In this document: positions 1 through 64,000 of the stretch, one piece after another
Layout: each line of letters starts with the position of its first letter
How positions within the stretch are numbered: the stretch's first letter is position 1
NCBI RefSeq assembly: GCF_033880585.1
Contig: NZ_CP137624.1
Span: 2,453,501-2,517,500 of the forward strand
Length of the DNA stretch: 64,000 bases
Direction: 5' to 3'
Source: Lysinibacillus louembei
Lineage (GTDB): Bacteria; Bacillota; Bacilli; Bacillales_A; Planococcaceae
Program-made: the position numbers and the translations under genes
Notes under the pieces: model-generated
What the model was told of the DNA's origin: nothing
Databases searched by the model: none
The model's input: the letters and a program-made list of their open reading frames with translations, nothing else

Positions 1-1
1 G

Positions 2-691
2 CTATTTGCGGCGGACTATTCACAAATCGAGCTACGCGTTTTAGCACATATGTGTCAGGACCCTACGCTTGTCGAGGCATTTAAGGAAGGTATGGATATT
101 CATACACGTACAGCGATGGATGTGTTTGGTGTGACAAACCCAGATGAAGTAACAGCGAATATGCGCCGAACAGCAAAGGCGGTAAACTTCGGTATTATTT
201 ATGGGATTAGCGATTATGGCTTGTCACAAAACTTAGATATTACACGTAAGAAAGCAGCGCAGTTTATTGAAAACTATTTGCAAAGCTTCCCTGGGGTAAA
301 GGGCTATATGGAAAGTATCGTGGCAGACGCGAAGCGCGAAGGCTTTGTGACAACGATTTTAAATCGCCGTCGCTATTTACCTGAAATTAATAGCTCCAAC
401 TTCAATTTGCGTAGCTTTGCTGAGCGGACTGCGATGAATACACCGATTCAAGGAAGCGCAGCAGACATTATTAAAAAAGCGATGATTAATATGGATGCCC
501 GCTTGAAAAAAGAAGGCTTACAGGCAAAGCTATTATTACAAGTACATGATGAACTAATTTTTGAAGCACCAGTTGAAGAAATAGAAATTTTAGAGCGTAT
601 CGTACCAGAAGTGATGGAGTCGGCGATTGAGCTAGCTGTCCCATTAAAAGTAGATTATTCACATGGCTACTCTTGGTATGACGCAAAGTAA
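2..691 (+). CDS. polA: DNA polymerase I, C-terminal part (5' end outside window)
   Basis: This is the polymerase domain of family A DNA polymerase I, which fills gaps during repair and replaces Okazaki primers. The frame is open from base 2. Motif A (DYSQIELR) begins at the Asp codon 14-16 and supplies a catalytic metal ligand. Motif B (RRTAKAVNFG, O-helix) follows near base 164, and motif C (VHDE) lies at 542-553. About 229 codons are visible. The stop codon overlaps the AAGGAG ribosome-binding site of mutM, so the two are co-transcribed, as in Bacillus (polA-mutM-coaE). The first in-frame ATG at 50 lies after motif A and cannot be the true start; the gene begins upstream of the window. Confidence 0.97.
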   Translation, partial: LFAADYSQIELRVLAHMCQDPTLVEAFKEGMDIHTRTAMDVFGVTNPDEVTANMRRTAKAVNFGIIYGISDYGLSQNLDITRKKAAQFIENYLQSFPGVKGYMESIVADAKREGFVTTILNRRRYLPEINSSNFNLRSFAERTAMNTPIQGSAADIIKKAMINMDARLKKEGLQAKLLLQVHDELIFEAPVEEIEILERIVPEVMESAIELAVPLKVDYSHGYSWYDAK

Positions 692-702
692 GGAGTGATT
701 TT

Positions 703-1578
703 ATGCCTGAACTACCAGAGGTTGAGGGCGTCGTCAACGATTTGAAGCCGCTCGTTGAAGGTAAAATAATTCAATCTGTGACATTATCGGATACAGTTTA
801 CACATCACATGCAGCAGGTAAGCAAACGATTGTCAAAGGTGGAGCGCTTGAATGGTTTGAGACAAGCGTTCAACAAATGACCATTGCAGCAATTGAACGT
901 CGTGCAAAATATATTTTTATCCACTTACAAAAAGACGAGGAGCCATTTGTGCTCGTCAACCATTTAGGGATGACAGGTGCATGGTTTGTCGTGCAAAATG
1001 TGGCAGAAATTGCAGAGGAAAAATTCCGTAAGCATATTCATGCAACCTTTGCTTTAGCAAGCGGCGAGCTGCTCGTCTATAGCGATATTCGCCGCTTCGG
1101 AGAGCTACGTTTTTTACGCACGATTGAGGAGCATGCCCCATTAACGAAAATGGCACCAGAGCCGTTTGATGATTATGCATGTGAATTTTTCCTTGCGCAA
1201 TGTGCAAAGCCAAAATATGAAAATAAAACAATTAAAGAAGTCATTATGGACGGTCAGGTCATTTCAGGCTGTGGCAATATTTATGCGACAGAAGCATTGT
1301 TTGCAACAAAGCTGCGACCGACGAAAAAGGTGAAGGCCATTCCGAAAGCAAAGAAAGTGGAGCTGTTCCAAGCGATTGTCAATGTTTTACGAGAAAGCAT
1401 TGACAATGGCGGCTCAACGATTTCTGATTACCGCACTGTCAACGGTGGGGCAGGCTCGATGCAAAATCGTTTAAAAATGTATAGTCATAAAAGCTGTCCG
1501 AGCTGTCAAACGGCAACACTATCCGTTGTCATTGCTGGGCGTACATCGACATATTGCCCAAGCTGTCAAAAAGAGTAG
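703..1578 (+). CDS. mutM: Formamidopyrimidine-DNA glycosylase (Fpg/MutM)
   Basis: Base-excision repair glycosylase/AP lyase that removes 8-oxoguanine and formamidopyrimidines. The protein has 291 residues, slightly longer than the usual 270-280. It starts with MPELPEVE; the Pro after the initiator Met is the Schiff-base nucleophile and Glu3 the catalytic acid. The C-terminus carries the four-Cys zinc finger (C265, C268, C285, C288) expected of bacterial Fpg. The start follows an AGGAG site overlapping the polA stop. It sits between polA and the transporter-coaE pair in one run of closely spaced genes. Confidence 0.97.
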   Translation: MPELPEVEGVVNDLKPLVEGKIIQSVTLSDTVYTSHAAGKQTIVKGGALEWFETSVQQMTIAAIERRAKYIFIHLQKDEEPFVLVNHLGMTGAWFVVQNVAEIAEEKFRKHIHATFALASGELLVYSDIRRFGELRFLRTIEEHAPLTKMAPEPFDDYACEFFLAQCAKPKYENKTIKEVIMDGQVISGCGNIYATEALFATKLRPTKKVKAIPKAKKVELFQAIVNVLRESIDNGGSTISDYRTVNGGAGSMQNRLKMYSHKSCPSCQTATLSVVIAGRTSTYCPSCQKE

Positions 1579-1593
1579 GCAAAGGAGAACGAT

Positions 1594-2574
1594 GTGACGC
1601 ATTATAGAGAAAGACTAGAGCAGCAGCAAATTTGGGTGTATGCCTTTGCGCTATTGCTAGGAGCGGTAGTTGGTTTAGCAAATGAGCATATTGCCTTTTA
1701 TTTTACGGGGATGATTACACCGTTGATTGCTATTTTACTCTATAGCATGCTTGCGCAAATTCCATTTTTCAAGCTACGTGAGGCGCTAGCTAACCGTAAA
1801 TTTATTGCCGCATTAGTTATCGGTAATTTTTTAGCTGTGCCGCTCATCGTTTACGTATTGATTGCGCTGTTTCCACAGCCCACGCCAATTTTAGTAGGCG
1901 TATGCCTAGTATTGCTAACACCATGCATTGATTATGTTATTGTTTTCACACAGCTAGGAAAGGGTAATGAGAAGTTAATGCTCGCTTCGACGCCTATTTT
2001 ATTTATTGTACAGCTATTGTTGCTACCGCTTTATTTGTCATTATTTATAGGTGAGGAAATGGCAGACATTGTGCAGATTCAGCCATTTTTAGAGGCATTT
2101 TTATTCTTAATTATGGCGCCTCTTATCGCGGCGCTAATTACACAGCTTTGGGCTAAAAATAGTACGGCTGGCACGAAAACATTGGAGATGACAGCATGGC
2201 TACCAGTGCCTTTTATGGCCTTCGTGTTAATTGCTGTTGTTGCCTCACAAATTGGCAAGGTTTATAGCGATTTTGAGCTGATTATAGGTGTCATTCCTAT
2301 TTATGTTTTATTTTTAGTCATTACACCGCTTGTTGCTCGACTGATTTTACGGTTTATTAAATTAGATGTTGGGGCAGGGCGAGCATTGATTTTTAGCATG
2401 GGTACTCGTAACTCTCTCGTTGTGCTACCCTTAGCGCTTGCACTACCTTATGAATGGGCAACAATAGCAGCGGCCATCATTGTGACACAAACGATTGTAG
2501 AGCTTATAGGAGAGCTGATTTACATAAAGCTAGTACCTAAATGGATGCTAAAGGATAAAGGGGAGATTAGATGA
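1594..2574 (+). CDS. ACR3/BASS-like membrane transporter
   Basis: A polytopic membrane protein of 326 residues with about ten hydrophobic segments. The segment around residues 105-125 (LLTPCIDYVIVF followed by LGKG) resembles the conserved Cys-containing helix of ACR3 arsenite exporters within the bile acid/sodium symporter superfamily. That places it among proteins often labelled arsenic resistance protein, but the substrate cannot be read from sequence. The start is GTG at 1594 after AAAGGAG; the ATG two bases earlier runs straight into a stop. Its last codons overlap coaE by ATGA, indicating translational coupling. In B. subtilis the equivalent slot is filled by a different membrane protein gene (ytaF), so this is a local substitution. 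Confidence 0.7.
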   Translation: MTHYRERLEQQQIWVYAFALLLGAVVGLANEHIAFYFTGMITPLIAILLYSMLAQIPFFKLREALANRKFIAALVIGNFLAVPLIVYVLIALFPQPTPILVGVCLVLLTPCIDYVIVFTQLGKGNEKLMLASTPILFIVQLLLLPLYLSLFIGEEMADIVQIQPFLEAFLFLIMAPLIAALITQLWAKNSTAGTKTLEMTAWLPVPFMAFVLIAVVASQIGKVYSDFELIIGVIPIYVLFLVITPLVARLILRFIKLDVGAGRALIFSMGTRNSLVVLPLALALPYEWATIAAAIIVTQTIVELIGELIYIKLVPKWMLKDKGEIR

Positions 2575-3164
2575 TTATCGGATTAACAGGCAGTATTGCG
2601 AGCGGTAAAAGCACCGTTGCACAAATGCTACAGGGCTATCAGCTTCCAATTGTTGATGCAGATATTGTAGCAAGACAGGTAGTAGAGCCTGGGACGCAGA
2701 CATTGCAGCAAATCGCTGAAGCCTTTGGACAAGAGGTGATGAAAGAGGATGGCACAATGGATCGTGAAAAGGTTGGCGCCATTATTTTTCATGAGCCCGC
2801 CCAGCGCAAAGTGTTAAATGATATTATCCACCCTGCGATTCGGGCAGAAATGCTACGTCAACGCGATGAGCTTTTACAAAATGGTGCAGCACATGTGGTA
2901 ATGGATATTCCGCTGTTATTTGAAAGCAAGCTCCAGCATTTTGTTGATAAAATTTTAGTTGTATCAGTGACAGAGGAAATCCAGCTTGCGCGCTTAATGG
3001 AGCGCAACCAGCTACCAGAAAGTGAGGCACGTGCACGCATTGCCTCCCAGCTTCCGATGTCTGTAAAGGAAAAAGGAGCCGATGCAGTCATCTACAATAA
3101 CACAACAAAGCAATCAACGGCTGAGCAGCTAGAAAAAATTTTGCAGCAATGGGCTGTCATTTGA
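2571..3164 (+). CDS. coaE: Dephospho-CoA kinase
   Basis: Catalyses the last step of coenzyme A synthesis, phosphorylating the 3'-OH of dephospho-CoA. The protein has 197 residues, normal for CoaE. The P-loop GSIASGKS lies at residues 7-14, followed by the VDADIVAR motif near residue 30 and the LLFE region near residue 110 that are typical of the family. It overlaps the upstream transporter by four bases (ATGA). A bidirectional terminator hairpin follows directly, so it is the last gene of the polA-mutM-transporter-coaE run. Confidence 0.96.
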   Translation: MIIGLTGSIASGKSTVAQMLQGYQLPIVDADIVARQVVEPGTQTLQQIAEAFGQEVMKEDGTMDREKVGAIIFHEPAQRKVLNDIIHPAIRAEMLRQRDELLQNGAAHVVMDIPLLFESKLQHFVDKILVVSVTEEIQLARLMERNQLPESEARARIASQLPMSVKEKGADAVIYNNTTKQSTAEQLEKILQQWAVI

Positions 3165-3169
3165 AATAC

Positions 3170-3211
3170 AAAATAAGAGGATTGTCTCGTTGCAGACATT
3201 CCTCTTATTTT
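3170..3211. terminator. Bidirectional terminator between coaE and the sigma/anti-sigma pair
   Basis: An 18-bp stem with one mismatch (AAAATAAGAGGA arm at 3170, partner ending at 3211) has T-runs in both directions. It lies between two convergent transcription units. Confidence 0.85.
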
Positions 3212-4099
3212 TTAAAAACCGAAGAACAACAAAATGTTAATTAAGCTACACAAAACAATTATTTTCCCTCGTTCGAATTTTAAAATAGTTAATGATGGGG
3301 CTCGACGCTTCATCTCTCGCAGCTGCCAAAGGGCACTGAAAATAAAAAAGGCGGCGAAAGGAGGAATGTAGACAGGTCCAATGAAAAAAATCCAACAAGC
3401 AAACAGAGCAAGTACACTTACTGTAGCAAATAATTCAATATAGGAGCTTGTTGTTCTCGGAAAAACAGCTCGCATATCTATATTGCGTTTTTTATAGTAT
3501 TGAATGGATAAAAAATTAATCGTAAATATAGCGAGCAGACAAATGGAAAAGAGGAGACTCGCCTTTTTCGATTGAAATAAACTCATGAAAATATAGGAAT
3601 ACCTCGCACTATCATCCTGATAATAAACATTTTGGTCAACATCATAAATGTCCAGTTCAGATATTTGAAATTTCCTTTGCTCCCCATTTTCAACGAAAAT
3701 AACATCTACAATATGTCGACCAAGCTGACCATCATTTATTGGCGAAAGCATTTTGATATTGTGGAAGTATTGAATAAATTCTTCATCCTGCCATTTTTGT
3801 ATAGACGAATATAACAGGCTAGAGGTCTTTGCTTTAAAGTTTCCTTTTTCCCCATCGAAATACGTATAAAGTGTAGCAGAGCGTGTGTGTGCATTTTGCA
3901 GTGAATGCTCAGGGTTTGTTAGCAGTAATAAAATGAAGATACTACAAATGGCTATCATCGTTGCAGGGATTTTCCACTGAAAAGACCTCTTACTAGTCTG
4001 CTGTGCAAGCGATTGCTTTATTTGTGCTTTCCGCTGTTTATTTTCTGGTAAATGATTTAATTGCTGTAGCTGTTGTTTAAGGCGATTCATGCCATTCAC
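3212..4099 (-). CDS. Membrane protein, probable anti-sigma factor
   Basis: A 295-residue protein with a basic N-terminal cytoplasmic stretch (residues 1-45), a first membrane helix near 46-62, an extracytoplasmic part of about 120 residues and three further helices in the C-terminal third. It overlaps the 3' end of the ECF sigma gene by 23 bp on the same strand. That arrangement is typical of an anti-sigma factor that binds its sigma through the cytoplasmic N-terminus. No zinc anti-sigma HxxxCxxC motif is visible and I do not recognise a family by name, so the role rests on context. The stop lies directly at the terminator shared with coaE. Confidence 0.55.
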   Translation of the reverse strand: MNGMNRLKQQLQQLNHLPENKQRKAQIKQSLAQQTSKRSFQWKIPATMIAICSIFILLLLTNPEHSLQNAHTRSATLYTYFDGEKGNFKAKTSSLLYSSIQKWQDEEFIQYFHNIKMLSPINDGQLGRHIVDVIFVENGEQRKFQISELDIYDVDQNVYYQDDSARYSYIFMSLFQSKKASLLFSICLLAIFTINFLSIQYYKKRNIDMRAVFPRTTSSYIELFATVSVLALFACWIFFIGPVYIPPFAAFFIFSALWQLREMKRRAPSLTILKFERGKIIVLCSLINILLFFGF

Positions 4100-4574
4100 C
4101 TCCTAATAGTTGTTGAAGCTTTTTCATTGCACCGCGCTGTGTATTGGCAATTTTGGTTGTAGATAAGCCAGTAATCCAGCTCGTTTCCTCAATCGATAGC
4201 TCCTCGATTTTGCGAAAAATAATGATTTCTCGCTGCACAGGCTTTAATTGCTGTAATGCCTCATATAGCTCTTTCCGCATTTCATTTTGAGCAAGCCAAT
4301 CGTCCGGTGTATAAGTGAAATCATGCTGCTCATGCTCTTGTGTAAAAGGTAGCCATTGAATTAATGCTTTTTTTCGATAATGGTCGATGACAAGATTGCG
4401 TGCAATTTGCCGAATAAATGTTTGAATATGCGCCTCATTACGAAAATTTGCCTTTAATACTCTGACAAACGTTTCTTGTGTCAAATCCTCAGCTAGCTGC
4501 GCGTGTGACACCATCAATCGTATGTATTTGTAGATTGTATGAAAATATTTCTCGTATATCGCTTCGAAATCCAA
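4077..4574 (-). CDS. ECF-type RNA polymerase sigma factor
   Basis: A small sigma-70 family protein with region 2 at roughly residues 5-75 (LAEDLTQETFVRVLK, then FIRQIARNLVIDHYR, the usual ECF pattern) and region 4 at about 105-160 (LKPVQREIIIFRKIEELSIEE). It should direct RNA polymerase to a small regulon including, probably, its own operon. Start choice: AGAGGTGA sits five bases before a TTG at 4574, while a GTG at 4583 lies inside that ribosome-binding site; I prefer the TTG. It overlaps the downstream membrane gene, its likely anti-sigma. The stimulus is unknown. Confidence 0.88.
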   Translation of the reverse strand: MDFEAIYEKYFHTIYKYIRLMVSHAQLAEDLTQETFVRVLKANFRNEAHIQTFIRQIARNLVIDHYRKKALIQWLPFTQEHEQHDFTYTPDDWLAQNEMRKELYEALQQLKPVQREIIIFRKIEELSIEETSWITGLSTTKIANTQRGAMKKLQQLLGGEWHESP

Positions 4575-4652
4575 AATATTCACCTCTCTTACTATAGTAG
4601 ACGAAGAAACGACAAGAATTTGTAAAAAATCATTAAAAATAAATTTTTTAAA

Positions 4653-4663
4653 TATGTTATACT
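4653..4663 (+). promoter_or_regulatory. CcpN-box-like site, distal
   Basis: TATGTTATACT matches the published CcpN operator consensus TRTGHYATAYW at every position. It lies about 200 bp upstream of gapB, in the divergent region. Confidence 0.4.
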
Positions 4664-4773
4664 ATTTAGCGAGACGCAATAAAAGGACATTATATTGAAA
4701 ACGTTTTATATGCTTTCATTTCGCTATTCTAGTTATCAGAAAATAATGATTTTAAAAAATAACATAAAAAATG

Positions 4774-4801
4774 TTCAACTTCTCGAATAATGTGTTATAC
4801 T
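4774..4801 (+). promoter_or_regulatory. gapB promoter with overlapping CcpN-box-like operator
   Basis: A -35 TTCAAC (4774-4779), a 16-bp spacer and a -10 TATACT (4796-4801) form a sigma-A-type promoter. The 11-mer TGTGTTATACT (4791-4801) covers the -10 and fully matches the CcpN consensus TRTGHYATAYW. Repression of gapB by CcpN under glycolytic conditions is known in B. subtilis; that it applies here is inferred. Confidence 0.55.
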
Positions 4802-4859
4802 AATTAACAAATAGATAAGCAAATTACAAGGATAACCTATCAACAGGAGGATTTTTTAT

Positions 4860-5879
4860 ATGTCAGTTTCTATCGCAATTAACGGATTTGGTCGTATCGG
4901 GCGCATGGTGTTTCGCCAAGCAATCGTTCAAGAAGGGTTAAATTTAGTCGCTATTAATGCAAGCTATCCAGCGGAAACATTAGCGCATTTAATTAAGTAT
5001 GACACAAATCACGGTCCATTCGAAGGTACTGTAGAAACAACAGAAAATGCATTAATTGTTAATGGCAAGCGTGTTGAAATCGTTTCAGAGCGTGACCCGA
5101 AATTATTACCATGGAAAGCAATGGGTGTAGATATCGTGATTGAGGCGACAGGTAAATTCAATTCACGCGATAAAGCGGCATTGCATTTAGAAGCAGGTGC
5201 TAAAAAGGTTATTTTAACAGCGCCAGGTAAAAACGAGGATATTACCATTGTATTAGGTGTAAATGATGAATTGCTAGATGTTGAAAAGCATGATGTCATT
5301 TCAAACGCTTCATGTACAACAAACTGCTTAGCACCTGTTGCCAAAGTGTTAAATGATACATTTGGTATTGAAAACGGCTTAATGACAACAGTTCATGCTT
5401 ATACGAATGACCAAAATAATTTAGATAATCCACATAAGGACTTACGCCGTGCACGTAACTGTGGTTCGTCGATTATTCCTACATCGACAGGTGCAGCGAA
5501 AGCGCTGTCATTAGTGTTGCCTGAGCTAAATGGTAAATTACATGGCATGGCATTACGTGTACCAACACCAAACGTTTCTTTAGTGGACTTAGTTGTAGAT
5601 TTACAAAAAGATGTAACGGTGGAGGAAGTAAATGCGGCATTTAAAGCAGCAGCAGAAGGTTCAATGAAAGGAATTTTAAATATTTCGATGGAGCCATTAG
5701 TATCTTCTGACTACAATACGACGACATATTCATCGACAGTAGATGGTTTAACAACGATGGTAATGGGGAATCGTAAAGTAAAGGTGCTTGCTTGGTATGA
5801 TAATGAATGGGGCTACTCAGCACGCGTTGTCGATTTAACAAAAAAAGTAGCCAATGCATTAGCAATGGTGAACGCATAA
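4860..5879 (+). CDS. gapB: Glyceraldehyde-3-phosphate dehydrogenase, gluconeogenic NADP type
   Basis: Interconverts glyceraldehyde-3-phosphate and 1,3-bisphosphoglycerate. The nucleotide-binding fold starts at INGFGRIGR (7-15). Catalytic Cys152 sits in SCTTNC and His179 in VHAYTND. At residues 33-36 the protein reads NASY rather than the NDL/NDP of NAD-dependent GapA; this, plus strong resemblance to B. subtilis GapB and the position between coaE and speD, identifies the NADP-preferring gluconeogenic isozyme. Length 339 is normal. A good AGGAGG site precedes the ATG, and a strong terminator follows, so it is monocistronic. Expression is probably glucose-repressed through CcpN-type sites upstream. 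Confidence 0.95.
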   Translation: MSVSIAINGFGRIGRMVFRQAIVQEGLNLVAINASYPAETLAHLIKYDTNHGPFEGTVETTENALIVNGKRVEIVSERDPKLLPWKAMGVDIVIEATGKFNSRDKAALHLEAGAKKVILTAPGKNEDITIVLGVNDELLDVEKHDVISNASCTTNCLAPVAKVLNDTFGIENGLMTTVHAYTNDQNNLDNPHKDLRRARNCGSSIIPTSTGAAKALSLVLPELNGKLHGMALRVPTPNVSLVDLVVDLQKDVTVEEVNAAFKAAAEGSMKGILNISMEPLVSSDYNTTTYSSTVDGLTTMVMGNRKVKVLAWYDNEWGYSARVVDLTKKVANALAMVNA

Positions 5880-5888
5880 TATAATGTA

Positions 5889-5929
5889 GGGGCTACGGAA
5901 AAGTGAACTTTTCTTGTAGTCCCTGTTTT
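5889..5929 (+). terminator. gapB terminator
   Basis: GGGGCTAC (5889-5896) pairs with GTAGTCCC (5916-5923), the GAAAAG/CTTTTC inner stem extends the hairpin, and GTTTT follows. Confidence 0.85.
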
Positions 5930-5934
5930 AACAC

Positions 5935-5963
5935 TTGCAACTACTAGGAAAACATCTTATAAT
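5935..5963 (+). promoter_or_regulatory. speD promoter
   Basis: TTGCAA (5935-5940), a 17-bp spacer and a perfect TATAAT (5958-5963). Transcription should start near 5970, leaving an unusually long leader of about 120 nt before the speD start. Confidence 0.8.
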
Positions 5964-5967
5964 CACA

Positions 5968-6092
5968 CATGTGTATGCATGATTTGCAAACACATGACTA
6001 CTTAAAGGGTTAGGACCTCTTTGGACTAACTTTCCCCCGTGGTAGTCAACTTTGCACATTTTAAAATATTATGTCAAAGGGGGAAGCGAACC
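5968..6092 (+). promoter_or_regulatory. Structured speD 5' leader, candidate cis-regulatory RNA
   Basis: Three pairings can be read by eye. CATGTGT (5968-5974) pairs with ACACATG (5990-5996). TGACTAC (5995-6001) pairs with GTAGTCA (6042-6048). Inside the second, GTTAG (6009-6013) pairs with CTAAC (6026-6030), with an inner CC/GG. The single-stranded TTCCCCC at 6032-6038 is fully complementary to GGGGGAA at 6079-6085, which includes the speD Shine-Dalgarno. That allows a pseudoknot that would hide the ribosome-binding site. No T-run follows, so control would act at translation. I do not recognise a known riboswitch class; SAM, decarboxylated SAM or polyamines are natural ligand guesses. Confidence 0.5.
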
Positions 6093-6455
6093 ATGAGAAC
6101 AATGGGACGTCATGTTATTGCTGAGCTTTGGGATTGCGATTTAGAAAAGTTAAATAATGTTCAATTTATTGAGCAAACTTTTGTTGATGCTGCTTTGCGG
6201 TCAGGGGCAGAAGTGCGGGAAGTAACTTTTCATAAATTTGCGCCACAAGGAGTAAGCGGAGTAGTAATTATTTCTGAATCACATTTAACGATACACAGTT
6301 TTCCGGAGCATGGCTATGCAAGCATCGATGTGTATACTTGCGGTGATTTAGATCCAACAGTTGCAGCAAATTACATTGCGGAAGCACTCGGCGCCAAAAT
6401 GCGCGAGGCTGTTGTTGTGCCACGCGGTATGGGACCTGTGATCGTTGGTGCATAG
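6093..6455 (+). CDS. speD: S-adenosylmethionine decarboxylase proenzyme
   Basis: Makes decarboxylated SAM, the aminopropyl donor for spermidine. The 120-residue prokaryotic class 1B proenzyme self-cleaves between Glu62 and Ser63 (in SES-HLTIHS), generating the pyruvoyl cofactor from Ser63. His68 and Cys83 (YTCGD) are the expected processing and catalytic residues. The ATG at 6093 follows AAAGGGGG and gives the canonical MRTMGRHV N-terminus; an in-frame start at 6039 would lie inside the leader and has no matching homologous extension. It follows gapB, as in Bacillus, but has its own promoter, leader and terminator. Confidence 0.95.
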
Positions 6456-6484
6456 ATGAATAAAGTATTGTGAGACAAACATAG

Positions 6485-6530
6485 GCTATTTGCTAACCGA
6501 CCTTCGGATGGCAAATAGCTTATTTGTTTT
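6485..6530 (+). terminator. speD terminator
   Basis: GCTATTTGC (6485-6493) pairs perfectly with GCAAATAGC (6511-6519), followed by TTATTTGTTTT. Confidence 0.85.
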
Positions 6531-6701
6531 ATCATGATTTAGTCGAAAATGTCCACTTCCACAGGTGACAACGTATAATGCTTTTTATTCAGTGGATATC
6601 AGGGGTGTTTGAAAACATAAAAATAAGACATAATTAATTTCACAAGCACTGTATACATTTTTGCTTGCTCATTCGTTGTATACGTGTAGGGAGGATATGA
6701 A

Positions 6702-7190
6702 ATGAAAAAAGAAGATAAGCTAACTTCCTACTTGTTGCAATTAGGAGAGGAAGTGTACAGGCTATTATTAGCAAAAGGAGCGAAAAAGCAGGATGCAGAG
6801 GATATTATTCAAAATACATTTTACAAAGTGTATACATTGCTAAGTACGTTAAATGAAGGCAATTTACGTCCGTGGTTTTTTCGTGTGGCGTTAAATGAAT
6901 ATATTGATTTAAAGCGTAAAAAAGATGAGCAAACCTTTTCTTTGACAGAAGAAATTTATGCGAAGCTACAGCAAGAAAATGATGAATTGGCTGTCATCAA
7001 TCATAAGGATGAAATTGCCTATTTGTTAAAGGATACGAAACAACAATACCGAGAGATTTTTATTTTGAAATATTATTATGATTTTACGTATGAGGAAATT
7101 GCACAAATGTTACATATCCAAACAGATAGCGTTAAGCAAAAATTATATCGTGCCCGAAAAAATATTCAGCGACAGTATGTGGAGGAGTAA
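6702..7190 (+). CDS. ECF-type RNA polymerase sigma factor (second)
   Basis: A 162-residue extracytoplasmic-function sigma factor with region 2 at about residues 12-75 (DAEDIIQNTFYKVYTLL, then LRPWFFRVALNEYIDLKR) and region 4 at about 105-158 (YREIFILKYYYDFTYEEIAQML). The start follows GGGAGGAT with good spacing. It is followed three bases later by a membrane protein with the layout of a sigma regulator, and then by a VanZ-like gene. The pattern resembles sigM/sigV-type envelope stress loci, but sequence alone does not fix the specific paralog. It is unrelated in position to the first sigma gene at 4.1-4.6 kb. Confidence 0.9.
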   Translation: MKKEDKLTSYLLQLGEEVYRLLLAKGAKKQDAEDIIQNTFYKVYTLLSTLNEGNLRPWFFRVALNEYIDLKRKKDEQTFSLTEEIYAKLQQENDELAVINHKDEIAYLLKDTKQQYREIFILKYYYDFTYEEIAQMLHIQTDSVKQKLYRARKNIQRQYVEE

Positions 7191-7193
7191 AAA

Positions 7194-8114
7194 ATGGAAG
7201 AGTCATTACAAAAAGCATTGAAAAAAGCAAAGCGCAAGCATGTCATGATGGTGATCATAGTGTCGTTTATCGTTATGCTCGTGGCATTACCAATCGTTTA
7301 TAAAGTGTTTTACACAACGAGCGACTATCTTGCAGCGAAAGGATCAGAAGAATTGCAGGATACGCTATTTTTATGGCATGCCATTACTGAGCCAAATGTT
7401 CAAATTGCCTCTCAAATTACCCAATCGTCCATATTTGGTGGCACGGTTGTCACGAATCGCTCTAAAAACATTAACGGCTATGTCGTGCCATGGAGTACAT
7501 TAACAAGCACATATGGCTGGAAACGTTTTAACATTAATTACGATGAGCTTGAGCCTAATTTTTATTTATCGGACAAATCCTATTATATGTATGATAAGCA
7601 AACGAAAAATAAAGTAGCAACTTTTTTTCATCCAGATTTGCAAACATATTTTACGAAAATTCCAAATGATATAGCTGCGGTTAGCTCAATGGAAAACTAT
7701 GTAGCAGAGATGGCAATTTCCTTTGACCGACCATATACAGTGACGGAAATCAAATCGATGATTCCTGAAAATTTAAATGTCGTATGGCTATATGTGGCAT
7801 CGGCTGTTCAAAATGAACAAACAGACCCTGCTGGCGTTCCTGTATACGGATTTGGCGCCTATCCTTTATCTGAAAAAGCATACGTCGATTTTATGCAAAA
7901 TTTAGCGAAATATAATGCGCAGCAAAATGATGAAGTGATTCAAGCATTTTTAAACGACAACAAAAATACGACTTTGAATGATTTACCTGTGCTCGGTGTA
8001 ATGTTAACAGGTCAGACTAAAAATTTTGCTCAGTTGGAAGGGGCAACGTTTGTAAAGGCTGCTTCAGCAGGAGCGACAGCACCGCTTGTTCCATATATTG
8101 AACCAGAGAAATAG
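7194..8114 (+). CDS. Anti-sigma factor with sigma-regulator N- and C-terminal domains
   Basis: A 306-residue membrane protein with a short basic cytoplasmic N-terminus (1-17), one membrane helix (about 18-38) and a large extracytoplasmic domain. It looks like the Pfam Sigma_reg_N/Sigma_reg_C architecture used to hold ECF sigma factors at the membrane, with an outer segment such as AISFDRPYTVTEIKSMIP near residues 175-195. The ATG follows GGAGGAG located inside the last codons of the sigma gene, so the two are coupled. The expected role is sequestration of the upstream sigma until an envelope signal is sensed. The domain call is from recall, not a search. Confidence 0.75.
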   Translation: MEESLQKALKKAKRKHVMMVIIVSFIVMLVALPIVYKVFYTTSDYLAAKGSEELQDTLFLWHAITEPNVQIASQITQSSIFGGTVVTNRSKNINGYVVPWSTLTSTYGWKRFNINYDELEPNFYLSDKSYYMYDKQTKNKVATFFHPDLQTYFTKIPNDIAAVSSMENYVAEMAISFDRPYTVTEIKSMIPENLNVVWLYVASAVQNEQTDPAGVPVYGFGAYPLSEKAYVDFMQNLAKYNAQQNDEVIQAFLNDNKNTTLNDLPVLGVMLTGQTKNFAQLEGATFVKAASAGATAPLVPYIEPEK

Positions 8115-8133
8115 GGATTTTAGAAGTGGAGAT

Positions 8134-9051
8134 ATGATGATGAAGAAAAGAAATTTAATAATAACAGCGACGATTTTATATACAGTACTAATTTTATATT
8201 TCATGTTTTTAGGCTTTAATCGTTTACAAGGTGGCGATTATGAGGGCTATGTATTTGAGTTTGGTCCAATCGTGGGTCCATTAGGTTTTCCGAGGCTTTC
8301 TTTTGGCTGGGTATACGATTTAGGGAATATAGCAGCCTTCATTCCTTTCGGTATTCTGCTACCTTTATTATACCGTTATACGTATAAAAAATTGATAAGC
8401 TTGTTTATTGTCTGTATTTTAGTGTTAGAAACATTACAAGCTTTAACACATCTAGGCAGCTTTGATATCAATGATGTTATTTCCAATACGCTAGGGGCAA
8501 CAATTGGCTACGTTGTATATAAAATTGGGTTCACATCAAAGATAACGCCGAAAAAGCTTATCGCCTCATGTATGTCAGCCATTATACTAATCTTTTGTGT
8601 AATGCTTGTTTCTGAGGTTATAGAGAAACGTACAAGCTCACTACAGCCTTTGCAAGCTATTGAAGAGGCTACAGGTGTTAAACCTCAAACAAAGCAAATG
8701 CCATCTTTCACGATAGATGGTCAGCAAATAGAGCCTCAATCCAATTTATATATGAGCGAGAAAGGCACTAGTCAAATGATTACCTATACGATTGAAGGGA
8801 AAGAGGAGCTAGTGCTCTATTTAAATCTCGGTATCCCAGATGATGAGGAATTCCAAGGAAAAGTGACAATAGTTGCGGATGGGGAGGAAAAGTTTAAAAG
8901 AGATGAGCAATATTTAAAGGAATTTTCTGCAATGGAAAGGGCGTTAGAAGTACCGTTGTTTTTCGAATATGACACATTGACAATTACGATTACAGGTAAT
9001 ATGAAGGTGTGGGATGTTAGCTTTACAGAGCTAAAGCATTGGTGGGAATAA
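8134..9051 (+). CDS. VanZ-like family membrane protein
   Basis: The first 160 residues form four to five membrane helices with VanZ signatures: DLGNIAAFIPFG in the second helix region, LETLQ, and the DINDVISNTLGA motif. VanZ proteins confer low-level teicoplanin resistance in some hosts; most chromosomal members have no known function. After a fifth helix the protein continues for about 130 residues as a soluble, probably extracytoplasmic domain, which is longer than simple VanZ. Three consecutive ATG codons occur at 8134-8142, with GTGGAG just before; 8134 is chosen. It follows the anti-sigma gene closely and may belong to that regulon. Confidence 0.8.
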   Translation: MMMKKRNLIITATILYTVLILYFMFLGFNRLQGGDYEGYVFEFGPIVGPLGFPRLSFGWVYDLGNIAAFIPFGILLPLLYRYTYKKLISLFIVCILVLETLQALTHLGSFDINDVISNTLGATIGYVVYKIGFTSKITPKKLIASCMSAIILIFCVMLVSEVIEKRTSSLQPLQAIEEATGVKPQTKQMPSFTIDGQQIEPQSNLYMSEKGTSQMITYTIEGKEELVLYLNLGIPDDEEFQGKVTIVADGEEKFKRDEQYLKEFSAMERALEVPLFFEYDTLTITITGNMKVWDVSFTELKHWWE

Positions 9052-9062
9052 AAAATTTGATG

Positions 9063-9104
9063 GGCTGTCCGAAAAGGTATTACCTTTTTTGGGCAGCCTT
9101 TGCT
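9063..9104 (+). terminator. Terminator after the VanZ-like gene
   Basis: GGCTGTCC (9063-9070) pairs with GGGCAGCC (9091-9098), with an inner AAAAGGT/ACCTTTT extension and a T-rich tail. Confidence 0.8.
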
Positions 9105-9183
9105 TATATAAGTCAGACCTCTTGTTGTTTTTCTATGTTATAATAGAGTAACTATTGTGTCGCTATTTTATGTGCACTAGTTT

Positions 9184-9192
9184 TGGTATAAT
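9184..9192 (+). promoter_or_regulatory. nrdR promoter (extended -10)
   Basis: TGG directly before TATAAT (9187-9192) makes an extended -10 about 40 bp upstream of the nrdR start. No convincing -35 is seen at 17 bp. Confidence 0.5.
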
Positions 9193-9232
9193 AAAATAAG
9201 TAATAAATCGAAATGAATCAGGAGAAATTTGT

Positions 9233-9700
9233 ATGAGATGTCCAGCTTGTCAATATAAAGATACACGTGTTGTTGATTCAAGACCTGTAGATGATAATAA
9301 AGAAATTAGAAGACGACGTGAATGTGAAAAGTGCTCGTTTCGTTTTACAACGTTTGAAAAAATGGAGGAAACGCCGCTTGTTGTCGTGAAAAAAGAGGGA
9401 GCACGTGAGGAGTTTAGCCGCGAAAAGGTATTGCGTGGGCTGATTCGTGCCTGTGAAAAGCGTCCTGTATCGCTAGAGGAGCTAGAGGAGCTTGTTATTG
9501 CAATCGAAAAAGATTTGCGACGACTAGGTCAATCTGAGGTTCGCTCAGAAGATGTTGGGGAAATGGTGATGGATCGTTTAATGAAATTGGATGAAGTAGC
9601 CTATGTGCGTTTCGCCTCTGTCTATCGTCGTTTTTGCGATGTCGATGCCTTTATTCAAGAATTAAAAGAGCTACAAAACAAGCAAGGAAATGCGCAGTAA
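9233..9700 (+). CDS. nrdR: Transcriptional repressor NrdR
   Basis: ATP/dATP-sensing repressor of ribonucleotide reductase genes. The zinc ribbon uses C3, C6, C31 and C34; the basic RRRRE stretch lies between the Cys pairs; the ATP-cone follows from about residue 46 ([21 protein letters not shown]). Length 155 is typical. The start follows CAGGAGAAA. It leads the nrdR-dnaB-dnaI run, the same order as in Bacillus. Confidence 0.97.
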
Positions 9701-9721
9701 CACTATGTAAGGAGGGTTCCC

Positions 9722-12418
9722 ATGACCTTTATGAATCAATTACATCCGTATGATATTTGTGAAGTTCAATGCCCTCACGAATTTAATGCTATCAATCAAA
9801 AAATATTGCAGCTTTGCTACCAGCCGATTATCGGTGTGGATGCGGTTGCACTTTATTTAAAGCTGTCAGTCGAAGCAGCGAATGAGCATATAGCCTTCCA
9901 TCATCATTATTTGCTTGATAGCTTAGATTTTTCGATAAAAAAGCTTTTCCAAGCAAGAATTACATTAGAAGCAATTGGCCTGCTACAAACATTTTGCAAA
10001 ATGGAAGATGATACAACGCATTATATTTATCGTGTCAACCAACCATTGGAGGCAAAGTCGTTTTTTGCGGACCCCATTTTATCTGTATCATTAATGCGCA
10101 AGATTGATAAAAAAGCCTTTGAGCATTTGCGCAATACGCTCGTACCAAAGGAGCAGAAGCTACATAATTATACAGAGGTGACGCGCGGCTTTAATGATGT
10201 GTTTTTAAATGTGACGGAAAAAGAATTGCAGCAAATCGAGCAGCTTTATCCAGAGCAAGGCGGCGAAATAGCAACAGCTGGCTACGACTTTGACTATAAT
10301 TCCTTTGATTTTAAGCTGTTTTTCGACGGTATTAGTCAAGCGCTTATTCCACGCAAGCTTTTTACAGCAGAGGTGAAGCAAGCAATTGCGAAGGTAGCCT
10401 TCCTTTATCATTTTTCGCCATTAGACATGCAGCAAATTGTCATGCAGGCATTATCGGATGAGCAAACATTAACAGCTGCCATGATTGAAAAAACGGCGCT
10501 CGATCATTATCAGCTAAGTGGTCATCGTCAAAATAATTATCAATTAGTCAAGCGCTATGAGCTTGCACCGAAAGTGGAAAAGCCAGTCCAAAAAGAGAGC
10601 GGCAGAGATGCGCATATTCACTATTTGGATACGACCTCACCAATTGAAGTGTACGAGGAGGTGCAAGGGGCTTCTCCGACAGATACGACGGTTCGGCTGT
10701 TCAATGATTTTTTAAATAGAGGCATTTCCTATGGTGTTATTAATACATTAATTCAATATATTGCGATGTCTAATGGACGTCTGGATTATAATGTGAATTT
10801 AATGCAGAGCATTATGGATACATGGGTAAGGAATGGGGCAAAAACAGCTGAGGATGCGATGCGCATTGCCAAAGAGGAGCATCATAAGCGCAACGGTAAA
10901 GTGGTACCAACAATTCAAAAAACAGTGCACTCAGTAGCTACAAATATTCCAGAGGCAATGAAGGATTACGAGCTGTCTACACCATATGAATTTTTGAAGC
11001 TATTAACTAAGGGCAAGGAGCCATTTAAAAATCAATTAAAAACGGCTGAAAGCTTAATGACGGTTTATGATATCGCACAAGGGGTCACAAATGTTATCGT
11101 TGAGCATGTGTGGAAGCTGTCAAATGGCAAGCTACCTGAAAAATTCGTCGAATCGGTTGCTGCTGAAATGCAGCAGCAAAATATTCAAACAGCAGAGCAG
11201 GCGAAGCAATTTTTAGCAAAGCGCAATGCGACACCTTATAAAATCAATCAAGATGCGCTAGGCGAATTTGCGGCTTCCCCACAAGCGCTTATTTATGACC
11301 GGACAACGCCATATGAATTTTTAAAGCAGCTGTATCATGGCAAGGAGCCTGTACGCTTTATTGTCGAGCTAGCGGAGCAGCTTGTATTAGCGCAAAAAAT
11401 GCCAATCGGTGTTGTTAATTATTTAATGGAATATGCGATGCGTGAAACAAATGGAAAATTAACGCAAAACTATGTACAAGCCATTGCTAGCAACTGGATG
11501 GCACATGATTTAAAAAGTGCAGCAGACGCCATTCATTTAGTGGAGCAGGAGCAGCAAGGCGCTACAAAGCATAAAATTACGATGGACACGCCACTTGCCT
11601 TTAAAGCGAAACAGAAGGATTTAACAAATTGGTCACCACGCTATGATGAAACGATTCCTTATGAGTTTTTAAAGGCGCTGAAAAATGGCGAGGAGCCGTT
11701 GCCATATGTCGTGGAAATGGCTGAAAGCTACGTAACAGCTGGCTTAACGGTAGGTGTGGTTAATGCGATGTTTGAGCATGTCATTACAAAGGCAGGTCGT
11801 ATTAATAAAAAACATATCGAGGCATTAGCGGCAAATTTGCAAATACAAAATATTATGCTTGCAAAGGATGCGTTACACTATTTACAGCAGCAAAACCAAA
11901 ATGCGACAATTACAAATGATAGTTTAGCGCAATATTATCCAGCCAACTACGTTTTTGGCATGGCGGATGATAAGTACGAAAAGCAAGCACCGTATGATTT
12001 TATTAAACAGCTTAATAACGGGCAAGAGCCGTTCCCGTACACGGTTAAGGCGGCTGAAAATTTAATCACACGCTATGGCATGGTGCCTGCTGTCGTTAAT
12101 TTTTTACTGGAGTATGTGCTACAAAAAACGGATGGTGCATTGCCGGAGAAATATATTAACAGCGTGGCGGATTCATGGCGTCGCCAGCAAATTCAGACGG
12201 TGGAGCAGGCGCAAAGCTATGTGAAGGGTGCTGAACAAAAGGCACTAGCAAGCAAAGGAAAGAAAGTTGAAGTTGTTCCTGAATGGTTTAATAAACCAAA
12301 GGAGGAGCCTGTCAAGGAAGAACCGGCAGAGGTAGTAGATATAGATGCAGAATACAATAAATTATTGCAGCAATTTCGCAATTATGATGGGAAGGTGAAG
12401 AGCGATGGAACCGATTAA
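9722..12418 (+). CDS. dnaB: Replication initiation/membrane attachment protein DnaB, greatly enlarged
   Basis: Bacillus DnaB works with DnaD and DnaI to load the replicative helicase at oriC and restart sites. The N-terminal 290 residues resemble the DDBH1 part (MTFMNQLHPYDICEVQCP onward). The protein is 898 residues, whereas B. subtilis DnaB has about 470. The extra length is a tandem series of DDBH2-like (DnaB_2) domains beginning near residues 306, 420, 529, 644 and 756, each opening with a PYEFLK-like motif and GKEP. The extreme C-terminus is acidic (EEPVKEEPAEVVDIDAE). The ATG follows AGGAGGGTTCCC. It overlaps dnaI by 14 bp. No frameshift is visible. Identity is firm from synteny; the role of the extra domains is unknown. 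Confidence 0.92.
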   Translation: MTFMNQLHPYDICEVQCPHEFNAINQKILQLCYQPIIGVDAVALYLKLSVEAANEHIAFHHHYLLDSLDFSIKKLFQARITLEAIGLLQTFCKMEDDTTHYIYRVNQPLEAKSFFADPILSVSLMRKIDKKAFEHLRNTLVPKEQKLHNYTEVTRGFNDVFLNVTEKELQQIEQLYPEQGGEIATAGYDFDYNSFDFKLFFDGISQALIPRKLFTAEVKQAIAKVAFLYHFSPLDMQQIVMQALSDEQTLTAAMIEKTALDHYQLSGHRQNNYQLVKRYELAPKVEKPVQKESGRDAHIHYLDTTSPIEVYEEVQGASPTDTTVRLFNDFLNRGISYGVINTLIQYIAMSNGRLDYNVNLMQSIMDTWVRNGAKTAEDAMRIAKEEHHKRNGKVVPTIQKTVHSVATNIPEAMKDYELSTPYEFLKLLTKGKEPFKNQLKTAESLMTVYDIAQGVTNVIVEHVWKLSNGKLPEKFVESVAAEMQQQNIQTAEQAKQFLAKRNATPYKINQDALGEFAASPQALIYDRTTPYEFLKQLYHGKEPVRFIVELAEQLVLAQKMPIGVVNYLMEYAMRETNGKLTQNYVQAIASNWMAHDLKSAADAIHLVEQEQQGATKHKITMDTPLAFKAKQKDLTNWSPRYDETIPYEFLKALKNGEEPLPYVVEMAESYVTAGLTVGVVNAMFEHVITKAGRINKKHIEALAANLQIQNIMLAKDALHYLQQQNQNATITNDSLAQYYPANYVFGMADDKYEKQAPYDFIKQLNNGQEPFPYTVKAAENLITRYGMVPAVVNFLLEYVLQKTDGALPEKYINSVADSWRRQQIQTVEQAQSYVKGAEQKALASKGKKVEVVPEWFNKPKEEPVKEEPAEVVDIDAEYNKLLQQFRNYDGKVKSDGTD
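10637..12250 (+). repeat. Five tandem DDBH2-like domain repeats within dnaB
   Basis: Units start at 10637, 10979, 11306, 11651 and 11987, a period of 109-115 codons. All share a PYEFLK-like opening (unit 1: SPIEVYEEV), then G(K/E/Q)EP in units 2-5, GVVN or a variant, and a helix ending in the DnaD-type YxxxIxxxW position. That motif reads LxxxIxxxW in unit 1, YxxxIxxxW in unit 3 and YxxxVxxxW in unit 5, but FxxxVxxxM in unit 2 and HxxxLxxxL in unit 4. Units 2 and 4 also share AES and EHV; units 3 and 5 share KQL and EY. The repeats look divergent rather than recent. Confidence 0.8.
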
Positions 12419-13346
12419 AGAATCATTAAAGCGTGTGGTCAACGTCCCATCTTTTCAAGAGCGCTATGAGGCGATGCGAAAGTCGATTTTAGAGCATGAA
12501 AAAATTCAACAATTTTTAAAGGAAAACGAAGAAGCAATTGATGCACAAATGATTGAGCACAGCCTACTAAAGCTAAATGAATATATTAGCCAATCAACGG
12601 ATTGCTGTAAATGTGGCACGGCAGCGCAGTGCACTAACTATTTGCAAGGCTTTATTCCAAAGCTATTAATAACGAACGGCCGCATTGATATTACGTATGA
12701 GCGCTGTGAGCAAAAAATCCTCGAGGATGAGCGTCGAGAAATTGCCTCAATGGTATCATCGATGCATATGCCAAAAGAGGTGTTACAGGCGACATTTGAA
12801 GATATTACAATCGCTGGCAACAGGTCGAGGCTTGATATTGCCCAACAAATTATGGCGTTTATTCAGGAATATCGAGCAACGGGCGAGCTGCCACATAAAG
12901 GTTTATACTTATACGGAGAATTCGGTGTTGGTAAATCGTTTATTTTAGGCGCAACTGCCAATGAATTAGCGAAGGTCAAAGTGAAGTCAGTTATCGTCTA
13001 TGTACCAGAATTCTTACGTGAGCTTAAGGCAGCAATGGCTGACCATACGCTAGAAAGCAAGGTCGATTTTGTCAAAAAGGCACCTGTTTTAATGCTGGAT
13101 GATTTAGGCGCAGAGGCAATTTCACAATGGGCACGCGATGAAATTTTAGGCACGATTTTGCATTATCGCATGAGCGAGCAGCTGCCGACATTTATTTCCT
13201 CCAACTTTAATTATGAGGAGCTGGAGCATCATTTAGCGCACTCACAGCGTGGAGAAGTCGAGGAAGTAAAGGCACGCCGTATCATGGAGCGCATTAAAGC
13301 AACAACAATGTCCATGAAAGTGGATGGCGAAAATTTACGTCGTTAG
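12405..13346 (+). CDS. dnaI: Primosomal protein DnaI (helicase loader ATPase)
   Basis: AAA+ loader that places DnaC helicase on DNA. The N-terminal domain (about 1-130) holds a Cys cluster (C67, C68, C70, C76, C101), consistent with the known zinc-binding helicase-interaction domain. Walker A GEFGVGKS is at 171-178 and Walker B VLMLDD at 228-233. Length 313 is usual. The start lies inside the 3' end of dnaB (14-bp overlap). A T-box leader for thrS starts immediately after the stop. Confidence 0.96.
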   Translation: MEPIKESLKRVVNVPSFQERYEAMRKSILEHEKIQQFLKENEEAIDAQMIEHSLLKLNEYISQSTDCCKCGTAAQCTNYLQGFIPKLLITNGRIDITYERCEQKILEDERREIASMVSSMHMPKEVLQATFEDITIAGNRSRLDIAQQIMAFIQEYRATGELPHKGLYLYGEFGVGKSFILGATANELAKVKVKSVIVYVPEFLRELKAAMADHTLESKVDFVKKAPVLMLDDLGAEAISQWARDEILGTILHYRMSEQLPTFISSNFNYEELEHHLAHSQRGEVEEVKARRIMERIKATTMSMKVDGENLRR

Positions 13347-13349
13347 CAG

Positions 13350-13378
13350 TTGCATTTTTTGTCGATTCAGCGTATACT
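13350..13378 (+). promoter_or_regulatory. thrS promoter
   Basis: TTGCAT (13350-13355), 17-bp spacer, TATACT (13373-13378), placed immediately after the dnaI stop. Confidence 0.7.
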
Positions 13379-13384
13379 GTGCTC

Positions 13385-13630
13385 ATATAATTCAAAGCAT
13401 TGAAAAGGATACGAAGTTTGTGTACCGACTTTTAGAGAGGGGAGCCTTGGCTGGAAGCTACCTAAGTACGACACACTCTTTACTACCTTGGAGCTGTGGC
13501 GGGGATAATCCGTCAACGTTGATCAGTACGTTAACTGACCTAGAGCTTCGTTCGAGAGTATTCTCGGAAGGAAGAAGGGTGGAACCACGAGCATACGCGT
13601 CGTCCCTTTGTTGGGATGGCGCTTTTTTTG
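13385..13630 (+). promoter_or_regulatory. T-box leader of thrS
   Basis: A tRNA-sensing T-box riboswitch. The T-box core GGTGGAACCACG is at 13578-13589, preceded by the AAGAAG run typical of the antiterminator. Stem I carries AGAGAGGGGAGCC and a GNUG-type loop (GGCTGG) near 13433-13454. Threonine codons ACT (13482) and ACC (13485) lie on the descending side of stem I, so one of them is the likely specifier. The terminator stem GCGTCGTCCC (13597-13606) pairs with GGGATGGCGC (13613-13622), followed by seven T. Uncharged tRNA-Thr should favour read-through into thrS. Confidence 0.92.
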
Positions 13631-13657
13631 TGGGAAAAAATAAAGGAGGACATCAAC

Positions 13658-15589
13658 ATGTCAGAAATGATGAAATTAACTTTCCCAGATGGCGCTGTGA
13701 AGGAGTACGCAGTTGGTACATCGACAGAGGAAGTAGCACAATCAATTAGCCCAGGCTTACGCAAAAAAGCGTTAGCTGGTAAAGTAAACGGTCAATTAGT
13801 GGACTTAAAAACAGCGATTGAAGCAGACGCAGCAATCGAAATCATTACACCAGAATCACCAGAGGCGTTAGAAATTTTACGCCACTCAACAGCGCATTTA
13901 ACAGCGCAAGCAGTAAAACGTCTATACCCAGATGCGAAGCTAGGCATCGGTCCAGTTATCGATTCAGGCTTCTATTATGATATTGATTCACCAACACCGA
14001 TTACAACAGAAGATTTACCTGCAATCGAAAAGGAAATGCGTAAAATTATCGCTGAAAATATCGAAATTGAGCGCAAAAACGTTTCACGCGATGAAGCGCA
14101 AAAAATTTATGAAGAAGTTGGCGACGAATATAAATTAGAGCTACTTGAAGCCATCCCAGCAGATGAGCAAGTATCGATTTATTATCAAGGTGATTTCTTC
14201 GACCTTTGCCGCGGTATCCACGTGCCATCAACAGGCAAATTGAAGGAATTCAAGCTATTATCACTTGCGGGTGCATACTGGCGAGGTAATTCAGATAATA
14301 AAATGCTACAACGTATTTACGGTACAGCATTCTTCACAAAGGATGAGCTAAAGCATCATATTCAAATGCTTGAAGAAGCAAAGGAGCGCGACCACCGTAA
14401 AATCGGTAAAGAGTTAGATTTATTTATGACATCGCAAACTGTAGGGCAAGGCTTACCATTATGGCTGCCAAACGGTGCAACAATCCGCCGTACAATTGAG
14501 CGTTATATCGTTGATAAAGAGATTTCATTAGGCTACAAGCATGTGTACACACCAGTGCTAGGCTCGAAAAAATTATATGAAACGTCTGGACACTGGGGTC
14601 ACTATCAGGACGGCATGTTCCCACCGATGGAAATGGATAATGAAACATTAGTGTTACGTCCGATGAACTGCCCGCACCATATGATGATTTTCAAAAACGG
14701 CTTGCATTCATACCGTCATTTACCAATCCGCATTGCGGAGCTTGGTACAATGCACCGTTATGAAATGAGTGGCGCGGTATCTGGCTTACAGCGTGTACGT
14801 GGTATGACATTAAATGATGCGCATATTTTCGTTCGCCCAGACCAAATTAAAGCGGAATTCAAAAAAGTAGTGGAATTAATTTTAGAAGTATACAAAGACT
14901 TCGACATTAATGACTACTCATTCCGTTTATCATACCGTGATCCAAACAACAAAGAGAAATACTTCGATGATGATGAAATGTGGGAAACAGCGCAAGCAAT
15001 GCTGAAAGAAACAATGGACGAATTAGGCTTAGACTACTTCGAAGCAGAGGACGAAGCAGCGTTCTACGGTCCAAAGCTAGACGTGCAAGTAAAAACAGCC
15101 ATCGGTAAAGAAGAAACATTATCAACAGCACAGCTTGATTTCTTATTGCCACAGCGCTTTGACCTTTCTTACATTGGTGAAGACGGTCAGCCACAGCGTC
15201 CAGTAGTTATCCACCGCGGTGTCGTATCAACAATGGAGCGCTTCGTAGCCTTCTTAATCGAAGAATACAAAGGGGCATTCCCAACTTGGTTAGCACCAGT
15301 ACAAGTGGAAATCATTCCTGTATCAAATGCGGTGCACTACGATTATGCAAAGCAAATCGAAGAACAATTAATGGCAGCAGGCATCCGTGTCGAAATGGAT
15401 GACCGCGAAGAAAAGCTAGGCTACAAAATCCGCGAAGCCCAAATGAAAAAAATTCCGTACATGCTTGTGATCGGTGACAAGGAAGTCGAAGCTGGCGGCG
15501 TCAACGTTCGTCGCTACGGCTCAAAGGATTCGGAAACAGTTTCATTTGAGGAATTCTTGAATGGCCTGAAAGAAGAAGTGAAGAAATAA
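13658..15589 (+). CDS. thrS: Threonyl-tRNA synthetase
   Basis: Class II synthetase charging tRNA-Thr. Domain order: TGS (about 1-63), editing/SAD domain with HSTAH (76-80), class II catalytic core with the zinc-ligand motif MNCPHH, and a C-terminal anticodon-binding domain ending in [11 protein letters not shown]. Length 643 equals the Bacillus norm. The ATG at 13658 follows AAAGGAGGA; upstream in-frame codons fall inside the T-box terminator. A near-copy of the last 43 codons plus the terminator occurs 1,066 bp downstream. Confidence 0.98.
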
Positions 15590-15625
15590 TGGTGGAAACA
15601 GCTCCTATCAGGGGGCTGTTTTTTT
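15458..15625 (+). repeat. Direct repeat copy A (thrS tail plus terminator)
   Basis: Aligns with 16524-16690 at an offset of 1,066 bp over about 167 bp, with roughly one difference in ten bases. A stretch of more than 70 bases in the middle is identical. The repeats bracket the gene at 15974-16516. Confidence 0.85.
15597..15625 (+). terminator. thrS terminator
   Basis: AACAGCTCC (15597-15605) pairs with GGGGCTGTT (15612-15620), then seven T. A second copy follows the duplicated thrS tail near 16664-16690. Confidence 0.85.
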
Positions 15626-15973
15626 ATATTAATTAAAAATAAGTCCCTAAAATGCGGAATAAAAGCTGAGGATATTTATGATGAAAGTAACATGCAATTC
15701 ATTTAGAATAAAGAATGTTTGAGCTAAATTTTAATCAAAGAGATGTTAAAAACGTTGATTGCAATAAAAGTAAAACTAACTCATTTTGAAAACATTTTTC
15801 AAAATGAGTTGGTTTTTTAGTATTGATTATTTTTGTAACCCATAACCTCTGTTTTTATATGAAGACATCATATCTTACTGAGTTTGAATTACTTTAATAA
15901 GAGAAATTTTTTGTGGTAAAATTTTCATGTAATAGATGCCGCTATGGCAAGGATAATTTAGGAGGTTAGGTTG
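15626..15973 (+). other. Intergenic stretch with a strong hairpin (15773-15818)
   Basis: No gene is convincing here. The 17-bp hairpin AACTAACTCATTTTGAA with its TTCAAAATGAG-side partner and TTTTTT looks like a terminator, although no intact gene precedes it; it may be the tail of a lost gene. The end of the stretch carries the AGGAGG site of the next gene. Confidence 0.6.
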
Positions 15974-16516
15974 ATGAAAAAATCTTTGAAGGTAGGTATT
16001 TGTTTTAGTATTCTTTTTTTAACGATAATAATATCCTTTATCCTATTTAAGGATGATTCAAGAATAAAAGCTTTAGAAAATTTGAACAGTCCTAAAGTTG
16101 ATGAGTTATATTACTTTGAAAAAATGCCAATTAAGTTTAAACGATATAAGATTGCTGAACCGATTAAAAATGGTAACGGCTTTATCATTCATGAAATGTG
16201 GGATAGGGGACCGGAAAATATACAAACTATAATTTTTTCCACATTTTTTAGTGATACTGAAGAAATAGATTTAAATGCTGATTTTATAAATGCGAAAGAA
16301 GTAAAAGAAGTAAAAGGAGTAAAAGGGTATTATACGATAGAAGAACCACAAAGCGATTCTAGTAATTTATTCATAGAAAAAGTCATTTTTGGTTTAGAAG
16401 GTGTGAAATATGAGATTACATTCATTCAAAATATTAAAAAAGGGGGAACAGACATACAGCCGTTTGGTAGTGAATATATTGTTAATATGATAGATGATTA
16501 TTTAGTAAAAAAATAA
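15974..16516 (+). CDS. Hypothetical membrane-anchored protein
   Basis: A 180-residue protein with an N-terminal hydrophobic segment (about residues 6-25) that is a signal anchor, and a polar remainder probably outside the membrane. No lipobox Cys or catalytic motif is seen and I do not recognise a family. A small in-frame repeat ([11 protein letters not shown]) occurs near residue 110, encoded by near-identical GTAAAAGAA/GTAAAAGGA units. The ATG at 15974 follows AGGAGG with eight-base spacing; the adjoining TTG at 15971 is less likely. The gene is AT-rich and lies exactly between thrS and a duplicated thrS tail, so it was probably brought in with that event. Confidence 0.7.
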
Positions 16517-16523
16517 TAAAAGC

Positions 16524-16655
16524 TACATGCTTGTGATTGAAGATAAAGAAGTCGAAGCTGGCGGCGTCAACGTTCGTCGCTACGGCTCAAAGGATTCGGA
16601 AACAGTTTCATTTGAGGAATTCTTGAATGGCTTGAAGGATGAAGTGAAGAAATAA
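16524..16655 (+). pseudogene. Duplicated 3' end of thrS (C-terminal fragment)
   Basis: The frame reads [19 protein letters not shown] and onward to [11 protein letters not shown] then a stop, the last 43 codons of ThrS with a few changes. Similarity to 15458-15589 continues through the terminator (to 16690). There is no start codon context or upstream gene body, so it is a remnant. The reading frame is intact and most differences are clustered, suggesting origin from a related strain's thrS rather than recent in-place copying. Confidence 0.85.
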
Positions 16656-16733
16656 TATGAAAACAGCTCCTATTAAGGGGCTGTTTTTTACATGCACTAT
16701 GTTGTAATGTAAAGCTATAAAGGGGCAGTAAAT

Positions 16734-17729
16734 ATGGAGTTTAAACAAATAAAGCTTGAAGATATACCCGCAATGGCTGAGCTATTGATTGAAAGGCAAA
16801 GGGTTGAAAGTGAAGCATTTCCGTTTTTAAAAAATAATTGTTTACATGTGGAGTACATAACGAATTTATTCGAGAAATGGTTTAATCATCATAAAATGCT
16901 TGGGGTTGGGGCATCTATAAATCATGAATTAGTAGGCTACATCATTGGAGAAATCAAGCATGATACGACTAGAGGCAGACATGTATGGGTTCATTACGAG
17001 GGGGTAGCCATTCGACAAGGTGAGTCACCTGAGCTTATCAGGCAGCTATATGCAAAAGCTTCAGTGGCATGGGTAGCGCAAGGCTGCTTTACGCATTACA
17101 CACTTATTCCACTTGGCAATCAGGCGTACTTCGATGCCTACCAACACTTAAGCTTTGCCATCCAGCAAGCACATGCAGTGATGGAGATGGCGGACTATCA
17201 GCCTTTTGACAACACAGCAGAGATGGATGTGCGATTCGCAAACAAAATGGACAGCGAAGCGCTAGGGCAAATGTCGAGCATTATTCAAGCATACCAAAAT
17301 GCTGCACCAACGTTTGAGCCTGTCTTACCAGAAACTGCCGCAGAAATAAAAATCGGCTACAGCAGCGTATTGGAGGAAGAGGATGCCATCTGTCTTTTCG
17401 CTACAAAAGATAACAAAGAATTAGCATTTCAAGTATATTTCCCTGCCAACTCCAACTTGATGACACCTGATAATGGCATTGAATTAAGCATCGCAGGCAC
17501 ATATGATGTGCAAATGGGCAAAGGCGTTGGTAAAAGGCTAATGAATGAAAGCTATCGAATCATGCAAGAAAAGGGCTACCAGCATATGGTGACAGACTGG
17601 CGCATCACCAATCTTGCCTCTTCGACATTTTGGCCGAAATGCGGCTTTAAGCCAGTAGCTTATCGGATGGTGAGGCATATTGATAGTAATATTGCTTGGG
17701 GGAATAAATTAAACTACCACATTCAATAA
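16734..17729 (+). CDS. GNAT-family N-acetyltransferase (two-domain)
   Basis: A 331-residue protein with two acetyltransferase-like halves. The C-terminal half has the acetyl-CoA-binding pattern VQMGKGVGKRLMNES near residues 262-276, followed by the usual helix and an FWPKCGFKP segment near 306-314. The N-terminal half (1-150) is a degenerate GNAT-like fold. The acyl acceptor is unknown. A terminator follows. A decayed copy of its last 70 codons lies at 24006-24200, so the locus has been partly duplicated. Confidence 0.85.
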   Translation: MEFKQIKLEDIPAMAELLIERQRVESEAFPFLKNNCLHVEYITNLFEKWFNHHKMLGVGASINHELVGYIIGEIKHDTTRGRHVWVHYEGVAIRQGESPELIRQLYAKASVAWVAQGCFTHYTLIPLGNQAYFDAYQHLSFAIQQAHAVMEMADYQPFDNTAEMDVRFANKMDSEALGQMSSIIQAYQNAAPTFEPVLPETAAEIKIGYSSVLEEEDAICLFATKDNKELAFQVYFPANSNLMTPDNGIELSIAGTYDVQMGKGVGKRLMNESYRIMQEKGYQHMVTDWRITNLASSTFWPKCGFKPVAYRMVRHIDSNIAWGNKLNYHIQ

Positions 17730-17746
17730 TATAAACATACTTTTAA

Positions 17747-17782
17747 AAAATCACCTCAAAATAACGTGAAGAGGTGATTTTT
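17747..17782. terminator. Bidirectional terminator
   Basis: AAAATCACCTC (17747-17757) pairs with GAGGTGATTTT (17771-17781), with T/A tracts on both sides, between convergent genes. Confidence 0.85.
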
Positions 17783-17800
17783 ATTCAATTGTGCAAAAAT

Positions 17801-18295
17801 TTATTGATGCCATTCCAATGTATAAACTTTGTTCTCCGCTTTATTATAGATTGCAATAAATGTATCGAATCCGTCATTTTTTGATTGGTGATAATAATAA
17901 TAATTTGTTTCAATCTTTATTGGATTTTGATTAATCACTTCTAAAAAATCTGCTCTTTCATTAGAAAGATACATATTTTGGGTGTTTACAATAAATGTTG
18001 TAATGTAACTTTGCACTTGCTCTATATTATCATTTGTAATCACAGTAAATTGCTCTAGTGGTAATGCCTCTTTATATAATAAAGCTTTTATCCATTCCCC
18101 ATCTCCATGAGAGGGCTCTTTCGTTGACCAAATATTTTGCACTTCTGCTGGTGTAGGAATAATTAATCCCCATTCAACCTCGTAATTCTCCACAAGCGTC
18201 AAGGATGTATCCGTTATCTTATGCTTTACATTACTAACTATATAAACAGTCACAACTATCAATAATATTAGAGAAAATAATAGTGTTTTTTTCAT
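17801..18295 (-). CDS. Hypothetical membrane-anchored protein
   Basis: A 164-residue protein with an N-terminal signal anchor (residues 4-22) and a polar outer domain containing a Tyr-rich run (YYYYHQ near 133-138). AAAGGAGATAC precedes the ATG. No known family is recognised. It resembles in plan the hypothetical protein at 15974: a short cytoplasmic start, one helix and an outer domain of about 140 residues. It converges with the GNAT gene. Confidence 0.65.
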   Translation of the reverse strand: MKKTLLFSLILLIVVTVYIVSNVKHKITDTSLTLVENYEVEWGLIIPTPAEVQNIWSTKEPSHGDGEWIKALLYKEALPLEQFTVITNDNIEQVQSYITTFIVNTQNMYLSNERADFLEVINQNPIKIETNYYYYHQSKNDGFDTFIAIYNKAENKVYTLEWHQ

Positions 18296-18465
18296 ACGTA
18301 TCTCCTTTTATAAAAATAACTACAAAAAATCAGCCAAACTCTCTTTGAATAATTATCGCATAACAACAATAAAAAGGTAGATTTAGTTAAAAAGAGGGTT
18401 TTTTTATACTACATCGAATATATGGAATACAAGCAATGCTACAAAATGTAATGGAGGGGAATCAT

Positions 18466-19368
18466 TTGAAAGCATACGGAACATTTATTAAAAAAGGTGA
18501 TTACTTATTTCGAACAGAGGCTTATCTCCAATTTGGAGATAAGGACAATATTTTAGGTACTGTCATTATGCTAAATCCCGGAGGTGCGAAATTAAAGGTA
18601 CCTATTACCGAAGAAAATGTGGAGATTCACAATGAAATTAATATTGACCCTACAATGCAAGCACTTATTCAACTAATGAAAATGTTTTATAACAGTAATG
18701 AAATGCTACAAGGTCGTGTATACATATATAATTTATTTCCTTTGCAAAACACCAAAAACGAGGAAGCCATTAAGTTATTTGAAAAACTGTGGTATGAAAA
18801 AGAGCCTTTTATTACAGGGTTTCCTAAAGAACAAGAGGCTTTATTAACACATTTACAAAGCTCGCCATGGATATTAACTGGATGGGGCTGTAAAAGCTCA
18901 AAAATGCTAGATATAGTAAGAGAGCAATGGTGGCAGCTTATAAAGCAATCGAATACGCCGATTATTGGGAAGCGAGAGAAATCACATTTAGATTTTTACC
19001 ATCCAAGATCACAACTAGTAACACAGCAAATTGAATATCGTAATGAATTAAAAGAGCAATATTCATTGTTAGTAGAAGACAAAGAAGCGAATACGAATAA
19101 ACAGGAGCAACTGCTAACGATTATTTTAAATGGAAATCCCATTCAGGAAATGCCACAAATTAAATTGAAGCCGCAGGATAAAATTATTTCAAATGGCAAC
19201 ATCATTAGAGCAGATTATATTGATAAATTCAATGAAGGCATCGGTTTTTATTGTGAAGCACAACCATTACCTGTTGCCTACATAGAAAATTTCAAAACAA
19301 CTGTATATATTGAATTTCAAAATAGTGGGGTTGATAAAATAGCATATATTGTTAAACATGATTATTGA
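18466..19368 (+). CDS. DUF1643-like protein
   Basis: About 300 residues. The segments GTVIMLNPGG (near residue 31), DPTMQALIQLMKMF and GRVYIYNLFPLQ correspond in order to the conserved MNPS..., DPT and NLF blocks of DUF1643 proteins, whose biochemical role is unknown. The C-terminal 110 residues are a separate region I do not recognise. Start choice: TTG at 18466 lies five bases after GGAGGGGA; an in-frame ATG at 18436 has no ribosome-binding site. DUF1643 genes often occur in variable regions of bacterial genomes, which fits this block. Confidence 0.65.
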   Translation: MKAYGTFIKKGDYLFRTEAYLQFGDKDNILGTVIMLNPGGAKLKVPITEENVEIHNEINIDPTMQALIQLMKMFYNSNEMLQGRVYIYNLFPLQNTKNEEAIKLFEKLWYEKEPFITGFPKEQEALLTHLQSSPWILTGWGCKSSKMLDIVREQWWQLIKQSNTPIIGKREKSHLDFYHPRSQLVTQQIEYRNELKEQYSLLVEDKEANTNKQEQLLTIILNGNPIQEMPQIKLKPQDKIISNGNIIRADYIDKFNEGIGFYCEAQPLPVAYIENFKTTVYIEFQNSGVDKIAYIVKHDY

Positions 19369-19510
19369 TGTTATTAGTAAGTAAAATTTAGTTTAGCTGA
19401 ACAAGTATGTATTGCAACCAATAGGCGCTCATTCTGGGTCACTACCTGCATCTAAAATCCAAGAGCAGATAGGCGCGCAGCAAGATGATTGCTGAATTTG
19501 AGCTAGCGAA

Positions 19511-19651
19511 ATTAGACGAATCGCAATGGTTGCAAGCCATTATGAGGCACTAGATAAAGCATGTACATCTAAAGACTGTGATGGTTTTATTCAATTGATT
19601 GCATTTGAAATAGAGGTTTTGTTGGATTTGTATTTATTTGTGATAAAGTGA
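19511..19651 (+). pseudogene. Fic-like C-terminal gene fragment
   Basis: One frame reads SHYEALDKACTSKDCDGF then LIAFEIEVLLDLYL before a stop at 19649. This looks like the C-terminal helices of Fic/DOC proteins (ALxKAxxxxDxxxFIxLxAxxxExxLxLYL). Upstream coding sequence is scrambled by stops between 19400 and 19510, so only a remnant remains. A second, shorter version lies at 24226-24288. The family assignment is tentative. Confidence 0.35.
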
Positions 19652-19873
19652 ATCTTACCATAATTATGAATGTTTTAATTGAAAAATTATTTATTATTTA
19701 ATAATTAGTATTAATTATAAAGTAGAATTATTTTATTTTCGTCAACATGGGAATTTGTATAGTAAATATACTTATATAATGTTAGTGTTTAAACAGGAGT
19801 ATATGATTGAAACTTAAAAGAGATATGTTTTTTAATAAATATAGTTATTTAAATTGAGGGAGGAGTAAATTTA

Positions 19874-20953
19874 GTGGTGGTTCTGAATAATAAAGAAGAT
19901 TTTTATATTGATATTAAAAATAGAACAATGGATATTTATGAACAATACCAGTATATTATAAAAGAAGCTTTAAAAAAAGATACCTCAAAATATAGTTTGA
20001 AATTTTGTCTTAAAGAGGATTCAAATTTAGGAGGAAAAGCTTGGTCAACTAACTATTTAGATAATATACAAGTAAATAAAGGGGTTATAGATAATTTTTT
20101 TGACTACTTTTATGGGTTTACAAAAATGCAAACGGATGATTTTTTGAAAAAATTACGTACGGATCACGAAGAAGAAGTATCGTATGAGTTTATAAAATTT
20201 GATGATAATGGGAATGTTAATCTTTTTGATAGTAAAGTTATAGATTACAAATTAGCTGGGTTACTTACGATTTTTGTATCTCGTTTTATTATTACTCATG
20301 AATTAGGTCATCTACTTAACGGGCATTGTGAATATTTAATTTCAAAAGAGAAAAATAGTGTACAATACATTTCGATGTTTGAAGAAGAGAATAGCAAAAA
20401 TATAAAAAATGTATCATCATTAGATTTCAGAACTTTAGAAATGGATGCAGATGCATTTGCCGCAACGGATAATTTCAGAAATTTAATCTTACTTTATGAA
20501 AAATTTGAAGACAGGGTTGACAAAGATTTAAATATAAAACCGATAGAATTATTTTATTGGTGGTCATTTGCAATTAGAAGTAACTTTTTAATAACACAGA
20601 GAATTTTAAGTGACGAAGAATATAGACCAGATAGAAAGCATTTGCCGAGTGTAGCGCGATGGATTTTAATACTGGGCTCAATAGTAGATATTATAGATAA
20701 GGGTATGTATAAGATAAATTATAAGGCTGAAGATAATAAAGGAAAATTATTAGAATCTTTAACTACTGGATTCTTATTTGCCGAAAAATGTTATAATGAG
20801 CGTTTTCATACAAATTATAATTGTTTAGAAGAAACTATTAATAACATAGATTATGGGCATTACGCAACAGCAACTCAAACAAATTGGGGAAATCTAGTGA
20901 ATAAATTGGAGGAATTTTCTAGATTGCCTTTGTATAAATCAAATAACGTTTAA
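19874..20953 (+). CDS. HELGH metallopeptidase-like protein of unknown function
   Basis: A soluble 359-residue protein. It carries a zincin signature HELGH at 142-146 followed by LEMDADAFA (Glu189, Asp191, Asp193), a plausible third-ligand helix, about 43 residues downstream. This arrangement is seen in several minimal gluzincins, including ImmA-type and phage-exclusion (Lit/U49-type) peptidases; I cannot say which. There is no signal peptide, so it acts in the cytoplasm. It starts with GTG at 19874 after GGGAGGAG. Its base composition is markedly AT-rich relative to core genes, and it stands alone between a Fic-like remnant and small broken genes, which suggests acquisition. Confidence 0.7.
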   Translation: MVVLNNKEDFYIDIKNRTMDIYEQYQYIIKEALKKDTSKYSLKFCLKEDSNLGGKAWSTNYLDNIQVNKGVIDNFFDYFYGFTKMQTDDFLKKLRTDHEEEVSYEFIKFDDNGNVNLFDSKVIDYKLAGLLTIFVSRFIITHELGHLLNGHCEYLISKEKNSVQYISMFEEENSKNIKNVSSLDFRTLEMDADAFAATDNFRNLILLYEKFEDRVDKDLNIKPIELFYWWSFAIRSNFLITQRILSDEEYRPDRKHLPSVARWILILGSIVDIIDKGMYKINYKAEDNKGKLLESLTTGFLFAEKCYNERFHTNYNCLEETINNIDYGHYATATQTNWGNLVNKLEEFSRLPLYKSNNV

Positions 20954-21353
20954 GTGGAACCTGCTGTACTAGAAAATTAGTAAGGCGGATTTTGTACTAA
21001 GTCATAAAAATATGATTTTTAATGTATTACTGACTTATTTTCGTTTATATAAAACTATAAAGTAATAATACTCTTTGTATGGGAGAAGGCATAATTAATT
21101 CTAAAAAGGTTTCCAGTCACTATTTATTACACCATGGCAGAGGGAATGACTGGAAATGCAGGGCTTTCTGAAAATGATTCTGAAGAGATATTTAATATCT
21201 GGATTTAGATTAGAGGTTAATTTTTTCTTTGCCCTTAAACATCGCTTAGCTCCATCATGGTGAACCTTACCATAACCAAGCTTAAACACCACCTAAAACA
21301 CTATAAAAACAAACATTTTAGGTGGTTCTATTTTATTGTAAAGCCCAATTACT
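20954..21353. other. Intergenic stretch with two inverted repeats
   Basis: No convincing gene. TTTCCAGTCA near 21109 has an inverted partner TGACTGGAAA about 25 bases on. ACCACCTAAAA (21288-21298) pairs with TTTTAGGTGGT (21316-21326) and acts as a terminator for flanking genes. A 63-codon minus-strand frame at 21101-21292 has no ribosome-binding site and was not called. Confidence 0.5.
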
Positions 21354-21734
21354 TCACTTTTTCAACGTCCCGACCCACACATCTCCAACATTCACCTTAT
21401 AAAGGACATCATTTTGAATCTTTTCCATTCGATAAGATCGATGGATAATCTTTTCTACATCCACGATAGTTCTTAATTTTAAGTCAATATCTTCTTTCAG
21501 GTCAGATGCCCAATAATCATCGGCAGCGATATGTAGTTCCCATTGAAACCTTGATAATCGTTCTTCTGACGACTTATATTTCTCTAGTGGGAATGTCTTT
21601 AGAGTTGGGTTTTTATCGAATGTATACTCGTAAAAATCTAAGCAATCTTTATACGCAACAACAATTTGAGAGCGAATAAAATTTGGTTCATACAACCATA
21701 TTTTTAAATAAAAATCTTCCTTTTTACTATTCAT
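21354..21734 (-). CDS. Hypothetical protein
   Basis: A soluble 126-residue protein rich in aromatic and acidic residues (FYLKIWLYEPNF at the start). No family is recognised. There is no strong Shine-Dalgarno before the ATG at 21734. The start lies just after the end of the frameshifted small gene upstream (stop at 21744), so it was probably translated by coupling to it. If the upstream gene is dead, expression of this one may be reduced. Confidence 0.55.
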   Translation of the reverse strand: MNSKKEDFYLKIWLYEPNFIRSQIVVAYKDCLDFYEYTFDKNPTLKTFPLEKYKSSEERLSRFQWELHIAADDYWASDLKEDIDLKLRTIVDVEKIIHRSYRMEKIQNDVLYKVNVGDVWVGTLKK

Positions 21735-21743
21735 TTGTTCATA

Positions 21744-21939
21744 TCAATTGAAATAAACATCAATCATAGCATGTAATAATAAACGATTAAACCAATTTGG
21801 CGGGTTTCTTTGAAAATGGATGAATCCATAATTTGACGTAGCTCCTTTGGTAGTGGCGAATACTATCCATATCAAGATTAATTGCATCCTGCGTCCATCC
21901 TCGAAGCTTCTTCTTTTTAGAATGATAAAATTCTTTCAT
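21744..21939 (-). pseudogene. Small gene with a frameshift
   Basis: An ATG at 21939 is preceded by AGGAG (minus strand, 21949-21953) with eight-base spacing. It opens MKEFYHSKKKKLRGWTQDA and runs into a stop at 21787 (50 codons). From about codon 36 (near 21830) the sensible sequence continues in another frame as YGFIHFQRNPPNWFNRLLLH to a stop at 21744. The intact product would have about 65 residues. The break lies at an AAATTATGG run. No family is recognised. Confidence 0.55.
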
Positions 21940-21987
21940 GTTAGTCAACTCCTAGCATTTGAGAAAGGCTTTAAAATATACTCCATT

Positions 21988-22998
21988 TTAGCTCCAATAA
22001 AAGAAGTTTCCATGTCCATCAGTATTTTTTAACGTTTTCATTGATAGCATCATTTCTTGCTCAATAAAATCTACATGCAAGTCTGAATCATATAAATTAT
22101 TATAGATATGGTAAATACTATGCAGGTTACTTAATTGCTTGAGCGTTGTTAACAGCTTTTCTTTTAACTGCACTGTAAACTGATTGGCTACATGTGTATG
22201 AAAAATAATCACTTGGCTGTCTTTTAAGTCTTGCTCTTCAAATATGGATGGGAGAATCTTTCTAAAATCTCCTGTGTATAAAAGTTTAGGATAGTACGCG
22301 TGAATCGTGCGTGCTTTCTCTAAATTTTCTTTTCTATGGATAAGCTCTGGCCAAATTAAGCTTTTTAACCATAAATACTGTTCTTCATCTTTTAGGTCAA
22401 TAATATTTAAATCAATACCAATACGATGCTTAATAGAAGGCTTTTTGAATAAAGGTAGCGGTTTGCCTAAGTTTTGAGCATAGAGCGTTAAATAACTATT
22501 TTCGTCCCCATAAGAAATTGAAGGGGATTGGTTTATTTCATAGCGATAACCATCTAAATTCAATAATAAGCCAGCACTTGTGCCAATTTCAATTAATGTT
22601 AAAGGCTTATTTACCTTTTGAGCAATTTCGGAAAAAATAGGATACAAATAGCTAGCACGTTGTACCTCATTCGTTTGGACAAGCTTTGTTTGGAATAAGT
22701 GGATTAGCTCATCCTCATATTGTGTACAGAATTGAATAAGCAGCTGAAAGCTTTCTGCAAAATCAACCTTAAAGGGATGATCGAACACATGTTTCAAAGG
22801 TGTTTCCTTTTGCATAGCTAGATATTGCACGGAGGCAAAAAATAAATTTGGCTTTGGCTGCGTTAGTGGGATATGTTTCATTAGCTGTAACAGTAGCTCA
22901 TTAGTAATGATGTGCTCACACCAATATTTATACAGTGGGCTATTACCCTTTGCTTCATAAGTAGCAAAGCGCTGAAAAGCTGTAATTAATTTCTCCAT
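21988..22998 (-). CDS. DUF2332 family protein
   Basis: A 336-residue protein matching the DUF2332 plan: SPLYKYW at the start, PNLFFASVQYLAM near 50-62, VQTNEVQRA near 106-114, IEIGTSAGLLLNLDGYRY near 136-153 (glycine-rich, methyltransferase-like), GIDLNIIDL and WLKSLIWPE. Function is unknown; the glycine motif suggests SAM binding, but this is inference. It is divergent from a LysR-type gene 109 bp away, the usual layout for a regulator and its target. No ribosome-binding site problem: the ATG follows a GAGGTG on the minus strand. Confidence 0.85.
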   Translation of the reverse strand: MEKLITAFQRFATYEAKGNSPLYKYWCEHIITNELLLQLMKHIPLTQPKPNLFFASVQYLAMQKETPLKHVFDHPFKVDFAESFQLLIQFCTQYEDELIHLFQTKLVQTNEVQRASYLYPIFSEIAQKVNKPLTLIEIGTSAGLLLNLDGYRYEINQSPSISYGDENSYLTLYAQNLGKPLPLFKKPSIKHRIGIDLNIIDLKDEEQYLWLKSLIWPELIHRKENLEKARTIHAYYPKLLYTGDFRKILPSIFEEQDLKDSQVIIFHTHVANQFTVQLKEKLLTTLKQLSNLHSIYHIYNNLYDSDLHVDFIEQEMMLSMKTLKNTDGHGNFFYWS

Positions 22999-23106
22999 CT
23001 TTACACCTCATTTCATCGATTGACAATAGTGTATAATTAACCTGATATTAAATAAATTAATGAATTTTAATTTCTTTAATTAATATTTTTAATCAAAAGG
23101 GTGGTT

Positions 23107-23994
23107 ATGGTGGATTTAAAATGGTTAAAAACTTTTATCACAGTAGTGGAAGAGGGGAGCTTTCGTGCGGCTGCGGAAAAGCTATATATTTCTCAGCCTA
23201 GTATAACAGTCCATATAAAATCATTAGAGGCACAATTGCAGGTTCAATTATTTATACGTGAGCATACAAAAGTAACCCTTGCGCCAATCGGTGAACAGTA
23301 TTATCCGATTGCCAAAAAGTTGCTTGCACAAGTAGAGGCAAGTATGAAAGAAATTTATCAAGCATCGCTACAGCCTAAAATTCCTCTTGTTATTTCGGTT
23401 TCTCCAGCACTACTGTCTACAAAGGTTTTGAAACAAATACATGATTTTATTCATTTACATACACAGTATGATGTAGAAATTGTGATGGGTGACCAAAGCT
23501 CTTTAAATACCTCGATAAGAACCGAACAAATAGATGTGGCTATCGGTTTACAAAAAATGATATCAAAAAATTTTCACTCAGAGCGTATTCAACGTGCGCC
23601 AATGAAGCTTGTATACTCCTCTAAATTACAGCTAGATGGAGTAAATTTGAATCAACAGCTCAAGGGGCTATTTGAACAATATCCATTATATATTGGTTAT
23701 TTGAATGAACACATTCCAGTGTTAGAAGAATTGGAAAGAGAGTATGGCTTAAGTAAATATCAAAAGATACACGATATGTTATTTGCAATTAAGTTGATAA
23801 AGGAAGGCTTAGGGGTTGGGCTTTTACCAGAGATTTTAATAAGCACAGAGCTGGAAGAAGGTTCATTACGAGTATTGGAGATTGGCGCAATTGCTTCGAT
23901 TTATCCGATTGATATTTATATGAGCCATTTAAGAAATAATATGAATGCCATTTCTTTTTTGAGCTATATGCGAAATCAATTTATAGAAGTATAA
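23107..23994 (+). CDS. LysR-family transcriptional regulator
   Basis: N-terminal winged helix (residues 1-60: DLKWLKTFITVVEEGSFRAAAEKL with SQPSITVHIKSLE) and a periplasmic-binding-fold effector domain. Length about 295 is normal. The ATG at 23107 has AAAAGGG upstream; a GTG at 23101 lies within that site. It is divergent from the DUF2332 gene, its probable target. The effector is unknown. Just after its stop comes a decayed GNAT tail. Confidence 0.9.
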   Translation: MVDLKWLKTFITVVEEGSFRAAAEKLYISQPSITVHIKSLEAQLQVQLFIREHTKVTLAPIGEQYYPIAKKLLAQVEASMKEIYQASLQPKIPLVISVSPALLSTKVLKQIHDFIHLHTQYDVEIVMGDQSSLNTSIRTEQIDVAIGLQKMISKNFHSERIQRAPMKLVYSSKLQLDGVNLNQQLKGLFEQYPLYIGYLNEHIPVLEELEREYGLSKYQKIHDMLFAIKLIKEGLGVGLLPEILISTELEEGSLRVLEIGAIASIYPIDIYMSHLRNNMNAISFLSYMRNQFIEV

Positions 23995-24005
23995 ATGTCA
24001 AATAT

Positions 24006-24200
24006 GATTTAAGCATTGTAGATACCTATGATGTGCAAATGGGGAAAAAGCTAATGAATGAAAGTTATCGAACCAGGCAAGAAAAGGGCTACCAACATAT
24101 GGTGACAGACTGGCGCATCACCAATCTTGCCTCTTCAACACTTTGGCCGAAATGCGGCTTTAAGCCGGTAGTGTATCGGATGGTGAGGTATATTGCTTAG
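24006..24200 (+). pseudogene. Decayed copy of the GNAT 3' end
   Basis: Aligns with 17481-17710, the last part of the acetyltransferase gene. The run covering GGCTACCA and TATGGTGACAGACTGGCG is almost identical. It lacks two 12-bp pieces present in the intact gene and ends with a new stop. There is no upstream gene body. Confidence 0.85.
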
Positions 24201-24225
24201 GTGAATTTTAGGGGGATGTAAAGAT

Positions 24226-24288
24226 TTAATTATATTTAGAGTAGAGACTTTATTGGATAGATATTTATTTTTGATAGGGAGAGCCTAA
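24226..24288 (+). pseudogene. Second Fic-like tail fragment
   Basis: The frame LIIFRVETLLDRYLFLIG then stop parallels LIAFEIEVLLDLYLFVI at 19595-19648. It follows the GNAT tail copy directly, so GNAT tail plus Fic-like tail were probably neighbours in the ancestral sequence. Confidence 0.35.
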
Positions 24289-24447
24289 TCATAGGAAATG
24301 TATATTAAAGAATCTAAAATAATTATGCATTCTATTTAAATCATATGTCAATAATCTAAGAAGGATTATTGGATAATTTTGTCGAATTTATTGAACAACA
24401 AATAAAAATGCTTAAAATAATAGACTAAGTAAGGAGATAATACTACT

Positions 24448-25020
24448 TTGAACATTTTAACTCTGATTTTAAGTTATCTAATAGGTTCCGTTTCATTTGC
24501 TTTAATAATCGGCAAAATATTTTATAAGAAAGATATTCGTAATTATGGTAGTGGAAATCTTGGTGCAACTAATGCTTATAGAGTTTTAGGAATAAAAGCA
24601 GGATTAATTGTTGCAATTGCTGATATATTAAAAGGTACACTTGCTTGTTTACTTCCATTAATACTTAATTCTACGATAAACCCTATTTTTTGCGGTTTAT
24701 TAGCTATATTAGGACATATATTTTCTGTATTTGCTAATTTTAAAGGTGGAAAAGCTGTTGCGACAGCAACTGGAGTCTTTTTATTTGTGACACCTTTAGG
24801 AGTTTTGGTTGGCTTTATTGTGTTTATACTAACTTTGTTAATTACTAAGTATGTATCACTAAGTTCAATGTTAGCTAGTATAACATTATTTATTTACAGT
24901 CTAATATTTGAAGATAAGGTTATCATAGCACTTTCTCTACTAATAATCGTAGCAATACTCATTCTTCATCGACAAAATATAAAGAGAATTCTAAATGGAA
25001 CAGAGAATAGAATAGTCTGA
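24448..25020 (+). CDS. PlsY-family glycerol-3-phosphate acyltransferase (accessory copy)
   Basis: Integral membrane acyltransferase that uses acyl-phosphate to make lysophosphatidic acid. The protein has 190 residues and five to six helices with all three PlsY motifs: GSGNLGATNAYR (about 34-45), GHIFSVFANFKGGKAVAT (about 91-108) and HRQNIKRILNGTE (about 174-186). Start is TTG at 24448 after AAGGAGATA. Its AT-rich composition and position in the accessory block suggest a second copy beside a housekeeping plsY elsewhere; that cannot be checked here. Confidence 0.9.
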   Translation: MNILTLILSYLIGSVSFALIIGKIFYKKDIRNYGSGNLGATNAYRVLGIKAGLIVAIADILKGTLACLLPLILNSTINPIFCGLLAILGHIFSVFANFKGGKAVATATGVFLFVTPLGVLVGFIVFILTLLITKYVSLSSMLASITLFIYSLIFEDKVIIALSLLIIVAILILHRQNIKRILNGTENRIV

Positions 25021-25188
25021 ATATAGAGTGTTATTAGCTAATAAAGGCTTTAATTGAATAAGTTTCGAAAAAAGAAAAGCTTTGAGCTTAAAAAATTAAC
25101 CGGAGATACTATCATTTTTAACGGACAATCTAAAAGTATTTTATGATATTTGATTATTTAACCAACTCAATATCTTATGGAGAGTATC

Positions 25189-25314
25189 ATGAGGAAAGTA
25201 TTTAAGATAACTCTATCTGTGTTTATTGTAGTATCTTCTTTTAATGCAATTGGTATTCAAATAGTTCCAGCAGTATTAGAGTTTGGAGCTTATTTTATTG
25301 GAGGTATTAAATGA
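25189..25314 (+). CDS. 41-residue hydrophobic peptide with signal-like N-terminus
   Basis: MRKVFKITLSVFIVV then an NAIGIQIVPAVLEFG segment, ending in GGIK. The first 18 residues resemble a Sec signal or single membrane helix. GGAGAG stands five bases before the ATG, a good ribosome-binding site. Layout (basic start, hydrophobic core, short tail) is compatible with an exported signalling or bacteriocin-like peptide or a small membrane toxin; none can be chosen. It lies between the plsY-like and nuclease-like genes. Confidence 0.5.
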   Translation: MRKVFKITLSVFIVVSSFNAIGIQIVPAVLEFGAYFIGGIK

Positions 25315-25453
25315 ATAGACAATAGGGCCACATCCAACAACAGCTCAGGAAAGCAGAGTAGCTTACTGAATGGGGAGAAAATACACCACTAGAATAGATA
25401 GTGTATGTATATTCTAAATTGCAATAATAGAGTAAAAAGCGAGGGGATTATAT

Positions 25454-26002
25454 ATGTCATTAGCGCATGATTTTAAAATATATCAAGAAGAAATTGAATT
25501 AATAAGAGTTCAAACTCGTGTGGAATGTGATTTGTACTCCATAATTGCTTGTGTGATTAGAGAAAGAGAAAACAGTAAGGACATTTCTTTGCGAGAAGTT
25601 TCTCAACGTCGAAAAACCCAATTTTCAGAAAAAATGTGGGGAGATTCAGGGTTTGCAGACTTTGTGATATTAGAAAGAAATCAAAAATTTGATAAACCGT
25701 ACGGAGCCATTGAAGTTAAAACAATGATTAAGAATTTGAATGATAATTCACAACAGCTAAAAAATCACCTTGATTTTTATAAAAAAGTAATTTACACGAA
25801 CGGTCTCAAATGGCGATATTATGAGGTGGATAATCTTCCAAAGCCTGTATGGGAATGTGAACTTGGTGAGCTTTGTAGAAATGAAAAATGGAATGAGAGG
25901 AGCAGGGTTGAAGTACAAATTAGCAATGAGAAAATCCATTGGAATAGTGAAGAGAGCTGGGAAAAACTATTAGATGGTCTAGAAAAAATTAATTGGCGCT
26001 AA
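25454..26002 (+). CDS. PD-(D/E)XK nuclease-like protein
   Basis: A 182-residue protein. The pattern GFADFVI (Asp69) followed 17 residues later by AIEVK (Glu87-x-Lys89) is the D...ExK core of PD-(D/E)XK nucleases, close in feel to the N-terminal domain of type I restriction HsdR and to small stand-alone homologues. A helix with a Glu precedes it (about 10-40). AGCGAGGGGA precedes the ATG. No methyltransferase or helicase gene is adjacent, so it is not a standard restriction system. Function unknown. Confidence 0.6.
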   Translation: MSLAHDFKIYQEEIELIRVQTRVECDLYSIIACVIRERENSKDISLREVSQRRKTQFSEKMWGDSGFADFVILERNQKFDKPYGAIEVKTMIKNLNDNSQQLKNHLDFYKKVIYTNGLKWRYYEVDNLPKPVWECELGELCRNEKWNERSRVEVQISNEKIHWNSEESWEKLLDGLEKINWR

Positions 26003-26558
26003 GTAAGAGCGAGTTTGGGCGGTCTTTTATAATTGAAGAGTATCGATTTAAAGAATTTAATAATGAAAAAATATATCTTCCTTTACAGCGAGGCTCTCTT
26101 TTGACATTTTAAATATGGATAAAGAGTTTCAGTGTGGTTTAGAGGTGTTATAAAGTGAGGTAGGCTAGAATCTGCCTCTTAGTCATTTCCGAGGGAATAA
26201 TATATTGTCATAATTTCACCAATTTAAGGAACGATGTTTATTACTTTACCATAAAGCTAACATTGAGCCTTATCATAAGTAAGTTTTTTAGAAGAGCACT
26301 GTCCCTAATTGGAGGATAGTGCTCTTTAACTATGCGTGACAAACTTATCTAGAAGACGGTAAACAGGTTTTACTTTGGGCTTTTTAGGGTGGGGAAATTA
26401 ATGATTATATGCCAGCACTGTGTTTTAAAAAAAGAGGAGAAAACGTTGATATATCAACAATGACAAGAATCTTGTCATTGAAAAATCAGGATGTGCAAAA
26501 GCTTATCTAGTCATTTAACTAGACTTGAAATAATCTGATTTTAGAAAGGAGACGAGTT
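26003..26558 (+). other. Intergenic stretch with terminator and paired palindromes
   Basis: No gene is visible. A hairpin AAGAGCACT (26292-26300) with AGTGCTCTT (26318-26326) is a terminator. Two adjacent palindromes lie before the XRE gene: GTTGATATATCAAC (26445-26458) and CAATGACAAGA-A-TCTTGTCATTG (26458-26480). Further inverted repeats TCTAGT/ACTAGA and AAAATCAG/CTGATTTT are nested between 26482 and 26542. Confidence 0.6.
26445..26480. promoter_or_regulatory. Abutting palindromes, possible XRE operators
   Basis: A 14-bp perfect palindrome shares its last base with an 11-bp-arm palindrome centred at 26469. Placed about 80-110 bp upstream of a helix-turn-helix gene, they may be autoregulatory operators. 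No matching half-sites were seen elsewhere in the window. Confidence 0.4.
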
Positions 26559-27239
26559 ATGAATTTATCTGGAAAAATAAAAAAAATAAGAGTAGAAAAT
26601 AAGCTAACTCAAGAGCAATTAGCTGAAAAATTGCAAGTATCGAGATCCACTATATCAAGCTGGGAAACAGGGAGGAGTTATCCTGATTTAGAAATGGTTA
26701 TTGTCATTTGTGACTGCTTTAATGTTTCTTTAGATTTTTTATTAAGAGAGGATGAGGAAATGGTGCGAAAATTGAATTTCGGAATGAAACAAAAAAGAAT
26801 ATTAATAGGGTTAGTATTTATTTTAGCAGCATTGTTAATTAATACATTAGTAAGCACGACATCATTTCAAGCGAATATGAAAAATTTGGAAATAACTAAC
26901 ATTAATCTAATTCGGGATGTAAGTTATAATGGAGAAAATCCATATAAAGATTGGAATACAACAATTAATTTAGATATGAAATCTAAAAATATATTTTTTA
27001 AACCTGTAGCGAATGAGCTATTAGTTTTCAATGATAATGGGAATTTAACCATACAAGCAAATTGGTCATTTAGCATATTTAACATATTTGATACACAGCG
27101 AACTGTTCAAGCTGACCAGTCTGTTTTAATTAATAGTGACGTATCAAATGATGCTATTACATTGAAATTGCGTGGAGATAAATCGGATAAATCCATTCCA
27201 TTTCAAGTATCTAATATCATTAACCTGTCTAAAAATTAG
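26559..27239 (+). CDS. XRE-family regulator with C-terminal membrane anchor
   Basis: Residues 5-60 are a Cro/CI-type helix-turn-helix (KLTQEQLAEKLQVSRSTISSWE). A linker is followed by one membrane helix (about 79-98, ILIGLVFILAALLINTLV) and an outer domain of about 125 residues rich in Asn and beta-type sequence. Such membrane-bound XRE proteins are widespread in Firmicutes but poorly understood. AGAAAGGAGA precedes the ATG. Two palindromes upstream may be its operators. It ends the accessory block just before the infC promoter. Confidence 0.85.
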   Translation: MNLSGKIKKIRVENKLTQEQLAEKLQVSRSTISSWETGRSYPDLEMVIVICDCFNVSLDFLLREDEEMVRKLNFGMKQKRILIGLVFILAALLINTLVSTTSFQANMKNLEITNINLIRDVSYNGENPYKDWNTTINLDMKSKNIFFKPVANELLVFNDNGNLTIQANWSFSIFNIFDTQRTVQADQSVLINSDVSNDAITLKLRGDKSDKSIPFQVSNIINLSKN

Positions 27240-27266
27240 GAATGGAGAATAAGCTAATATTTTTTA

Positions 27267-27295
27267 TTGACATTCAAAATCCCCCATGCTATTAT
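27267..27295 (+). promoter_or_regulatory. infC operon promoter
   Basis: TTGACA (27267-27272), 17-bp spacer, TATTAT (27290-27295): near-consensus sigma-A promoter. Confidence 0.8.
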
Positions 27296-27302
27296 AAATA
27301 AG

Positions 27303-27470
27303 GTTAATAAATACAAAGTTTGTGGTTGAAGTAGAGGCTGCCCGCTTCTCACCTGATGTTCGACGCATTTTAGTAGTTGACAGGTTTGACACGTTGAATT
27401 GTTATACGTATGAGTACGTATGCACATATAGCGGGCGGACATCTTCTACAATGTCCGTCCTTTTTTTGTG
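27303..27470 (+). promoter_or_regulatory. L20-type leader/attenuator of infC-rpmI-rplT
   Basis: A long untranslated leader with a strong intrinsic terminator: GGGCGGACAT (27433-27442) pairs with ATGTCCGTCC (27451-27460) followed by seven T. The position before infC-rpmI-rplT matches the known autoregulatory L20 leader of low-GC Gram-positives, where ribosomal protein L20 binds and promotes termination. The L20-binding fold itself was not traced here. Confidence 0.75.
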
Positions 27471-27560
27471 GATAAACGTAAAAGATGTACCGTTCAACCG
27501 GGTAAGAGTACTTGCTCAAACCATGTATTTGTTCGCGACACTACTTGGAGGTGGATTATT

Positions 27561-28079
27561 ATTAGCAAAGACATGTATGTAAACGAAGGCATTCGCGCGC
27601 GTGAACTTCGTCTTATCGACCATAATGGTGACCAACTTGGTGTGAAAACACGCAATGAGGCGCTTGAAATTGCCGCTCGTGTAAACTTGGATCTTGTCCT
27701 TGTGGCTCCTCAAGCCAAGCCGCCAGTCGCACGTATCATGGACTATGGTAAATTTAAGTTCGAACAGCAAAAGAAAGATCGCGAAATTCGTAAAAATCAA
27801 AAGGTCATCGTGATGAAAGAGGTTCGTTTGAGCCCAACAATCGATGAGCATGATTACCAAACGAAGCTACGTGCAGCAATTAAGTTCCTTGAAAAAGGAG
27901 ACAAAGTAAAAGCAAGCATTCGCTTTAAAGGTCGTGCGATTACACACAAAGAAATTGGTCAACGTGTGTTAGATCGCTTTGCTGAAGCTTGTGCCGAAGT
28001 TGCAACGGTTGAACAAAAACCGAAAATGGATGGCCGCAGCATGTTTTTAGTTCTTCAACCAAAGAACGAAAAACAATAA
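27561..28079 (+). CDS. infC: Translation initiation factor IF-3
   Basis: Binds the 30S subunit and checks initiator pairing. Start choice: GGAGGTGG (27547-27554) stands six bases before ATT at 27561, giving [15 protein letters not shown] after the initiator Met, exactly the Bacillus IF-3 N-terminus. AUU starts are a conserved feature of infC that permits autoregulation by IF-3. The result is 172 residues, the family norm. Earlier in-frame starts would fall between the attenuator and this ribosome-binding site. First gene of the infC-rpmI-rplT operon. Confidence 0.96.
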
Positions 28080-28111
28080 TATTTAGTATTTAGTTTAGGA
28101 GGAAATTCGAC

Positions 28112-28312
28112 ATGCCAAAAATGAAAACTCACCGTGGCGCTGCTAAGCGTTTCAAAAAAACGGGTACTGGAAAATTAAAATTTGACCGTGCTTATGGTAG
28201 CCACTTATTTGCTAACAAATCAACTAAGCAAAAGCGTCACTTACGTAAAGCGAAAGTCGCTACTTCAGGCGATTTCAAACGTATCCGTTCATTATTAACT
28301 TACATGAAATAA
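28112..28312 (+). CDS. rpmI: Ribosomal protein bL35
   Basis: A 66-residue very basic protein with the family start [26 protein letters not shown] precedes the ATG. Second gene of the infC-rpmI-rplT operon, part of the 50S subunit. Confidence 0.98.
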
Positions 28313-28365
28313 TCACAATTGAACAGTCAGGTTCAAATCTAAAATAATCTATTCGAAAGAATTAG

Positions 28366-28740
<375 letters not shown>

Positions 28741-28822
28741 GAATCGAATTTCTTTGATTTAAAAATTAGCATTGCAAATAAGCTTGTACTTTGTATTTCT
28801 GCATCGAAAGTGTCAGCGACAG

Positions 28823-28848
28823 AAGCAAAAAACGCACAAGCTAAATAA
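28823..28848 (+). repeat. Short duplicate of the rplT 3' end
   Basis: GCAAAAAACGCACAAGCTAAATAA here mirrors GCAAAAAATGCACAAGCTAAATAA at the end of rplT; the frame reads EAKNAQAK then stop. Upstream (SKVSAT) it diverges from RplT. It sits between rplT and its terminator. Confidence 0.7.
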
Positions 28849-28855
28849 TGAATAC

Positions 28856-28884
28856 AGACTGGTGGGTATCCATCAGTCTTTTTT
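28856..28884 (+). terminator. Terminator of the infC operon
   Basis: AGACTGGTGG (28856-28865) pairs with CCATCAGTCT (28870-28879), followed by six T. Confidence 0.85.
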
Positions 28885-28902
28885 CTTGTATGGGGTGAAA
28901 AA

Positions 28903-29172
28903 ATGAAAATAGAATTTGCTGCACTTGCATATGTAGCAGTCATGTCGCTTATCCTTTGCATACTGATGTATCGTGATAAGGCAAAAGCAACGAAAAAAGA
29001 GTGGCGTATTGCAGAAAAAACATTATTTAGCGTAGCCATTTTAGGTGGGGCAATTGGTGGTGTGCTTGGCATGTATTTATTCCGTCATAAAACGCGCCAC
29101 AATTCCTTTGCATTTGGCTTTCCATTGCTTGCAGCCTTACAAATTTACGTGCTTGTTACATTATTGAAGTAA
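28903..29172 (+). CDS. ysdA: DUF1294 membrane protein (YsdA)
   Basis: An 89-residue protein with three membrane helices and the DUF1294 signature GGAIGGVLGMYLFRHKTRH near residues 49-67. GGGGTGAA precedes the ATG. Follows rplT as in B. subtilis. Function unknown. Confidence 0.9.
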   Translation: MKIEFAALAYVAVMSLILCILMYRDKAKATKKEWRIAEKTLFSVAILGGAIGGVLGMYLFRHKTRHNSFAFGFPLLAALQIYVLVTLLK

Positions 29173-29179
29173 TATAAAA

Positions 29180-29220
29180 AGAAAGTAGTCAAGCTTATAG
29201 ATGCTCGCTACTTTCTTCTT
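29180..29220. terminator. Bidirectional terminator between ysdA and ysdB
   Basis: AGAAAGTAG (29180-29188) pairs with CTACTTTCT (29208-29216), reaching into the last codons of ysdB. Confidence 0.7.
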
Positions 29221-29593
29221 TCATTAACTGTTCAATTGGATTTTTCCAGCTAATTTTTGCATTTGGATAGCTCATTTTAATTTCTTTTTCTAAATATAAA
29301 AAATCGCTTTTCGTCAATCCTTGTAGCTTCATCGTATCATGGACAAAGACAAAAATCGAAATAACTTCAAATGCATCCTCTGTTGCCCCTAAATATTTTT
29401 CACCTTCAAAAAGTGCTCCTTTATAAGAAATAAAGAAATTTTTGCGCACGTTTTTTACATCATCATAAAAATAATATTGCCCGTTTTCATAAGCTTCATC
29501 TAGCTTGCGTTTCGGATCGATCAGATAGCGAACTCCTTTATAAAATATGTAAATAACCACAACTAAAATTAGCACTCGAAGTAGAAGAGCCAT
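29195..29593 (-). CDS. ysdB: YsdB family protein
   Basis: A 132-residue protein with one N-terminal membrane helix (about 5-20) and the YsdB pattern LIDPKRKLDEA, then KNFFISYKGALFEGEKYLG. In B. subtilis ysdB is linked to the SigW pathway. The ATG follows GGGGGAA. Oriented against ysdA here. Confidence 0.85.
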   Translation of the reverse strand: MALLLRVLILVVVIYIFYKGVRYLIDPKRKLDEAYENGQYYFYDDVKNVRKNFFISYKGALFEGEKYLGATEDAFEVISIFVFVHDTMKLQGLTKSDFLYLEKEIKMSYPNAKISWKNPIEQLMKEESSEHL

Positions 29594-29660
29594 GAAAAGT
29601 TCCCCCTTGTTAGTCCATAGTCCCTCCTATACGAATGAGTTACGTAAAAGGTTTCATTTT

Positions 29661-30596
29661 TTATAAAAAATTTTTTAATAATGCTAATTGCTGTTGCTGC
29701 CTCATATAAATATTCTGTGCTTCTTCTATTGAGACAGTGGTAAAGCGGATTTTCGCTAATGGTTGAAGCTGTGCGAGCTTTGGTAAATCCGCTTGAATCA
29801 CTTGTGCAATTTTTGGATACCCACCTGTTGTTTGGCAATCTGCCATTAACACAATCGGCTGCCCGCTAGGTGGTACTTGAATAGTACCGAATGTAACCGC
29901 CTCGGAAATTAAATCCTTTTGCAGCGAGCGTGTTAAGCACATATCGCTTTGTAGCCGATAACCCATGCGATCAGCATCTGTTGATAATTGAAAAGCTGTC
30001 GATAAAAAGAACTCTTGGCTTTCCTTTGTAAAGGCTTGCCACTCTGTTCCCTCTGTTATACGAATCGTTACATCATTAGAAAACTCGATAAAATGCTCTG
30101 GCTTCACAAAATAATTTGTACGTCTAGCATCGCTTGCTCTGATTGGCAACACATCCCCCTTTTGTAGAGCACGACCGTGAAAGCCGCCTATTTTTGCGCG
30201 CAAATAAGTACTGCGGCTACCTAAAATGCCAGGTACTTGCAAGCCATGCTTGACGGCAATATAGCCTCTAGCACCAATTGTAGCGGTTGCACATTGCAAA
30301 ACACTTCCTGCCTTCACGGAAACAGGGCGCCACATAGGGCAAGGCTTATCGTTTAACAGTGGCAGGAAATTGGCACCAGTAATTGCGATGACCGTATCTA
30401 CATCAAAGCGTAAAGTAGGGCCAATCATCGTTATTTCGATAGCTGCTTTATTTTCTTGCTGTAGTAATAATTGCCCGATGTGATAAGATAACCTATCCAT
30501 TGCACCGCTCACGATAACCCCATATTGCTGGCTAGCATAGCGCCCGCCATCTTGCAAGGTTGAAAAAAGTCCTGGTTTTATTACTGTAATCGTCAT
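29661..30596 (-). CDS. pxpC: 5-oxoprolinase subunit C (biotin-dependent carboxyltransferase-like)
   Basis: KipA/PxpC family. With PxpA and PxpB it forms the ATP-dependent 5-oxoprolinase that opens pyroglutamate to glutamate, a damage-clearance reaction. Family marks include KPGLFSTLQDGGR (about 6-18), GAMD, GRALQKGD and the C-terminal CQTTGGYP. The ATG at 30596 follows GGAGGGA and overlaps the pxpB stop (ATGA), so it is preferred over the ATG 15 bases upstream. About 311 residues. Confidence 0.92.
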   Translation of the reverse strand: MTITVIKPGLFSTLQDGGRYASQQYGVIVSGAMDRLSYHIGQLLLQQENKAAIEITMIGPTLRFDVDTVIAITGANFLPLLNDKPCPMWRPVSVKAGSVLQCATATIGARGYIAVKHGLQVPGILGSRSTYLRAKIGGFHGRALQKGDVLPIRASDARRTNYFVKPEHFIEFSNDVTIRITEGTEWQAFTKESQEFFLSTAFQLSTDADRMGYRLQSDMCLTRSLQKDLISEAVTFGTIQVPPSGQPIVLMADCQTTGGYPKIAQVIQADLPKLAQLQPLAKIRFTTVSIEEAQNIYMRQQQQLALLKNFL

Positions 30597-31291
30597 ATGA
30601 AATCCCTCCATTGCTGTGCAGAGATAGCTCGGAAACGTATGCGGTCTCCAGCCTGTAAATAGGTCGGTGGGTATTGCTCAGGCAAAAATAGTCGCTGGGG
30701 TGTTCTCCCGATAATTTGCCAGCCGCCCGGTGTTTCGAAAGGATAGACCCCTGTTTGCTGTCCACCAATCCCGACAGAGCCTGCTGGGATTGTTAAACGG
30801 GGTACTTCTTTGCGAGGTGTGGCAATGGTTTCGTCCAGCCCTCCTAAAAAAGCAAAGCCAGGTGCAAAGCCGAGCATATAAACAATATATTGCTGTGAGC
30901 TATGGCGTTCAATAATTTCCTCTTCTGATAACCCATGATAGCTCGCAACAAAGGCTAAATCGGGTCCGTATTCACCACCATATACAACAGGAATATCAAT
31001 TAAGCGACGCGTGGATAAATCATGCTGCTCATTTTTCGTCAGCAAGCTTTGCAAATAGGTAACAATGCTTTCATAAATCGTTTGTGAAGGTTTGCGCACG
31101 ACTTGCATCACATCATAATAAATACAAATCGATGTATAACTTGGGACCGCTTCAATCATCCCTTGAAATGGCTGCTCTTCAATCGTTTTATGAAAATGCT
31201 GGATTTCTTGATGTGTTGTAATGGAAATGCTATCACCAAAAACGATCAGCAGTGCGCAATCATTTAAAGGTTTAAAGGTAATATGCGTCAA
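30593..31291 (-). CDS. pxpB: 5-oxoprolinase subunit B (KipI family)
   Basis: KipI/PxpB family carboxyltransferase-like subunit; conserved IPVVYGGEYGPDL, YMLGFAPGFAFLGG and TPGGWQIIGRTP motifs are all present. The start is taken as TTG at 31291 because GGAGGT precedes it; an ATG at 31306 lies upstream of that site. Translationally coupled to pxpC by ATGA. Divergent from pxpA, whereas many genomes have all three in one direction. Confidence 0.92.
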   Translation of the reverse strand: MTHITFKPLNDCALLIVFGDSISITTHQEIQHFHKTIEEQPFQGMIEAVPSYTSICIYYDVMQVVRKPSQTIYESIVTYLQSLLTKNEQHDLSTRRLIDIPVVYGGEYGPDLAFVASYHGLSEEEIIERHSSQQYIVYMLGFAPGFAFLGGLDETIATPRKEVPRLTIPAGSVGIGGQQTGVYPFETPGGWQIIGRTPQRLFLPEQYPPTYLQAGDRIRFRAISAQQWRDFI

Positions 31292-31309
31292 TATAATAAC
31301 CTCCATGAA

Positions 31310-31338
31310 TTGTGTGTGTGCCTGGCACTTATTATAAT
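31310..31338 (+). promoter_or_regulatory. pxpA promoter
   Basis: TTGTGT (31310-31315), 17-bp spacer, TATAAT (31333-31338), in the short divergent gap between pxpB and pxpA. Confidence 0.7.
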
Positions 31339-31360
31339 AGAAACAAGGAGAGGATAATAG

Positions 31361-32119
31361 ATGTATAAAGTAGATATAAATTGCGATTTAGGTGAAGGCT
31401 TTGGCAATTATCGATTAGGTGAAGCGGAGGAAATACTGCAATATATCACTTCAGTCAACATTGCCTGTGGCTTTCATGCAGGTGACCCGGCAGTGATGCG
31501 TGAAACGATTAAATTAGCGTTACAATATGATGTGAAAATTGGTGCACATCCTGGTCTGCCTGATTTAGTTGGCTTTGGCCGGCGTGAAATGGCGATTTCA
31601 CCGCAGGAAGCATACGATATGGTTGTCTATCAAATCGGTGCATTGCAAGCATTTTTAACAACAATGCATGCACAAATGCAGCATGTAAAGCCACATGGTG
31701 CTTTATATAATATGGCAACGAAAAATCAAGCGTTAGCAGAGGCGGTTGCCCAAGCTGTTTACGATGTTTCACCAAAGTTAATTTTATTTGGCTTAGCTTC
31801 AAGTGCTTTAACAGAAGCGGGAGAAAAAATCGGTTTACAAACAGCACACGAGGTGTTTGCGGATCGTACGTATCAGTCAGATGGCACGCTTACGTCACGC
31901 AATGAGCCAAACGCGCTCATTACAAGTGGGGAGCAGGCGGTGCAACAAATTGTGCAAATGGTGAAGCATGGCAAGGTGACATCACAGCAAGGAATAGATG
32001 TTGTGCTGCGTGCAGATACGATTTGTTTACATGGGGATGGTGAGCATGCAGTGCAATTTGCACAATTAGTACAGCAGAAATTGTTGGCTGAGCAAATTGT
32101 CGTAAAAGCATTTCAATGA
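31361..32119 (+). CDS. pxpA: 5-oxoprolinase subunit A (LamB/YcsF family)
   Basis: The 252-residue LamB/YcsF fold subunit of 5-oxoprolinase, starting [19 protein letters not shown] with [11 protein letters not shown] near residues 38-48 and VKPHGALYN near 109-117. AAGGAGAGG precedes the ATG. Faces pxpBC across a shared regulatory gap, so the enzyme would need both units. Confidence 0.95.
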
Positions 32120-32128
32120 AATGTTTTC

Positions 32129-32158
32129 TTTTCATCGGAAGCGTTTTCACGTTATAAT
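32129..32158 (+). promoter_or_regulatory. ysdC promoter with a cre-like site
   Basis: TATAAT at 32153-32158 has TTTTCA 18 bp upstream. TCGGAAGCGTTTTCA (32135-32149) fits the CcpA cre consensus with one mismatch and would block this promoter. A weak but readable site. Confidence 0.4.
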
Positions 32159-32189
32159 AAAAGGGCAGTATATTTAGGAGGTCGGAATA

Positions 32190-33278
32190 ATGACACAATT
32201 AGATGCAACATTACAAATGTTGAAGGATTTAACGGATGCAAATGGTATCCCAGGAAATGAGCGTGCACCACGTGAAGTGATGAAAAAATACATAGCACCT
32301 TTTGCTGATGAAATGGAAACAGATAATTTAGGCAGCTTAATCGCCAAAAAAGTAGGTGATACGAACGGACCAAAAATTATGGTTTCAGGACACTTAGATG
32401 AAATCGGCTTAATGGTAACAAAAATTGATGATAAAGGCTTTATTAGCTTCCAAACAGTTGGCGGCTGGTGGGGGCAAGTGATGCTTGCACAGCGCATGAC
32501 GATTACAACACGCAGCGGTGAAGAAATTATCGGTGTTATCGGTTCAAAGCCACCACATATTTTGCCTGCGGAAGTACGCAAAAAGCCAGTGGATATTAAA
32601 GATATGTTTATCGATGTTGGCGCTACTTCAAAAGAAGAGGCGATGGAATGGGGCATTCGTCCAGGTGATATGATTACACCATATTTCGAATTCCACGTGA
32701 TGAAAAATGACAAGCATCTATTAGCGAAAGCATGGGATAACCGTATCGGCTGTGCAATTGCCATTGATGTATTGCGTGCATTAAAGGATGAAAAGCATCC
32801 CAATATCGTATACGGTGTAGGTAGCGTACAAGAGGAAATCGGTTTACGTGGTGCAAAAACAGCGACACATAAAATTCAACCAGATATCGGCTTTGCGGTA
32901 GATGTAGGTATCGCAGGGGATACACCAGGGGTAACACCAAAGGAATCGACATCGAAAATGGGCGCAGGTCCACAAATCGTCATCTATGATGCATCAATGG
33001 TTGCACATAGCGGTTTACGTGACTTTGTACTAGATGTAGCAGAAGAAAATAACATTCCTTACCAATTTGAAACAATCGCAGGTGGCGGTACAGATGCTGG
33101 GGCAATTCATATTACAGCGAACGGTGTACCATCGCTTGCAATTGGTGTAGCAACGCGCTATATTCATTCACATGCTGGGATTTTACACCGTGATGACTAT
33201 GAAAATGCGGTGAAATTAATCGTTGAAGTAATTAAAAAATTAGACCGTGATACAGTGAATCAAATTATTTTTGAATAA
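32190..33278 (+). CDS. ysdC: M42 family metallopeptidase (YsdC)
   Basis: Cytoplasmic dinuclear-zinc aminopeptidase of the M42/glutamyl aminopeptidase type. SGHLDEIG contains ligands His68 and Asp70; [16 protein letters not shown] (catalytic Glu pair) and a C-terminal YIHSHAG complete the active site. 362 residues, normal. AGGAGG precedes the ATG. Matches ysdC by position. Confidence 0.95.
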
Positions 33279-33285
33279 AATTGTC

Positions 33286-33324
33286 AGGTAGAAATATTCG
33301 AGAGTGAATATTTCTACCTTTTTT
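33286..33324 (+). terminator. ysdC terminator
   Basis: A perfect 14-bp stem, AGGTAGAAATATTC (33286-33299) with GAATATTTCTACCT (33306-33319), then six T. Confidence 0.9.
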
Positions 33325-33343
33325 CAAAAGAAAGGAGAGCACA

Positions 33344-34078
33344 ATGGTTTGGATAATTATTGCCGCAGTTTTGGTATTTTTAGGCTTTGCAGTGCATAAA
33401 TTTAAATGGTATTTTCTTATTTCAGGCTATAATACGATGTCGAAGGAACAGAAGAAACATGTAGATATAGAAGGGCTCAGCCGCTTTATTGGTCGCTATA
33501 TGTACGGCATCGCATTATTATTTTTAGCGTTAGGAGCTGCTGATAGGTTCGGCTATCATCGCTTGATGACGCCGCTTATTATTGTTTTAATTATTTCAGC
33601 GATTGTGATTGTAATTAAATCTCAAAAATTCAATCATAATATCATGGATGAGCATGGTAAATTGAAAAAAGGTGCAGGCAAACAACTAAAAAAACCTGCT
33701 ATTATTTTAGCTGTTACATTCGTCGGTGTTGCAATTTTAATCTATTTTTCATTACAGCAAACATCTATCATCGCAACAGAGCAGCAGCTTGAAGTGAAAG
33801 GAGTGTATGGCAATGAATATGGGTGGAAAAATATACAGCAGTTAGAATTAATCGAAACGTTACCAGAAATTGCGGTGCGCACAAACGGCTCGGCAGTTGG
33901 TACAAAGCTCAAAGGACACTTTAAGCTGGAAAATGGCGAGAAAGCAAAATTGTTTGTTGATAAAAGTAAGCCGCCATTTATTCGTTTTGTTGCAGATGAT
34001 CAAATTGTTATTTTTAATTTAGCTTCAAGCGAGGAAACAAGGGCAATGTATGAAACGATGCAGCGCTATGTGAAATAA
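33344..34078 (+). CDS. DUF3784-like membrane protein with outer PH-like domain
   Basis: A 244-residue protein. The N-terminal 95 residues have three membrane helices with the DUF3784 signature LISGYNTMSKEQKKHVDIEGL near 26-46. A fourth helix (about 120-140) is followed by a beta-rich segment (150-240) that resembles the small PH-like domain often found with such proteins. AAAGGAGAGC precedes the ATG. Function unknown. It has its own terminator (34076-34106). Confidence 0.75.
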   Translation: MVWIIIAAVLVFLGFAVHKFKWYFLISGYNTMSKEQKKHVDIEGLSRFIGRYMYGIALLFLALGAADRFGYHRLMTPLIIVLIISAIVIVIKSQKFNHNIMDEHGKLKKGAGKQLKKPAIILAVTFVGVAILIYFSLQQTSIIATEQQLEVKGVYGNEYGWKNIQQLELIETLPEIAVRTNGSAVGTKLKGHFKLENGEKAKLFVDKSKPPFIRFVADDQIVIFNLASSEETRAMYETMQRYVK

Positions 34079-34106
34079 ACGTGTTGAATAGACACGTTTA
34101 TTTTTT
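34076..34106 (+). terminator. Terminator after the DUF3784 gene
   Basis: TAAACGTGT (34076-34084) pairs with ACACGTTTA (34092-34100) and six T follow; the stem includes the stop codon. Confidence 0.85.
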
Positions 34107-34166
34107 GAAAAACAATGTATATTTATCGAAAGTTTTAAATAAATATTAAAAAACATAAAAATACAC

Positions 34167-34195
34167 TTGATTTTATATTTATTCATACGTATAAT
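34167..34195 (+). promoter_or_regulatory. argF promoter
   Basis: TTGATT (34167-34172), 17-bp spacer, TATAAT (34190-34195). The flanking AT-rich segment (TTCAT-N7-ATGAA at 34182-34198, CATAAAAATACA upstream) could contain ArgR/AhrC boxes, but the match is loose. Confidence 0.65.
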
Positions 34196-34230
34196 GAAAA
34201 CAACATAAAGTTACAGAGGTGCGTATAAAT

Positions 34231-35196
34231 ATGAAATTATTAGAAGAGGTACAGTTAAAGCCTGTTGACAGTTTAAAGGGAAAAGATTTATTAACATTGC
34301 TTGATTACACAAGCGAGGAAGTGCAGGCATTAATCAAGCTTGCAACACAGATGAAAATCGTGACAAAGCAAGGCAAATGCCCACGTTTACTAGAAGGTAA
34401 GACGCTTGGCATGATTTTTGAAAAAAGCTCCACTCGTACACGCGTTTCATTTGAAGTAGGCATGCAGCAGCTAGGTGGCTATGGCATGTATATGAATGCA
34501 CGCGATATGCAAATCGGTCGTGGAGAGCCTGTTGCAGATACAGGTCGTGTGTTATCAGGTTATTTAGATGGAATTATGATTCGTGCCAATTCTCACACGA
34601 TGGTCGAGGAGCTTGCACAATCTGCAACAATCCCAGTGATTAACGGTTTAACAGATTTAGATCATCCTTGCCAAGCATTAGCTGACTTAGAAACAATCGC
34701 TGAGCATAAAGGCGAGCTAAAAGGCTTGAAGGTAGCATATGTAGGTGATGGCAATAATGTGGCACATGCACTTGTCATTGCAGCGGCACATGTAGGAATG
34801 CATGTAGCAGTAGCAACACCTGCTGGCTATGAATGTGATGCAACAATTATGGAGCAGGCACAACAAATTGCACTAGCAAATGGTGGCTCTGTACTTGCAA
34901 CACATAACCCAGTTGAGGCAGTGAAAAATGCAGATGCTATTTATGCAGATGTATGGACATCGATGGGGCAGGAAGAGGAAACAGAGCAACGCTTAAAGGA
35001 TTTCCGAGGCTATCAAATTAACGATGAGCTGGTCGCACATGCGAAGCCTGATTATATGTTTTTACACTGCTTACCAGCACATCGTGAAGAAGAAGTAGCG
35101 ACATCTGTTATTGATGGACCAAACTCTTATATTTTTGAGCAAGCAGAAAATCGTTTGCATGCACAAAAGGCAGTATTAATTTCTTTATTAGCGTAG
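34231..35196 (+). CDS. argF: Ornithine carbamoyltransferase
   Basis: Makes citrulline from ornithine and carbamoyl phosphate. The carbamoyl-phosphate loop STRTR is at 67-71, DHPCQ near 145-149 and the ornithine-site HCLP at 279-282. The ATG at 34231 follows CAGAGGTG; an in-frame GTG at 34219 is part of that site. 321 residues. No other arginine gene is adjacent, so it may be the anabolic enzyme placed alone or part of a catabolic route; sequence alone does not decide. Confidence 0.95.
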
Positions 35197-35528
35197 ATAA
35201 CAAGTTGCGGGTCGCAACTGTATCTAATAGATCAATTGCGCCTTGGCGTAATTGCGTCCAGATTTTTTCGAGCTAGCTCGAAAAGTACCTTTTTAAAATC
35301 TGTGACATCCACCGGAGGTTTGATTTTGATTCAGCGTTTAGCTGAATCAAAATCGGGCATTTGCAAGCAGGTAGCGCAACCAAATGCTGTCGTAGTTCCC
35401 TTTAATCGCTGTACGGGAGACGCTGTCCACGATTAAATAACTACATTGCGATGAATGTAATCAAGATGGACTACACCATCGCTACATAGCGAAAGCAATC
35501 CAGGAGACGCTGGATTGCTTTTTTACTG
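35197..35528 (+). other. Hairpin-dense noncoding region after argF
   Basis: Nearly every base can join a local hairpin. Examples: GTTGCG/CGCAAC (35203-35217), CAATTGCGCC/GGCGTAATTG (35233-35254), TTTTCGAGC/GCTCGAAAA (about 35268-35287), GATTTTGATTCAGC/GCTGAATCAAAATC (about 35324-35356), TTTAATCG/CGATTAAA flanked by GTAGTT/AACTAC (about 35391-35446), ATGG/CCAT, CGCT/AGCG, and finally AAGCAATCCA/TGGATTGCTT plus six T (35493-35524), an intrinsic terminator. A 66-codon frame through it has no ribosome-binding site. Candidate 3' UTR RNA, small RNA or interspersed palindromic repeat. Confidence 0.6.
35493..35524 (+). terminator. Terminator ending the argF transcript or downstream RNA
   Basis: Perfect 10-bp stem (35493-35502 with 35511-35520) and TTTTTT. 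Confidence 0.85.
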
Positions 35529-35735
35529 CTAATTAAATTGTGTCGCTAGCTTTTCTGTAAAGTGTTGGCGTTCTTGTTCATCCGCTACATTCCACCATTT
35601 TTCTAAAAACACGCCGAGCCCTGGTAATAAGTGCTCCTCGCCACGCTCAATTGCATCCTCTACAATATCAGTTAATTCCTGTGCATTTTGCCCTGCAACA
35701 TTAGCAGTAATTGCTTGTCGTATTTGAAAGTTCAT
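35529..35735 (-). CDS. sspI: Small acid-soluble spore protein SspI
   Basis: A 68-residue minor SASP packed in the spore core; starts NFQIRQAITANVAGQNAQEL with the family's VEDAIERGEEHLLPGLG block. AAAGGAGAT precedes the ATG. Normally transcribed in the forespore (SigG). Its presence shows the organism sporulates. Located next to ysgA as in Bacillus. Confidence 0.95.
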   Translation of the reverse strand: MNFQIRQAITANVAGQNAQELTDIVEDAIERGEEHLLPGLGVFLEKWWNVADEQERQHFTEKLATQFN

Positions 35736-35855
35736 CGTTCAATCTCCTTTAAAAAATATCAGTATATTGTTACTATGGACAAAATCAGTGGAATTATACT
35801 TTTCAAAATAATTTTATGATAAAATGAGGCATTGAGAAAAAAAGGGCGGTATTGA

Positions 35856-36614
35856 ATGATGAAACGAATTGAATCAACACAAAATGCATTGGTGAAGCAT
35901 TGGAAAAAGCTTGTGACAACACGCAAGGAACGCGAAAAATCAAGTGAGTTTATCGTGGAAGGCTTTCATCTTGTAGAAGAGGCATTAAAAAATAAAGAGC
36001 AAATTGTACAAATTATCGTCAAGGACAATGTAGATTTACCACTGCTTTGGTCAATTGATGATGTGGAGATTGTGCAAGTAAATGAGGCAGTCGCTAAAGA
36101 GTTAGCTGAAACCGAGCAATCACAAGGCGTCTTTGCACATTGCAAGCAGCCAAAAATAGAGGGTATGAATGCATGGCGCAAAGTATTACTTGTCGATGCG
36201 GTACAGGACCCAGGCAATATTGGTACAATGATTCGCACGGCAGATGCGGCTGGCTTAGATGCGGTTATATTAGGGAAAGGCAGTGCAGACGCCTTCAACC
36301 CGAAAACATTGCGCTCGGCACAAGGCTCACATTTCCATATTCCTGTAGTACGTGGCGATTTAGCTGAATGGATAGAAAATCTGCAAGACGAAGGTGTTGC
36401 TGTCTACGGCACAGCGCTTGAAAATGCGGTATCGTACAAGGATATCCAAGCAACAGATGCCTTTGCATTAATCGTTGGCAATGAAGGCAGTGGTATTAGC
36501 CCACAGCTTTTAGCGAAGACAGATCAAAACATTATCATCCCGATTTTAGGGCAGGCTGAATCATTGAATGTAGCTGTCGCGACAGGGATTTTATTGTATG
36601 CGTTTGTGAAATAG
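35856..36614 (+). CDS. ysgA: TrmH/SpoU-family RNA 2'-O-methyltransferase (YsgA)
   Basis: A 252-residue SPOUT methyltransferase. An N-terminal substrate-binding part (STQNALVKHWKKLVTTRKER) precedes the knot domain with motifs DPGNIGTMIRTA (near 128-139), GNEGSGIS (near 208-215) and LNVAVATGILLY at the end. Targets rRNA ribose; exact site unknown. Two tandem ATG codons occur at 35856-35861. Lies between sspI and pheST as in B. subtilis. Confidence 0.92.
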   Translation: MMKRIESTQNALVKHWKKLVTTRKEREKSSEFIVEGFHLVEEALKNKEQIVQIIVKDNVDLPLLWSIDDVEIVQVNEAVAKELAETEQSQGVFAHCKQPKIEGMNAWRKVLLVDAVQDPGNIGTMIRTADAAGLDAVILGKGSADAFNPKTLRSAQGSHFHIPVVRGDLAEWIENLQDEGVAVYGTALENAVSYKDIQATDAFALIVGNEGSGISPQLLAKTDQNIIIPILGQAESLNVAVATGILLYAFVK

Positions 36615-36620
36615 AAAGGA

Positions 36621-36650
36621 GGGCTGTTCATTTTTGAACAGCCCCTGTTA
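36621..36650 (+). terminator. ysgA terminator
   Basis: Perfect 10-bp stem GGGCTGTTCA (36621-36630) with TGAACAGCCC (36635-36644). Confidence 0.75.
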
Positions 36651-36658
36651 GTTTCGTT

Positions 36659-36731
36659 GAGCGAATTTAGTTGCTGGATGAGCGAATTTCCACATTGGAT
36701 GAGCGAATTTTGTCATCCGTTGGGCGAATTA
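36659..36731 (+). repeat. Four 21-bp tandem repeats with GAGCGAATTT core
   Basis: Cores start at 36659, 36680, 36701 and 36722, exactly 21 bp apart. The first three read GAGCGAATTT and the last GGGCGAATTA. The intervening 11 bases vary except for a GGAT or CGTT before the core. One isolated GAGCGAATTTTC also occurs at 62576-62587. Confidence 0.85.
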
Positions 36732-36795
36732 TTACTTTAGTACTAAAAATCTCGATATCTTCGTTTCAAATTCATTATCATTTTTAGTAATCAAC

Positions 36796-36824
36796 TTGAA
36801 CCTTCTACAAAAATAGCGTAGAAT
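36796..36824 (+). promoter_or_regulatory. pheST promoter
   Basis: TTGAAC (36796-36801), 17-bp spacer, TAGAAT (36819-36824). Confidence 0.7.
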
Positions 36825-36831
36825 AAAAACA

Positions 36832-37098
36832 TATTGTATAAATAAATGCATTGACCGGGAAGAGTAGGTTCAATTGATTCATTTAAGGGAGTGCAAGCCG
36901 CGACTGAAAGCTTGCATAATGAAATCGAACACTACAGTTCACCCCGCGAGCAGCTATTCGGGAATTCGCACATCAGCATCGAAGAAAGAATAGCCGGCGT
37001 TTAACGCGTCGTTATGTAAATGAAGTGATTGCAATAGCAATAACTAGGGTGGTACCGCGAACATTCAACCTCGTCCCTTTTTTAGGGCGGGGTTTTTT
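36832..37098 (+). promoter_or_regulatory. T-box leader of pheST
   Basis: tRNA-Phe-sensing T-box. The AGTA motif is at about 36862; TGCAAGC/GCTTGCA forms part of stem I; the specifier is GAA-TTC with TTC (Phe) at 36965-36967. The T-box AGGGTGGTACCGCG is at 37046-37059. The terminator AACCTCG-CCC (37067-37077) pairs with GGGCGGGGTT (37085-37094), followed by T. Confidence 0.93.
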
Positions 37099-37129
37099 TG
37101 TTTGTACATCATTTGAAGGAGGAAAAATA

Positions 37130-38167
37130 ATGGAACAACAATTGAATCAATTGAAAGCAGAAATGCTACAAAAAATTGAAGAAGCAGCCAATTTAAAAGC
37201 ATTAAACGAAGTGCGTGTTGCGTACTTAGGCAAAAAAGGACCAATTACAGATTTATTAAAAGGGATGGGGAAGCTATCTGCTGAAGAGCGTCCGAAAATG
37301 GGAGCCTTGGTCAATACAGTGCGTGAGCAAGTAACGACTGAATTAGAGGCAAAGGCAGCGATTTTAGAGGAACAGGCAATTCAAGCGCAATTAGAGCAAG
37401 AATCAATTGACGTGACATTGCCAGGTGCAGCGGTGAAATCAGGAAACCGTCATCCATTAACACGCGTTATTGAGGAAATTGAAGATTTATTCATTTCAAT
37501 GGGCTACGAAATTGCAGAAGGGCCAGAAGTGGAAAAAGACTACTACAATTTCGAGGCATTAAACTTACCGAAAGACCATCCAGCACGTGATATGCAGGAT
37601 ACGTTTTATATTTCCGAGGAAATTTTATTGCGTACACAAACATCGCCAGTACAAGCACGTACAATGGAGGCGAAACAAGGTGCAGCAGTGCGCATTATTT
37701 GTCCAGGGAAAGTATTCCGTCGCGATTCAGACGATGCAACACACTCGCATCAATTCATGCAAATTGAAGGCCTTGTTGTAGGCGAAAATATTTGTATGAG
37801 CGATTTAAAGGGTACGCTTGATGTCTTAACGAAAAAAATGTTTGGTGCTGATCGTGAAATTCGTTTACGTCCATCCTTTTTCCCGTTCACAGAGCCTTCT
37901 GTAGAGGTTGACGTATCATGCTTCAAATGTGGTGGCTCAGGCTGTAACGTATGTAAGCAAACTGGATGGATTGAAATTTTAGGCTCAGGCATGGTACATC
38001 CAAATGTACTTGAAATGGCTGGCTATGATCCGAAAAAGGTATCTGGTTTTGCATTTGGTATTGGTGTAGAGCGTATTGCCATGCTGAAATACGGTGTAGA
38101 CGATATTCGTCATTTTTATACAAACGATGTGCGCTTCCTATCACAATTTGAGCGCGCAGAAGGGTAA
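37130..38167 (+). CDS. pheS: Phenylalanyl-tRNA synthetase alpha subunit
   Basis: Catalytic subunit of the (alpha-beta)2 class II enzyme. N-terminal coiled-coil tRNA-binding arm (1-90), then the core with [14 protein letters not shown], motif 2 ([19 protein letters not shown]) and motif 3 ([13 protein letters not shown]). The ATG at 37130 follows GAAGGAGG and gives 345 residues; an in-frame start at 37025 would overlap the T-box terminator. Transcribed with pheT (12-bp gap). Confidence 0.97.
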
Positions 38168-38179
38168 GGTGGAAGAACG

Positions 38180-40588
38180 ATGTTAGTATCATTGAAATGG
38201 CTTAGCCAATATGTTGATTTCTCAAACTTAGCACCAGCTGAATTAGCAGAAAAAATTACACGTTCAGGTATTGAAGTGGACGCTGTGATTGACCGCTCAC
38301 AGGGCATGACAAATGTCGTTGTTGGGCATGTTGTTTCAAAAGAAAAGCACCCTGAAGCAGATAAATTAAATATTTGTCAAGTTGATGTTGGTGAAGAAAG
38401 CTTACAGCAAATTATTTGTGGTGCACCAAATGTTGATGCAGGACAAAAGGTGATTGTCGCTCGTCCAGGCGCCCATTTACCAGGCGGCATTAAAATTAAA
38501 AAAGCGAAGCTACGTGGTCAAGAGTCAAATGGAATGATTTGCTCATTACAAGAATTAGGCATTGAAGGTCGCCTTGTACCAAAAGCCTATGCCGAAGGGA
38601 TTTATGTGCTACCAGAGGATAGCGTGCCAGGCACAGATGCACTTGAGCTATTAGGCTTACGCGACACAGTGTTAGAGCTAGGTTTAACAGCAAACCGCTC
38701 TGATGCTATGTCAATGCTAGGCGTTGCTTACGAAGTTGCAGCAATTTTAGACACGGATGTAAAACTACCTGAAATCACATACGCAACATCAAATGAAAAA
38801 GCAGCAGATGTCTTGCAGCTTGAAGTACAAGATACGACAGTGAACCCATTGTATGTTGCGAAAGTTGTTAAAAATATTCAAGTGGCTGAGTCACCATTAT
38901 GGCTACAGCATTATTTAATGGCTGGTGGCATTCGTCCACATAACAATGTAGTCGATATTACGAACTATATTTTATTAGAATACGGTCAGCCATTGCATGC
39001 CTTCGACTACAATCAATTAAGTACAGGGAAAATCGTCACACGCCCAGCGCAGGCAGGCGAAAAAATGACGACATTAGATGATATTGAACGCACATTACAG
39101 CCGCATAACTATTTAATTACAAATGGTGAAGTAGCAGAGGCAGTTGCGGGTGTCATGGGTGGTGCGAAATCAGAGGTTTCTGATGCGACAACAACTGTTG
39201 TCATTGAATCTGCTTATTTCGCAGGCTCATCTGTGCGCCGTACATCGAAGGATTTAGGCTTACGCTCAGACTCTTCAGCACGCTTCGAAAAGGGAGTAGA
39301 CCCGAATCGCGTATTGCTTGCAGCAGAGCGTGCAGCACAGCTATTAGCTGAACTGGCAGGCGGCGAGGTATTAGAAGGAACGGTGCTAGTTGATGAACTG
39401 GATAAAACACCAAAGCAAGTTATCGTATCACCAGATTTCATTAATGCACGCCTTGGTATGAAAATTTCATTAGAGGACATGATTTCGATTTTAAATCGCC
39501 TACAATTCGGCGTAGAAGCGGCGAACGGTGTCTTAATTGTTGATGTACCAACACGTCGTGGTGATATTACAATTGAAGAGGATATCGTGGAAGAAATTGC
39601 ACGCCTGTATGGCTATGATGAAATTCCGATGACATTGCCAGCATCAGGTGAGCAAGTAGGTGGCTTAACACCATATCAAGCGAAGCGCCGTGTTGTGCGT
39701 AATGTGATGGAGGGGGCAGGCTTATACCAAGCGGTGACTTACTCATTAACATCTGCTGAGGATGCACAAAAATTTGCATTACAAAAAGAGGAAACAACGA
39801 AGCTTTTAATGCCAATGAGTGAAGAACACTCAACATTGCGTCAAAGCTTGCTGCCACATTTAATTGATGCAGTTAGCCATAACGTGGCACGTCAAGTAAA
39901 CGACGTAGCATTGTATGAAATTGGCTCTGTCTTCCTTGGGAAAACGGCGGAAGATTTACCGCATGAGGAAGAGCATTTAGCGATTGCCTTAACAGGTCGT
40001 TGGATAGATAACGCATGGCAAGGTGAGAAAAAAGCAGTCGATTTCTTCGTCGCAAAAGGCATTGTAGAGGCATTGTTTGCGCAGCTAGGCTTAACTGCGG
40101 CAGTGCGTTATGAAAAAGCGGCAGTAGAAGGCTTACACCCTGGACGTACAGCACATATTTTATTAAATGACGAAGTAATTGGGGTAATCGGTCAATTACA
40201 TCCTGCTGAGCAGAAAAAGAGCGATTTAAAAGAAACTTATGTAGTGGAAATGAAGCTAGCCGCTATTTTAAATGCAGAAGTAGAAGGACTTGTTTATAGC
40301 CCTGTTCCACGCTTCCCAAGCATTACGCGTGATATTGCATTAGAGCTAGACCGCGCAACAGCGGCAGGCGAAATCGAAGCGATTATTCGTGCGGCAGGTA
40401 CGAAGCTATTGAAAAATGTTAAAGTGTTCGACGTATACCAAGGTGAAAAAGTAGCAGCAGACAAAAAATCCGTTGCCTTTTCATTAACATACTTCGATGC
40501 AGAGCGCACATTAACAGACGAAGAAGTTGTCGCAGCGCATAACAAAGTATTAAAAGCACTTGCAGCAGCAGGAGCAGAAGTACGTTAA
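38180..40588 (+). CDS. pheT: Phenylalanyl-tRNA synthetase beta subunit
   Basis: An 802-residue editing and tRNA-recognition subunit: N-terminal EMAP/OB tRNA-binding domain (about 40-150), B3/B4 editing region (about 210-380), B5 domain (about 405-475), core-like region and C-terminal FDX-ACB anticodon domain (last 95 residues, PVPRFPSITRDIALELD). GGTGGAAG precedes the ATG. Strong terminator at 40599-40636. Confidence 0.97.
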   Translation: MLVSLKWLSQYVDFSNLAPAELAEKITRSGIEVDAVIDRSQGMTNVVVGHVVSKEKHPEADKLNICQVDVGEESLQQIICGAPNVDAGQKVIVARPGAHLPGGIKIKKAKLRGQESNGMICSLQELGIEGRLVPKAYAEGIYVLPEDSVPGTDALELLGLRDTVLELGLTANRSDAMSMLGVAYEVAAILDTDVKLPEITYATSNEKAADVLQLEVQDTTVNPLYVAKVVKNIQVAESPLWLQHYLMAGGIRPHNNVVDITNYILLEYGQPLHAFDYNQLSTGKIVTRPAQAGEKMTTLDDIERTLQPHNYLITNGEVAEAVAGVMGGAKSEVSDATTTVVIESAYFAGSSVRRTSKDLGLRSDSSARFEKGVDPNRVLLAAERAAQLLAELAGGEVLEGTVLVDELDKTPKQVIVSPDFINARLGMKISLEDMISILNRLQFGVEAANGVLIVDVPTRRGDITIEEDIVEEIARLYGYDEIPMTLPASGEQVGGLTPYQAKRRVVRNVMEGAGLYQAVTYSLTSAEDAQKFALQKEETTKLLMPMSEEHSTLRQSLLPHLIDAVSHNVARQVNDVALYEIGSVFLGKTAEDLPHEEEHLAIALTGRWIDNAWQGEKKAVDFFVAKGIVEALFAQLGLTAAVRYEKAAVEGLHPGRTAHILLNDEVIGVIGQLHPAEQKKSDLKETYVVEMKLAAILNAEVEGLVYSPVPRFPSITRDIALELDRATAAGEIEAIIRAAGTKLLKNVKVFDVYQGEKVAADKKSVAFSLTYFDAERTLTDEEVVAAHNKVLKALAAAGAEVR

Positions 40589-40598
40589 TAACCAATAA

Positions 40599-40636
40599 CA
40601 AAAGGAGACCGTTGCGGCGGTCTCCTTTTGTTTTTA
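40599..40636 (+). terminator. pheST terminator
   Basis: AAAAGGAGACC (40600-40610) pairs with GGTCTCCTTTT (40619-40629), then GTTTTT. Confidence 0.9.
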
Positions 40637-41005
40637 AATTTGCACTTCACTCATCAATGCATGGGTATTACCTTCTGTATCCTTAAAAAACACCATCCAT
40701 GTTTCCACCTGTCCCATTTTCGCTACCATATGAGGTGCATCTATAAAGATCACACCTTTATCTACTAAGTTTTCATAAATGCTTTTAATGTCATTTACTT
40801 GAAAATAAATAACAGAGCTTGAGGAAGCGAACTCCTCTTTTTCAGGAAGTGATAGCAGAAGTCGCAGTCCATTACATTCAAAAAAAGCCATTGTATCTGT
40901 GTTAAATAGAAGTGTGAGCCCTAATTTCTCTTTATAAAAAACTAATGCGCGACCTAAATCTTTAACAGTTACCCCAATTTGTCCTACTTTTTGAATCATT
41001 GTCAT
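40634..41005 (-). CDS. VOC/glyoxalase-family protein
   Basis: A 123-residue single vicinal-oxygen-chelate domain with two beta-alpha-beta-beta-beta halves: VGQIGVTVKDLGRALVFYKE at the start and VIYFQVNDIKSIYENL in the second half, ending DTEGNTHALM. Substrate unknown. It lies just downstream of the broken AraC gene and both may form one unit. Confidence 0.85.
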   Translation of the reverse strand: MTMIQKVGQIGVTVKDLGRALVFYKEKLGLTLLFNTDTMAFFECNGLRLLLSLPEKEEFASSSSVIYFQVNDIKSIYENLVDKGVIFIDAPHMVAKMGQVETWMVFFKDTEGNTHALMSEVQI

Positions 41006-41038
41006 ATTCTCCTTTCAAATAACTATTCTAAGAATAAA

Positions 41039-41911
41039 TCATTTCTTAAAATCTTTCTTATCCAATATCACTTTTTTTCGATATTCTGTAGGAGAGATTC
41101 CAACATATTGTTTAAACATTTTGCTAAAGGACACAGGATTTTGAAAGCCTAGCTGAAAGGTTATATTTGTCATATTTTTATCTTCATCTTGTAATAGCTA
41201 CCTCGCTTTTTGAACTCTAAATTCGGATATATGCTGGTGTGGCGTTTTACCGTATATCTGGTAATAAGCTCTCAGTAAATGGTTAGCAGATAAACAAGCG
41301 ATTTGTGCAATTTCATTTAATTTTAATGGTGTATGAAAATATGACCTAATATAGTCATGAGCTATACTGATTCTTTTATATAATTCTTCACGTGTAGAAG
41401 GACGAACCGCCTTTAATGATTCCATTTCTTTGTATGCATGAAAATGTTCATTCAAAAGAGATTGCATAATTATATGAAATGGCTCCTCATAGCCAGCCGT
41501 ATCCATTTCAAGGCCAGGTAATGCCTGTTTAAAGGATTGTAGCTGAGCAGATAAAGCATTATTTTTATGAAAGGTTTTATCAAAAAAGTCGATAGAATCT
41601 ATCTCCTTATATGGATCAGTTAAAAGCGTATCGTTTTTTTCTTTTAATGCACGAAACACTTCCCCAGCAAAACCATCTTTAAAGAAAATACAAAAAGACT
41701 CCACTTCGGTTATTTCCTCAATGGAGATGGTGTAAGGACCTTCATTAAGTAGAAGGTATCTACTTTCCTCTACAGTATAAAAACCATAATTGGTCTTATA
41801 ATGAGCTTTGCCATTTGAGAATGTTTTAATAGATAGTTGGCCATTCCCTTCCCAATAAAATTGCTTACTCTTTGCATGTAAAATAAAATTGGAAGATTCA
41901 CTCTTCGACAT
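41039..41911 (-). pseudogene. AraC-family regulator interrupted by an in-frame amber codon
   Basis: The frame encodes a 290-residue cupin-like sensor plus C-terminal AraC helix-turn-helix region. The first HTH (LNEIAQIACLSANHLLRAYY) is intact, but TAG at 41198-41200 follows QKAR. The same frame then continues LLQDEDKNMTNITFQLGFQ and KMFKQYVGISPTEYR, the second HTH, to a TGA at 41039. So one base substitution (for example CAG to TAG) ends the product at 237 residues and removes the second DNA-binding helix. The truncated protein is unlikely to bind DNA normally. Confidence 0.8.
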
Positions 41912-41941
41912 CTAAAAAGCTCCTTTGCTGTAAGCTAAAAA

Positions 41942-42424
41942 CTACTCAATCTCCTCAGCCGCTTTTTTTGGCTTCACAACCCCATAAATAGCTCCAAGCA
42001 CTGCACTGATCGTATGGATAAATAAAAACGTATAGTAATTAATAAACACTCGGTTCGTATATTCATTTAAAACAGGAAGACCGTAGATTTGAGATTGTGG
42101 GTCATATGTTGTGCCACCAAGTGAGGCATACACATCATTTTTGTACTGCACTGCATAATAGCCTGTAGCGATAATCAATCCAATACCTGCGATGACTAAA
42201 ATATTGCGTAATATTGAGTCTTTTGAGCCTCGCGCTAGCTCCATGAAAAAACGAAATGTCACAAATAAGCTTAATAAAATAAAAGGGGTAATAAGTGCAA
42301 GCCCCACAATACCTAAATTGCCATGTTTCACTGTATCATCCAGTTGAAATGTGAAAAAATATTCAATAATCATCACGCCAAATAAAGAAATGGCGATGCT
42401 AATAAGCCAGCTTTTTCTTAACAT
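41942..42424 (-). CDS. Four-helix membrane protein, function unknown
   Basis: A 160-residue protein with four membrane helices (about 8-25, 40-62, 72-90, 128-150) and a loop of about 35 residues (YDPQSQIYGLPVLNEY) before the last. Plan resembles DUF4199-type proteins, but I am not sure. GGAGG precedes the ATG closely. Divergent from the isochorismatase gene. Confidence 0.6.
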   Translation of the reverse strand: MLRKSWLISIAISLFGVMIIEYFFTFQLDDTVKHGNLGIVGLALITPFILLSLFVTFRFFMELARGSKDSILRNILVIAGIGLIIATGYYAVQYKNDVYASLGGTTYDPQSQIYGLPVLNEYTNRVFINYYTFLFIHTISAVLGAIYGVVKPKKAAEEIE

Positions 42425-42537
42425 TTAAAAAACCTCCTCGCCATACAACTATACATAAAATAGAGAGGCTGTTCAATGCTGTAAATTGTAAAACATATAG
42501 GCAGGTTTTATAATAAGGAGAAAAGGGGGAATCATCC

Positions 42538-43074
42538 ATGTTGCAAAAAGAAGAAGCAGTACTTGTTTTAATTGATATACAAGGTAAGCTTGCACAAATC
42601 GTAGAAAATAGCGAAAATGTCATTCACAATATTGTAAAAGTAGTGAAGGGTGCAAATGTATTGGAGCTGCCAATTTTATGGCTAGAGCAATATCCGAAAG
42701 GCTTGGGTCCCACAACACCTGAAATTGCTGCTGAAATTAACGGACAGCCAATTGAGAAAATTACATTTAGCGCCTATGATACAGAGGAATTTCGTGTAAA
42801 GCTTGAAGCAACAGGCCGCAAAAAAATATTGCTTGCAGGTATTGAAGCGCATATTTGTGTCTATCAAACGGCAGCACATTTACTTGCAAACGGCTATGAA
42901 GTCGAGGTTTTAGTGGACTGTGTATCCTCACGTACGGCAGAAAATCGCCAGCTCGGTATTGGTAAAATGCTACAGCTAGGCGCTAAACAAACGAGCGTAG
43001 AAATGGCTTTATTTGAAATGCAGCAAGTCGCAAAAGGTGACGCTTTTAAAGCGATTAGCACCATCGTAAAATAA
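42538..43074 (+). CDS. Isochorismatase-family hydrolase
   Basis: A 178-residue cysteine hydrolase with the triad Asp13, Lys74 and Cys107 (GIEAHICVYQT) of the YcaC-like subgroup. Substrate unknown; it stands alone, without siderophore genes. AAAAGGGGGAA precedes the ATG. Confidence 0.92.
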   Translation: MLQKEEAVLVLIDIQGKLAQIVENSENVIHNIVKVVKGANVLELPILWLEQYPKGLGPTTPEIAAEINGQPIEKITFSAYDTEEFRVKLEATGRKKILLAGIEAHICVYQTAAHLLANGYEVEVLVDCVSSRTAENRQLGIGKMLQLGAKQTSVEMALFEMQQVAKGDAFKAISTIVK

Positions 43075-43079
43075 ATATA

Positions 43080-43106
43080 GAACATTTGTTCCTTTTGGTG
43101 TATAAT
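43080..43106 (+). promoter_or_regulatory. Promoter of the PhnB-like gene with LexA/DinR-like box
   Basis: TATAAT at 43101-43106. GAACATTTGTTC (43080-43091) has the GAAC-N4-GTTC form of the Bacillus SOS box and overlaps where a -35 would lie. Confidence 0.35.
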
Positions 43107-43160
43107 AAAAAACGTAATATTGTACAAGCTACTACTAAATTGAGATGGAGAGTGGATAAG

Positions 43161-43574
43161 ATGGCAATTAACGTATACTTAATTTTTGATGGACAAACAC
43201 GTGAGGCGATTGAGCTTTATAAGGAAGCATTTCAAACTGATACAACGCAAATGATGACATTTGGAGAAGGGCATGCGAACGATGAGCACCCAATTCCAGA
43301 GGAAGCAAAAGATTTAATTATGCATGCTCGTATGTCAGCGATGGGGGCAGATTTAATGTTTTCTGATACATTCCCTGGACACCCATATACAGTAGGGAAC
43401 AATGTGACATTAGCTGTTGTCACAAACGATGAAGCAAAGCTGCGTCATGCCTTTGATGTATTAAAGCGTGATGGCAAGGTGCATATGGAGCTACAAGAAA
43501 CGTTTTGGAGCAAATGCTATGGTGGCTTAACAGATAAATTTGGTGTGGAATGGCAGTTTAATTACGAGGCATAA
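43161..43574 (+). CDS. PhnB-like VOC protein
   Basis: A 137-residue VOC-fold protein of the PhnB/3-demethylubiquinone-like group: INVYLIFDGQTREAIELYKE at the start, HARMSAMGADLMFSDTFPG in the middle and CYGGLTDKFGVEWQ at the end. Function unknown. The ATG at 43161 follows a GGAG-type site; an in-frame ATG at 43086 overlaps the promoter. Confidence 0.88.
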   Translation: MAINVYLIFDGQTREAIELYKEAFQTDTTQMMTFGEGHANDEHPIPEEAKDLIMHARMSAMGADLMFSDTFPGHPYTVGNNVTLAVVTNDEAKLRHAFDVLKRDGKVHMELQETFWSKCYGGLTDKFGVEWQFNYEA

Positions 43575-43581
43575 ACAAAGA

Positions 43582-43606
43582 CGTCGGGGAAATCGTTTCC
43601 CCGACG
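43582..43606. terminator. Perfect hairpin between convergent genes
   Basis: CGTCGGGGAAA (43582-43592) pairs with TTTCCCCGACG (43596-43606) over a three-base loop. The T-run is poor, so it may be a weak terminator. Confidence 0.65.
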
Positions 43607-43616
43607 CCTAGTCTTA

Positions 43617-44807
43617 TTATTTTGTATAGTTATCGAAGTAGCCTTGAATATAAATCATTGGTGTTCCTTTGTCGCCAGAGCCAGAGGTTAAATCTGACAG
43701 CGAGCCGATTAAGTCTGTTAGCTTACGTGGTGTTGTACCTTGTGCAGCCATTTGACCTGTTAAATCTTCACCTTTATTTGTAATATATTCAGAAATCGCT
43801 GCTTTTAATTCCTCGCCTCGTAAATCAGCAAAGTCATTGTCAGCTAAATATTTTAATTTCACTTCATTTGGCGTGCCTTCAAGACCTTTTGTATATGCAG
43901 GTGATACAACTGGGTCAGCAAGCTCCCAAATCTTCCCTACAGGATCTTTAAATGCGCCATCACCATAGACCATCACTTCAACTATTTTACCTGTTGCTTC
44001 TTTAATTTTCGCTTGAATACCATCAACGATTGGCTGGCAATTATGTGGGAATAGCTTAACAGTATCTTCTGTCGCTTTATTCGAGCCAAGCAAGCCATAT
44101 TCTGGATTGAAGCCAGAGCCATCAATGGATTCCGATAAAATATTATCTAAAGTAAAGACCTTTTCAGCACCGTTATTTACTAATGTACGCTTTGTACGGA
44201 AACGTGTATGAATATCACATGCTAAAACGCTTTTCGTATAATCTAAAATTGTTTTTGGGTTGTTTGAGAAGATGACTTCACATGCTGCGCCCTCTGCCTC
44301 AATTAATTGTTTGTAATACTCAATATAGTCTACGCCTGTAAACGTATGCTTTTTAAAGCCGAAATGCTCACGGAACTCAGCCTCTGATAACGTATCTGTC
44401 CAAGGATTGACACCTTTCACATCCAACTCATCGATATCGACTAAATGGTTACCTACCTCATCAGATGGATAGCTTAGCATAAGCACGATTTTTTTCGCAC
44501 CTTTTGCAATGCCGCGTAAGCAGTTGGCAAAGCGATTACGAGATAGGATAGGGAAAATAACACCGATTGTATCATCACCAAATTTAGCCGCAACATCCTT
44601 CGCGATATGCTCAACGCCTGCGTAATTTCCTTGTGCACGTGCAACAACAGATTCTGTTACTGTCACAATATCACGATCTTCAATTGAGTAGCCTTCTACT
44701 TTTGCTGCATTTAATACTGTATCAACAACGATTTGTTCAATATCGTCACCTTCATTAATAATAGGACCACGAAGTCCTCGTACAACTGTTCCAACTACAC
44801 GTTCCAT
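43617..44807 (-). CDS. CofE-like (coenzyme F420-0:L-glutamate ligase family) protein
   Basis: A 396-residue protein with the F420_ligase fold pattern: VRGLRGPIINEGDDI near the start, DRDIVTVTESVVARAQGNY (about 49-67), later VYGDGAFKDPVGKIWELADP. Bona fide CofE adds glutamates to coenzyme F420. No F420 synthesis gene is present in the window and most Firmicutes lack F420, so a different amide-forming reaction is likely. The ATG at 44807 follows AGGAGAG; an ATG 27 bases upstream is less likely. Divergent from a LysR-type gene. Confidence 0.75.
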   Translation of the reverse strand: MERVVGTVVRGLRGPIINEGDDIEQIVVDTVLNAAKVEGYSIEDRDIVTVTESVVARAQGNYAGVEHIAKDVAAKFGDDTIGVIFPILSRNRFANCLRGIAKGAKKIVLMLSYPSDEVGNHLVDIDELDVKGVNPWTDTLSEAEFREHFGFKKHTFTGVDYIEYYKQLIEAEGAACEVIFSNNPKTILDYTKSVLACDIHTRFRTKRTLVNNGAEKVFTLDNILSESIDGSGFNPEYGLLGSNKATEDTVKLFPHNCQPIVDGIQAKIKEATGKIVEVMVYGDGAFKDPVGKIWELADPVVSPAYTKGLEGTPNEVKLKYLADNDFADLRGEELKAAISEYITNKGEDLTGQMAAQGTTPRKLTDLIGSLSDLTSGSGDKGTPMIYIQGYFDNYTK

Positions 44808-44923
44808 AGTATCTCTCCTAACGTTTTCATCCAATTATCTTTTTTATCCAAAGTTTACTATACAACAATGATATGTTATAAGTAAAATTAATAATAATTA
44901 TAGGGAGTATAAGTAGAATTAAT

Positions 44924-45820
44924 ATGATTGGAAAATTAGATTATTACCGTATTTTTAATATTGTTAGCCATAATAAAAGTTTTTCTAAAGCGGCAGAAGA
45001 GCTCTACATGACGCAATCCGCAGTAAGTCAAGCAATTCATAAATTAGAAAAAGAGCTTGCAACACCCCTTTTTCATCGCACCCCAAAAGGTGTGATATTA
45101 ACGGATGAGGGGAAAGTGTTATATGAATATGTGCAATCAGCACTTGGCATTTTACATTCAGGTGAGGAAAAGCTAATGGAATTTAAGCATTTGACAACAG
45201 GGCAGTTACGTATTGGCGTAGGAGATACAATTTCGCGTTATTTTTTGCTACCTTATTTAGAAACGTTCCATTTGAAATATCCAGGCGTTCGTCTTACGGT
45301 ATTAAACGGAACAACCTCTGAAATTCGAGATTTCATAAGAACGGGTGAAGCGGATATTGGTGTATGTAATTTGCCTATTCAAGATGAACAATTACAGGTG
45401 CTGCCATGCAAGAAAATCCATGATATTTTCGTTTGTGGAGAAAAATATAAAAACTTAACGAAAAAGCCTGTTCCATTGTCTTTGTTAATGAAAATGCCGT
45501 TAATTTTTCTGGGTAAAAAGGCAAATTCACGCAATTATGTGGAGCACTATTTGAAGGAGCAGGGCTATCATTTAACACCTGAATTTGAGCTGGGCTCACA
45601 CGATTTACTGCTGCAATTTGCGCAAATTAATTTAGGCATTGCCTGTGTAACGAAGGAATTTGCGATGGAATATTTAGAAAAAGGGCTTTTATATGAGCTG
45701 TCATTACAGCAACCATTACCAGAGCGGAGCATTGGTATTTGTCATTTGAAGTCAGTGCCCTTATCAAGAGCTGCTCGGAAATTTAGCGAGCTTATAAATC
45801 CGATGATGACGCATGGATAA
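44924..45820 (+). CDS. LysR-family transcriptional regulator
   Basis: A 298-residue LysR regulator with HTH at 1-62 (LDYYRIFNIVSHNKSFSKAA, SQSAVSQ-type recognition TQSAVSQAIHKLE) and a substrate-binding domain with TGQLRIGVGDTISRYFLLPYL. It probably controls the divergent CofE-like gene across the 116-bp gap, which contains ATACAACAATGATATGTTATA, a possible T-N11-A-type LysR site. Effector unknown. Confidence 0.92.
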   Translation: MIGKLDYYRIFNIVSHNKSFSKAAEELYMTQSAVSQAIHKLEKELATPLFHRTPKGVILTDEGKVLYEYVQSALGILHSGEEKLMEFKHLTTGQLRIGVGDTISRYFLLPYLETFHLKYPGVRLTVLNGTTSEIRDFIRTGEADIGVCNLPIQDEQLQVLPCKKIHDIFVCGEKYKNLTKKPVPLSLLMKMPLIFLGKKANSRNYVEHYLKEQGYHLTPEFELGSHDLLLQFAQINLGIACVTKEFAMEYLEKGLLYELSLQQPLPERSIGICHLKSVPLSRAARKFSELINPMMTHG

Positions 45821-45871
45821 AATTTATTTTTTCGGGCACCCTACAAGTAATTGAATGCTGAGGTGGTCCAT

Positions 45872-47356
45872 ATGGAAATCGAACAATCAACAAAATGGCA
45901 GGAAGGTTTTATGCAACGGCTAAATGGTGAGCAGTCTTGGCAAAGCTGGGCGCTTTATCAAATGAATTATGAGCTGACGAAGGCGCAATTAATACCTGAT
46001 TTTTCAGGCTTACAATGTGTGAAATATTTGCCGATGCTTTCACCGCTACAGCATCAAATTGAGGCAGCAACAACGGTTATTGAGCAAATGCATGGCAAGG
46101 CAATTTTGGCGGATGAGGTAGGCTTAGGGAAAACGATTGAAGCAGGCTTAATTTTAAAGGAATACATGGTACGTGGTCTTGTGCAAAAGGCACTTATTTT
46201 AGCTCCTGCGTCACTCATTACACAATGGATTGACGAATTGACATTGAAGTTTCATATTCCGGCAGTTGCCTATCATAAAAAATATGGGCTTGAGCAGTGC
46301 AATATTGTTGTGATGAGCATGGATACAGCGAAGAAAAGCCCGCATAAAGAACGGATTTATGCACAAAATTTTGACATGATTATTATTGATGAGGCACATA
46401 AATTAAAAAATCATAAAACACAAATTTATGAGTTTGTGCAAAGCTTGAAAAAGAAGTTTTGCTTATTGCTAACAGCAACACCGATTCAAAATAATATTTT
46501 TGAATTGTTTTATTTAATCTCCTTATTAAAGCCTGGGCAATTAGGGAGCTATGAGGCTTTTCAAGCTGCTTTTTCAGCTAAAAAGCAGTCACTGGAGCAT
46601 CAAGAATTTTTACAGGAGCTTGTCCATCAAGTGATGGTGCGTAATCGACGAGAGGATACAAATGTTGAATGGACGAAGCGCCATGTGCAAATTGTACCAA
46701 TTCATTTCTCGCAAGAGGAGCAGGCAATCTATGAGCAAATAAGCAGCTTAGACGTGCCAAACCCAATGACGCGCTTAACGCTGCAAAAGGAGCTATGCAG
46801 CAGTAAAGAGGCACTTTGTGAAACATTGTCAAAAATGCCACAGCTACCTGAAGAGCTTATGGAAGGTTTGCAGCAATTAACAATCAATTCAAAGGCGCAG
46901 AAAACAGCTGAACTTATTCAACAAATTAATAATAAGGTCATCATTTTTACAGAATACCGTGCGACACAGCACTATTTACAAGCTTATTTATATGAAATGG
47001 GTATTACCTCTGTTTTATTTAATGGTAAATATAAAAAAAGTAAGCGAGATTATATGAAGCATTTATTTAAGGAGCATGCGCAAGTGTTAATCGCAACAGA
47101 GGCTGGCGGTGAGGGGATTAACCTACAGTTTTGTAGTCATGTCATTAACTATGATTTACCATGGAATCCGATGAAGCTTGAGCAGCGCATCGGACGTGTG
47201 CACCGCTTAGGGCAGACGGAGGATGTACAAATTTATAATTTTGCGGTGGAACAAACGATTGAGCAGCATATTTTAGCATTGCTTCATGCCAAAATCGACG
47301 TATTTGAGCAAGTGGTCGGGGAGCTGGATGCGATTTTAACGAATAGGAGCGGATGA
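45872..47356 (+). CDS. yqhH: SNF2-family helicase (YqhH-like)
   Basis: A 494-residue SNF2/RapA-like ATPase. Walker A DEVGLGKT (81-88), DEAH at 173-176, LTATPIQNN, then the second lobe with IFTEYRATQHYLQ, ATEAGGEGINLQ and QRIGRVHRLGQ. Such proteins remodel nucleoprotein complexes such as stalled RNA polymerase; the role of YqhH is not established. The ATG at 45872 follows GAGGTGG. The stop overlaps the next gene by ATGA. Confidence 0.9.
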   Translation: MEIEQSTKWQEGFMQRLNGEQSWQSWALYQMNYELTKAQLIPDFSGLQCVKYLPMLSPLQHQIEAATTVIEQMHGKAILADEVGLGKTIEAGLILKEYMVRGLVQKALILAPASLITQWIDELTLKFHIPAVAYHKKYGLEQCNIVVMSMDTAKKSPHKERIYAQNFDMIIIDEAHKLKNHKTQIYEFVQSLKKKFCLLLTATPIQNNIFELFYLISLLKPGQLGSYEAFQAAFSAKKQSLEHQEFLQELVHQVMVRNRREDTNVEWTKRHVQIVPIHFSQEEQAIYEQISSLDVPNPMTRLTLQKELCSSKEALCETLSKMPQLPEELMEGLQQLTINSKAQKTAELIQQINNKVIIFTEYRATQHYLQAYLYEMGITSVLFNGKYKKSKRDYMKHLFKEHAQVLIATEAGGEGINLQFCSHVINYDLPWNPMKLEQRIGRVHRLGQTEDVQIYNFAVEQTIEQHILALLHAKIDVFEQVVGELDAILTNRSG

Positions 47357-48141
47357 GACCAACGATGGATGCGCAGCGAATCAATCAGTTTTTAACGCAT
47401 TTTTTTCAGGAAACAGGCTGTGAGGTTTTACAGCTAAACGATAGCTTGCAAGTGCAATTAACTGTCGAGATGGATAAAAAAATAATGAATCGCCCATTTT
47501 ATTGGCAATATGTTGAGGCGACAAATAGTGAGCCGAACCCAGCTCGATTACATTTAACGACGAGCATGCAGGGGCAGGGAGAAATTATTCATTTTGGTTC
47601 ACCAAGATTACAGCAGTTACGCCAAGTGACAGGAGAGTTAGGAGCATATGTCCAAATGTATGAGCAGACAGGGGGCGTTGCGCAAAATTTTCTAACCCCT
47701 TGGCTTGCAGTGAATTATAAAGTGTCCTATTGCTGTGATTGTACAAAGGAAATGCTTTATTCATTTGGCTTGAATTTAATGACAGGCTACGTAAAGCAAA
47801 ATTTCCATGAGCTACTTATGCAAAAAGATTTGCAGATGACAAAGCCACAAAATAGCTTTTGTGTGCAGCATATTATTGCACCAACTAGAGGATTACAGCG
47901 TTTGCAAAGAACGATGGAAGAAATTATTTTGCAGGATAATCATGCATGGGCAGATGAAGCCATAATGAAATGGCAACGTGAGCTACGTGTACTCAATTAT
48001 TTTTATGGGGATATGGAGGACAAGCCTGAGGTTTATCAAATTGAACAGCAGGCACTGCAAGAGCGTTACAATGCAAAAATTAAAATGGATGCTGTAAGTG
48101 GTGGTTTATTTTATCTTGAATCAGTAGAAAGTGATTATTAA
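47353..48141 (+). CDS. yqhG: YqhG family protein
   Basis: A 262-residue protein matching YqhG of Bacillus: LTVEMDKKIMNRPFYWQYVE near residues 37-56, NPARLHLTTS and HFGSPRLQQL. No enzymatic motif. It is translationally coupled to the SNF2 gene (ATGA overlap, AGGAG just before), as yqhH-yqhG in B. subtilis, so the pair probably acts together. Confidence 0.9.
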   Translation: MRPTMDAQRINQFLTHFFQETGCEVLQLNDSLQVQLTVEMDKKIMNRPFYWQYVEATNSEPNPARLHLTTSMQGQGEIIHFGSPRLQQLRQVTGELGAYVQMYEQTGGVAQNFLTPWLAVNYKVSYCCDCTKEMLYSFGLNLMTGYVKQNFHELLMQKDLQMTKPQNSFCVQHIIAPTRGLQRLQRTMEEIILQDNHAWADEAIMKWQRELRVLNYFYGDMEDKPEVYQIEQQALQERYNAKIKMDAVSGGLFYLESVESDY

Positions 48142-48223
48142 AGTTCACGAAATGTTCACTTATGAAGAATTTTTCCTCTCTCTATAATTAGAATTTGTAA
48201 AGTGACGAGAGAGGGGAATTTAT

Positions 48224-48685
48224 TTGCCAATAACGAGAAAAGAAAGTATTCAATTCAGTTTAATGATGTGTTTTGGAATGGTCGTCGTGATGACCTTCTA
48301 TAATTTTTATCTAAATGGTTTAATAGGTGAAATTACATTAACGGAAGGGCTCATTAATTTTCTTATTACATTTATGATTGCCTTTATACTTGAAGTGTTT
48401 TTAGTTGGACCAATTGCGAAAAAAGTTGCTTTTAAAGCAACGATGCATACAACGAAAAAAGTATATAAAATTTTAGCCATCTCCATATGTATGGTAATTG
48501 GCATGGTACTTGTAATGACCTTATATGGTGTCATGACGATGAGTCTACATGTAGGTCATATGCCTGCTTATTTTGTAGCGGAATATGTAACTGCTTTCGG
48601 GAAAAACTTTGTGATAGCGTTGCCACTGCAAATACTTATTATTGGCCCATTTGTGCGATATCTTTTTATGAAGTTAATCAAATAG
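48224..48685 (+). CDS. DUF2798-like membrane protein
   Basis: A 153-residue protein with four membrane helices arranged as two similar halves (SLMMCFGMVVVMTFYNFYLNG and AISICMVIGMVLVMTLYG), each ending with a conserved (L)VGP or IGP-type segment. This is the DUF2798 plan. TTG start at 48224 after GAGAGGGGAA. Function unknown. Confidence 0.8.
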   Translation: MPITRKESIQFSLMMCFGMVVVMTFYNFYLNGLIGEITLTEGLINFLITFMIAFILEVFLVGPIAKKVAFKATMHTTKKVYKILAISICMVIGMVLVMTLYGVMTMSLHVGHMPAYFVAEYVTAFGKNFVIALPLQILIIGPFVRYLFMKLIK

Positions 48686-48690
48686 GCGAA

Positions 48691-48736
48691 AAAAGATGGA
48701 GTGAATACGGTTTTTCCGCTATTCACTCCATCTTTT
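48691..48736. terminator. Strong bidirectional terminator
   Basis: A perfect 17-bp stem AAAAGATGGAGTGAATA (48691-48707) with TATTCACTCCATCTTTT (48720-48736) and inner CGG/CCG, between convergent genes. Confidence 0.92.
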
Positions 48737-49613
48737 AATTTTTTAGTAAGAACGTGATTTTATAAGATAATTCGATTGCTTCAGCTTCATGCGTTGTGCT
48801 TTTAAACGCAGTACGAAAGCTTTGTAGTGATGCGTTGATTACATGTTTGCGCCAAGAGTCTTTAGATAATTCCTCGATGAGAAAGGCTGCGAGCTCATGA
48901 CCTGTTGCATTTGTTTTCGCTTCTAGTTGTTTAATAAAGCCCGTTAGCTGCTCTATAACATTTTCCTTTGTTGTAACAGGCTGTGTCGTCTTGTTTTGTA
49001 TACGCTGAAAGGCATCAACGCCTAGCAATGTAGCATTTGTTTGTTGCATTGTTGGGAGCAAGGCTTGAACATATTCCAATCCTTTTTGTACTAGCTGATA
49101 CAAGTCAGCTGGTACGTGATAGGCACTGCGCCATGCCATTGCTAAGTAATGGGTGATGCCGAAAAAAATTAAGGCGCATTCGAAGGCATATGGTCGAATT
49201 TCTTCACCGAACACATTGATTAAACGTTCTGTTAGCCATTGAATTTCCTGAAAACGGTGTTGGCGTAGCCCTTTCTTTAGCTCCAAATCACTCGATTGAA
49301 AAATACCCTCAAACAATGTCATTAAATTTTGTTCTTGTCGCAGCTTCATTGGCACAATAATTTGTTCAATTAGTATATGAATATCTTGTTCATCGTGATT
49401 CGCCAGCAATTCATAGCGTTGAAGCTGTGTTGTATAACGAAGCTGCTCCAAAATGGCTAAAAAGCATTCGTTTTTAGATGAGAAGTAATTATAAAACGTG
49501 CCTTTCGATATACTCGCATGCTCGATAATATCTTGTACGGATGTATGATGAAAGCCTTTTTCGGTAAAAAGCTGTAAGGATACATCAATGATTTTCCTTT
49601 TTCTTGTATTCAC
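48735..49613 (-). CDS. TetR-family transcriptional regulator
   Basis: A 292-residue TetR protein; HTH at about 8-55 (IIDVSLQLFTEKGFHHTSVQDI, SKGTFYNYFSSKNE). It is longer than the usual 190-220 residues because of a C-terminal extension of about 90 residues. GTG start at 49613 after AAGGGAC. It is divergent from an MFS exporter 269 bp away and probably represses it. A palindrome AACCTTGA/TCAAGGTT near the exporter promoter is a likely operator. Confidence 0.9.
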   Translation of the reverse strand: MNTRKRKIIDVSLQLFTEKGFHHTSVQDIIEHASISKGTFYNYFSSKNECFLAILEQLRYTTQLQRYELLANHDEQDIHILIEQIIVPMKLRQEQNLMTLFEGIFQSSDLELKKGLRQHRFQEIQWLTERLINVFGEEIRPYAFECALIFFGITHYLAMAWRSAYHVPADLYQLVQKGLEYVQALLPTMQQTNATLLGVDAFQRIQNKTTQPVTTKENVIEQLTGFIKQLEAKTNATGHELAAFLIEELSKDSWRKHVINASLQSFRTAFKSTTHEAEAIELSYKITFLLKN

Positions 49614-49656
49614 TATAGTTCAGTCCCTTGGATTTGCTTTTATTTAACCCGCATTA

Positions 49657-49711
49657 ACGGACAGTAAGATGTCCACCTCAAGAGTTGAGAGAATGGGCGC
49701 TAACTGTCCGT
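49657..49711. repeat. Long inverted repeat in the TetR/MFS gap
   Basis: ACGGACAGT (49657-49665) pairs with ACTGTCCGT (49703-49711), enclosing further pairing (CTC/GAG). It is flanked by TTAA. It resembles an interspersed palindromic repeat more than an operator. Confidence 0.5.
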
Positions 49712-49758
49712 AAAAGCCTGATTGAAGTTGCTCTTTATACTATCATTCTATATGTAAA

Positions 49759-49778
49759 ACCTTGATAATTCAAGGTTT
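49759..49778. promoter_or_regulatory. Candidate TetR operator
   Basis: AACCTTGA-TAAT-TCAAGGTT is a perfect 8-bp-arm palindrome about 110 bp upstream of the MFS start. TTGATA within it could be a -35. Confidence 0.5.
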
Positions 49779-49882
49779 TTAAACTTATAGTAAAAAACAG
49801 TTGCGATTTTTAGACTATGAGTATAAAATAAGTCAAGTGAAACTTCGAACTATGAAATAATAAAGGGAAAGGGTTTTTAAGT

Positions 49883-51382
49883 ATGACAACAGAAACATTA
49901 AAAAAACCGCCGTATTTAATGATTGCGATTTTATTTATTGGCACATTTGTTGCCTTTTTAAATAACACATTGTTAAATATTGCGTTACCATCTATTATGG
50001 TGGACTTAAATATTGAAAACTACTCAACTGTTCAATGGCTATCAACAGGCTATATGTTAGTGAGCGGGATTTTAGTTCCAGCCTCCGCTTTTTTAATTAC
50101 AAAATTTAAAAACCGCACAATTTTCACTGTCTCAATGGGATTATTTTTACTTGGAACAGTGATGGCGGCATTTGCACCAAACTTCGGTATTTTAATCGCG
50201 GGGCGTATGGTGCAAGCAGCAGGTGCTGCTACGATGTCACCATTATTAATGAATATTATGTTAATCAGCTTCCCAATTGAAAAACGTGGGACAGCGATGG
50301 GCTTATTTGGACTTGTAATGTTCGCAGCTCCAGCAATCGGACCAACATTGTCTGGATGGATTGTAGAGCATTACGATTGGCGCGTGCTTTTCGAAATGAT
50401 TATTCCATTTGCGGCAATTAGCTTGCTTCTTGGAATTTGGAAGCTGCGCAATATTATGCCAACACGTGAAGTAACAATTGATTATCTATCATTAGTGTTA
50501 TCGACCATCGGGTTTGGTGGCTTGCTATATGGCTTCAGTATGGCTGGCTCAAAAGGCTGGGGCGAAGTAGAAGTGTATGGCACGATTATTTTAGGAGCAA
50601 TTGGTTTACTAACATTTATTGTACGCCAATTAAAATTAGACGAACCATTATTGAATTTACGTATTTATAAATATCCGATGTTTGCCCTATCATCTGTTAT
50701 TTCGATGGTCATGTCTGTAGCAATGTTCTCAGGGATGATTTTAACGCCTGCTTACGTACAAACAGTGCGTGGTATTTCACCATTCGATGCAGGGTTAATG
50801 ATGCTTCCAGGGGCACTTGTGATGGGCTTCATGTCACCTATTACAGGGAAGCTTTTTGATAAATATGGCCCTCGTATCATTGCCATGATTGGTTTAATTA
50901 TTATGACAGTGTCCACATATTATTTATCGAAATTATCAATGGACTCATCGCATGCTTATATTATTACAGTTTATACTGTGCGTTCATTTGGTATGGCACT
51001 TGTGATGATGCCGATTATGACAAATGGTTTGAATCAAATACCGATGAAGATGAATCCGCATGGTACAGCCATTAACAATACGGCACAGCAAGTAACAGGG
51101 GCAATTGGTACGGCGATTTTCGTAACGATTATGAACTCGCATACGAAATCGCGCGCAATAGAGCTTGCAGCAGAAGCGAAAGAAAAAGCAGCAGCTAGTG
51201 GTGTTCAGCCAACAGAGGCACAAATTGCAGAAATGACAGCACAAATTCAGCAAACAGCAATGCTCGAAGGGATTAATTTCACTTTCTTCGTTGCGGCAGC
51301 TGTTTCGTTAATTGCGCTTATTTTAACATTCTTTGTAAAACGAGTAGATGTAACCAAACGAGAAGATTATCAAGCGAAATAA
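49883..51382 (+). CDS. DHA2-family MFS multidrug exporter
   Basis: A 499-residue proton-driven transporter with 14 predicted helices (EmrB/QacA type). Features include FVAFLNNTLLNIALPSIM in helix 1, GRMVQAAGAATMSPL (motif B region) and APAIGPTLSGWI (motif C, antiporter signature). Likely exports toxic hydrophobic compounds; controlled by the adjacent TetR gene. AAAGGGAAAGGG precedes the ATG. Confidence 0.93.
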   Translation: MTTETLKKPPYLMIAILFIGTFVAFLNNTLLNIALPSIMVDLNIENYSTVQWLSTGYMLVSGILVPASAFLITKFKNRTIFTVSMGLFLLGTVMAAFAPNFGILIAGRMVQAAGAATMSPLLMNIMLISFPIEKRGTAMGLFGLVMFAAPAIGPTLSGWIVEHYDWRVLFEMIIPFAAISLLLGIWKLRNIMPTREVTIDYLSLVLSTIGFGGLLYGFSMAGSKGWGEVEVYGTIILGAIGLLTFIVRQLKLDEPLLNLRIYKYPMFALSSVISMVMSVAMFSGMILTPAYVQTVRGISPFDAGLMMLPGALVMGFMSPITGKLFDKYGPRIIAMIGLIIMTVSTYYLSKLSMDSSHAYIITVYTVRSFGMALVMMPIMTNGLNQIPMKMNPHGTAINNTAQQVTGAIGTAIFVTIMNSHTKSRAIELAAEAKEKAAASGVQPTEAQIAEMTAQIQQTAMLEGINFTFFVAAAVSLIALILTFFVKRVDVTKREDYQAK

Positions 51383-51389
51383 ATGAAGA

Positions 51390-51438
51390 AAGGCTATTAG
51401 AAAAGCAGGGGATACCTGCTATTTCTAATAGCCTTTTG
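51390..51438. terminator. Bidirectional terminator MFS/pepF
   Basis: AAGGCTATTAGAAA (51390-51403) with TTTCTAATAGCCTT (51422-51435), inner AGCAGG/CCTGCT. Confidence 0.9.
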
Positions 51439-51439
51439 T

Positions 51440-53233
51440 TTAATTTGATGTTAACGCAATAAATTCCTCAACATCTTTTTCACAAAGTGCAATGCCCTTT
51501 AACCAGAAATCGCGCTTCGTAATATCTTCGCCTAAATGCTTCATCGCTAAATCTTCCACAGTCATTACCGCTGTATCACGTAGTAAGGCGATATATTTCT
51601 CCTCAAAGCCTGTGCCTTCCTCTTTTGCCTTCGCATAAATGCTTAGCGAGAATAGGTAGCCAAACGTGTATGGGAAGTTGTAGAACGGTACACCTGTAAT
51701 AAAGAAGTGTAGCTTCGTTGCCCAGAAGTGTGGGTGTGTTTCACCAAGAGCATCTACATATGCCTCACGCTGTGCTTGTTCCATTAATTCGTTTAAGCGT
51801 TTTGATGACACAACACCGTTTTTACGCTCCTCGTAGAAGCGTGTTTCAAATAGGAAGCGTGCATGGATATTCATAAAGAAGGCAACAGAGCGTTGTACTT
51901 TATCTTCAAGTAACGCAATTTTCTCTTCTTTTGTGCTTGCTTCTTCCACCGCTGCATCTGCCACAATCATCTCTGCAAATGTCGAAGCAGTTTCCGCTAC
52001 GTTCATCGCATAGCCTGTATTTAATGGGTGAACAGGGCGTAACGCATAGCTATGGAATGCATGACCAAGTTCATGTGCTAATGTCGCTACATTGGACATT
52101 GAGCCTGAATACGTCATAAAAATACGCGATTGCTGTGCTAATGGGAAGCCTGTGCAGAAGCCACCTGGTTTTTTATTGTCGCGGTCCTCTGCTTCAATCC
52201 ACCCATCCTCAAATGCTTTACGTGAAAAGGCTTCTAGCTCTGCGCCAAAACGACCGAAATGCTTTAAAATAAAGGCAGCCCCTTCTTGATAATCCATTTT
52301 TGCTGTTGCCTCTGTAACTGGTGCATCAAAGTCATGCCAATTTAATTTTTCATCGCCAAGCATTTGTGCTTTATGTGTTAAATAGTTTGCAAATGTAGCT
52401 TTGCGCTCTGTAATAGCACCCCACATGGCATCAAGTGTTTCTTCCTTCATGCGATTAATTGTTAAAGGCTCTTTTAATACATTGTCCCAGCCGCGTTTTT
52501 TATAAACATTTAAGCGGAAGCCTGCTAAATGGTTTAATGTTTTTGCGAAAAATTCCTCGCGCTCTGTAAACACTTTTTCAATTGCCTCGAAAGCAGCTTT
52601 GCGCACTTTTGGATCTTTATGTGAGCTTAAGTTATTCGCTTGACCAACAGAAAGCGACTTCATTTCGCCATCGATTTCAACCTCTACACGAATATCGCTT
52701 ATTAATAGATCATACATTTCGCCCCAAGAACGATAGCCATCTACTGTTAAAGAAGAAATTAAAGCTTCTTCCTCTTCAGATAACGATTCCTTCGAGGCAT
52801 CACGCCACTCTGTTAAAATGAAGGCAAATGGCGCTAGTTCATCCGCTGTAATTAATTGCTGGAACGTTGTTTCTTCAATTTCACCAACTATTTGACGCAG
52901 TTTTTCATATGATGGTGCCACTTCGGCATAAAGCGAAGAAACTTTGCCTAGTAATAGCATTGCTTCACGGTCTTTAATGTTTTGTGCGTTTAAACAAGAT
53001 AAAAAGGCACCTGCCTGCGCCATATGCTGGCGCACGTCTTTCACTTTATCAATTACTTGTAATAATCCTGCTGTTTCTGTAGCAGATTGTGGTACAGCAA
53101 GTTCACTAACGAATTGTTGTAAATCTTGCACTAAAGCTGCTGTTTTTTCTAAATGTGCAGCAAATTGAGGCGAGCTGCTACCACCTTCGAAAAATACATC
53201 TAAATCCCATACTTCTGGATAATTCGTTGTCAT
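51440..53233 (-). CDS. pepF: M3 family oligoendopeptidase (PepF type)
   Basis: A 597-residue cytoplasmic zinc oligopeptidase. HELGH at 387-391 with the downstream Glu about 25 residues later gives the M3 zinc site; PGGFCTGFP and a C-terminal LHFFITGVPFYNFPYTFGYL are typical. It degrades short peptides. The ATG at 53233 follows GGGGGAA; an earlier in-frame start at 53293 lacks a site. Ends at the terminator shared with the MFS gene. Confidence 0.94.
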   Translation of the reverse strand: MTTNYPEVWDLDVFFEGGSSSPQFAAHLEKTAALVQDLQQFVSELAVPQSATETAGLLQVIDKVKDVRQHMAQAGAFLSCLNAQNIKDREAMLLLGKVSSLYAEVAPSYEKLRQIVGEIEETTFQQLITADELAPFAFILTEWRDASKESLSEEEEALISSLTVDGYRSWGEMYDLLISDIRVEVEIDGEMKSLSVGQANNLSSHKDPKVRKAAFEAIEKVFTEREEFFAKTLNHLAGFRLNVYKKRGWDNVLKEPLTINRMKEETLDAMWGAITERKATFANYLTHKAQMLGDEKLNWHDFDAPVTEATAKMDYQEGAAFILKHFGRFGAELEAFSRKAFEDGWIEAEDRDNKKPGGFCTGFPLAQQSRIFMTYSGSMSNVATLAHELGHAFHSYALRPVHPLNTGYAMNVAETASTFAEMIVADAAVEEASTKEEKIALLEDKVQRSVAFFMNIHARFLFETRFYEERKNGVVSSKRLNELMEQAQREAYVDALGETHPHFWATKLHFFITGVPFYNFPYTFGYLFSLSIYAKAKEEGTGFEEKYIALLRDTAVMTVEDLAMKHLGEDITKRDFWLKGIALCEKDVEEFIALTSN

Positions 53234-53337
53234 GAAAATTCCCCCTATAAACAAATTCTTTTCTATTTTACAAAAATTCCGAACATATTTCACGTATTTT
53301 TTTCGATTTTCGAAATATTTCTCCTATTCAAGATCAT

Positions 53338-53382
53338 AAAAAATTGATTAATCCTAAGAAGCTTAGGGGTAATCGATTTTTT
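53338..53382. terminator. rnhC terminator
   Basis: CCTAAG/CTTAGG core extended by ATTGATTA/TAATCGAT and A/T tracts (53338-53382). Confidence 0.8.
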
Positions 53383-53391
53383 ATGGTTGAA

Positions 53392-54309
53392 TTACTTCAT
53401 CATCTTGCGTGCCTTCTCCGTATTGGCAAAATGCCATTTAGAAATGGAGCGCAACACATCCTCGCCCTTTGTCTTCCAAATTTTCGCTGCCATCACATCG
53501 ACTTTACTGCTCGCACCTTTTTGCAAAGTAAAGCCGACGAGCTCACTCAATCGATCCATTTCCTTTAAAAAGGCATAGCGAGCTAAAATAGAGGCTGTTG
53601 CTACCGCAACATGCAAATTTTCCGCCTTTGTTGAAAACAGTACATTGTCACGTACGATTTCTTTTTCCTTTTGGATATGGCGATAGTACGTATCGCGCTC
53701 GGCAAATTGGTCGATTAAAATATACTGTGGCTGTTCGGGTGCAATTTTGTTTAACACATGCTTTAATGCCTGATTGTGAAGCAATGCCTTCATCTTGCCC
53801 TGTGAATAGCCCTTTGTCTGTAATGCGTTATATTTGTCATTACGCAATGTTAAAATACTGTAAGTGCAAACCTTCATTAAATCAGGGGCGATTTTTCTCA
53901 TATAATCATCGGTTAACATTTTTGAATCTTTGACACCAAGCTCCTGAACCAGTGGAATTTTGTCGGCAGGTACATAAACAGCCGCAACAGTAATTGGGCC
54001 GAAATAATCGCCTGTGCCTGTTTCGTCAGAGCCAATAACCGACATTGTGGCAAAGCTTTCAGGTAATTTGTCGCCTTTTGCTGCACTTGTTTTAGCTGTT
54101 GTAGTCGCTATGCCCCATCGTGCAGCCTCACGCTCAGCGCCGCCCCCTTGAAACATCACTTTGCCTGACTTATATGCAGTAATCGATGTATCTGCTAATT
54201 TTGCTGCAAAGACAACGCCTGGAGCATTACGGCTCACTTGATTTTTTACATAAGCATTTTTCACTTCTTGCACTTGTTCATTTGTTAAGAGTAAAACGAT
54301 ATTGGTCAT
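53392..54309 (-). CDS. rnhC: Ribonuclease HIII
   Basis: Removes RNA from RNA/DNA hybrids. N-terminal TBP-like substrate domain (1-85), then the RNase H fold with GSDETGTGDYFG (Asp95, Glu96) and the later LIDQFAE and ARYAFLKEM blocks; the GxxxGD(E) form marks HIII rather than HII. 305 residues. Oriented divergently from the DUF4062 gene; in Bacillus it neighbours zapA directly, so the segment 54.4-55.8 kb is an insertion. Confidence 0.95.
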   Translation of the reverse strand: MTNIVLLLTNEQVQEVKNAYVKNQVSRNAPGVVFAAKLADTSITAYKSGKVMFQGGGAEREAARWGIATTTAKTSAAKGDKLPESFATMSVIGSDETGTGDYFGPITVAAVYVPADKIPLVQELGVKDSKMLTDDYMRKIAPDLMKVCTYSILTLRNDKYNALQTKGYSQGKMKALLHNQALKHVLNKIAPEQPQYILIDQFAERDTYYRHIQKEKEIVRDNVLFSTKAENLHVAVATASILARYAFLKEMDRLSELVGFTLQKGASSKVDVMAAKIWKTKGEDVLRSISKWHFANTEKARKMMK

Positions 54310-54481
54310 TGATTCCGTCCTTTCTATGAACTTCCTTTATTGTGCGAGGGATTTAGAGAGAAGTCAAATACTTGGATTTATATGCTAAAAGTGAAGTTAT
54401 AAAACAGGATTAAATATTATTGAGGTATAATTGGTTAATTTATGGTATAATTATATGTATATAGGATTAATGGAGGTATGG

Positions 54482-55606
54482 ATGGATAAACTATCAATAT
54501 TTATTAGCTCTGTAGCACAGGATTCGTTATCTCAATTGCGCCAAACTATTACAGATAGTTTATTGGATGTAGGTCATCATATTGTTCGGTATGAAGAAAG
54601 TATTTATTTTACAGAACTTGATTCTGTTAAAACTTGTTTAAACTATGTTGACAGAAGTGATATGCTTCTTCTATTTATAGATACTAGAGCAGGTTCAATG
54701 ATAGCATCTGAAGGGAAAACAGTTACGCATTTAGAGTTTTTAAAAGCATATGAAAAAGGAAAACAAATACTTATTTATGTTAATCAAGTAGTCATAACAG
54801 AATTTTTTTCAGTTCTGCCTTCTCTCAAAGAAAATTATGATTTATATGAAGGGAATTTTGAACAATTTTATGATTCTTTAAAATCAATGAATTTATCGCA
54901 AATTCAAGATCATTATGTTTTAGCTTTTTTATATGATGTCTATATAAAAGGATACTATTTACAAAATTTGAATTTAGGCACAGAAATGGTTACGCAAGTG
55001 AAAACGCAATTATCTATAATGACAAAAGAGGGGCTTCAATATTTAAGTTTAAAATCAGCAATTGACCAAGCCTTTGATCATTTTCAAATGTATGGAGATT
55101 TTTATGAAAATTCTCTGAAATTTTTAGAGGTTATTCAAAAAGGTGAAATTATAGATACAAGGCGGCTACTTTCGAAATTAAGGAATTTAATTGTAAAAGA
55201 AATTGAAGTATTTGAGATAGATACTCTATATCAAACAAAATATCTAACAACAATTAAGCCAGCAACTGCTATTACATTGTATGAATCAGATATTGATGAA
55301 ATGAAATTAGTTGAGTACGATGGAGATGTTACAGCAGAAAGCATAGAACGAGATAATAAAGACTCTTATGTTGTACAAACTGCTGAAGATATGGATGTAG
55401 AGGAAACATTATATTACAATGAAGAAAAATATTTATTTTATTTCTTATTCAAAGCTAGTCCTTATATCTTTTGTATTCATTTCCCTGCAAATGGGGAGAT
55501 GACAAGCGATTATGCATTGAAGTATCAAAATCATGTGTTGGATGCTATAATAAAATCGAAGGGATATCAATACTGTTATTTCCTAAAAAAACTGTTGGGA
55601 GGATAA
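54482..55606 (+). CDS. DUF4062-domain protein
   Basis: A 374-residue protein. Residues 1-105 fit DUF4062: LSIFISSVAQDSLSQLRQTI at the start, DVGHHIVRYE, a CLNYVDRSDMLLLFID strand and EFLKAYEKGKQILIYV. DUF4062 is a TIR/SEFIR-like fold found as an N-terminal effector in some prokaryotic and animal STAND/NLR proteins. The remaining 270 residues are mostly helical with a final beta-rich part; no NTPase motif is seen. Start ATG 54482 with GGAGG five bases before. Extended -10 TGGTATAAT at 54443-54451. AT-rich and inserted between rnhC and zapA. Confidence 0.7.
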   Translation: MDKLSIFISSVAQDSLSQLRQTITDSLLDVGHHIVRYEESIYFTELDSVKTCLNYVDRSDMLLLFIDTRAGSMIASEGKTVTHLEFLKAYEKGKQILIYVNQVVITEFFSVLPSLKENYDLYEGNFEQFYDSLKSMNLSQIQDHYVLAFLYDVYIKGYYLQNLNLGTEMVTQVKTQLSIMTKEGLQYLSLKSAIDQAFDHFQMYGDFYENSLKFLEVIQKGEIIDTRRLLSKLRNLIVKEIEVFEIDTLYQTKYLTTIKPATAITLYESDIDEMKLVEYDGDVTAESIERDNKDSYVVQTAEDMDVEETLYYNEEKYLFYFLFKASPYIFCIHFPANGEMTSDYALKYQNHVLDAIIKSKGYQYCYFLKKLLGG

Positions 55607-55609
55607 ACA

Positions 55610-55762
55610 ATGAAAAAAGAGCCTACAGAAAAAGTTGTTTTAATTGCCTCAGCACCTAAAGGTTACGGGGAAAAAATAGTGGAGCGTCAATTGTCCCAAA
55701 TGAAAAAAGAGAACGCAATGTTACAAAGGAAGTTATCTGAAATTAAACGAAGTGCATATTAA
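55610..55762 (+). CDS. 50-residue small protein paired with the DUF4062 gene
   Basis: The frame opens KKEPTEKVVLIASAPKGYG and ends with a heptad-like helix (VERQLSQMKKENAMLQRKL). GGGAGG, formed by the last codons of the DUF4062 gene, stands six bases before the ATG, so translation is coupled. No family is recognised. A charged, partly coiled-coil partner or inhibitor of the DUF4062 protein is a reasonable guess. A perfect terminator follows. Confidence 0.7.
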   Translation: MKKEPTEKVVLIASAPKGYGEKIVERQLSQMKKENAMLQRKLSEIKRSAY

Positions 55763-55782
55763 AGAATCCTTCACTTATTTAG

Positions 55783-55818
55783 AAAAAGCAGAAGTCCTAT
55801 AGGTGGCTTCTGCTTTTT
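55783..55818 (+). terminator. Terminator of the DUF4062 module
   Basis: AAAAAGCAGAAGTC (55783-55796) pairs with GGCTTCTGCTTTTT (55805-55818). Confidence 0.9.
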
Positions 55819-55902
55819 AGTGTTTTACGGGAGATGAAATATAATAATTCCTCATCATTATAGATAAACTCCCTACACCACTGCATGACAATGAGTCTAA
55901 TA

Positions 55903-55932
55903 TTGTATTATATATAACAAAAATGGTATGAT
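55903..55932 (+). promoter_or_regulatory. zapA operon promoter
   Basis: TTGTAT (55903-55908), 18-bp spacer, extended -10 TGG-TATGAT (55924-55932). A leader of about 130 nt precedes zapA; it holds a loose AGCGAGCAG/CTGCTTG hairpin and no clear gene. Confidence 0.6.
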
Positions 55933-56066
55933 AGTTAGTATGAAAATTGCAGAAAATCGAACAGGAATTGCATAAAGCTGCATTTTGCTACTTCAACATG
56001 ATAAGTGAAGCGAGCAGCTTCCTGCTTGAGTTGCTGGCGTTGCCTATGCTTTTGGGAGGAATTACT

Positions 56067-56327
56067 TTGGCTGAACAAGAAAAAAATCGAATTTCAGTTG
56101 AAATTTATGGACGTACATATAAAATGGTTGGTACAGAATCGACAGGGCATATGCGATTAGTTGCTTCCCTCGTAGATGATAAAATGCGTCAAATCAGTGC
56201 ACATAATCCAACATTAGATAGCTCAAGACTAGCAGTGCTTACAGCAGTCAATTCTGTACATGAATTATTACAACTGAAGGCGCAAGTTGAAGCGCTTGAA
56301 GAAGAAGTGAAAAGGTTAAAGGGTTGA
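56067..56327 (+). CDS. zapA: Cell division protein ZapA
   Basis: An 86-residue FtsZ-ring stabiliser: [21 protein letters not shown] then a long C-terminal coiled coil ([19 protein letters not shown]). Start is TTG at 56067, seven bases after GGGAGGAA; this matches homologous N-termini, while the open frame upstream to 55947 does not. Followed by cvpA after four bases. Confidence 0.92.
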
Positions 56328-56331
56328 GTAA

Positions 56332-56871
56332 ATGCTAGATATTATTTTATTAGTGGTCTTATTCATAAGCTGTATAATTGGAGCAAAGCGTGGCTTTATC
56401 GTCCAATTGATTCATTTAGGTAGTTTTTTAATTGCATTAATTGTTGCCTATATTTATTATAAGCCATTAGCACAAAAATTTGTGCTATGGATTCCGTATC
56501 CAGGCTTTACTGAAAATGCGACAATGACATTAGTATTGGATTCTTTAGATGTCGATCGCACATTTTATCGCGTCATCGCTTTCGCACTTATTTTCTTTGT
56601 AACGAAGTTAGTTTTACAAATTATCGGCTCTATGTTTGATTTTTTAACATATTTGCCAGTACTCGGTTCAATCAATCGCCTATTAGGGGCAGTATTAGGT
56701 TTTATCGAATTTTATTTCATTATTTTTATTGCACTATATGTTTTGGCATTACTCCCATTGGAAGTCATTCAAACGGTGTTAAACAAATCAATTTTAACGA
56801 GCTTAATGCTTGAGCATACACCTGTCATTACGAAAATGTTTCAGGACTGGTGGTATATCTATATCAAATAG
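56332..56871 (+). CDS. cvpA: CvpA family membrane protein
   Basis: A 179-residue protein with four helices; begins LDIILLVVLFISCIIGAKRGFIVQL, the CvpA signature. Named after colicin V production; in Bacillus its role is unclear. Follows zapA as in B. subtilis. A terminator-like hairpin (56878-56902) separates it from polX. Confidence 0.92.
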   Translation: MLDIILLVVLFISCIIGAKRGFIVQLIHLGSFLIALIVAYIYYKPLAQKFVLWIPYPGFTENATMTLVLDSLDVDRTFYRVIAFALIFFVTKLVLQIIGSMFDFLTYLPVLGSINRLLGAVLGFIEFYFIIFIALYVLALLPLEVIQTVLNKSILTSLMLEHTPVITKMFQDWWYIYIK

Positions 56872-56877
56872 CACATG

Positions 56878-56906
56878 GCCTCTCTCGACAAATGAGGGAG
56901 GCTTTT
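56878..56906 (+). terminator. Hairpin between cvpA and polX
   Basis: GCCTCTCTC (56878-56886) pairs with GAGGGAGGC (56894-56902) then TTTT. Confidence 0.7.
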
Positions 56907-56923
56907 CTTAAGGAGAGGGCAAC

Positions 56924-58633
56924 ATGAATAAAAAAGTGATTATCCGTACACTTGAAAAAATAGCTTTATATTTAGAGTTACAAGGTGAGAACCCATTTAA
57001 AGTGTCCGCATTTCGCAAAGCAGCAGCTGCTCTTGAAACAGATGAACGCAGCTTGAGCGAAATAGAGGATATTACGGCTATTAAAGGCATCGGTAAAGGC
57101 ACAGCCGCAGTAATTGTCGATTTGCTAGAAAACGGACAATCGGCAGTGTTGCAGGAGCTGGAGCAAACTGTGCCAAAAGGCTTGATTCCTTTAATGAAGG
57201 TGCCAGGGCTAGGAGGCAAAAAGCTAGCAAAATTGTATCAGGAGCTAGGTGTAACAGATGCCACTTCGTTAATGCAAGCATGTGAAGCAGGGCAAGTACA
57301 GGCACTTGCTGGCTTTGGTGCTAAAACGGAGGAAAAAATCAAAAAAGAGTTAGCGAATTTAGGCTCACGTGCAGAAAGATTACCAATTTGGCAGCTGGAG
57401 CCTGTCGTGCTAGAAATCAATGAGGTGCTTGCGGAAATTGCGGAAGTAGAACGCTTTTCTGTTGCGGGTAGCTTTCGTCGTGTAAATGAAACGAGCAAGG
57501 ATATCGATTTTATCGTGGCAACGACTGCACCAGAGGCGGTGAGAGAGGCAATTTTAGCACAGCTTGTGATTTTGGAAATCGTCGCAGCAGGAGATACGAA
57601 AGTGTCTGTTATTTTAGATCGAGATGAGCCTGTAAGCGTTGATTTTCGACTTGTTGCACCAAGTGAGTATGCGACAGCCTTGCATCATTTTACAGGCTCA
57701 AAGGACCATAATGTGCGCATGCGCCAGCTCGCAAAGGCACAGGGCAAAAAAATTAGCGAATATGGGGTAGAGCAGCCCGATGGTTCGGTAGCAACATTTG
57801 CGTCAGAGCAGGAATTTTTCGCGCACTTTGATTTGCCATTTATTCCACCTGCTGTAAGAGAAAGCGGCAAGGAATTGGAGCGTCTAGATGAACTAGCACA
57901 ACTTGTGCGGTTATCCGATATTGTATCAGACTTGCATATGCATACAACATGGTCTGATGGTGCACATTCCGTTGCAGAAATGGGATACGCTTTAATCGAA
58001 AAGGGCTACCAATATGCGGTCATTACCGACCATTCACAATATTTGAAGGTAGCGAATGGCTTAACGCCAGAACGATTAGCAAAGCAAAAGGTAGAAGTTG
58101 AACAATTTAATGCTGAGCAGTCCGACATCCGCTTATTTAGAGGGACGGAAATGGATATATTGCCAGATGCAACCTTGGACTTTGCTGATGAGGTGTTGCA
58201 TGAGTTGGATTTCGTTATCGCCTCGATTCATTCCAGCTTCACACAGTCACAGGAGAAAATTATGGCACGACTTTATACAGCCATTACAAATCCATATGTG
58301 CATATGATTGCACATCCAACAGGGCGCATTGTTGGACAGCGAGGTGGCTATAATCCAAATATTCCGCAGCTCATAGAGTGGGCGGCGGAGCATGGGAAAA
58401 TACTTGAATTAAATGCGAATCCATATCGCCTCGATTTATGTACAGAGCATTTACAGCTTGCGATGGAGAAAAATGTGCCAATCGCTATTAATACAGATGC
58501 ACATGCAATTGAACATTTGCGCTTTATGGAAATTGGAGTTCATTATGCACAAAAGGCATGGCTGAAAAAGGAATTGATTGTCAACACATGGACGCTCGAA
58601 CAATTTGAGGCATGGATTCGCCGAAATAAATAA
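56924..58633 (+). CDS. polX: DNA polymerase/3'-5' exonuclease PolX
   Basis: A 569-residue repair polymerase. N-terminal helix-hairpin-helix domains (ITAIKGIGKGTA, VPGLGGKKLAKL), a family X nucleotidyltransferase core (VAGSFRR, KDIDFIVAT), then a C-terminal PHP domain (DLHMHTTWSDG, TDHSQYL, NTDAHAIEH) that supplies 3'-5' exonuclease activity. AAGGAGAGGGC precedes the ATG. Confidence 0.96.
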   Translation: MNKKVIIRTLEKIALYLELQGENPFKVSAFRKAAAALETDERSLSEIEDITAIKGIGKGTAAVIVDLLENGQSAVLQELEQTVPKGLIPLMKVPGLGGKKLAKLYQELGVTDATSLMQACEAGQVQALAGFGAKTEEKIKKELANLGSRAERLPIWQLEPVVLEINEVLAEIAEVERFSVAGSFRRVNETSKDIDFIVATTAPEAVREAILAQLVILEIVAAGDTKVSVILDRDEPVSVDFRLVAPSEYATALHHFTGSKDHNVRMRQLAKAQGKKISEYGVEQPDGSVATFASEQEFFAHFDLPFIPPAVRESGKELERLDELAQLVRLSDIVSDLHMHTTWSDGAHSVAEMGYALIEKGYQYAVITDHSQYLKVANGLTPERLAKQKVEVEQFNAEQSDIRLFRGTEMDILPDATLDFADEVLHELDFVIASIHSSFTQSQEKIMARLYTAITNPYVHMIAHPTGRIVGQRGGYNPNIPQLIEWAAEHGKILELNANPYRLDLCTEHLQLAMEKNVPIAINTDAHAIEHLRFMEIGVHYAQKAWLKKELIVNTWTLEQFEAWIRRNK

Positions 58634-58651
58634 AAATAGGGGGTGTTTTTC

Positions 58652-61018
58652 ATGATCGAACAACGAGCATTGAAAACACTAGAGTTTGATAAAATACGAC
58701 AGCAGGTTGCCCAGTTTTGTACGTCTTCCATTGGGAAGTCTGCGATTGAAGAGCTGGTACCTGAAACCGATTATGAAACAGTTGTAGCATTGTTAGAGGA
58801 AATGGATGAGGGGTTATCTATTTTACGTGTCAAAGGCAATGTACCAATGGGGGGCATTTTCGATATACGCCCACATGCCAAGCGCGCTCAAATCGGCGGT
58901 ATGCTTTCGCCGATGGAGCTAATGGAAATTGCCAGCACGATTCGCGCAAGCCGTATTCTGCGCAATTTTATTGAGGATTTACAGGCAGATGAGACAATCG
59001 AGATTCCGCATTTCGTAGAACGCAAGGAGCAAATGCCGATTTTAACTGCCTTACAGCATGAAATTAATGATTGCATTGATGAAAACGGAGGCGTCTTAGA
59101 TTCCGCAAGTACAACATTGCGTACGATTCGTCAATCATTGCGTGCAGAGGAAGCAAAGGTGCGTCAAAAGCTAGAAAGCTTAACGCGTGGCGCCAATGCA
59201 GCGAAAATGCTATCCGATTCGATTATTACAATTCGTAATGACCGCTTCGTTATTCCAGTAAAGCAGGAATACCGTGGGCATTATGGCGGGATTGTGCATG
59301 ACCAATCATCATCTGGACAAACATTATTTATTGAGCCAGATGCGGTTGTACAGGCAAACAATGAAGTGCAGCGTCTAAAAGTGAAAGAGCAAGCGGAAAT
59401 CGAACGCATTTTACTTACACTATCTGCCAAAGTAGAGGAAGTGGGACATGATTTATTCGTCCTTGTCCAGCTACTAGGTGAAATTGATGTCATTTTAGCA
59501 AAAGGAAAATATGGGCAAGCAAATAAATGCACAATGCCAAAAATCAATGCAGATGGTTATATTCGCTTAGTACGTGCAAGACATCCGTTATTGTCAATTG
59601 AAGAGGCTGTGGCGAACACGATTGAATTTGGTCGCGATGTAACAGCAATCGTGATTACAGGACCAAATACAGGCGGTAAAACGGTGACGCTGAAAACGGT
59701 TGGGCTGTGTACATTAATGGCACAATCTGGTTTACCTGTGCCAGCACTTGATGGCTCAGAGCTAGCTGTTTTTGAGCAAATTTTCGCTGATATTGGGGAT
59801 GAGCAGTCAATTGAGCAATCGCTATCAACATTCTCTTCTCATATGGTCAATATTGTCGATATTTTAAGCAAGTTTGATGATAAATCGCTTGTGCTATTCG
59901 ATGAGCTTGGTGCAGGGACAGACCCGCAGGAAGGGGCAGCACTTGCGATTGCCATTTTAGATGAAGTTGTTGACTATGGTGCACGTGTGATGGCAACAAC
60001 GCATTACCCTGAATTAAAGGCATATGGCTACAATCGTCCAAGCGTAGTCAATGCAAGCGTGGAATTTGATGTAGAAACATTGAGTCCAACATATCGCCTA
60101 TTAATTGGTGTACCAGGACGCTCAAATGCCTTTGAAATTTCAACAAGACTTGGCTTAAAAGCAAACATTATTGACCGTGCAAAATCATTTACAGGAACAG
60201 ACCGTCATGAAGTCGAATCAATGATTGCTTCTTTAGAGGAAAGCCGCGTTCGCTCAGAGCGCGAGGCAGAGGAAGCACATGGCTTGTTAGAGGAAGCAAC
60301 ATATTTACATGAGCAGCTAACAGAACGCATTCGCACATATGATGAGAAAAAAGAAAGCTTAGAGAAAAAGGCGAAAGACAAGGCACGTAAAATTGTTGAT
60401 GAGGCCAAGCGTGAGGCAGAAGCGATTATTGAAGAGCTACGTGCCATGAAAAAAAATGCAGCAAGCGCAGTCAAAGAGCATGAATTAATTGATGCGAAAA
60501 AACGCTTGGAAGAGACAGCGCCACAAGATAATAAAGTATTGCAAAAAGTGGCAGCCGAGCGCAGTCGAGCCCAAAACTTAGCGGTGGGCGATGAAGTAAA
60601 AGTCATTAGCTACGGTCAAAAAGGTGTAATACTAGAAAAAGCATCGAACAATGAGTGGGTTGTCCAAATTGGCATTTTAAAAATGAAGCTACCAGAATCT
60701 GATTTAGAATACGTAAAGCCTGAAAAAGAGCAGCAAACGCGCACAATGGCCAATGTCAAAAATCGAGGCGGTGCTGTAAAGCTTGAATTAGATTTGCGTG
60801 GCGAGCGTTATGAGGATGCACTTCTTCGTACAGAGAAATATTTAGATGATGCATTACTTGCTAATTATCCACGTGTTTCCATCATTCACGGAAAAGGGAC
60901 AGGCGCATTGCGTCAAGGGATTCAAAGCTATTTAAAAGGGCATAAGCGTGTGAAATCATTCCGCTATGGTGAGGCTGGAGAGGGCGGCTTCGGGGTAACG
61001 GTTGTAGAATTGAAATAG
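58652..61018 (+). CDS. mutS2: Endonuclease MutS2
   Basis: A 788-residue MutS homologue lacking the mismatch-recognition domain. Walker A GPNTGGKT (near 334), Walker B LVLFDELGAGTDP, a long coiled coil (about 515-625) and a C-terminal Smr nuclease domain (LDLRGERYEDAL, HGKGTGALR). In Bacillus it helps rescue collided ribosomes and limits recombination. The ATG at 58652 follows GGGGGTG; a GTG at 58643 belongs to that region. Confidence 0.96.
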   Translation: MIEQRALKTLEFDKIRQQVAQFCTSSIGKSAIEELVPETDYETVVALLEEMDEGLSILRVKGNVPMGGIFDIRPHAKRAQIGGMLSPMELMEIASTIRASRILRNFIEDLQADETIEIPHFVERKEQMPILTALQHEINDCIDENGGVLDSASTTLRTIRQSLRAEEAKVRQKLESLTRGANAAKMLSDSIITIRNDRFVIPVKQEYRGHYGGIVHDQSSSGQTLFIEPDAVVQANNEVQRLKVKEQAEIERILLTLSAKVEEVGHDLFVLVQLLGEIDVILAKGKYGQANKCTMPKINADGYIRLVRARHPLLSIEEAVANTIEFGRDVTAIVITGPNTGGKTVTLKTVGLCTLMAQSGLPVPALDGSELAVFEQIFADIGDEQSIEQSLSTFSSHMVNIVDILSKFDDKSLVLFDELGAGTDPQEGAALAIAILDEVVDYGARVMATTHYPELKAYGYNRPSVVNASVEFDVETLSPTYRLLIGVPGRSNAFEISTRLGLKANIIDRAKSFTGTDRHEVESMIASLEESRVRSEREAEEAHGLLEEATYLHEQLTERIRTYDEKKESLEKKAKDKARKIVDEAKREAEAIIEELRAMKKNAASAVKEHELIDAKKRLEETAPQDNKVLQKVAAERSRAQNLAVGDEVKVISYGQKGVILEKASNNEWVVQIGILKMKLPESDLEYVKPEKEQQTRTMANVKNRGGAVKLELDLRGERYEDALLRTEKYLDDALLANYPRVSIIHGKGTGALRQGIQSYLKGHKRVKSFRYGEAGEGGFGVTVVELK

Positions 61019-61031
61019 AGGGGGATAGCTT

Positions 61032-61445
61032 ATGTTAGAATCTGCATTTTGGCAACATCCTTTAGTAGAGACAGCAGGTTATTTTAGCGTTGTTGTCCTT
61101 TGTTTAGTAGTGTCGATGGTATTATTTGAAGTCGTAACGAAGTATAAAAACTGGGATGAGATTAGAAAAGGCAATGTAGCGGTAGCATTAGCGACAGGTG
61201 GGAAAATTTTAGGTGTTTGTAATGTTTTCCGCTATTCGATTGAGCGTCATACATCATTAATTGAAATGTTAGGCTGGGGACTATATGGTTTTTCATTGCT
61301 TATTTTTGCCTATTTCTTATTCGAATTTTTAACACCGCTTATTAAAGTGGATGAAGAAATCGCCAAGGATAACCGGTCAGTAGGCTTCATTTCTTGTACT
61401 ATTTCGGTCGGTTTATCATTTGTTATCGGCGCAAGTATTTCGTAG
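61032..61445 (+). CDS. DUF350 membrane protein
   Basis: A 137-residue protein with four helices: YFSVVVLCLVVSMVLFE, NVAVALATGGKILGVCNVF (conserved GN/AxA..GG), a third hydrophobic run and SVGLSFVIGASIS. DUF350 members follow mutS2 in many Bacilli. GAGGGGGATAG precedes the ATG. Function unknown. Confidence 0.88.
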   Translation: MLESAFWQHPLVETAGYFSVVVLCLVVSMVLFEVVTKYKNWDEIRKGNVAVALATGGKILGVCNVFRYSIERHTSLIEMLGWGLYGFSLLIFAYFLFEFLTPLIKVDEEIAKDNRSVGFISCTISVGLSFVIGASIS

Positions 61446-61458
61446 GAGTGTTAGATAG

Positions 61459-61539
61459 ATGGAAAAGCTAGCGAAAGTGCTATTGATTGTGTGTGTTGCA
61501 TTTATTGCAGTAGGCATTTATTATATGTTGACGAGATAG
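61459..61539 (+). CDS. 26-residue single-helix membrane peptide
   Basis: MEKLAKVLLIVCVAFIAVG and a short YYMLTR end: one membrane helix with charged ends. AGGAGTG lies eight bases before the ATG, just after the DUF350 stop, and a strong terminator begins at the stop codon. Placement makes a real small gene likely; role unknown. Confidence 0.6.
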   Translation: MEKLAKVLLIVCVAFIAVGIYYMLTR

Positions 61540-61584
61540 AAGCTTTTAGGAATATGGTTATTTAGCTGTATTCCTAAAAGCTTT
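61540..61584 (+). terminator. Terminator of the mutS2-DUF350 unit
   Basis: A perfect 15-bp stem AAGCTTTTAGGAATA (61540-61554) with TATTCCTAAAAGCTT (61569-61583). Confidence 0.9.
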
Positions 61585-61611
61585 ATCTATTTGTGAAATG
61601 AGGAGGAGCAA

Positions 61612-62472
61612 ATGGAAGGAACGACAGCAAAAATCAACGGTGTATCATTATGGCATCACGTACAAGGGCAAGGAATACCCATTGTATTTTTACATGGAGG
61701 ACCAGGTGCGTATGATTATTTAGAGCCTGTAACAGCGCTATTAGATGAAAATTGCTTTCAAATGATTCGATACGAGCAGCGAGGAAGCTGGCGTTCAGAG
61801 AAAACAGGACCCTATACGATTGAAACATTCATAGAAGATTTAGAGCAGCTACGAATGCACTTGAATAGACAAAATTGGATTGTATGCGGTCATTCTTGGG
61901 GGGCGTCCTTAGCATTAGCCTACGCGACAAAATATCCGACAAAGCTGAAAGCGTTACTTTATATAGCGGGAACAGGTATCGACCCTGCATGGCATATTGA
62001 TTATCGTAAAAATAGATTAAATAGAATGACTTCAACTGACAGAGCAGAGTATCTTCATTTGCGTTCAGCTATTGAAAAAATGCAGGATGAGGAACGGGAG
62101 CATACAAAAAATCGACTACGAGCACTTAGTTTAAAAGCAGATTTGTTTAATCATAATAACTTTAGCAAGCTTCCACGTATGGATGAGCCGTTTGTCAACA
62201 GCGAAGTAAATCAAGAGGTGGGGGCACAATGTGAGACGTATTTTAGTAGCGAGCAATTTAAGCAAGCAATTCCGTTTAACAGCTTTCCTGCCCTCTTTAT
62301 TCACGGAGCAGCAGATCCTCGCCCGTATCGTTATGTGGAAGAGCTTGCCGCCAACTTTCAAAAGGGTGAATTTGCATTAATTCCAAATGCAGGACATTAC
62401 CCTTGGCTTGATAACGCAACTATTTTAGGAAAGCATATAAAGGCATTTTTATCCCGTATTGATAAGCAATAA
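61612..62472 (+). CDS. Alpha/beta hydrolase (prolyl-aminopeptidase-like)
   Basis: A 286-residue alpha/beta hydrolase. The oxyanion HGGPG motif (about 29-33), nucleophile elbow GHSWGAS (about 93-99, Ser95), a later HGAADPR acid strand and NAGHYPW (catalytic His) give the complete triad. HGGPG plus GHSWG is typical of proline iminopeptidases; the cap region varies, so the substrate is not certain. GAGGAGGAG precedes the ATG. Confidence 0.9.
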   Translation: MEGTTAKINGVSLWHHVQGQGIPIVFLHGGPGAYDYLEPVTALLDENCFQMIRYEQRGSWRSEKTGPYTIETFIEDLEQLRMHLNRQNWIVCGHSWGASLALAYATKYPTKLKALLYIAGTGIDPAWHIDYRKNRLNRMTSTDRAEYLHLRSAIEKMQDEEREHTKNRLRALSLKADLFNHNNFSKLPRMDEPFVNSEVNQEVGAQCETYFSSEQFKQAIPFNSFPALFIHGAADPRPYRYVEELAANFQKGEFALIPNAGHYPWLDNATILGKHIKAFLSRIDKQ

Positions 62473-62608
62473 TATTTTCTGTAATAGGTGTAAATATGAA
62501 AAATAAATTCCCTTTTTAAGTACTAAAACTAGCTACGTTCTCCATAAACTGTGACAAGTAATAAATTGCATAATCGAGCGAATTTTCTAATTAATAGCAA
62601 AAAATCAT

Positions 62609-62637
62609 TTGTAAACGCATTCATTTTTCACTATAAT
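62609..62637 (+). promoter_or_regulatory. lcfA promoter with overlapping cre site
   Basis: TTGTAA (62609-62614), 17-bp spacer, TATAAT (62632-62637). TTGTAAACGCATTCA (62609-62623) fits the CcpA cre consensus WTGNAANCGNWWNCA at every defined position, covering the -35. Catabolite repression of fatty-acid degradation genes is known in B. subtilis. No clear FadR box was found. Confidence 0.65.
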
Positions 62638-62685
62638 AATTAATAATAGCATATGAAAAATATACTAGGTGAAGGGGAGAATGTT

Positions 62686-64000
62686 ATGACAGAGAAGGTG
62701 TGGTTAAAGAAGTATCCCGAGGAGATTCCGCATGAAATCGACTTACCTGCAATGCCTGTACAGCAATTTTTAACGGAGGCTTACAATGCATATCCCGATA
62801 AAGTTGCCGTGCATTTTATGGGGAAGGAGCTAACGTATAAAGAGCTGTACGAATCCTCTTTAAAGTTTGCAAACTATTTGCGTTCCTTAGGGATAGAGAA
62901 GGGTGACCGTGTGGCGGTTATGCTACCGAACTGTCCACAAGCTGTTATCGCTTACTATGGTACGATGTATGCAGGGGGCATTGTTGTCCAAACAAATCCG
63001 CTTTATACAGAGCGGGAGCTGCAATATCAAATGGCTGACTCAGGCGCAAAAGTGCTATTAGTAATGGATATTTTATATCCAAGAGCGATGAAGATTATAA
63101 AGGAAACCGCTTTGGAGAATGTCATTGTCACAGGGATCAAAGATTATTTACCATTCCCGAAAAATTTAGTGTACCCATTCATTCAAAAGAAGCAATATGG
63201 CTTTAGCGTTAAGGTTGAGCATAGTGGGACAAATCATTTATTTACGCATATTATGCAATCAAGCTCGCCAAATCCAATACCTCTCGACTTTGATTTTGAG
63301 CAAGATTTAGCATTATTGCAATACACTGGTGGGACAACAGGATCACCAAAAGGGGTTATGCTAACGCATAAAAATTTAGTTGCCAATACGAAAATGTGCG
63401 ATGCATGGATGTATAAAAGCGAGGAAGGCAATGAAACAGTTTTAGGCATACTGCCGTTCTTCCATGTGTATGGTATGACAACCGTTTTAATTTTAGCAGT
63501 TATGCTAAAAGGTAAAATGGTGTTACTGCCGAAGTTTGATGCAGAGCAAGCATTAAAAACGATTGATAAGCAGAAGCCAACATTATTCCCTGGTGCACCA
63601 ACGATGTATATCGGTTTATTAAATCATCCAGGTATCGGCAACTATGACCTTTCCTCAATTAAAGCATGTTTAAGTGGCTCAGCTCCATTGCCAGTCGATG
63701 TGCAAGAGAAGTTTGAAAAGATTACTGGTGGAAAGCTTGTCGAAGGCTATGGGCTAACAGAAACATCACCTGTAACACATGCTAACTTTATCTGGCATGA
63801 TCGCATGGTCGGTTCGATTGGTGTACCTTGGCCAAATACAGATGCTATCATTTTACGAAGTGGTGACTATGAGCCTTTACCACCAGGAGAAATTGGTGAA
63901 ATTGCTGTAAAAGGTCCACAAGTCATGAAAGGCTATTGGAATCGACCAGAAGAAACGGCAATGTCATTTTATGATGGTTGGTTTTTAACTGGAGATTTAG
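62686..64000 (+). CDS. lcfA: Long-chain acyl-CoA synthetase, N-terminal part (3' end outside window)
   Basis: ATP-dependent fatty acid:CoA ligase feeding beta-oxidation. The frame is open to the window end (438 codons). It starts TEKVWLKKYPEEIPHEIDLP as in Bacillus LcfA. The AMP-binding P-loop YTGGTTGSPKG is at about 210-220, followed by LPFFHVYGMTTVL and the acyl-adenylate motif GYGLTETSP. GAAGGGGAGA precedes the ATG at 62686. Follows mutS2 region as in B. subtilis, where fadR and etfBA come next. Confidence 0.96.
   Translation, partial: MTEKVWLKKYPEEIPHEIDLPAMPVQQFLTEAYNAYPDKVAVHFMGKELTYKELYESSLKFANYLRSLGIEKGDRVAVMLPNCPQAVIAYYGTMYAGGIVVQTNPLYTERELQYQMADSGAKVLLVMDILYPRAMKIIKETALENVIVTGIKDYLPFPKNLVYPFIQKKQYGFSVKVEHSGTNHLFTHIMQSSSPNPIPLDFDFEQDLALLQYTGGTTGSPKGVMLTHKNLVANTKMCDAWMYKSEEGNETVLGILPFFHVYGMTTVLILAVMLKGKMVLLPKFDAEQALKTIDKQKPTLFPGAPTMYIGLLNHPGIGNYDLSSIKACLSGSAPLPVDVQEKFEKITGGKLVEGYGLTETSPVTHANFIWHDRMVGSIGVPWPNTDAIILRSGDYEPLPPGEIGEIAVKGPQVMKGYWNRPEETAMSFYDGWFLTGDL

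Follow-up and report, generated by a model that had tools for sequence, protein, structure and literature searches.

The dnaB gene of Lysinibacillus louembei encodes an accessory helicase loader whose C-terminal domain (CTD) is expanded from one to five DDBH2 units, giving a protein of 898 residues. This five-unit DnaB is a new form of a loader already known, and the way it is inherited is unusual. On balance we favour a reading in which the expansion is inherited, and has been transferred, together with its own DnaI, and in which units 2–5 would form an arm carrying the DnaI-binding tail. The gene lies in a stretch of 64,000 nucleotides (contig NZ_CP137624.1, positions 2,453,501 to 2,517,500; here called the window), from a genome that grouped with Metasolibacillus in our comparison of the family Planococcaceae.

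Locus and domain architecture

The open reading frame (window positions 9722–12418, + strand) has an ATG start and an AGGAGGG ribosome site, and the gene order nrdR-dnaB-dnaI-thrS is that of the chromosomal locus normal for dnaB; frame and locus together confirm the original prediction of a DnaB, in the dnaB position, of about twice the usual length. Both dnaB and dnaI are single-copy in each genome. The features of the region are as follows.

9233..9700, +: nrdR, upstream neighbour; native in the five-unit genomes tested; left edge of the putatively exchanged stretch
9722..12418, +: dnaB, five-unit accessory helicase loader, 898 aa (open reading frame, profile and structure-sequence matches)
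9722..10621, +: N-terminal and middle domains, residues 1–300; match 5wtn and 29km; DnaA-facing, tetramer-forming part by homology (PMC13326638)
10637..10888, +: unit 1, residues 306–389; orthologue of the single CTD in ordinary DnaB; position L364 of the groove for the DnaD tail is hydrophobic
10979..11227, +: unit 2, extra DDBH2, residues 420–502; Trp of YxxxIxxxW absent
11306..11557, +: unit 3, extra DDBH2, residues 529–612; Trp present
11657..11902, +: unit 4, extra DDBH2, residues 646–727; Trp absent; no PF07261 match at E 0.001; superposes on DnaD DDBH2
11990..12241, +: unit 5, extra DDBH2, residues 757–840; Trp present; superposes on DnaD DDBH2
12242..12415, +: C-terminal tail, residues 841–898; VP-[DE]-WF motif and terminal helix at 874–886; DnaI-binding C-terminal tail (CTT) by homology (PMC13326638)
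12405..13346, +: dnaI, AAA+ helicase loader; its start overlaps the end of dnaB
13616..15589, +: thrS, downstream neighbour; native in five-unit genomes; right edge of the putatively exchanged stretch

A candidate T-box leader lies between dnaI and thrS (window positions 13391–13610; RF00230, 78 bits against a gathering score of 93, E 1.9e-17)—such a leader is expected there, since thrS is the gene for threonyl-tRNA synthetase.

Residues 1–300 match solved DnaB structures (5wtn, E 1.6e-38; 29km, from Bacillus subtilis, E 3.4e-44), and the predicted structure agrees with 5wtn over residues 1–280 (Z 18.0). The 5wtn structure, Geobacillus stearothermophilus DnaB 1–300, shares fold and sequence with this part of the protein; its construct ends before the CTD and is uninformative on the array. 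B. subtilis DnaB (29km; PMC13326638) has the locus, the N-terminal and middle domains, a DDBH2 CTD corresponding to unit 1 and the DnaI tail in common with the window protein; however, it has one CTD instead of five and 472 residues instead of 898, and its CTD and tail are close together, whereas in the five-unit protein some 450 additional residues separate the tail from the core. The alignment of unit 1 is with residues 308–402 of B. subtilis DnaB, and the putative DnaI-binding tail is recognizable in both sequence and predicted structure by its VPEWF motif and terminal helix.

The repeats themselves are well separated from background. Pfam DnaB_2 (PF07261) matches the 898-residue protein with E 1.5e-42 in four significant stretches, which a genome-level search placed on units 1, 2, 3 and 5; the Pfam check proposed with the original prediction succeeded for these units and failed for unit 4, which was found by an iterated HMM instead. 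That HMM detects all five units (71, 100, 109, 83 and 111 bits for units 1 to 5), against a top score of 9.2 bits among 1000 shuffled copies of the protein, with starts at residues 306, 420, 529, 646 and 757 (predicted: 306, 420, 529, 644 and 756). Profile comparison of the extra units with unit 1 gives E 5e-38, and units 2–5 can be seen in the DNA as four 57-nt copies spaced by 327, 348 and 333 nt. Unit 1 is orthologous to the CTD of one-unit DnaBs, and units 2–5 make up a distinct subfamily placed between unit 1 and the DnaI-binding tail. The NCBIfam equivalog models score the protein at 379.5 of 570 bits (NF053829) and 320.8 of 800 bits (NF052657); these cut-offs are not discriminating here, as the ordinary one-unit DnaB of U. 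massiliensis is also under both. The middle domain of DnaB has been viewed as DDBH2-like in earlier literature. We rejected it as a sixth, cryptic unit; the profile comparison was not significant, even though its top local alignment is in register with YxxxIxxxW.

AlphaFold2 predicts the same five-helix pattern five times with flexible links between (mean pLDDT 71.5, pTM 0.28), in line with the like-built repeats that were foreseen. Unit 5 superposes on the DDBH2 domain of DnaD (9a5c_B, Z 9.6, 2.7 A over 89), as does unit 4, the weakest unit (9a5c_B, Z 8.8, 2.9 A over 88; 2i5u, Z 6.3); for unit 4, Foldseek alone gave no significant match, and the match came from a second look with VIA-align. 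Units 4 and 5 are assigned the fold of solved DDBH2 domains by superposition, and units 1–3 by their identical helix pattern only. The fold is shared with DnaD (DDBH1-DDBH2) and with phage and plasmid PF07261 / DnaD_dom proteins (compare 9a5c_B and 2i5u), which differ in having one DDBH2 per protein and another N-terminal domain.

Distribution and origin of the extra units

We surveyed 261 Planococcaceae genomes, 259 of which gave a match; units were counted by HMM in 66 proteins, and the remaining genomes were assigned by open-frame length only. In most genomes the DnaB open frame is 446–501 aa, corresponding to one unit. Two-unit proteins of 571–615 aa (open frames of 576–615 aa in the survey) occur in 12 genomes from two genera (8/8 and 4/4), and five-unit proteins of 863–935 aa in 20 genomes: all five of Metasolibacillus, all three of Metalysinibacillus, 6 of the 16 of Solibacillus, and six of Ureibacillus, a genus in which most species are one-unit. 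Five-unit species include M. meyeri, B. (M.) ndiopicus, U. manganicus, U. acetophenoni, U. xyleni, L. endophyticus, M. jejuensis and L. alkalisoli. The family survey proposed with the original prediction therefore finds that the long form is not unique to the window genome, being present in four genera, and that it is not a property of all related genera. None of the 66 HMM-counted proteins has three, four or six units, and no three- or four-unit form was seen in the 259 genomes, as judged mostly by open-frame length. Apparent arrays of more than five units were rejected—frames of 912–1252 aa read through past the stop codon into dnaI, and the DNA gives 863–935 aa.

Every match examined outside the family had one unit; a class-wide survey (399 genomes, 197 with a match) gave no open frame above 560 aa outside the family among the matches listed. 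The phage and viral collections held no record with the array and no viral contig, and the five large records that match in the plasmid collection carry only shorter DnaB-like or DnaD-domain proteins. A mobile-element source for the array was rejected on these grounds. The window genome has other DnaD-domain proteins: a prophage-like pair consists of a DnaD-domain replication protein (288 aa) and, overlapping it, a DnaC-type AAA+ loader (274 aa), and at about 3113000 an open frame of FNPFSLYREK / SIHSLYTERN repeats, which looks like a translated CRISPR array, lies close to a 275-aa DnaD-domain protein whose VPKWF... tail resembles the DnaB C-terminal tail.

In the tree of units, units 2–5 of all five-unit proteins form one clade (support 100/99), which includes no unit 1 and excludes the second unit of two-unit proteins. 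The two-unit DnaBs likewise have a second DDBH2 between CTD and tail; however, that unit groups with its own unit 1 lineage (this separation is the best tree, although a tree uniting it with the five-unit extras is not rejected, p 0.136), the linkers are 55–62 residues long, and position 364 stays aromatic. Since the second unit groups away from the five-unit extras, the two-unit form is probably an independent duplication. Within the five-unit clade, the extras of Metasolibacillus and Solibacillus interleave with those of Ureibacillus and Metalysinibacillus, and holding each set as its own clade is rejected (p 0.04); this interleaving weakly favours a multi-unit ancestor of the five-unit arrays. 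Positional orthology, unit by unit, across all five-unit proteins is not supported (unit 2 or unit 3 as one clade, p 0.03 and 0.014).

The original prediction was correct that the YxxxIxxxW Trp is kept in units 1, 3 and 5 of the window protein and lost from units 2 and 4, but the duplication of a two-domain block that it drew from this pattern is not supported. Units 2/4 are 42% identical and units 3/5 32%, against 39% for 2/5 and 40% for 3/4, so that the units do not sort into the proposed pairs; the unit tree has no 2+4 / 3+5 pattern; and only Metasolibacillus and Solibacillus lack the Trp in units 2 and 4, since in Ureibacillus and Metalysinibacillus all or nearly all units of the five-unit DnaBs have it. 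On substitution ratios within groups (dN/dS 0.006–0.14 for every unit), every unit is under strong purifying selection, and the array is conserved along its full length. Ongoing positive selection is not supported, dN/dS being low in all units and in dnaI. Unit 5 of Ureibacillus acetophenoni DnaB (residues 756–838) weakly matches PF19011 (DUF5740; 21.2 bits, cut-off 26.5), and DUF5740 may be related to DDBH2.

Probable joint exchange of the array and dnaI

The five-unit state does not follow the host tree, which we built from RpoB, the replicative helicase, DnaD and NrdR of 30 genomes: five changes are needed (four of them forced), and a single host clade is rejected (p 2e-8). Between the five- and one-unit members of Solibacillus, RpoB (95%), helicase (96%), DnaD (72%), NrdR (94%), ThrS (95%) and DnaA (93% in domain I, 96% in the rest) are as similar as among one-unit congeners, whereas the DnaB N-part is only 34% identical, unit 1 25% and DnaI 45%; the one-unit members reach 78%, 88% and 89% among themselves. 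The five-unit Solibacillus N-part is nearest to that of Metasolibacillus, and its placement in its own genus is rejected (p 5e-6). The N-part of these two groups together is extremely diverged (a branch of 3.84 changes per site); DnaA domain I, with which it is expected to pair, shows only mild change.

In Ureibacillus, two separate groups have five units and a native DnaB N-part (about 80% over the first 100 residues). The break comes just before unit 1, which is 62% identical to that of congeners, against 90% among them; DnaI is at 46–54% to congeners, against 72%, and ThrS is back to normal. The DnaI stem branch is 1.19 to a host-tree stem of 0.046 in the five-unit Solibacillus, and 1.04 to 0.025 and 0.62 to 0.034 in the Ureibacillus groups, but 0.32 to 0.15 in Metasolibacillus and 0.31 to 0.21 in Metalysinibacillus, as in ordinary lineages. 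From these branches, Metasolibacillus and Metalysinibacillus look like old holders of the array, and Solibacillus and the two Ureibacillus groups like later recipients. The DnaI link accordingly rests on the three recipient lineages, the DnaIs of the two old holders being ordinary for their host branch length.

The DnaIs of five-unit species group together (82/92, not starred and joining long branches), and holding them within their own genera is rejected (p 0.024). Recipient DnaIs are only about 45–55% identical to any sampled DnaI outside their own group, and no donor was found among the sampled genomes. They are most changed at residues 21–60, 121–160, 201–220 and 261–300, the second of which includes the DnaB contacts F131, V134, F145 and L152; no co-change of DnaA, DnaD or the helicase with the array was seen between five- and one-unit genomes. 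Recombinational exchange at the dnaB-dnaI locus is the best reading of this distribution, and the simplest is that the C-terminal array and DnaI have been inherited and transferred between species as one module.

A proposed arm and its alternatives

The contacts mapped for B. subtilis DnaB, partly by AF3 prediction, suggest how the array may work: DnaA is contacted by the N-terminal domain; L315, L350, Y360 and L364 of the single CTD receive the DnaD tail, and K456, M459, M460 and L466 of the C-terminal tail bind the AAA+ domain of DnaI (PMC13326638). In all five-unit proteins the VP[DE]WF motif (with variants such as PKWF and PEWL) and the terminal helix remain at the extreme C terminus, which puts units 2–5 between the DnaD-docking unit and the DnaI-docking tail. 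By analogy, the N-terminal core would still tetramerise and meet DnaA, and unit 1 would still take the DnaD tail; units 2–5 would be a flexible multi-domain arm that holds the tail, and hence the DnaI-helicase complex, far from the core, and may provide additional surfaces on which DnaI or the arms of neighbouring DnaB molecules could dock. DnaI would have to fit this arm, which would be why dnaB and dnaI move together. The position of the tail, together with the change of DnaI at its DnaB-contact region, is consistent with an arm that terminates in DnaI and is adapted to it.

Could the array instead be a multivalent scaffold, with each unit docking a DnaD tail or single-stranded DNA as part of a larger clamp at oriC or at stalled forks? 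Every unit is homologous to DDBH2, the DnaD tail (FYNWLEERE) is almost invariant, and units 2–5 have an aromatic residue at the L315 position and a hydrophobic one at the L350 position. At groove position L364, however, every unit 1 has L, I or M, while the extra units have a polar or small residue there and share instead a start of the form Y-x-x-x-[TIA]-P-Y-x-F-[LIVM]; DnaD does not change with the array. The longer single-stranded DNA clamp of the original prediction is disfavoured by the absence of extra positive charge (the units are neutral to slightly acidic, net −4, 0, −3, −3 and 0) and by the link of the YxxxIxxxW residues to higher-order oligomerisation in B. subtilis DnaB (PMC13326638); we regard the scaffold as unlikely. 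That the extra domains are neutral, tolerated spacers is more improbable still: one-unit forms suffice in most of the family, but the selection on every unit and a count constant at five in four genera speak against it.

The remaining alternatives concern the transfer. If arrays had expanded independently in several genera, the DnaI changes would be local bursts of fast evolution after expansion. Independent expansion probably did happen once, in the two-unit proteins (the p of 0.136 notwithstanding), and unit positions differ between the two sets of five-unit genera; however, the single clade of extras, its interleaving, the wholly foreign N-part of Solibacillus and the lack of three- and four-unit forms among 259 genomes make it a doubtful account of the five-unit proteins. 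Alternatively, phages that target or hijack the loader may have driven the exchange of the pair: a divergent pair would escape an inhibitor, and the five units would come along in the foreign allele. There is a precedent in ORF104 of phage 77, which blocks the DnaI AAA+ domain in Staphylococcus aureus (PMC4887207), and recipient DnaIs are strongly diverged both where they contact DnaB and in AAA+ segments, while native partners are unchanged. Against this, the dN/dS of dnaI within groups (0.02–0.08) gives no sign of an ongoing race, and the phage records searched lack the array. We know of no loader inhibitor in five-unit hosts, and we give phage escape a low probability as the cause. Joint inheritance of the array with its DnaI, as an arm and its partner, remains the reading we prefer. 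A bolder form of it is possible, though we hold it tentatively and as less probable: array and DnaI would be an alternative loading module set on the native DnaA, DnaD and helicase, having replaced the standard one at least three times by recombination, Ureibacillus DnaB would be a natural chimera in which the domains facing DnaA are native and the arm facing DnaI is foreign, and the module would load helicase with a different geometry or escape phages that target the loader.

The original prediction would have counted the 900-residue form as nothing new had all related genera shown it and had it been in print; no description of a multi-unit DnaB was found in the literature searched, which covered few subscription journals, and neither dnaB nor dnaI is mentioned in the genus-defining study of the family. 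Because cells depend on helicase loading, slow and vertical evolution is expected of its core proteins. A loader with one, two or exactly five copies of its C-terminal domain, the five-copy form going with an altered DnaI and having apparently passed from genus to genus, provides natural part-swaps that show which domains must match which partner. It opens to experiment the current question of how two DnaI-helicase complexes are positioned at oriC by a single DnaB tetramer, and what reach the C-terminal arm needs. In the five-unit bacteria, helicase loading may use a different, exchangeable module.
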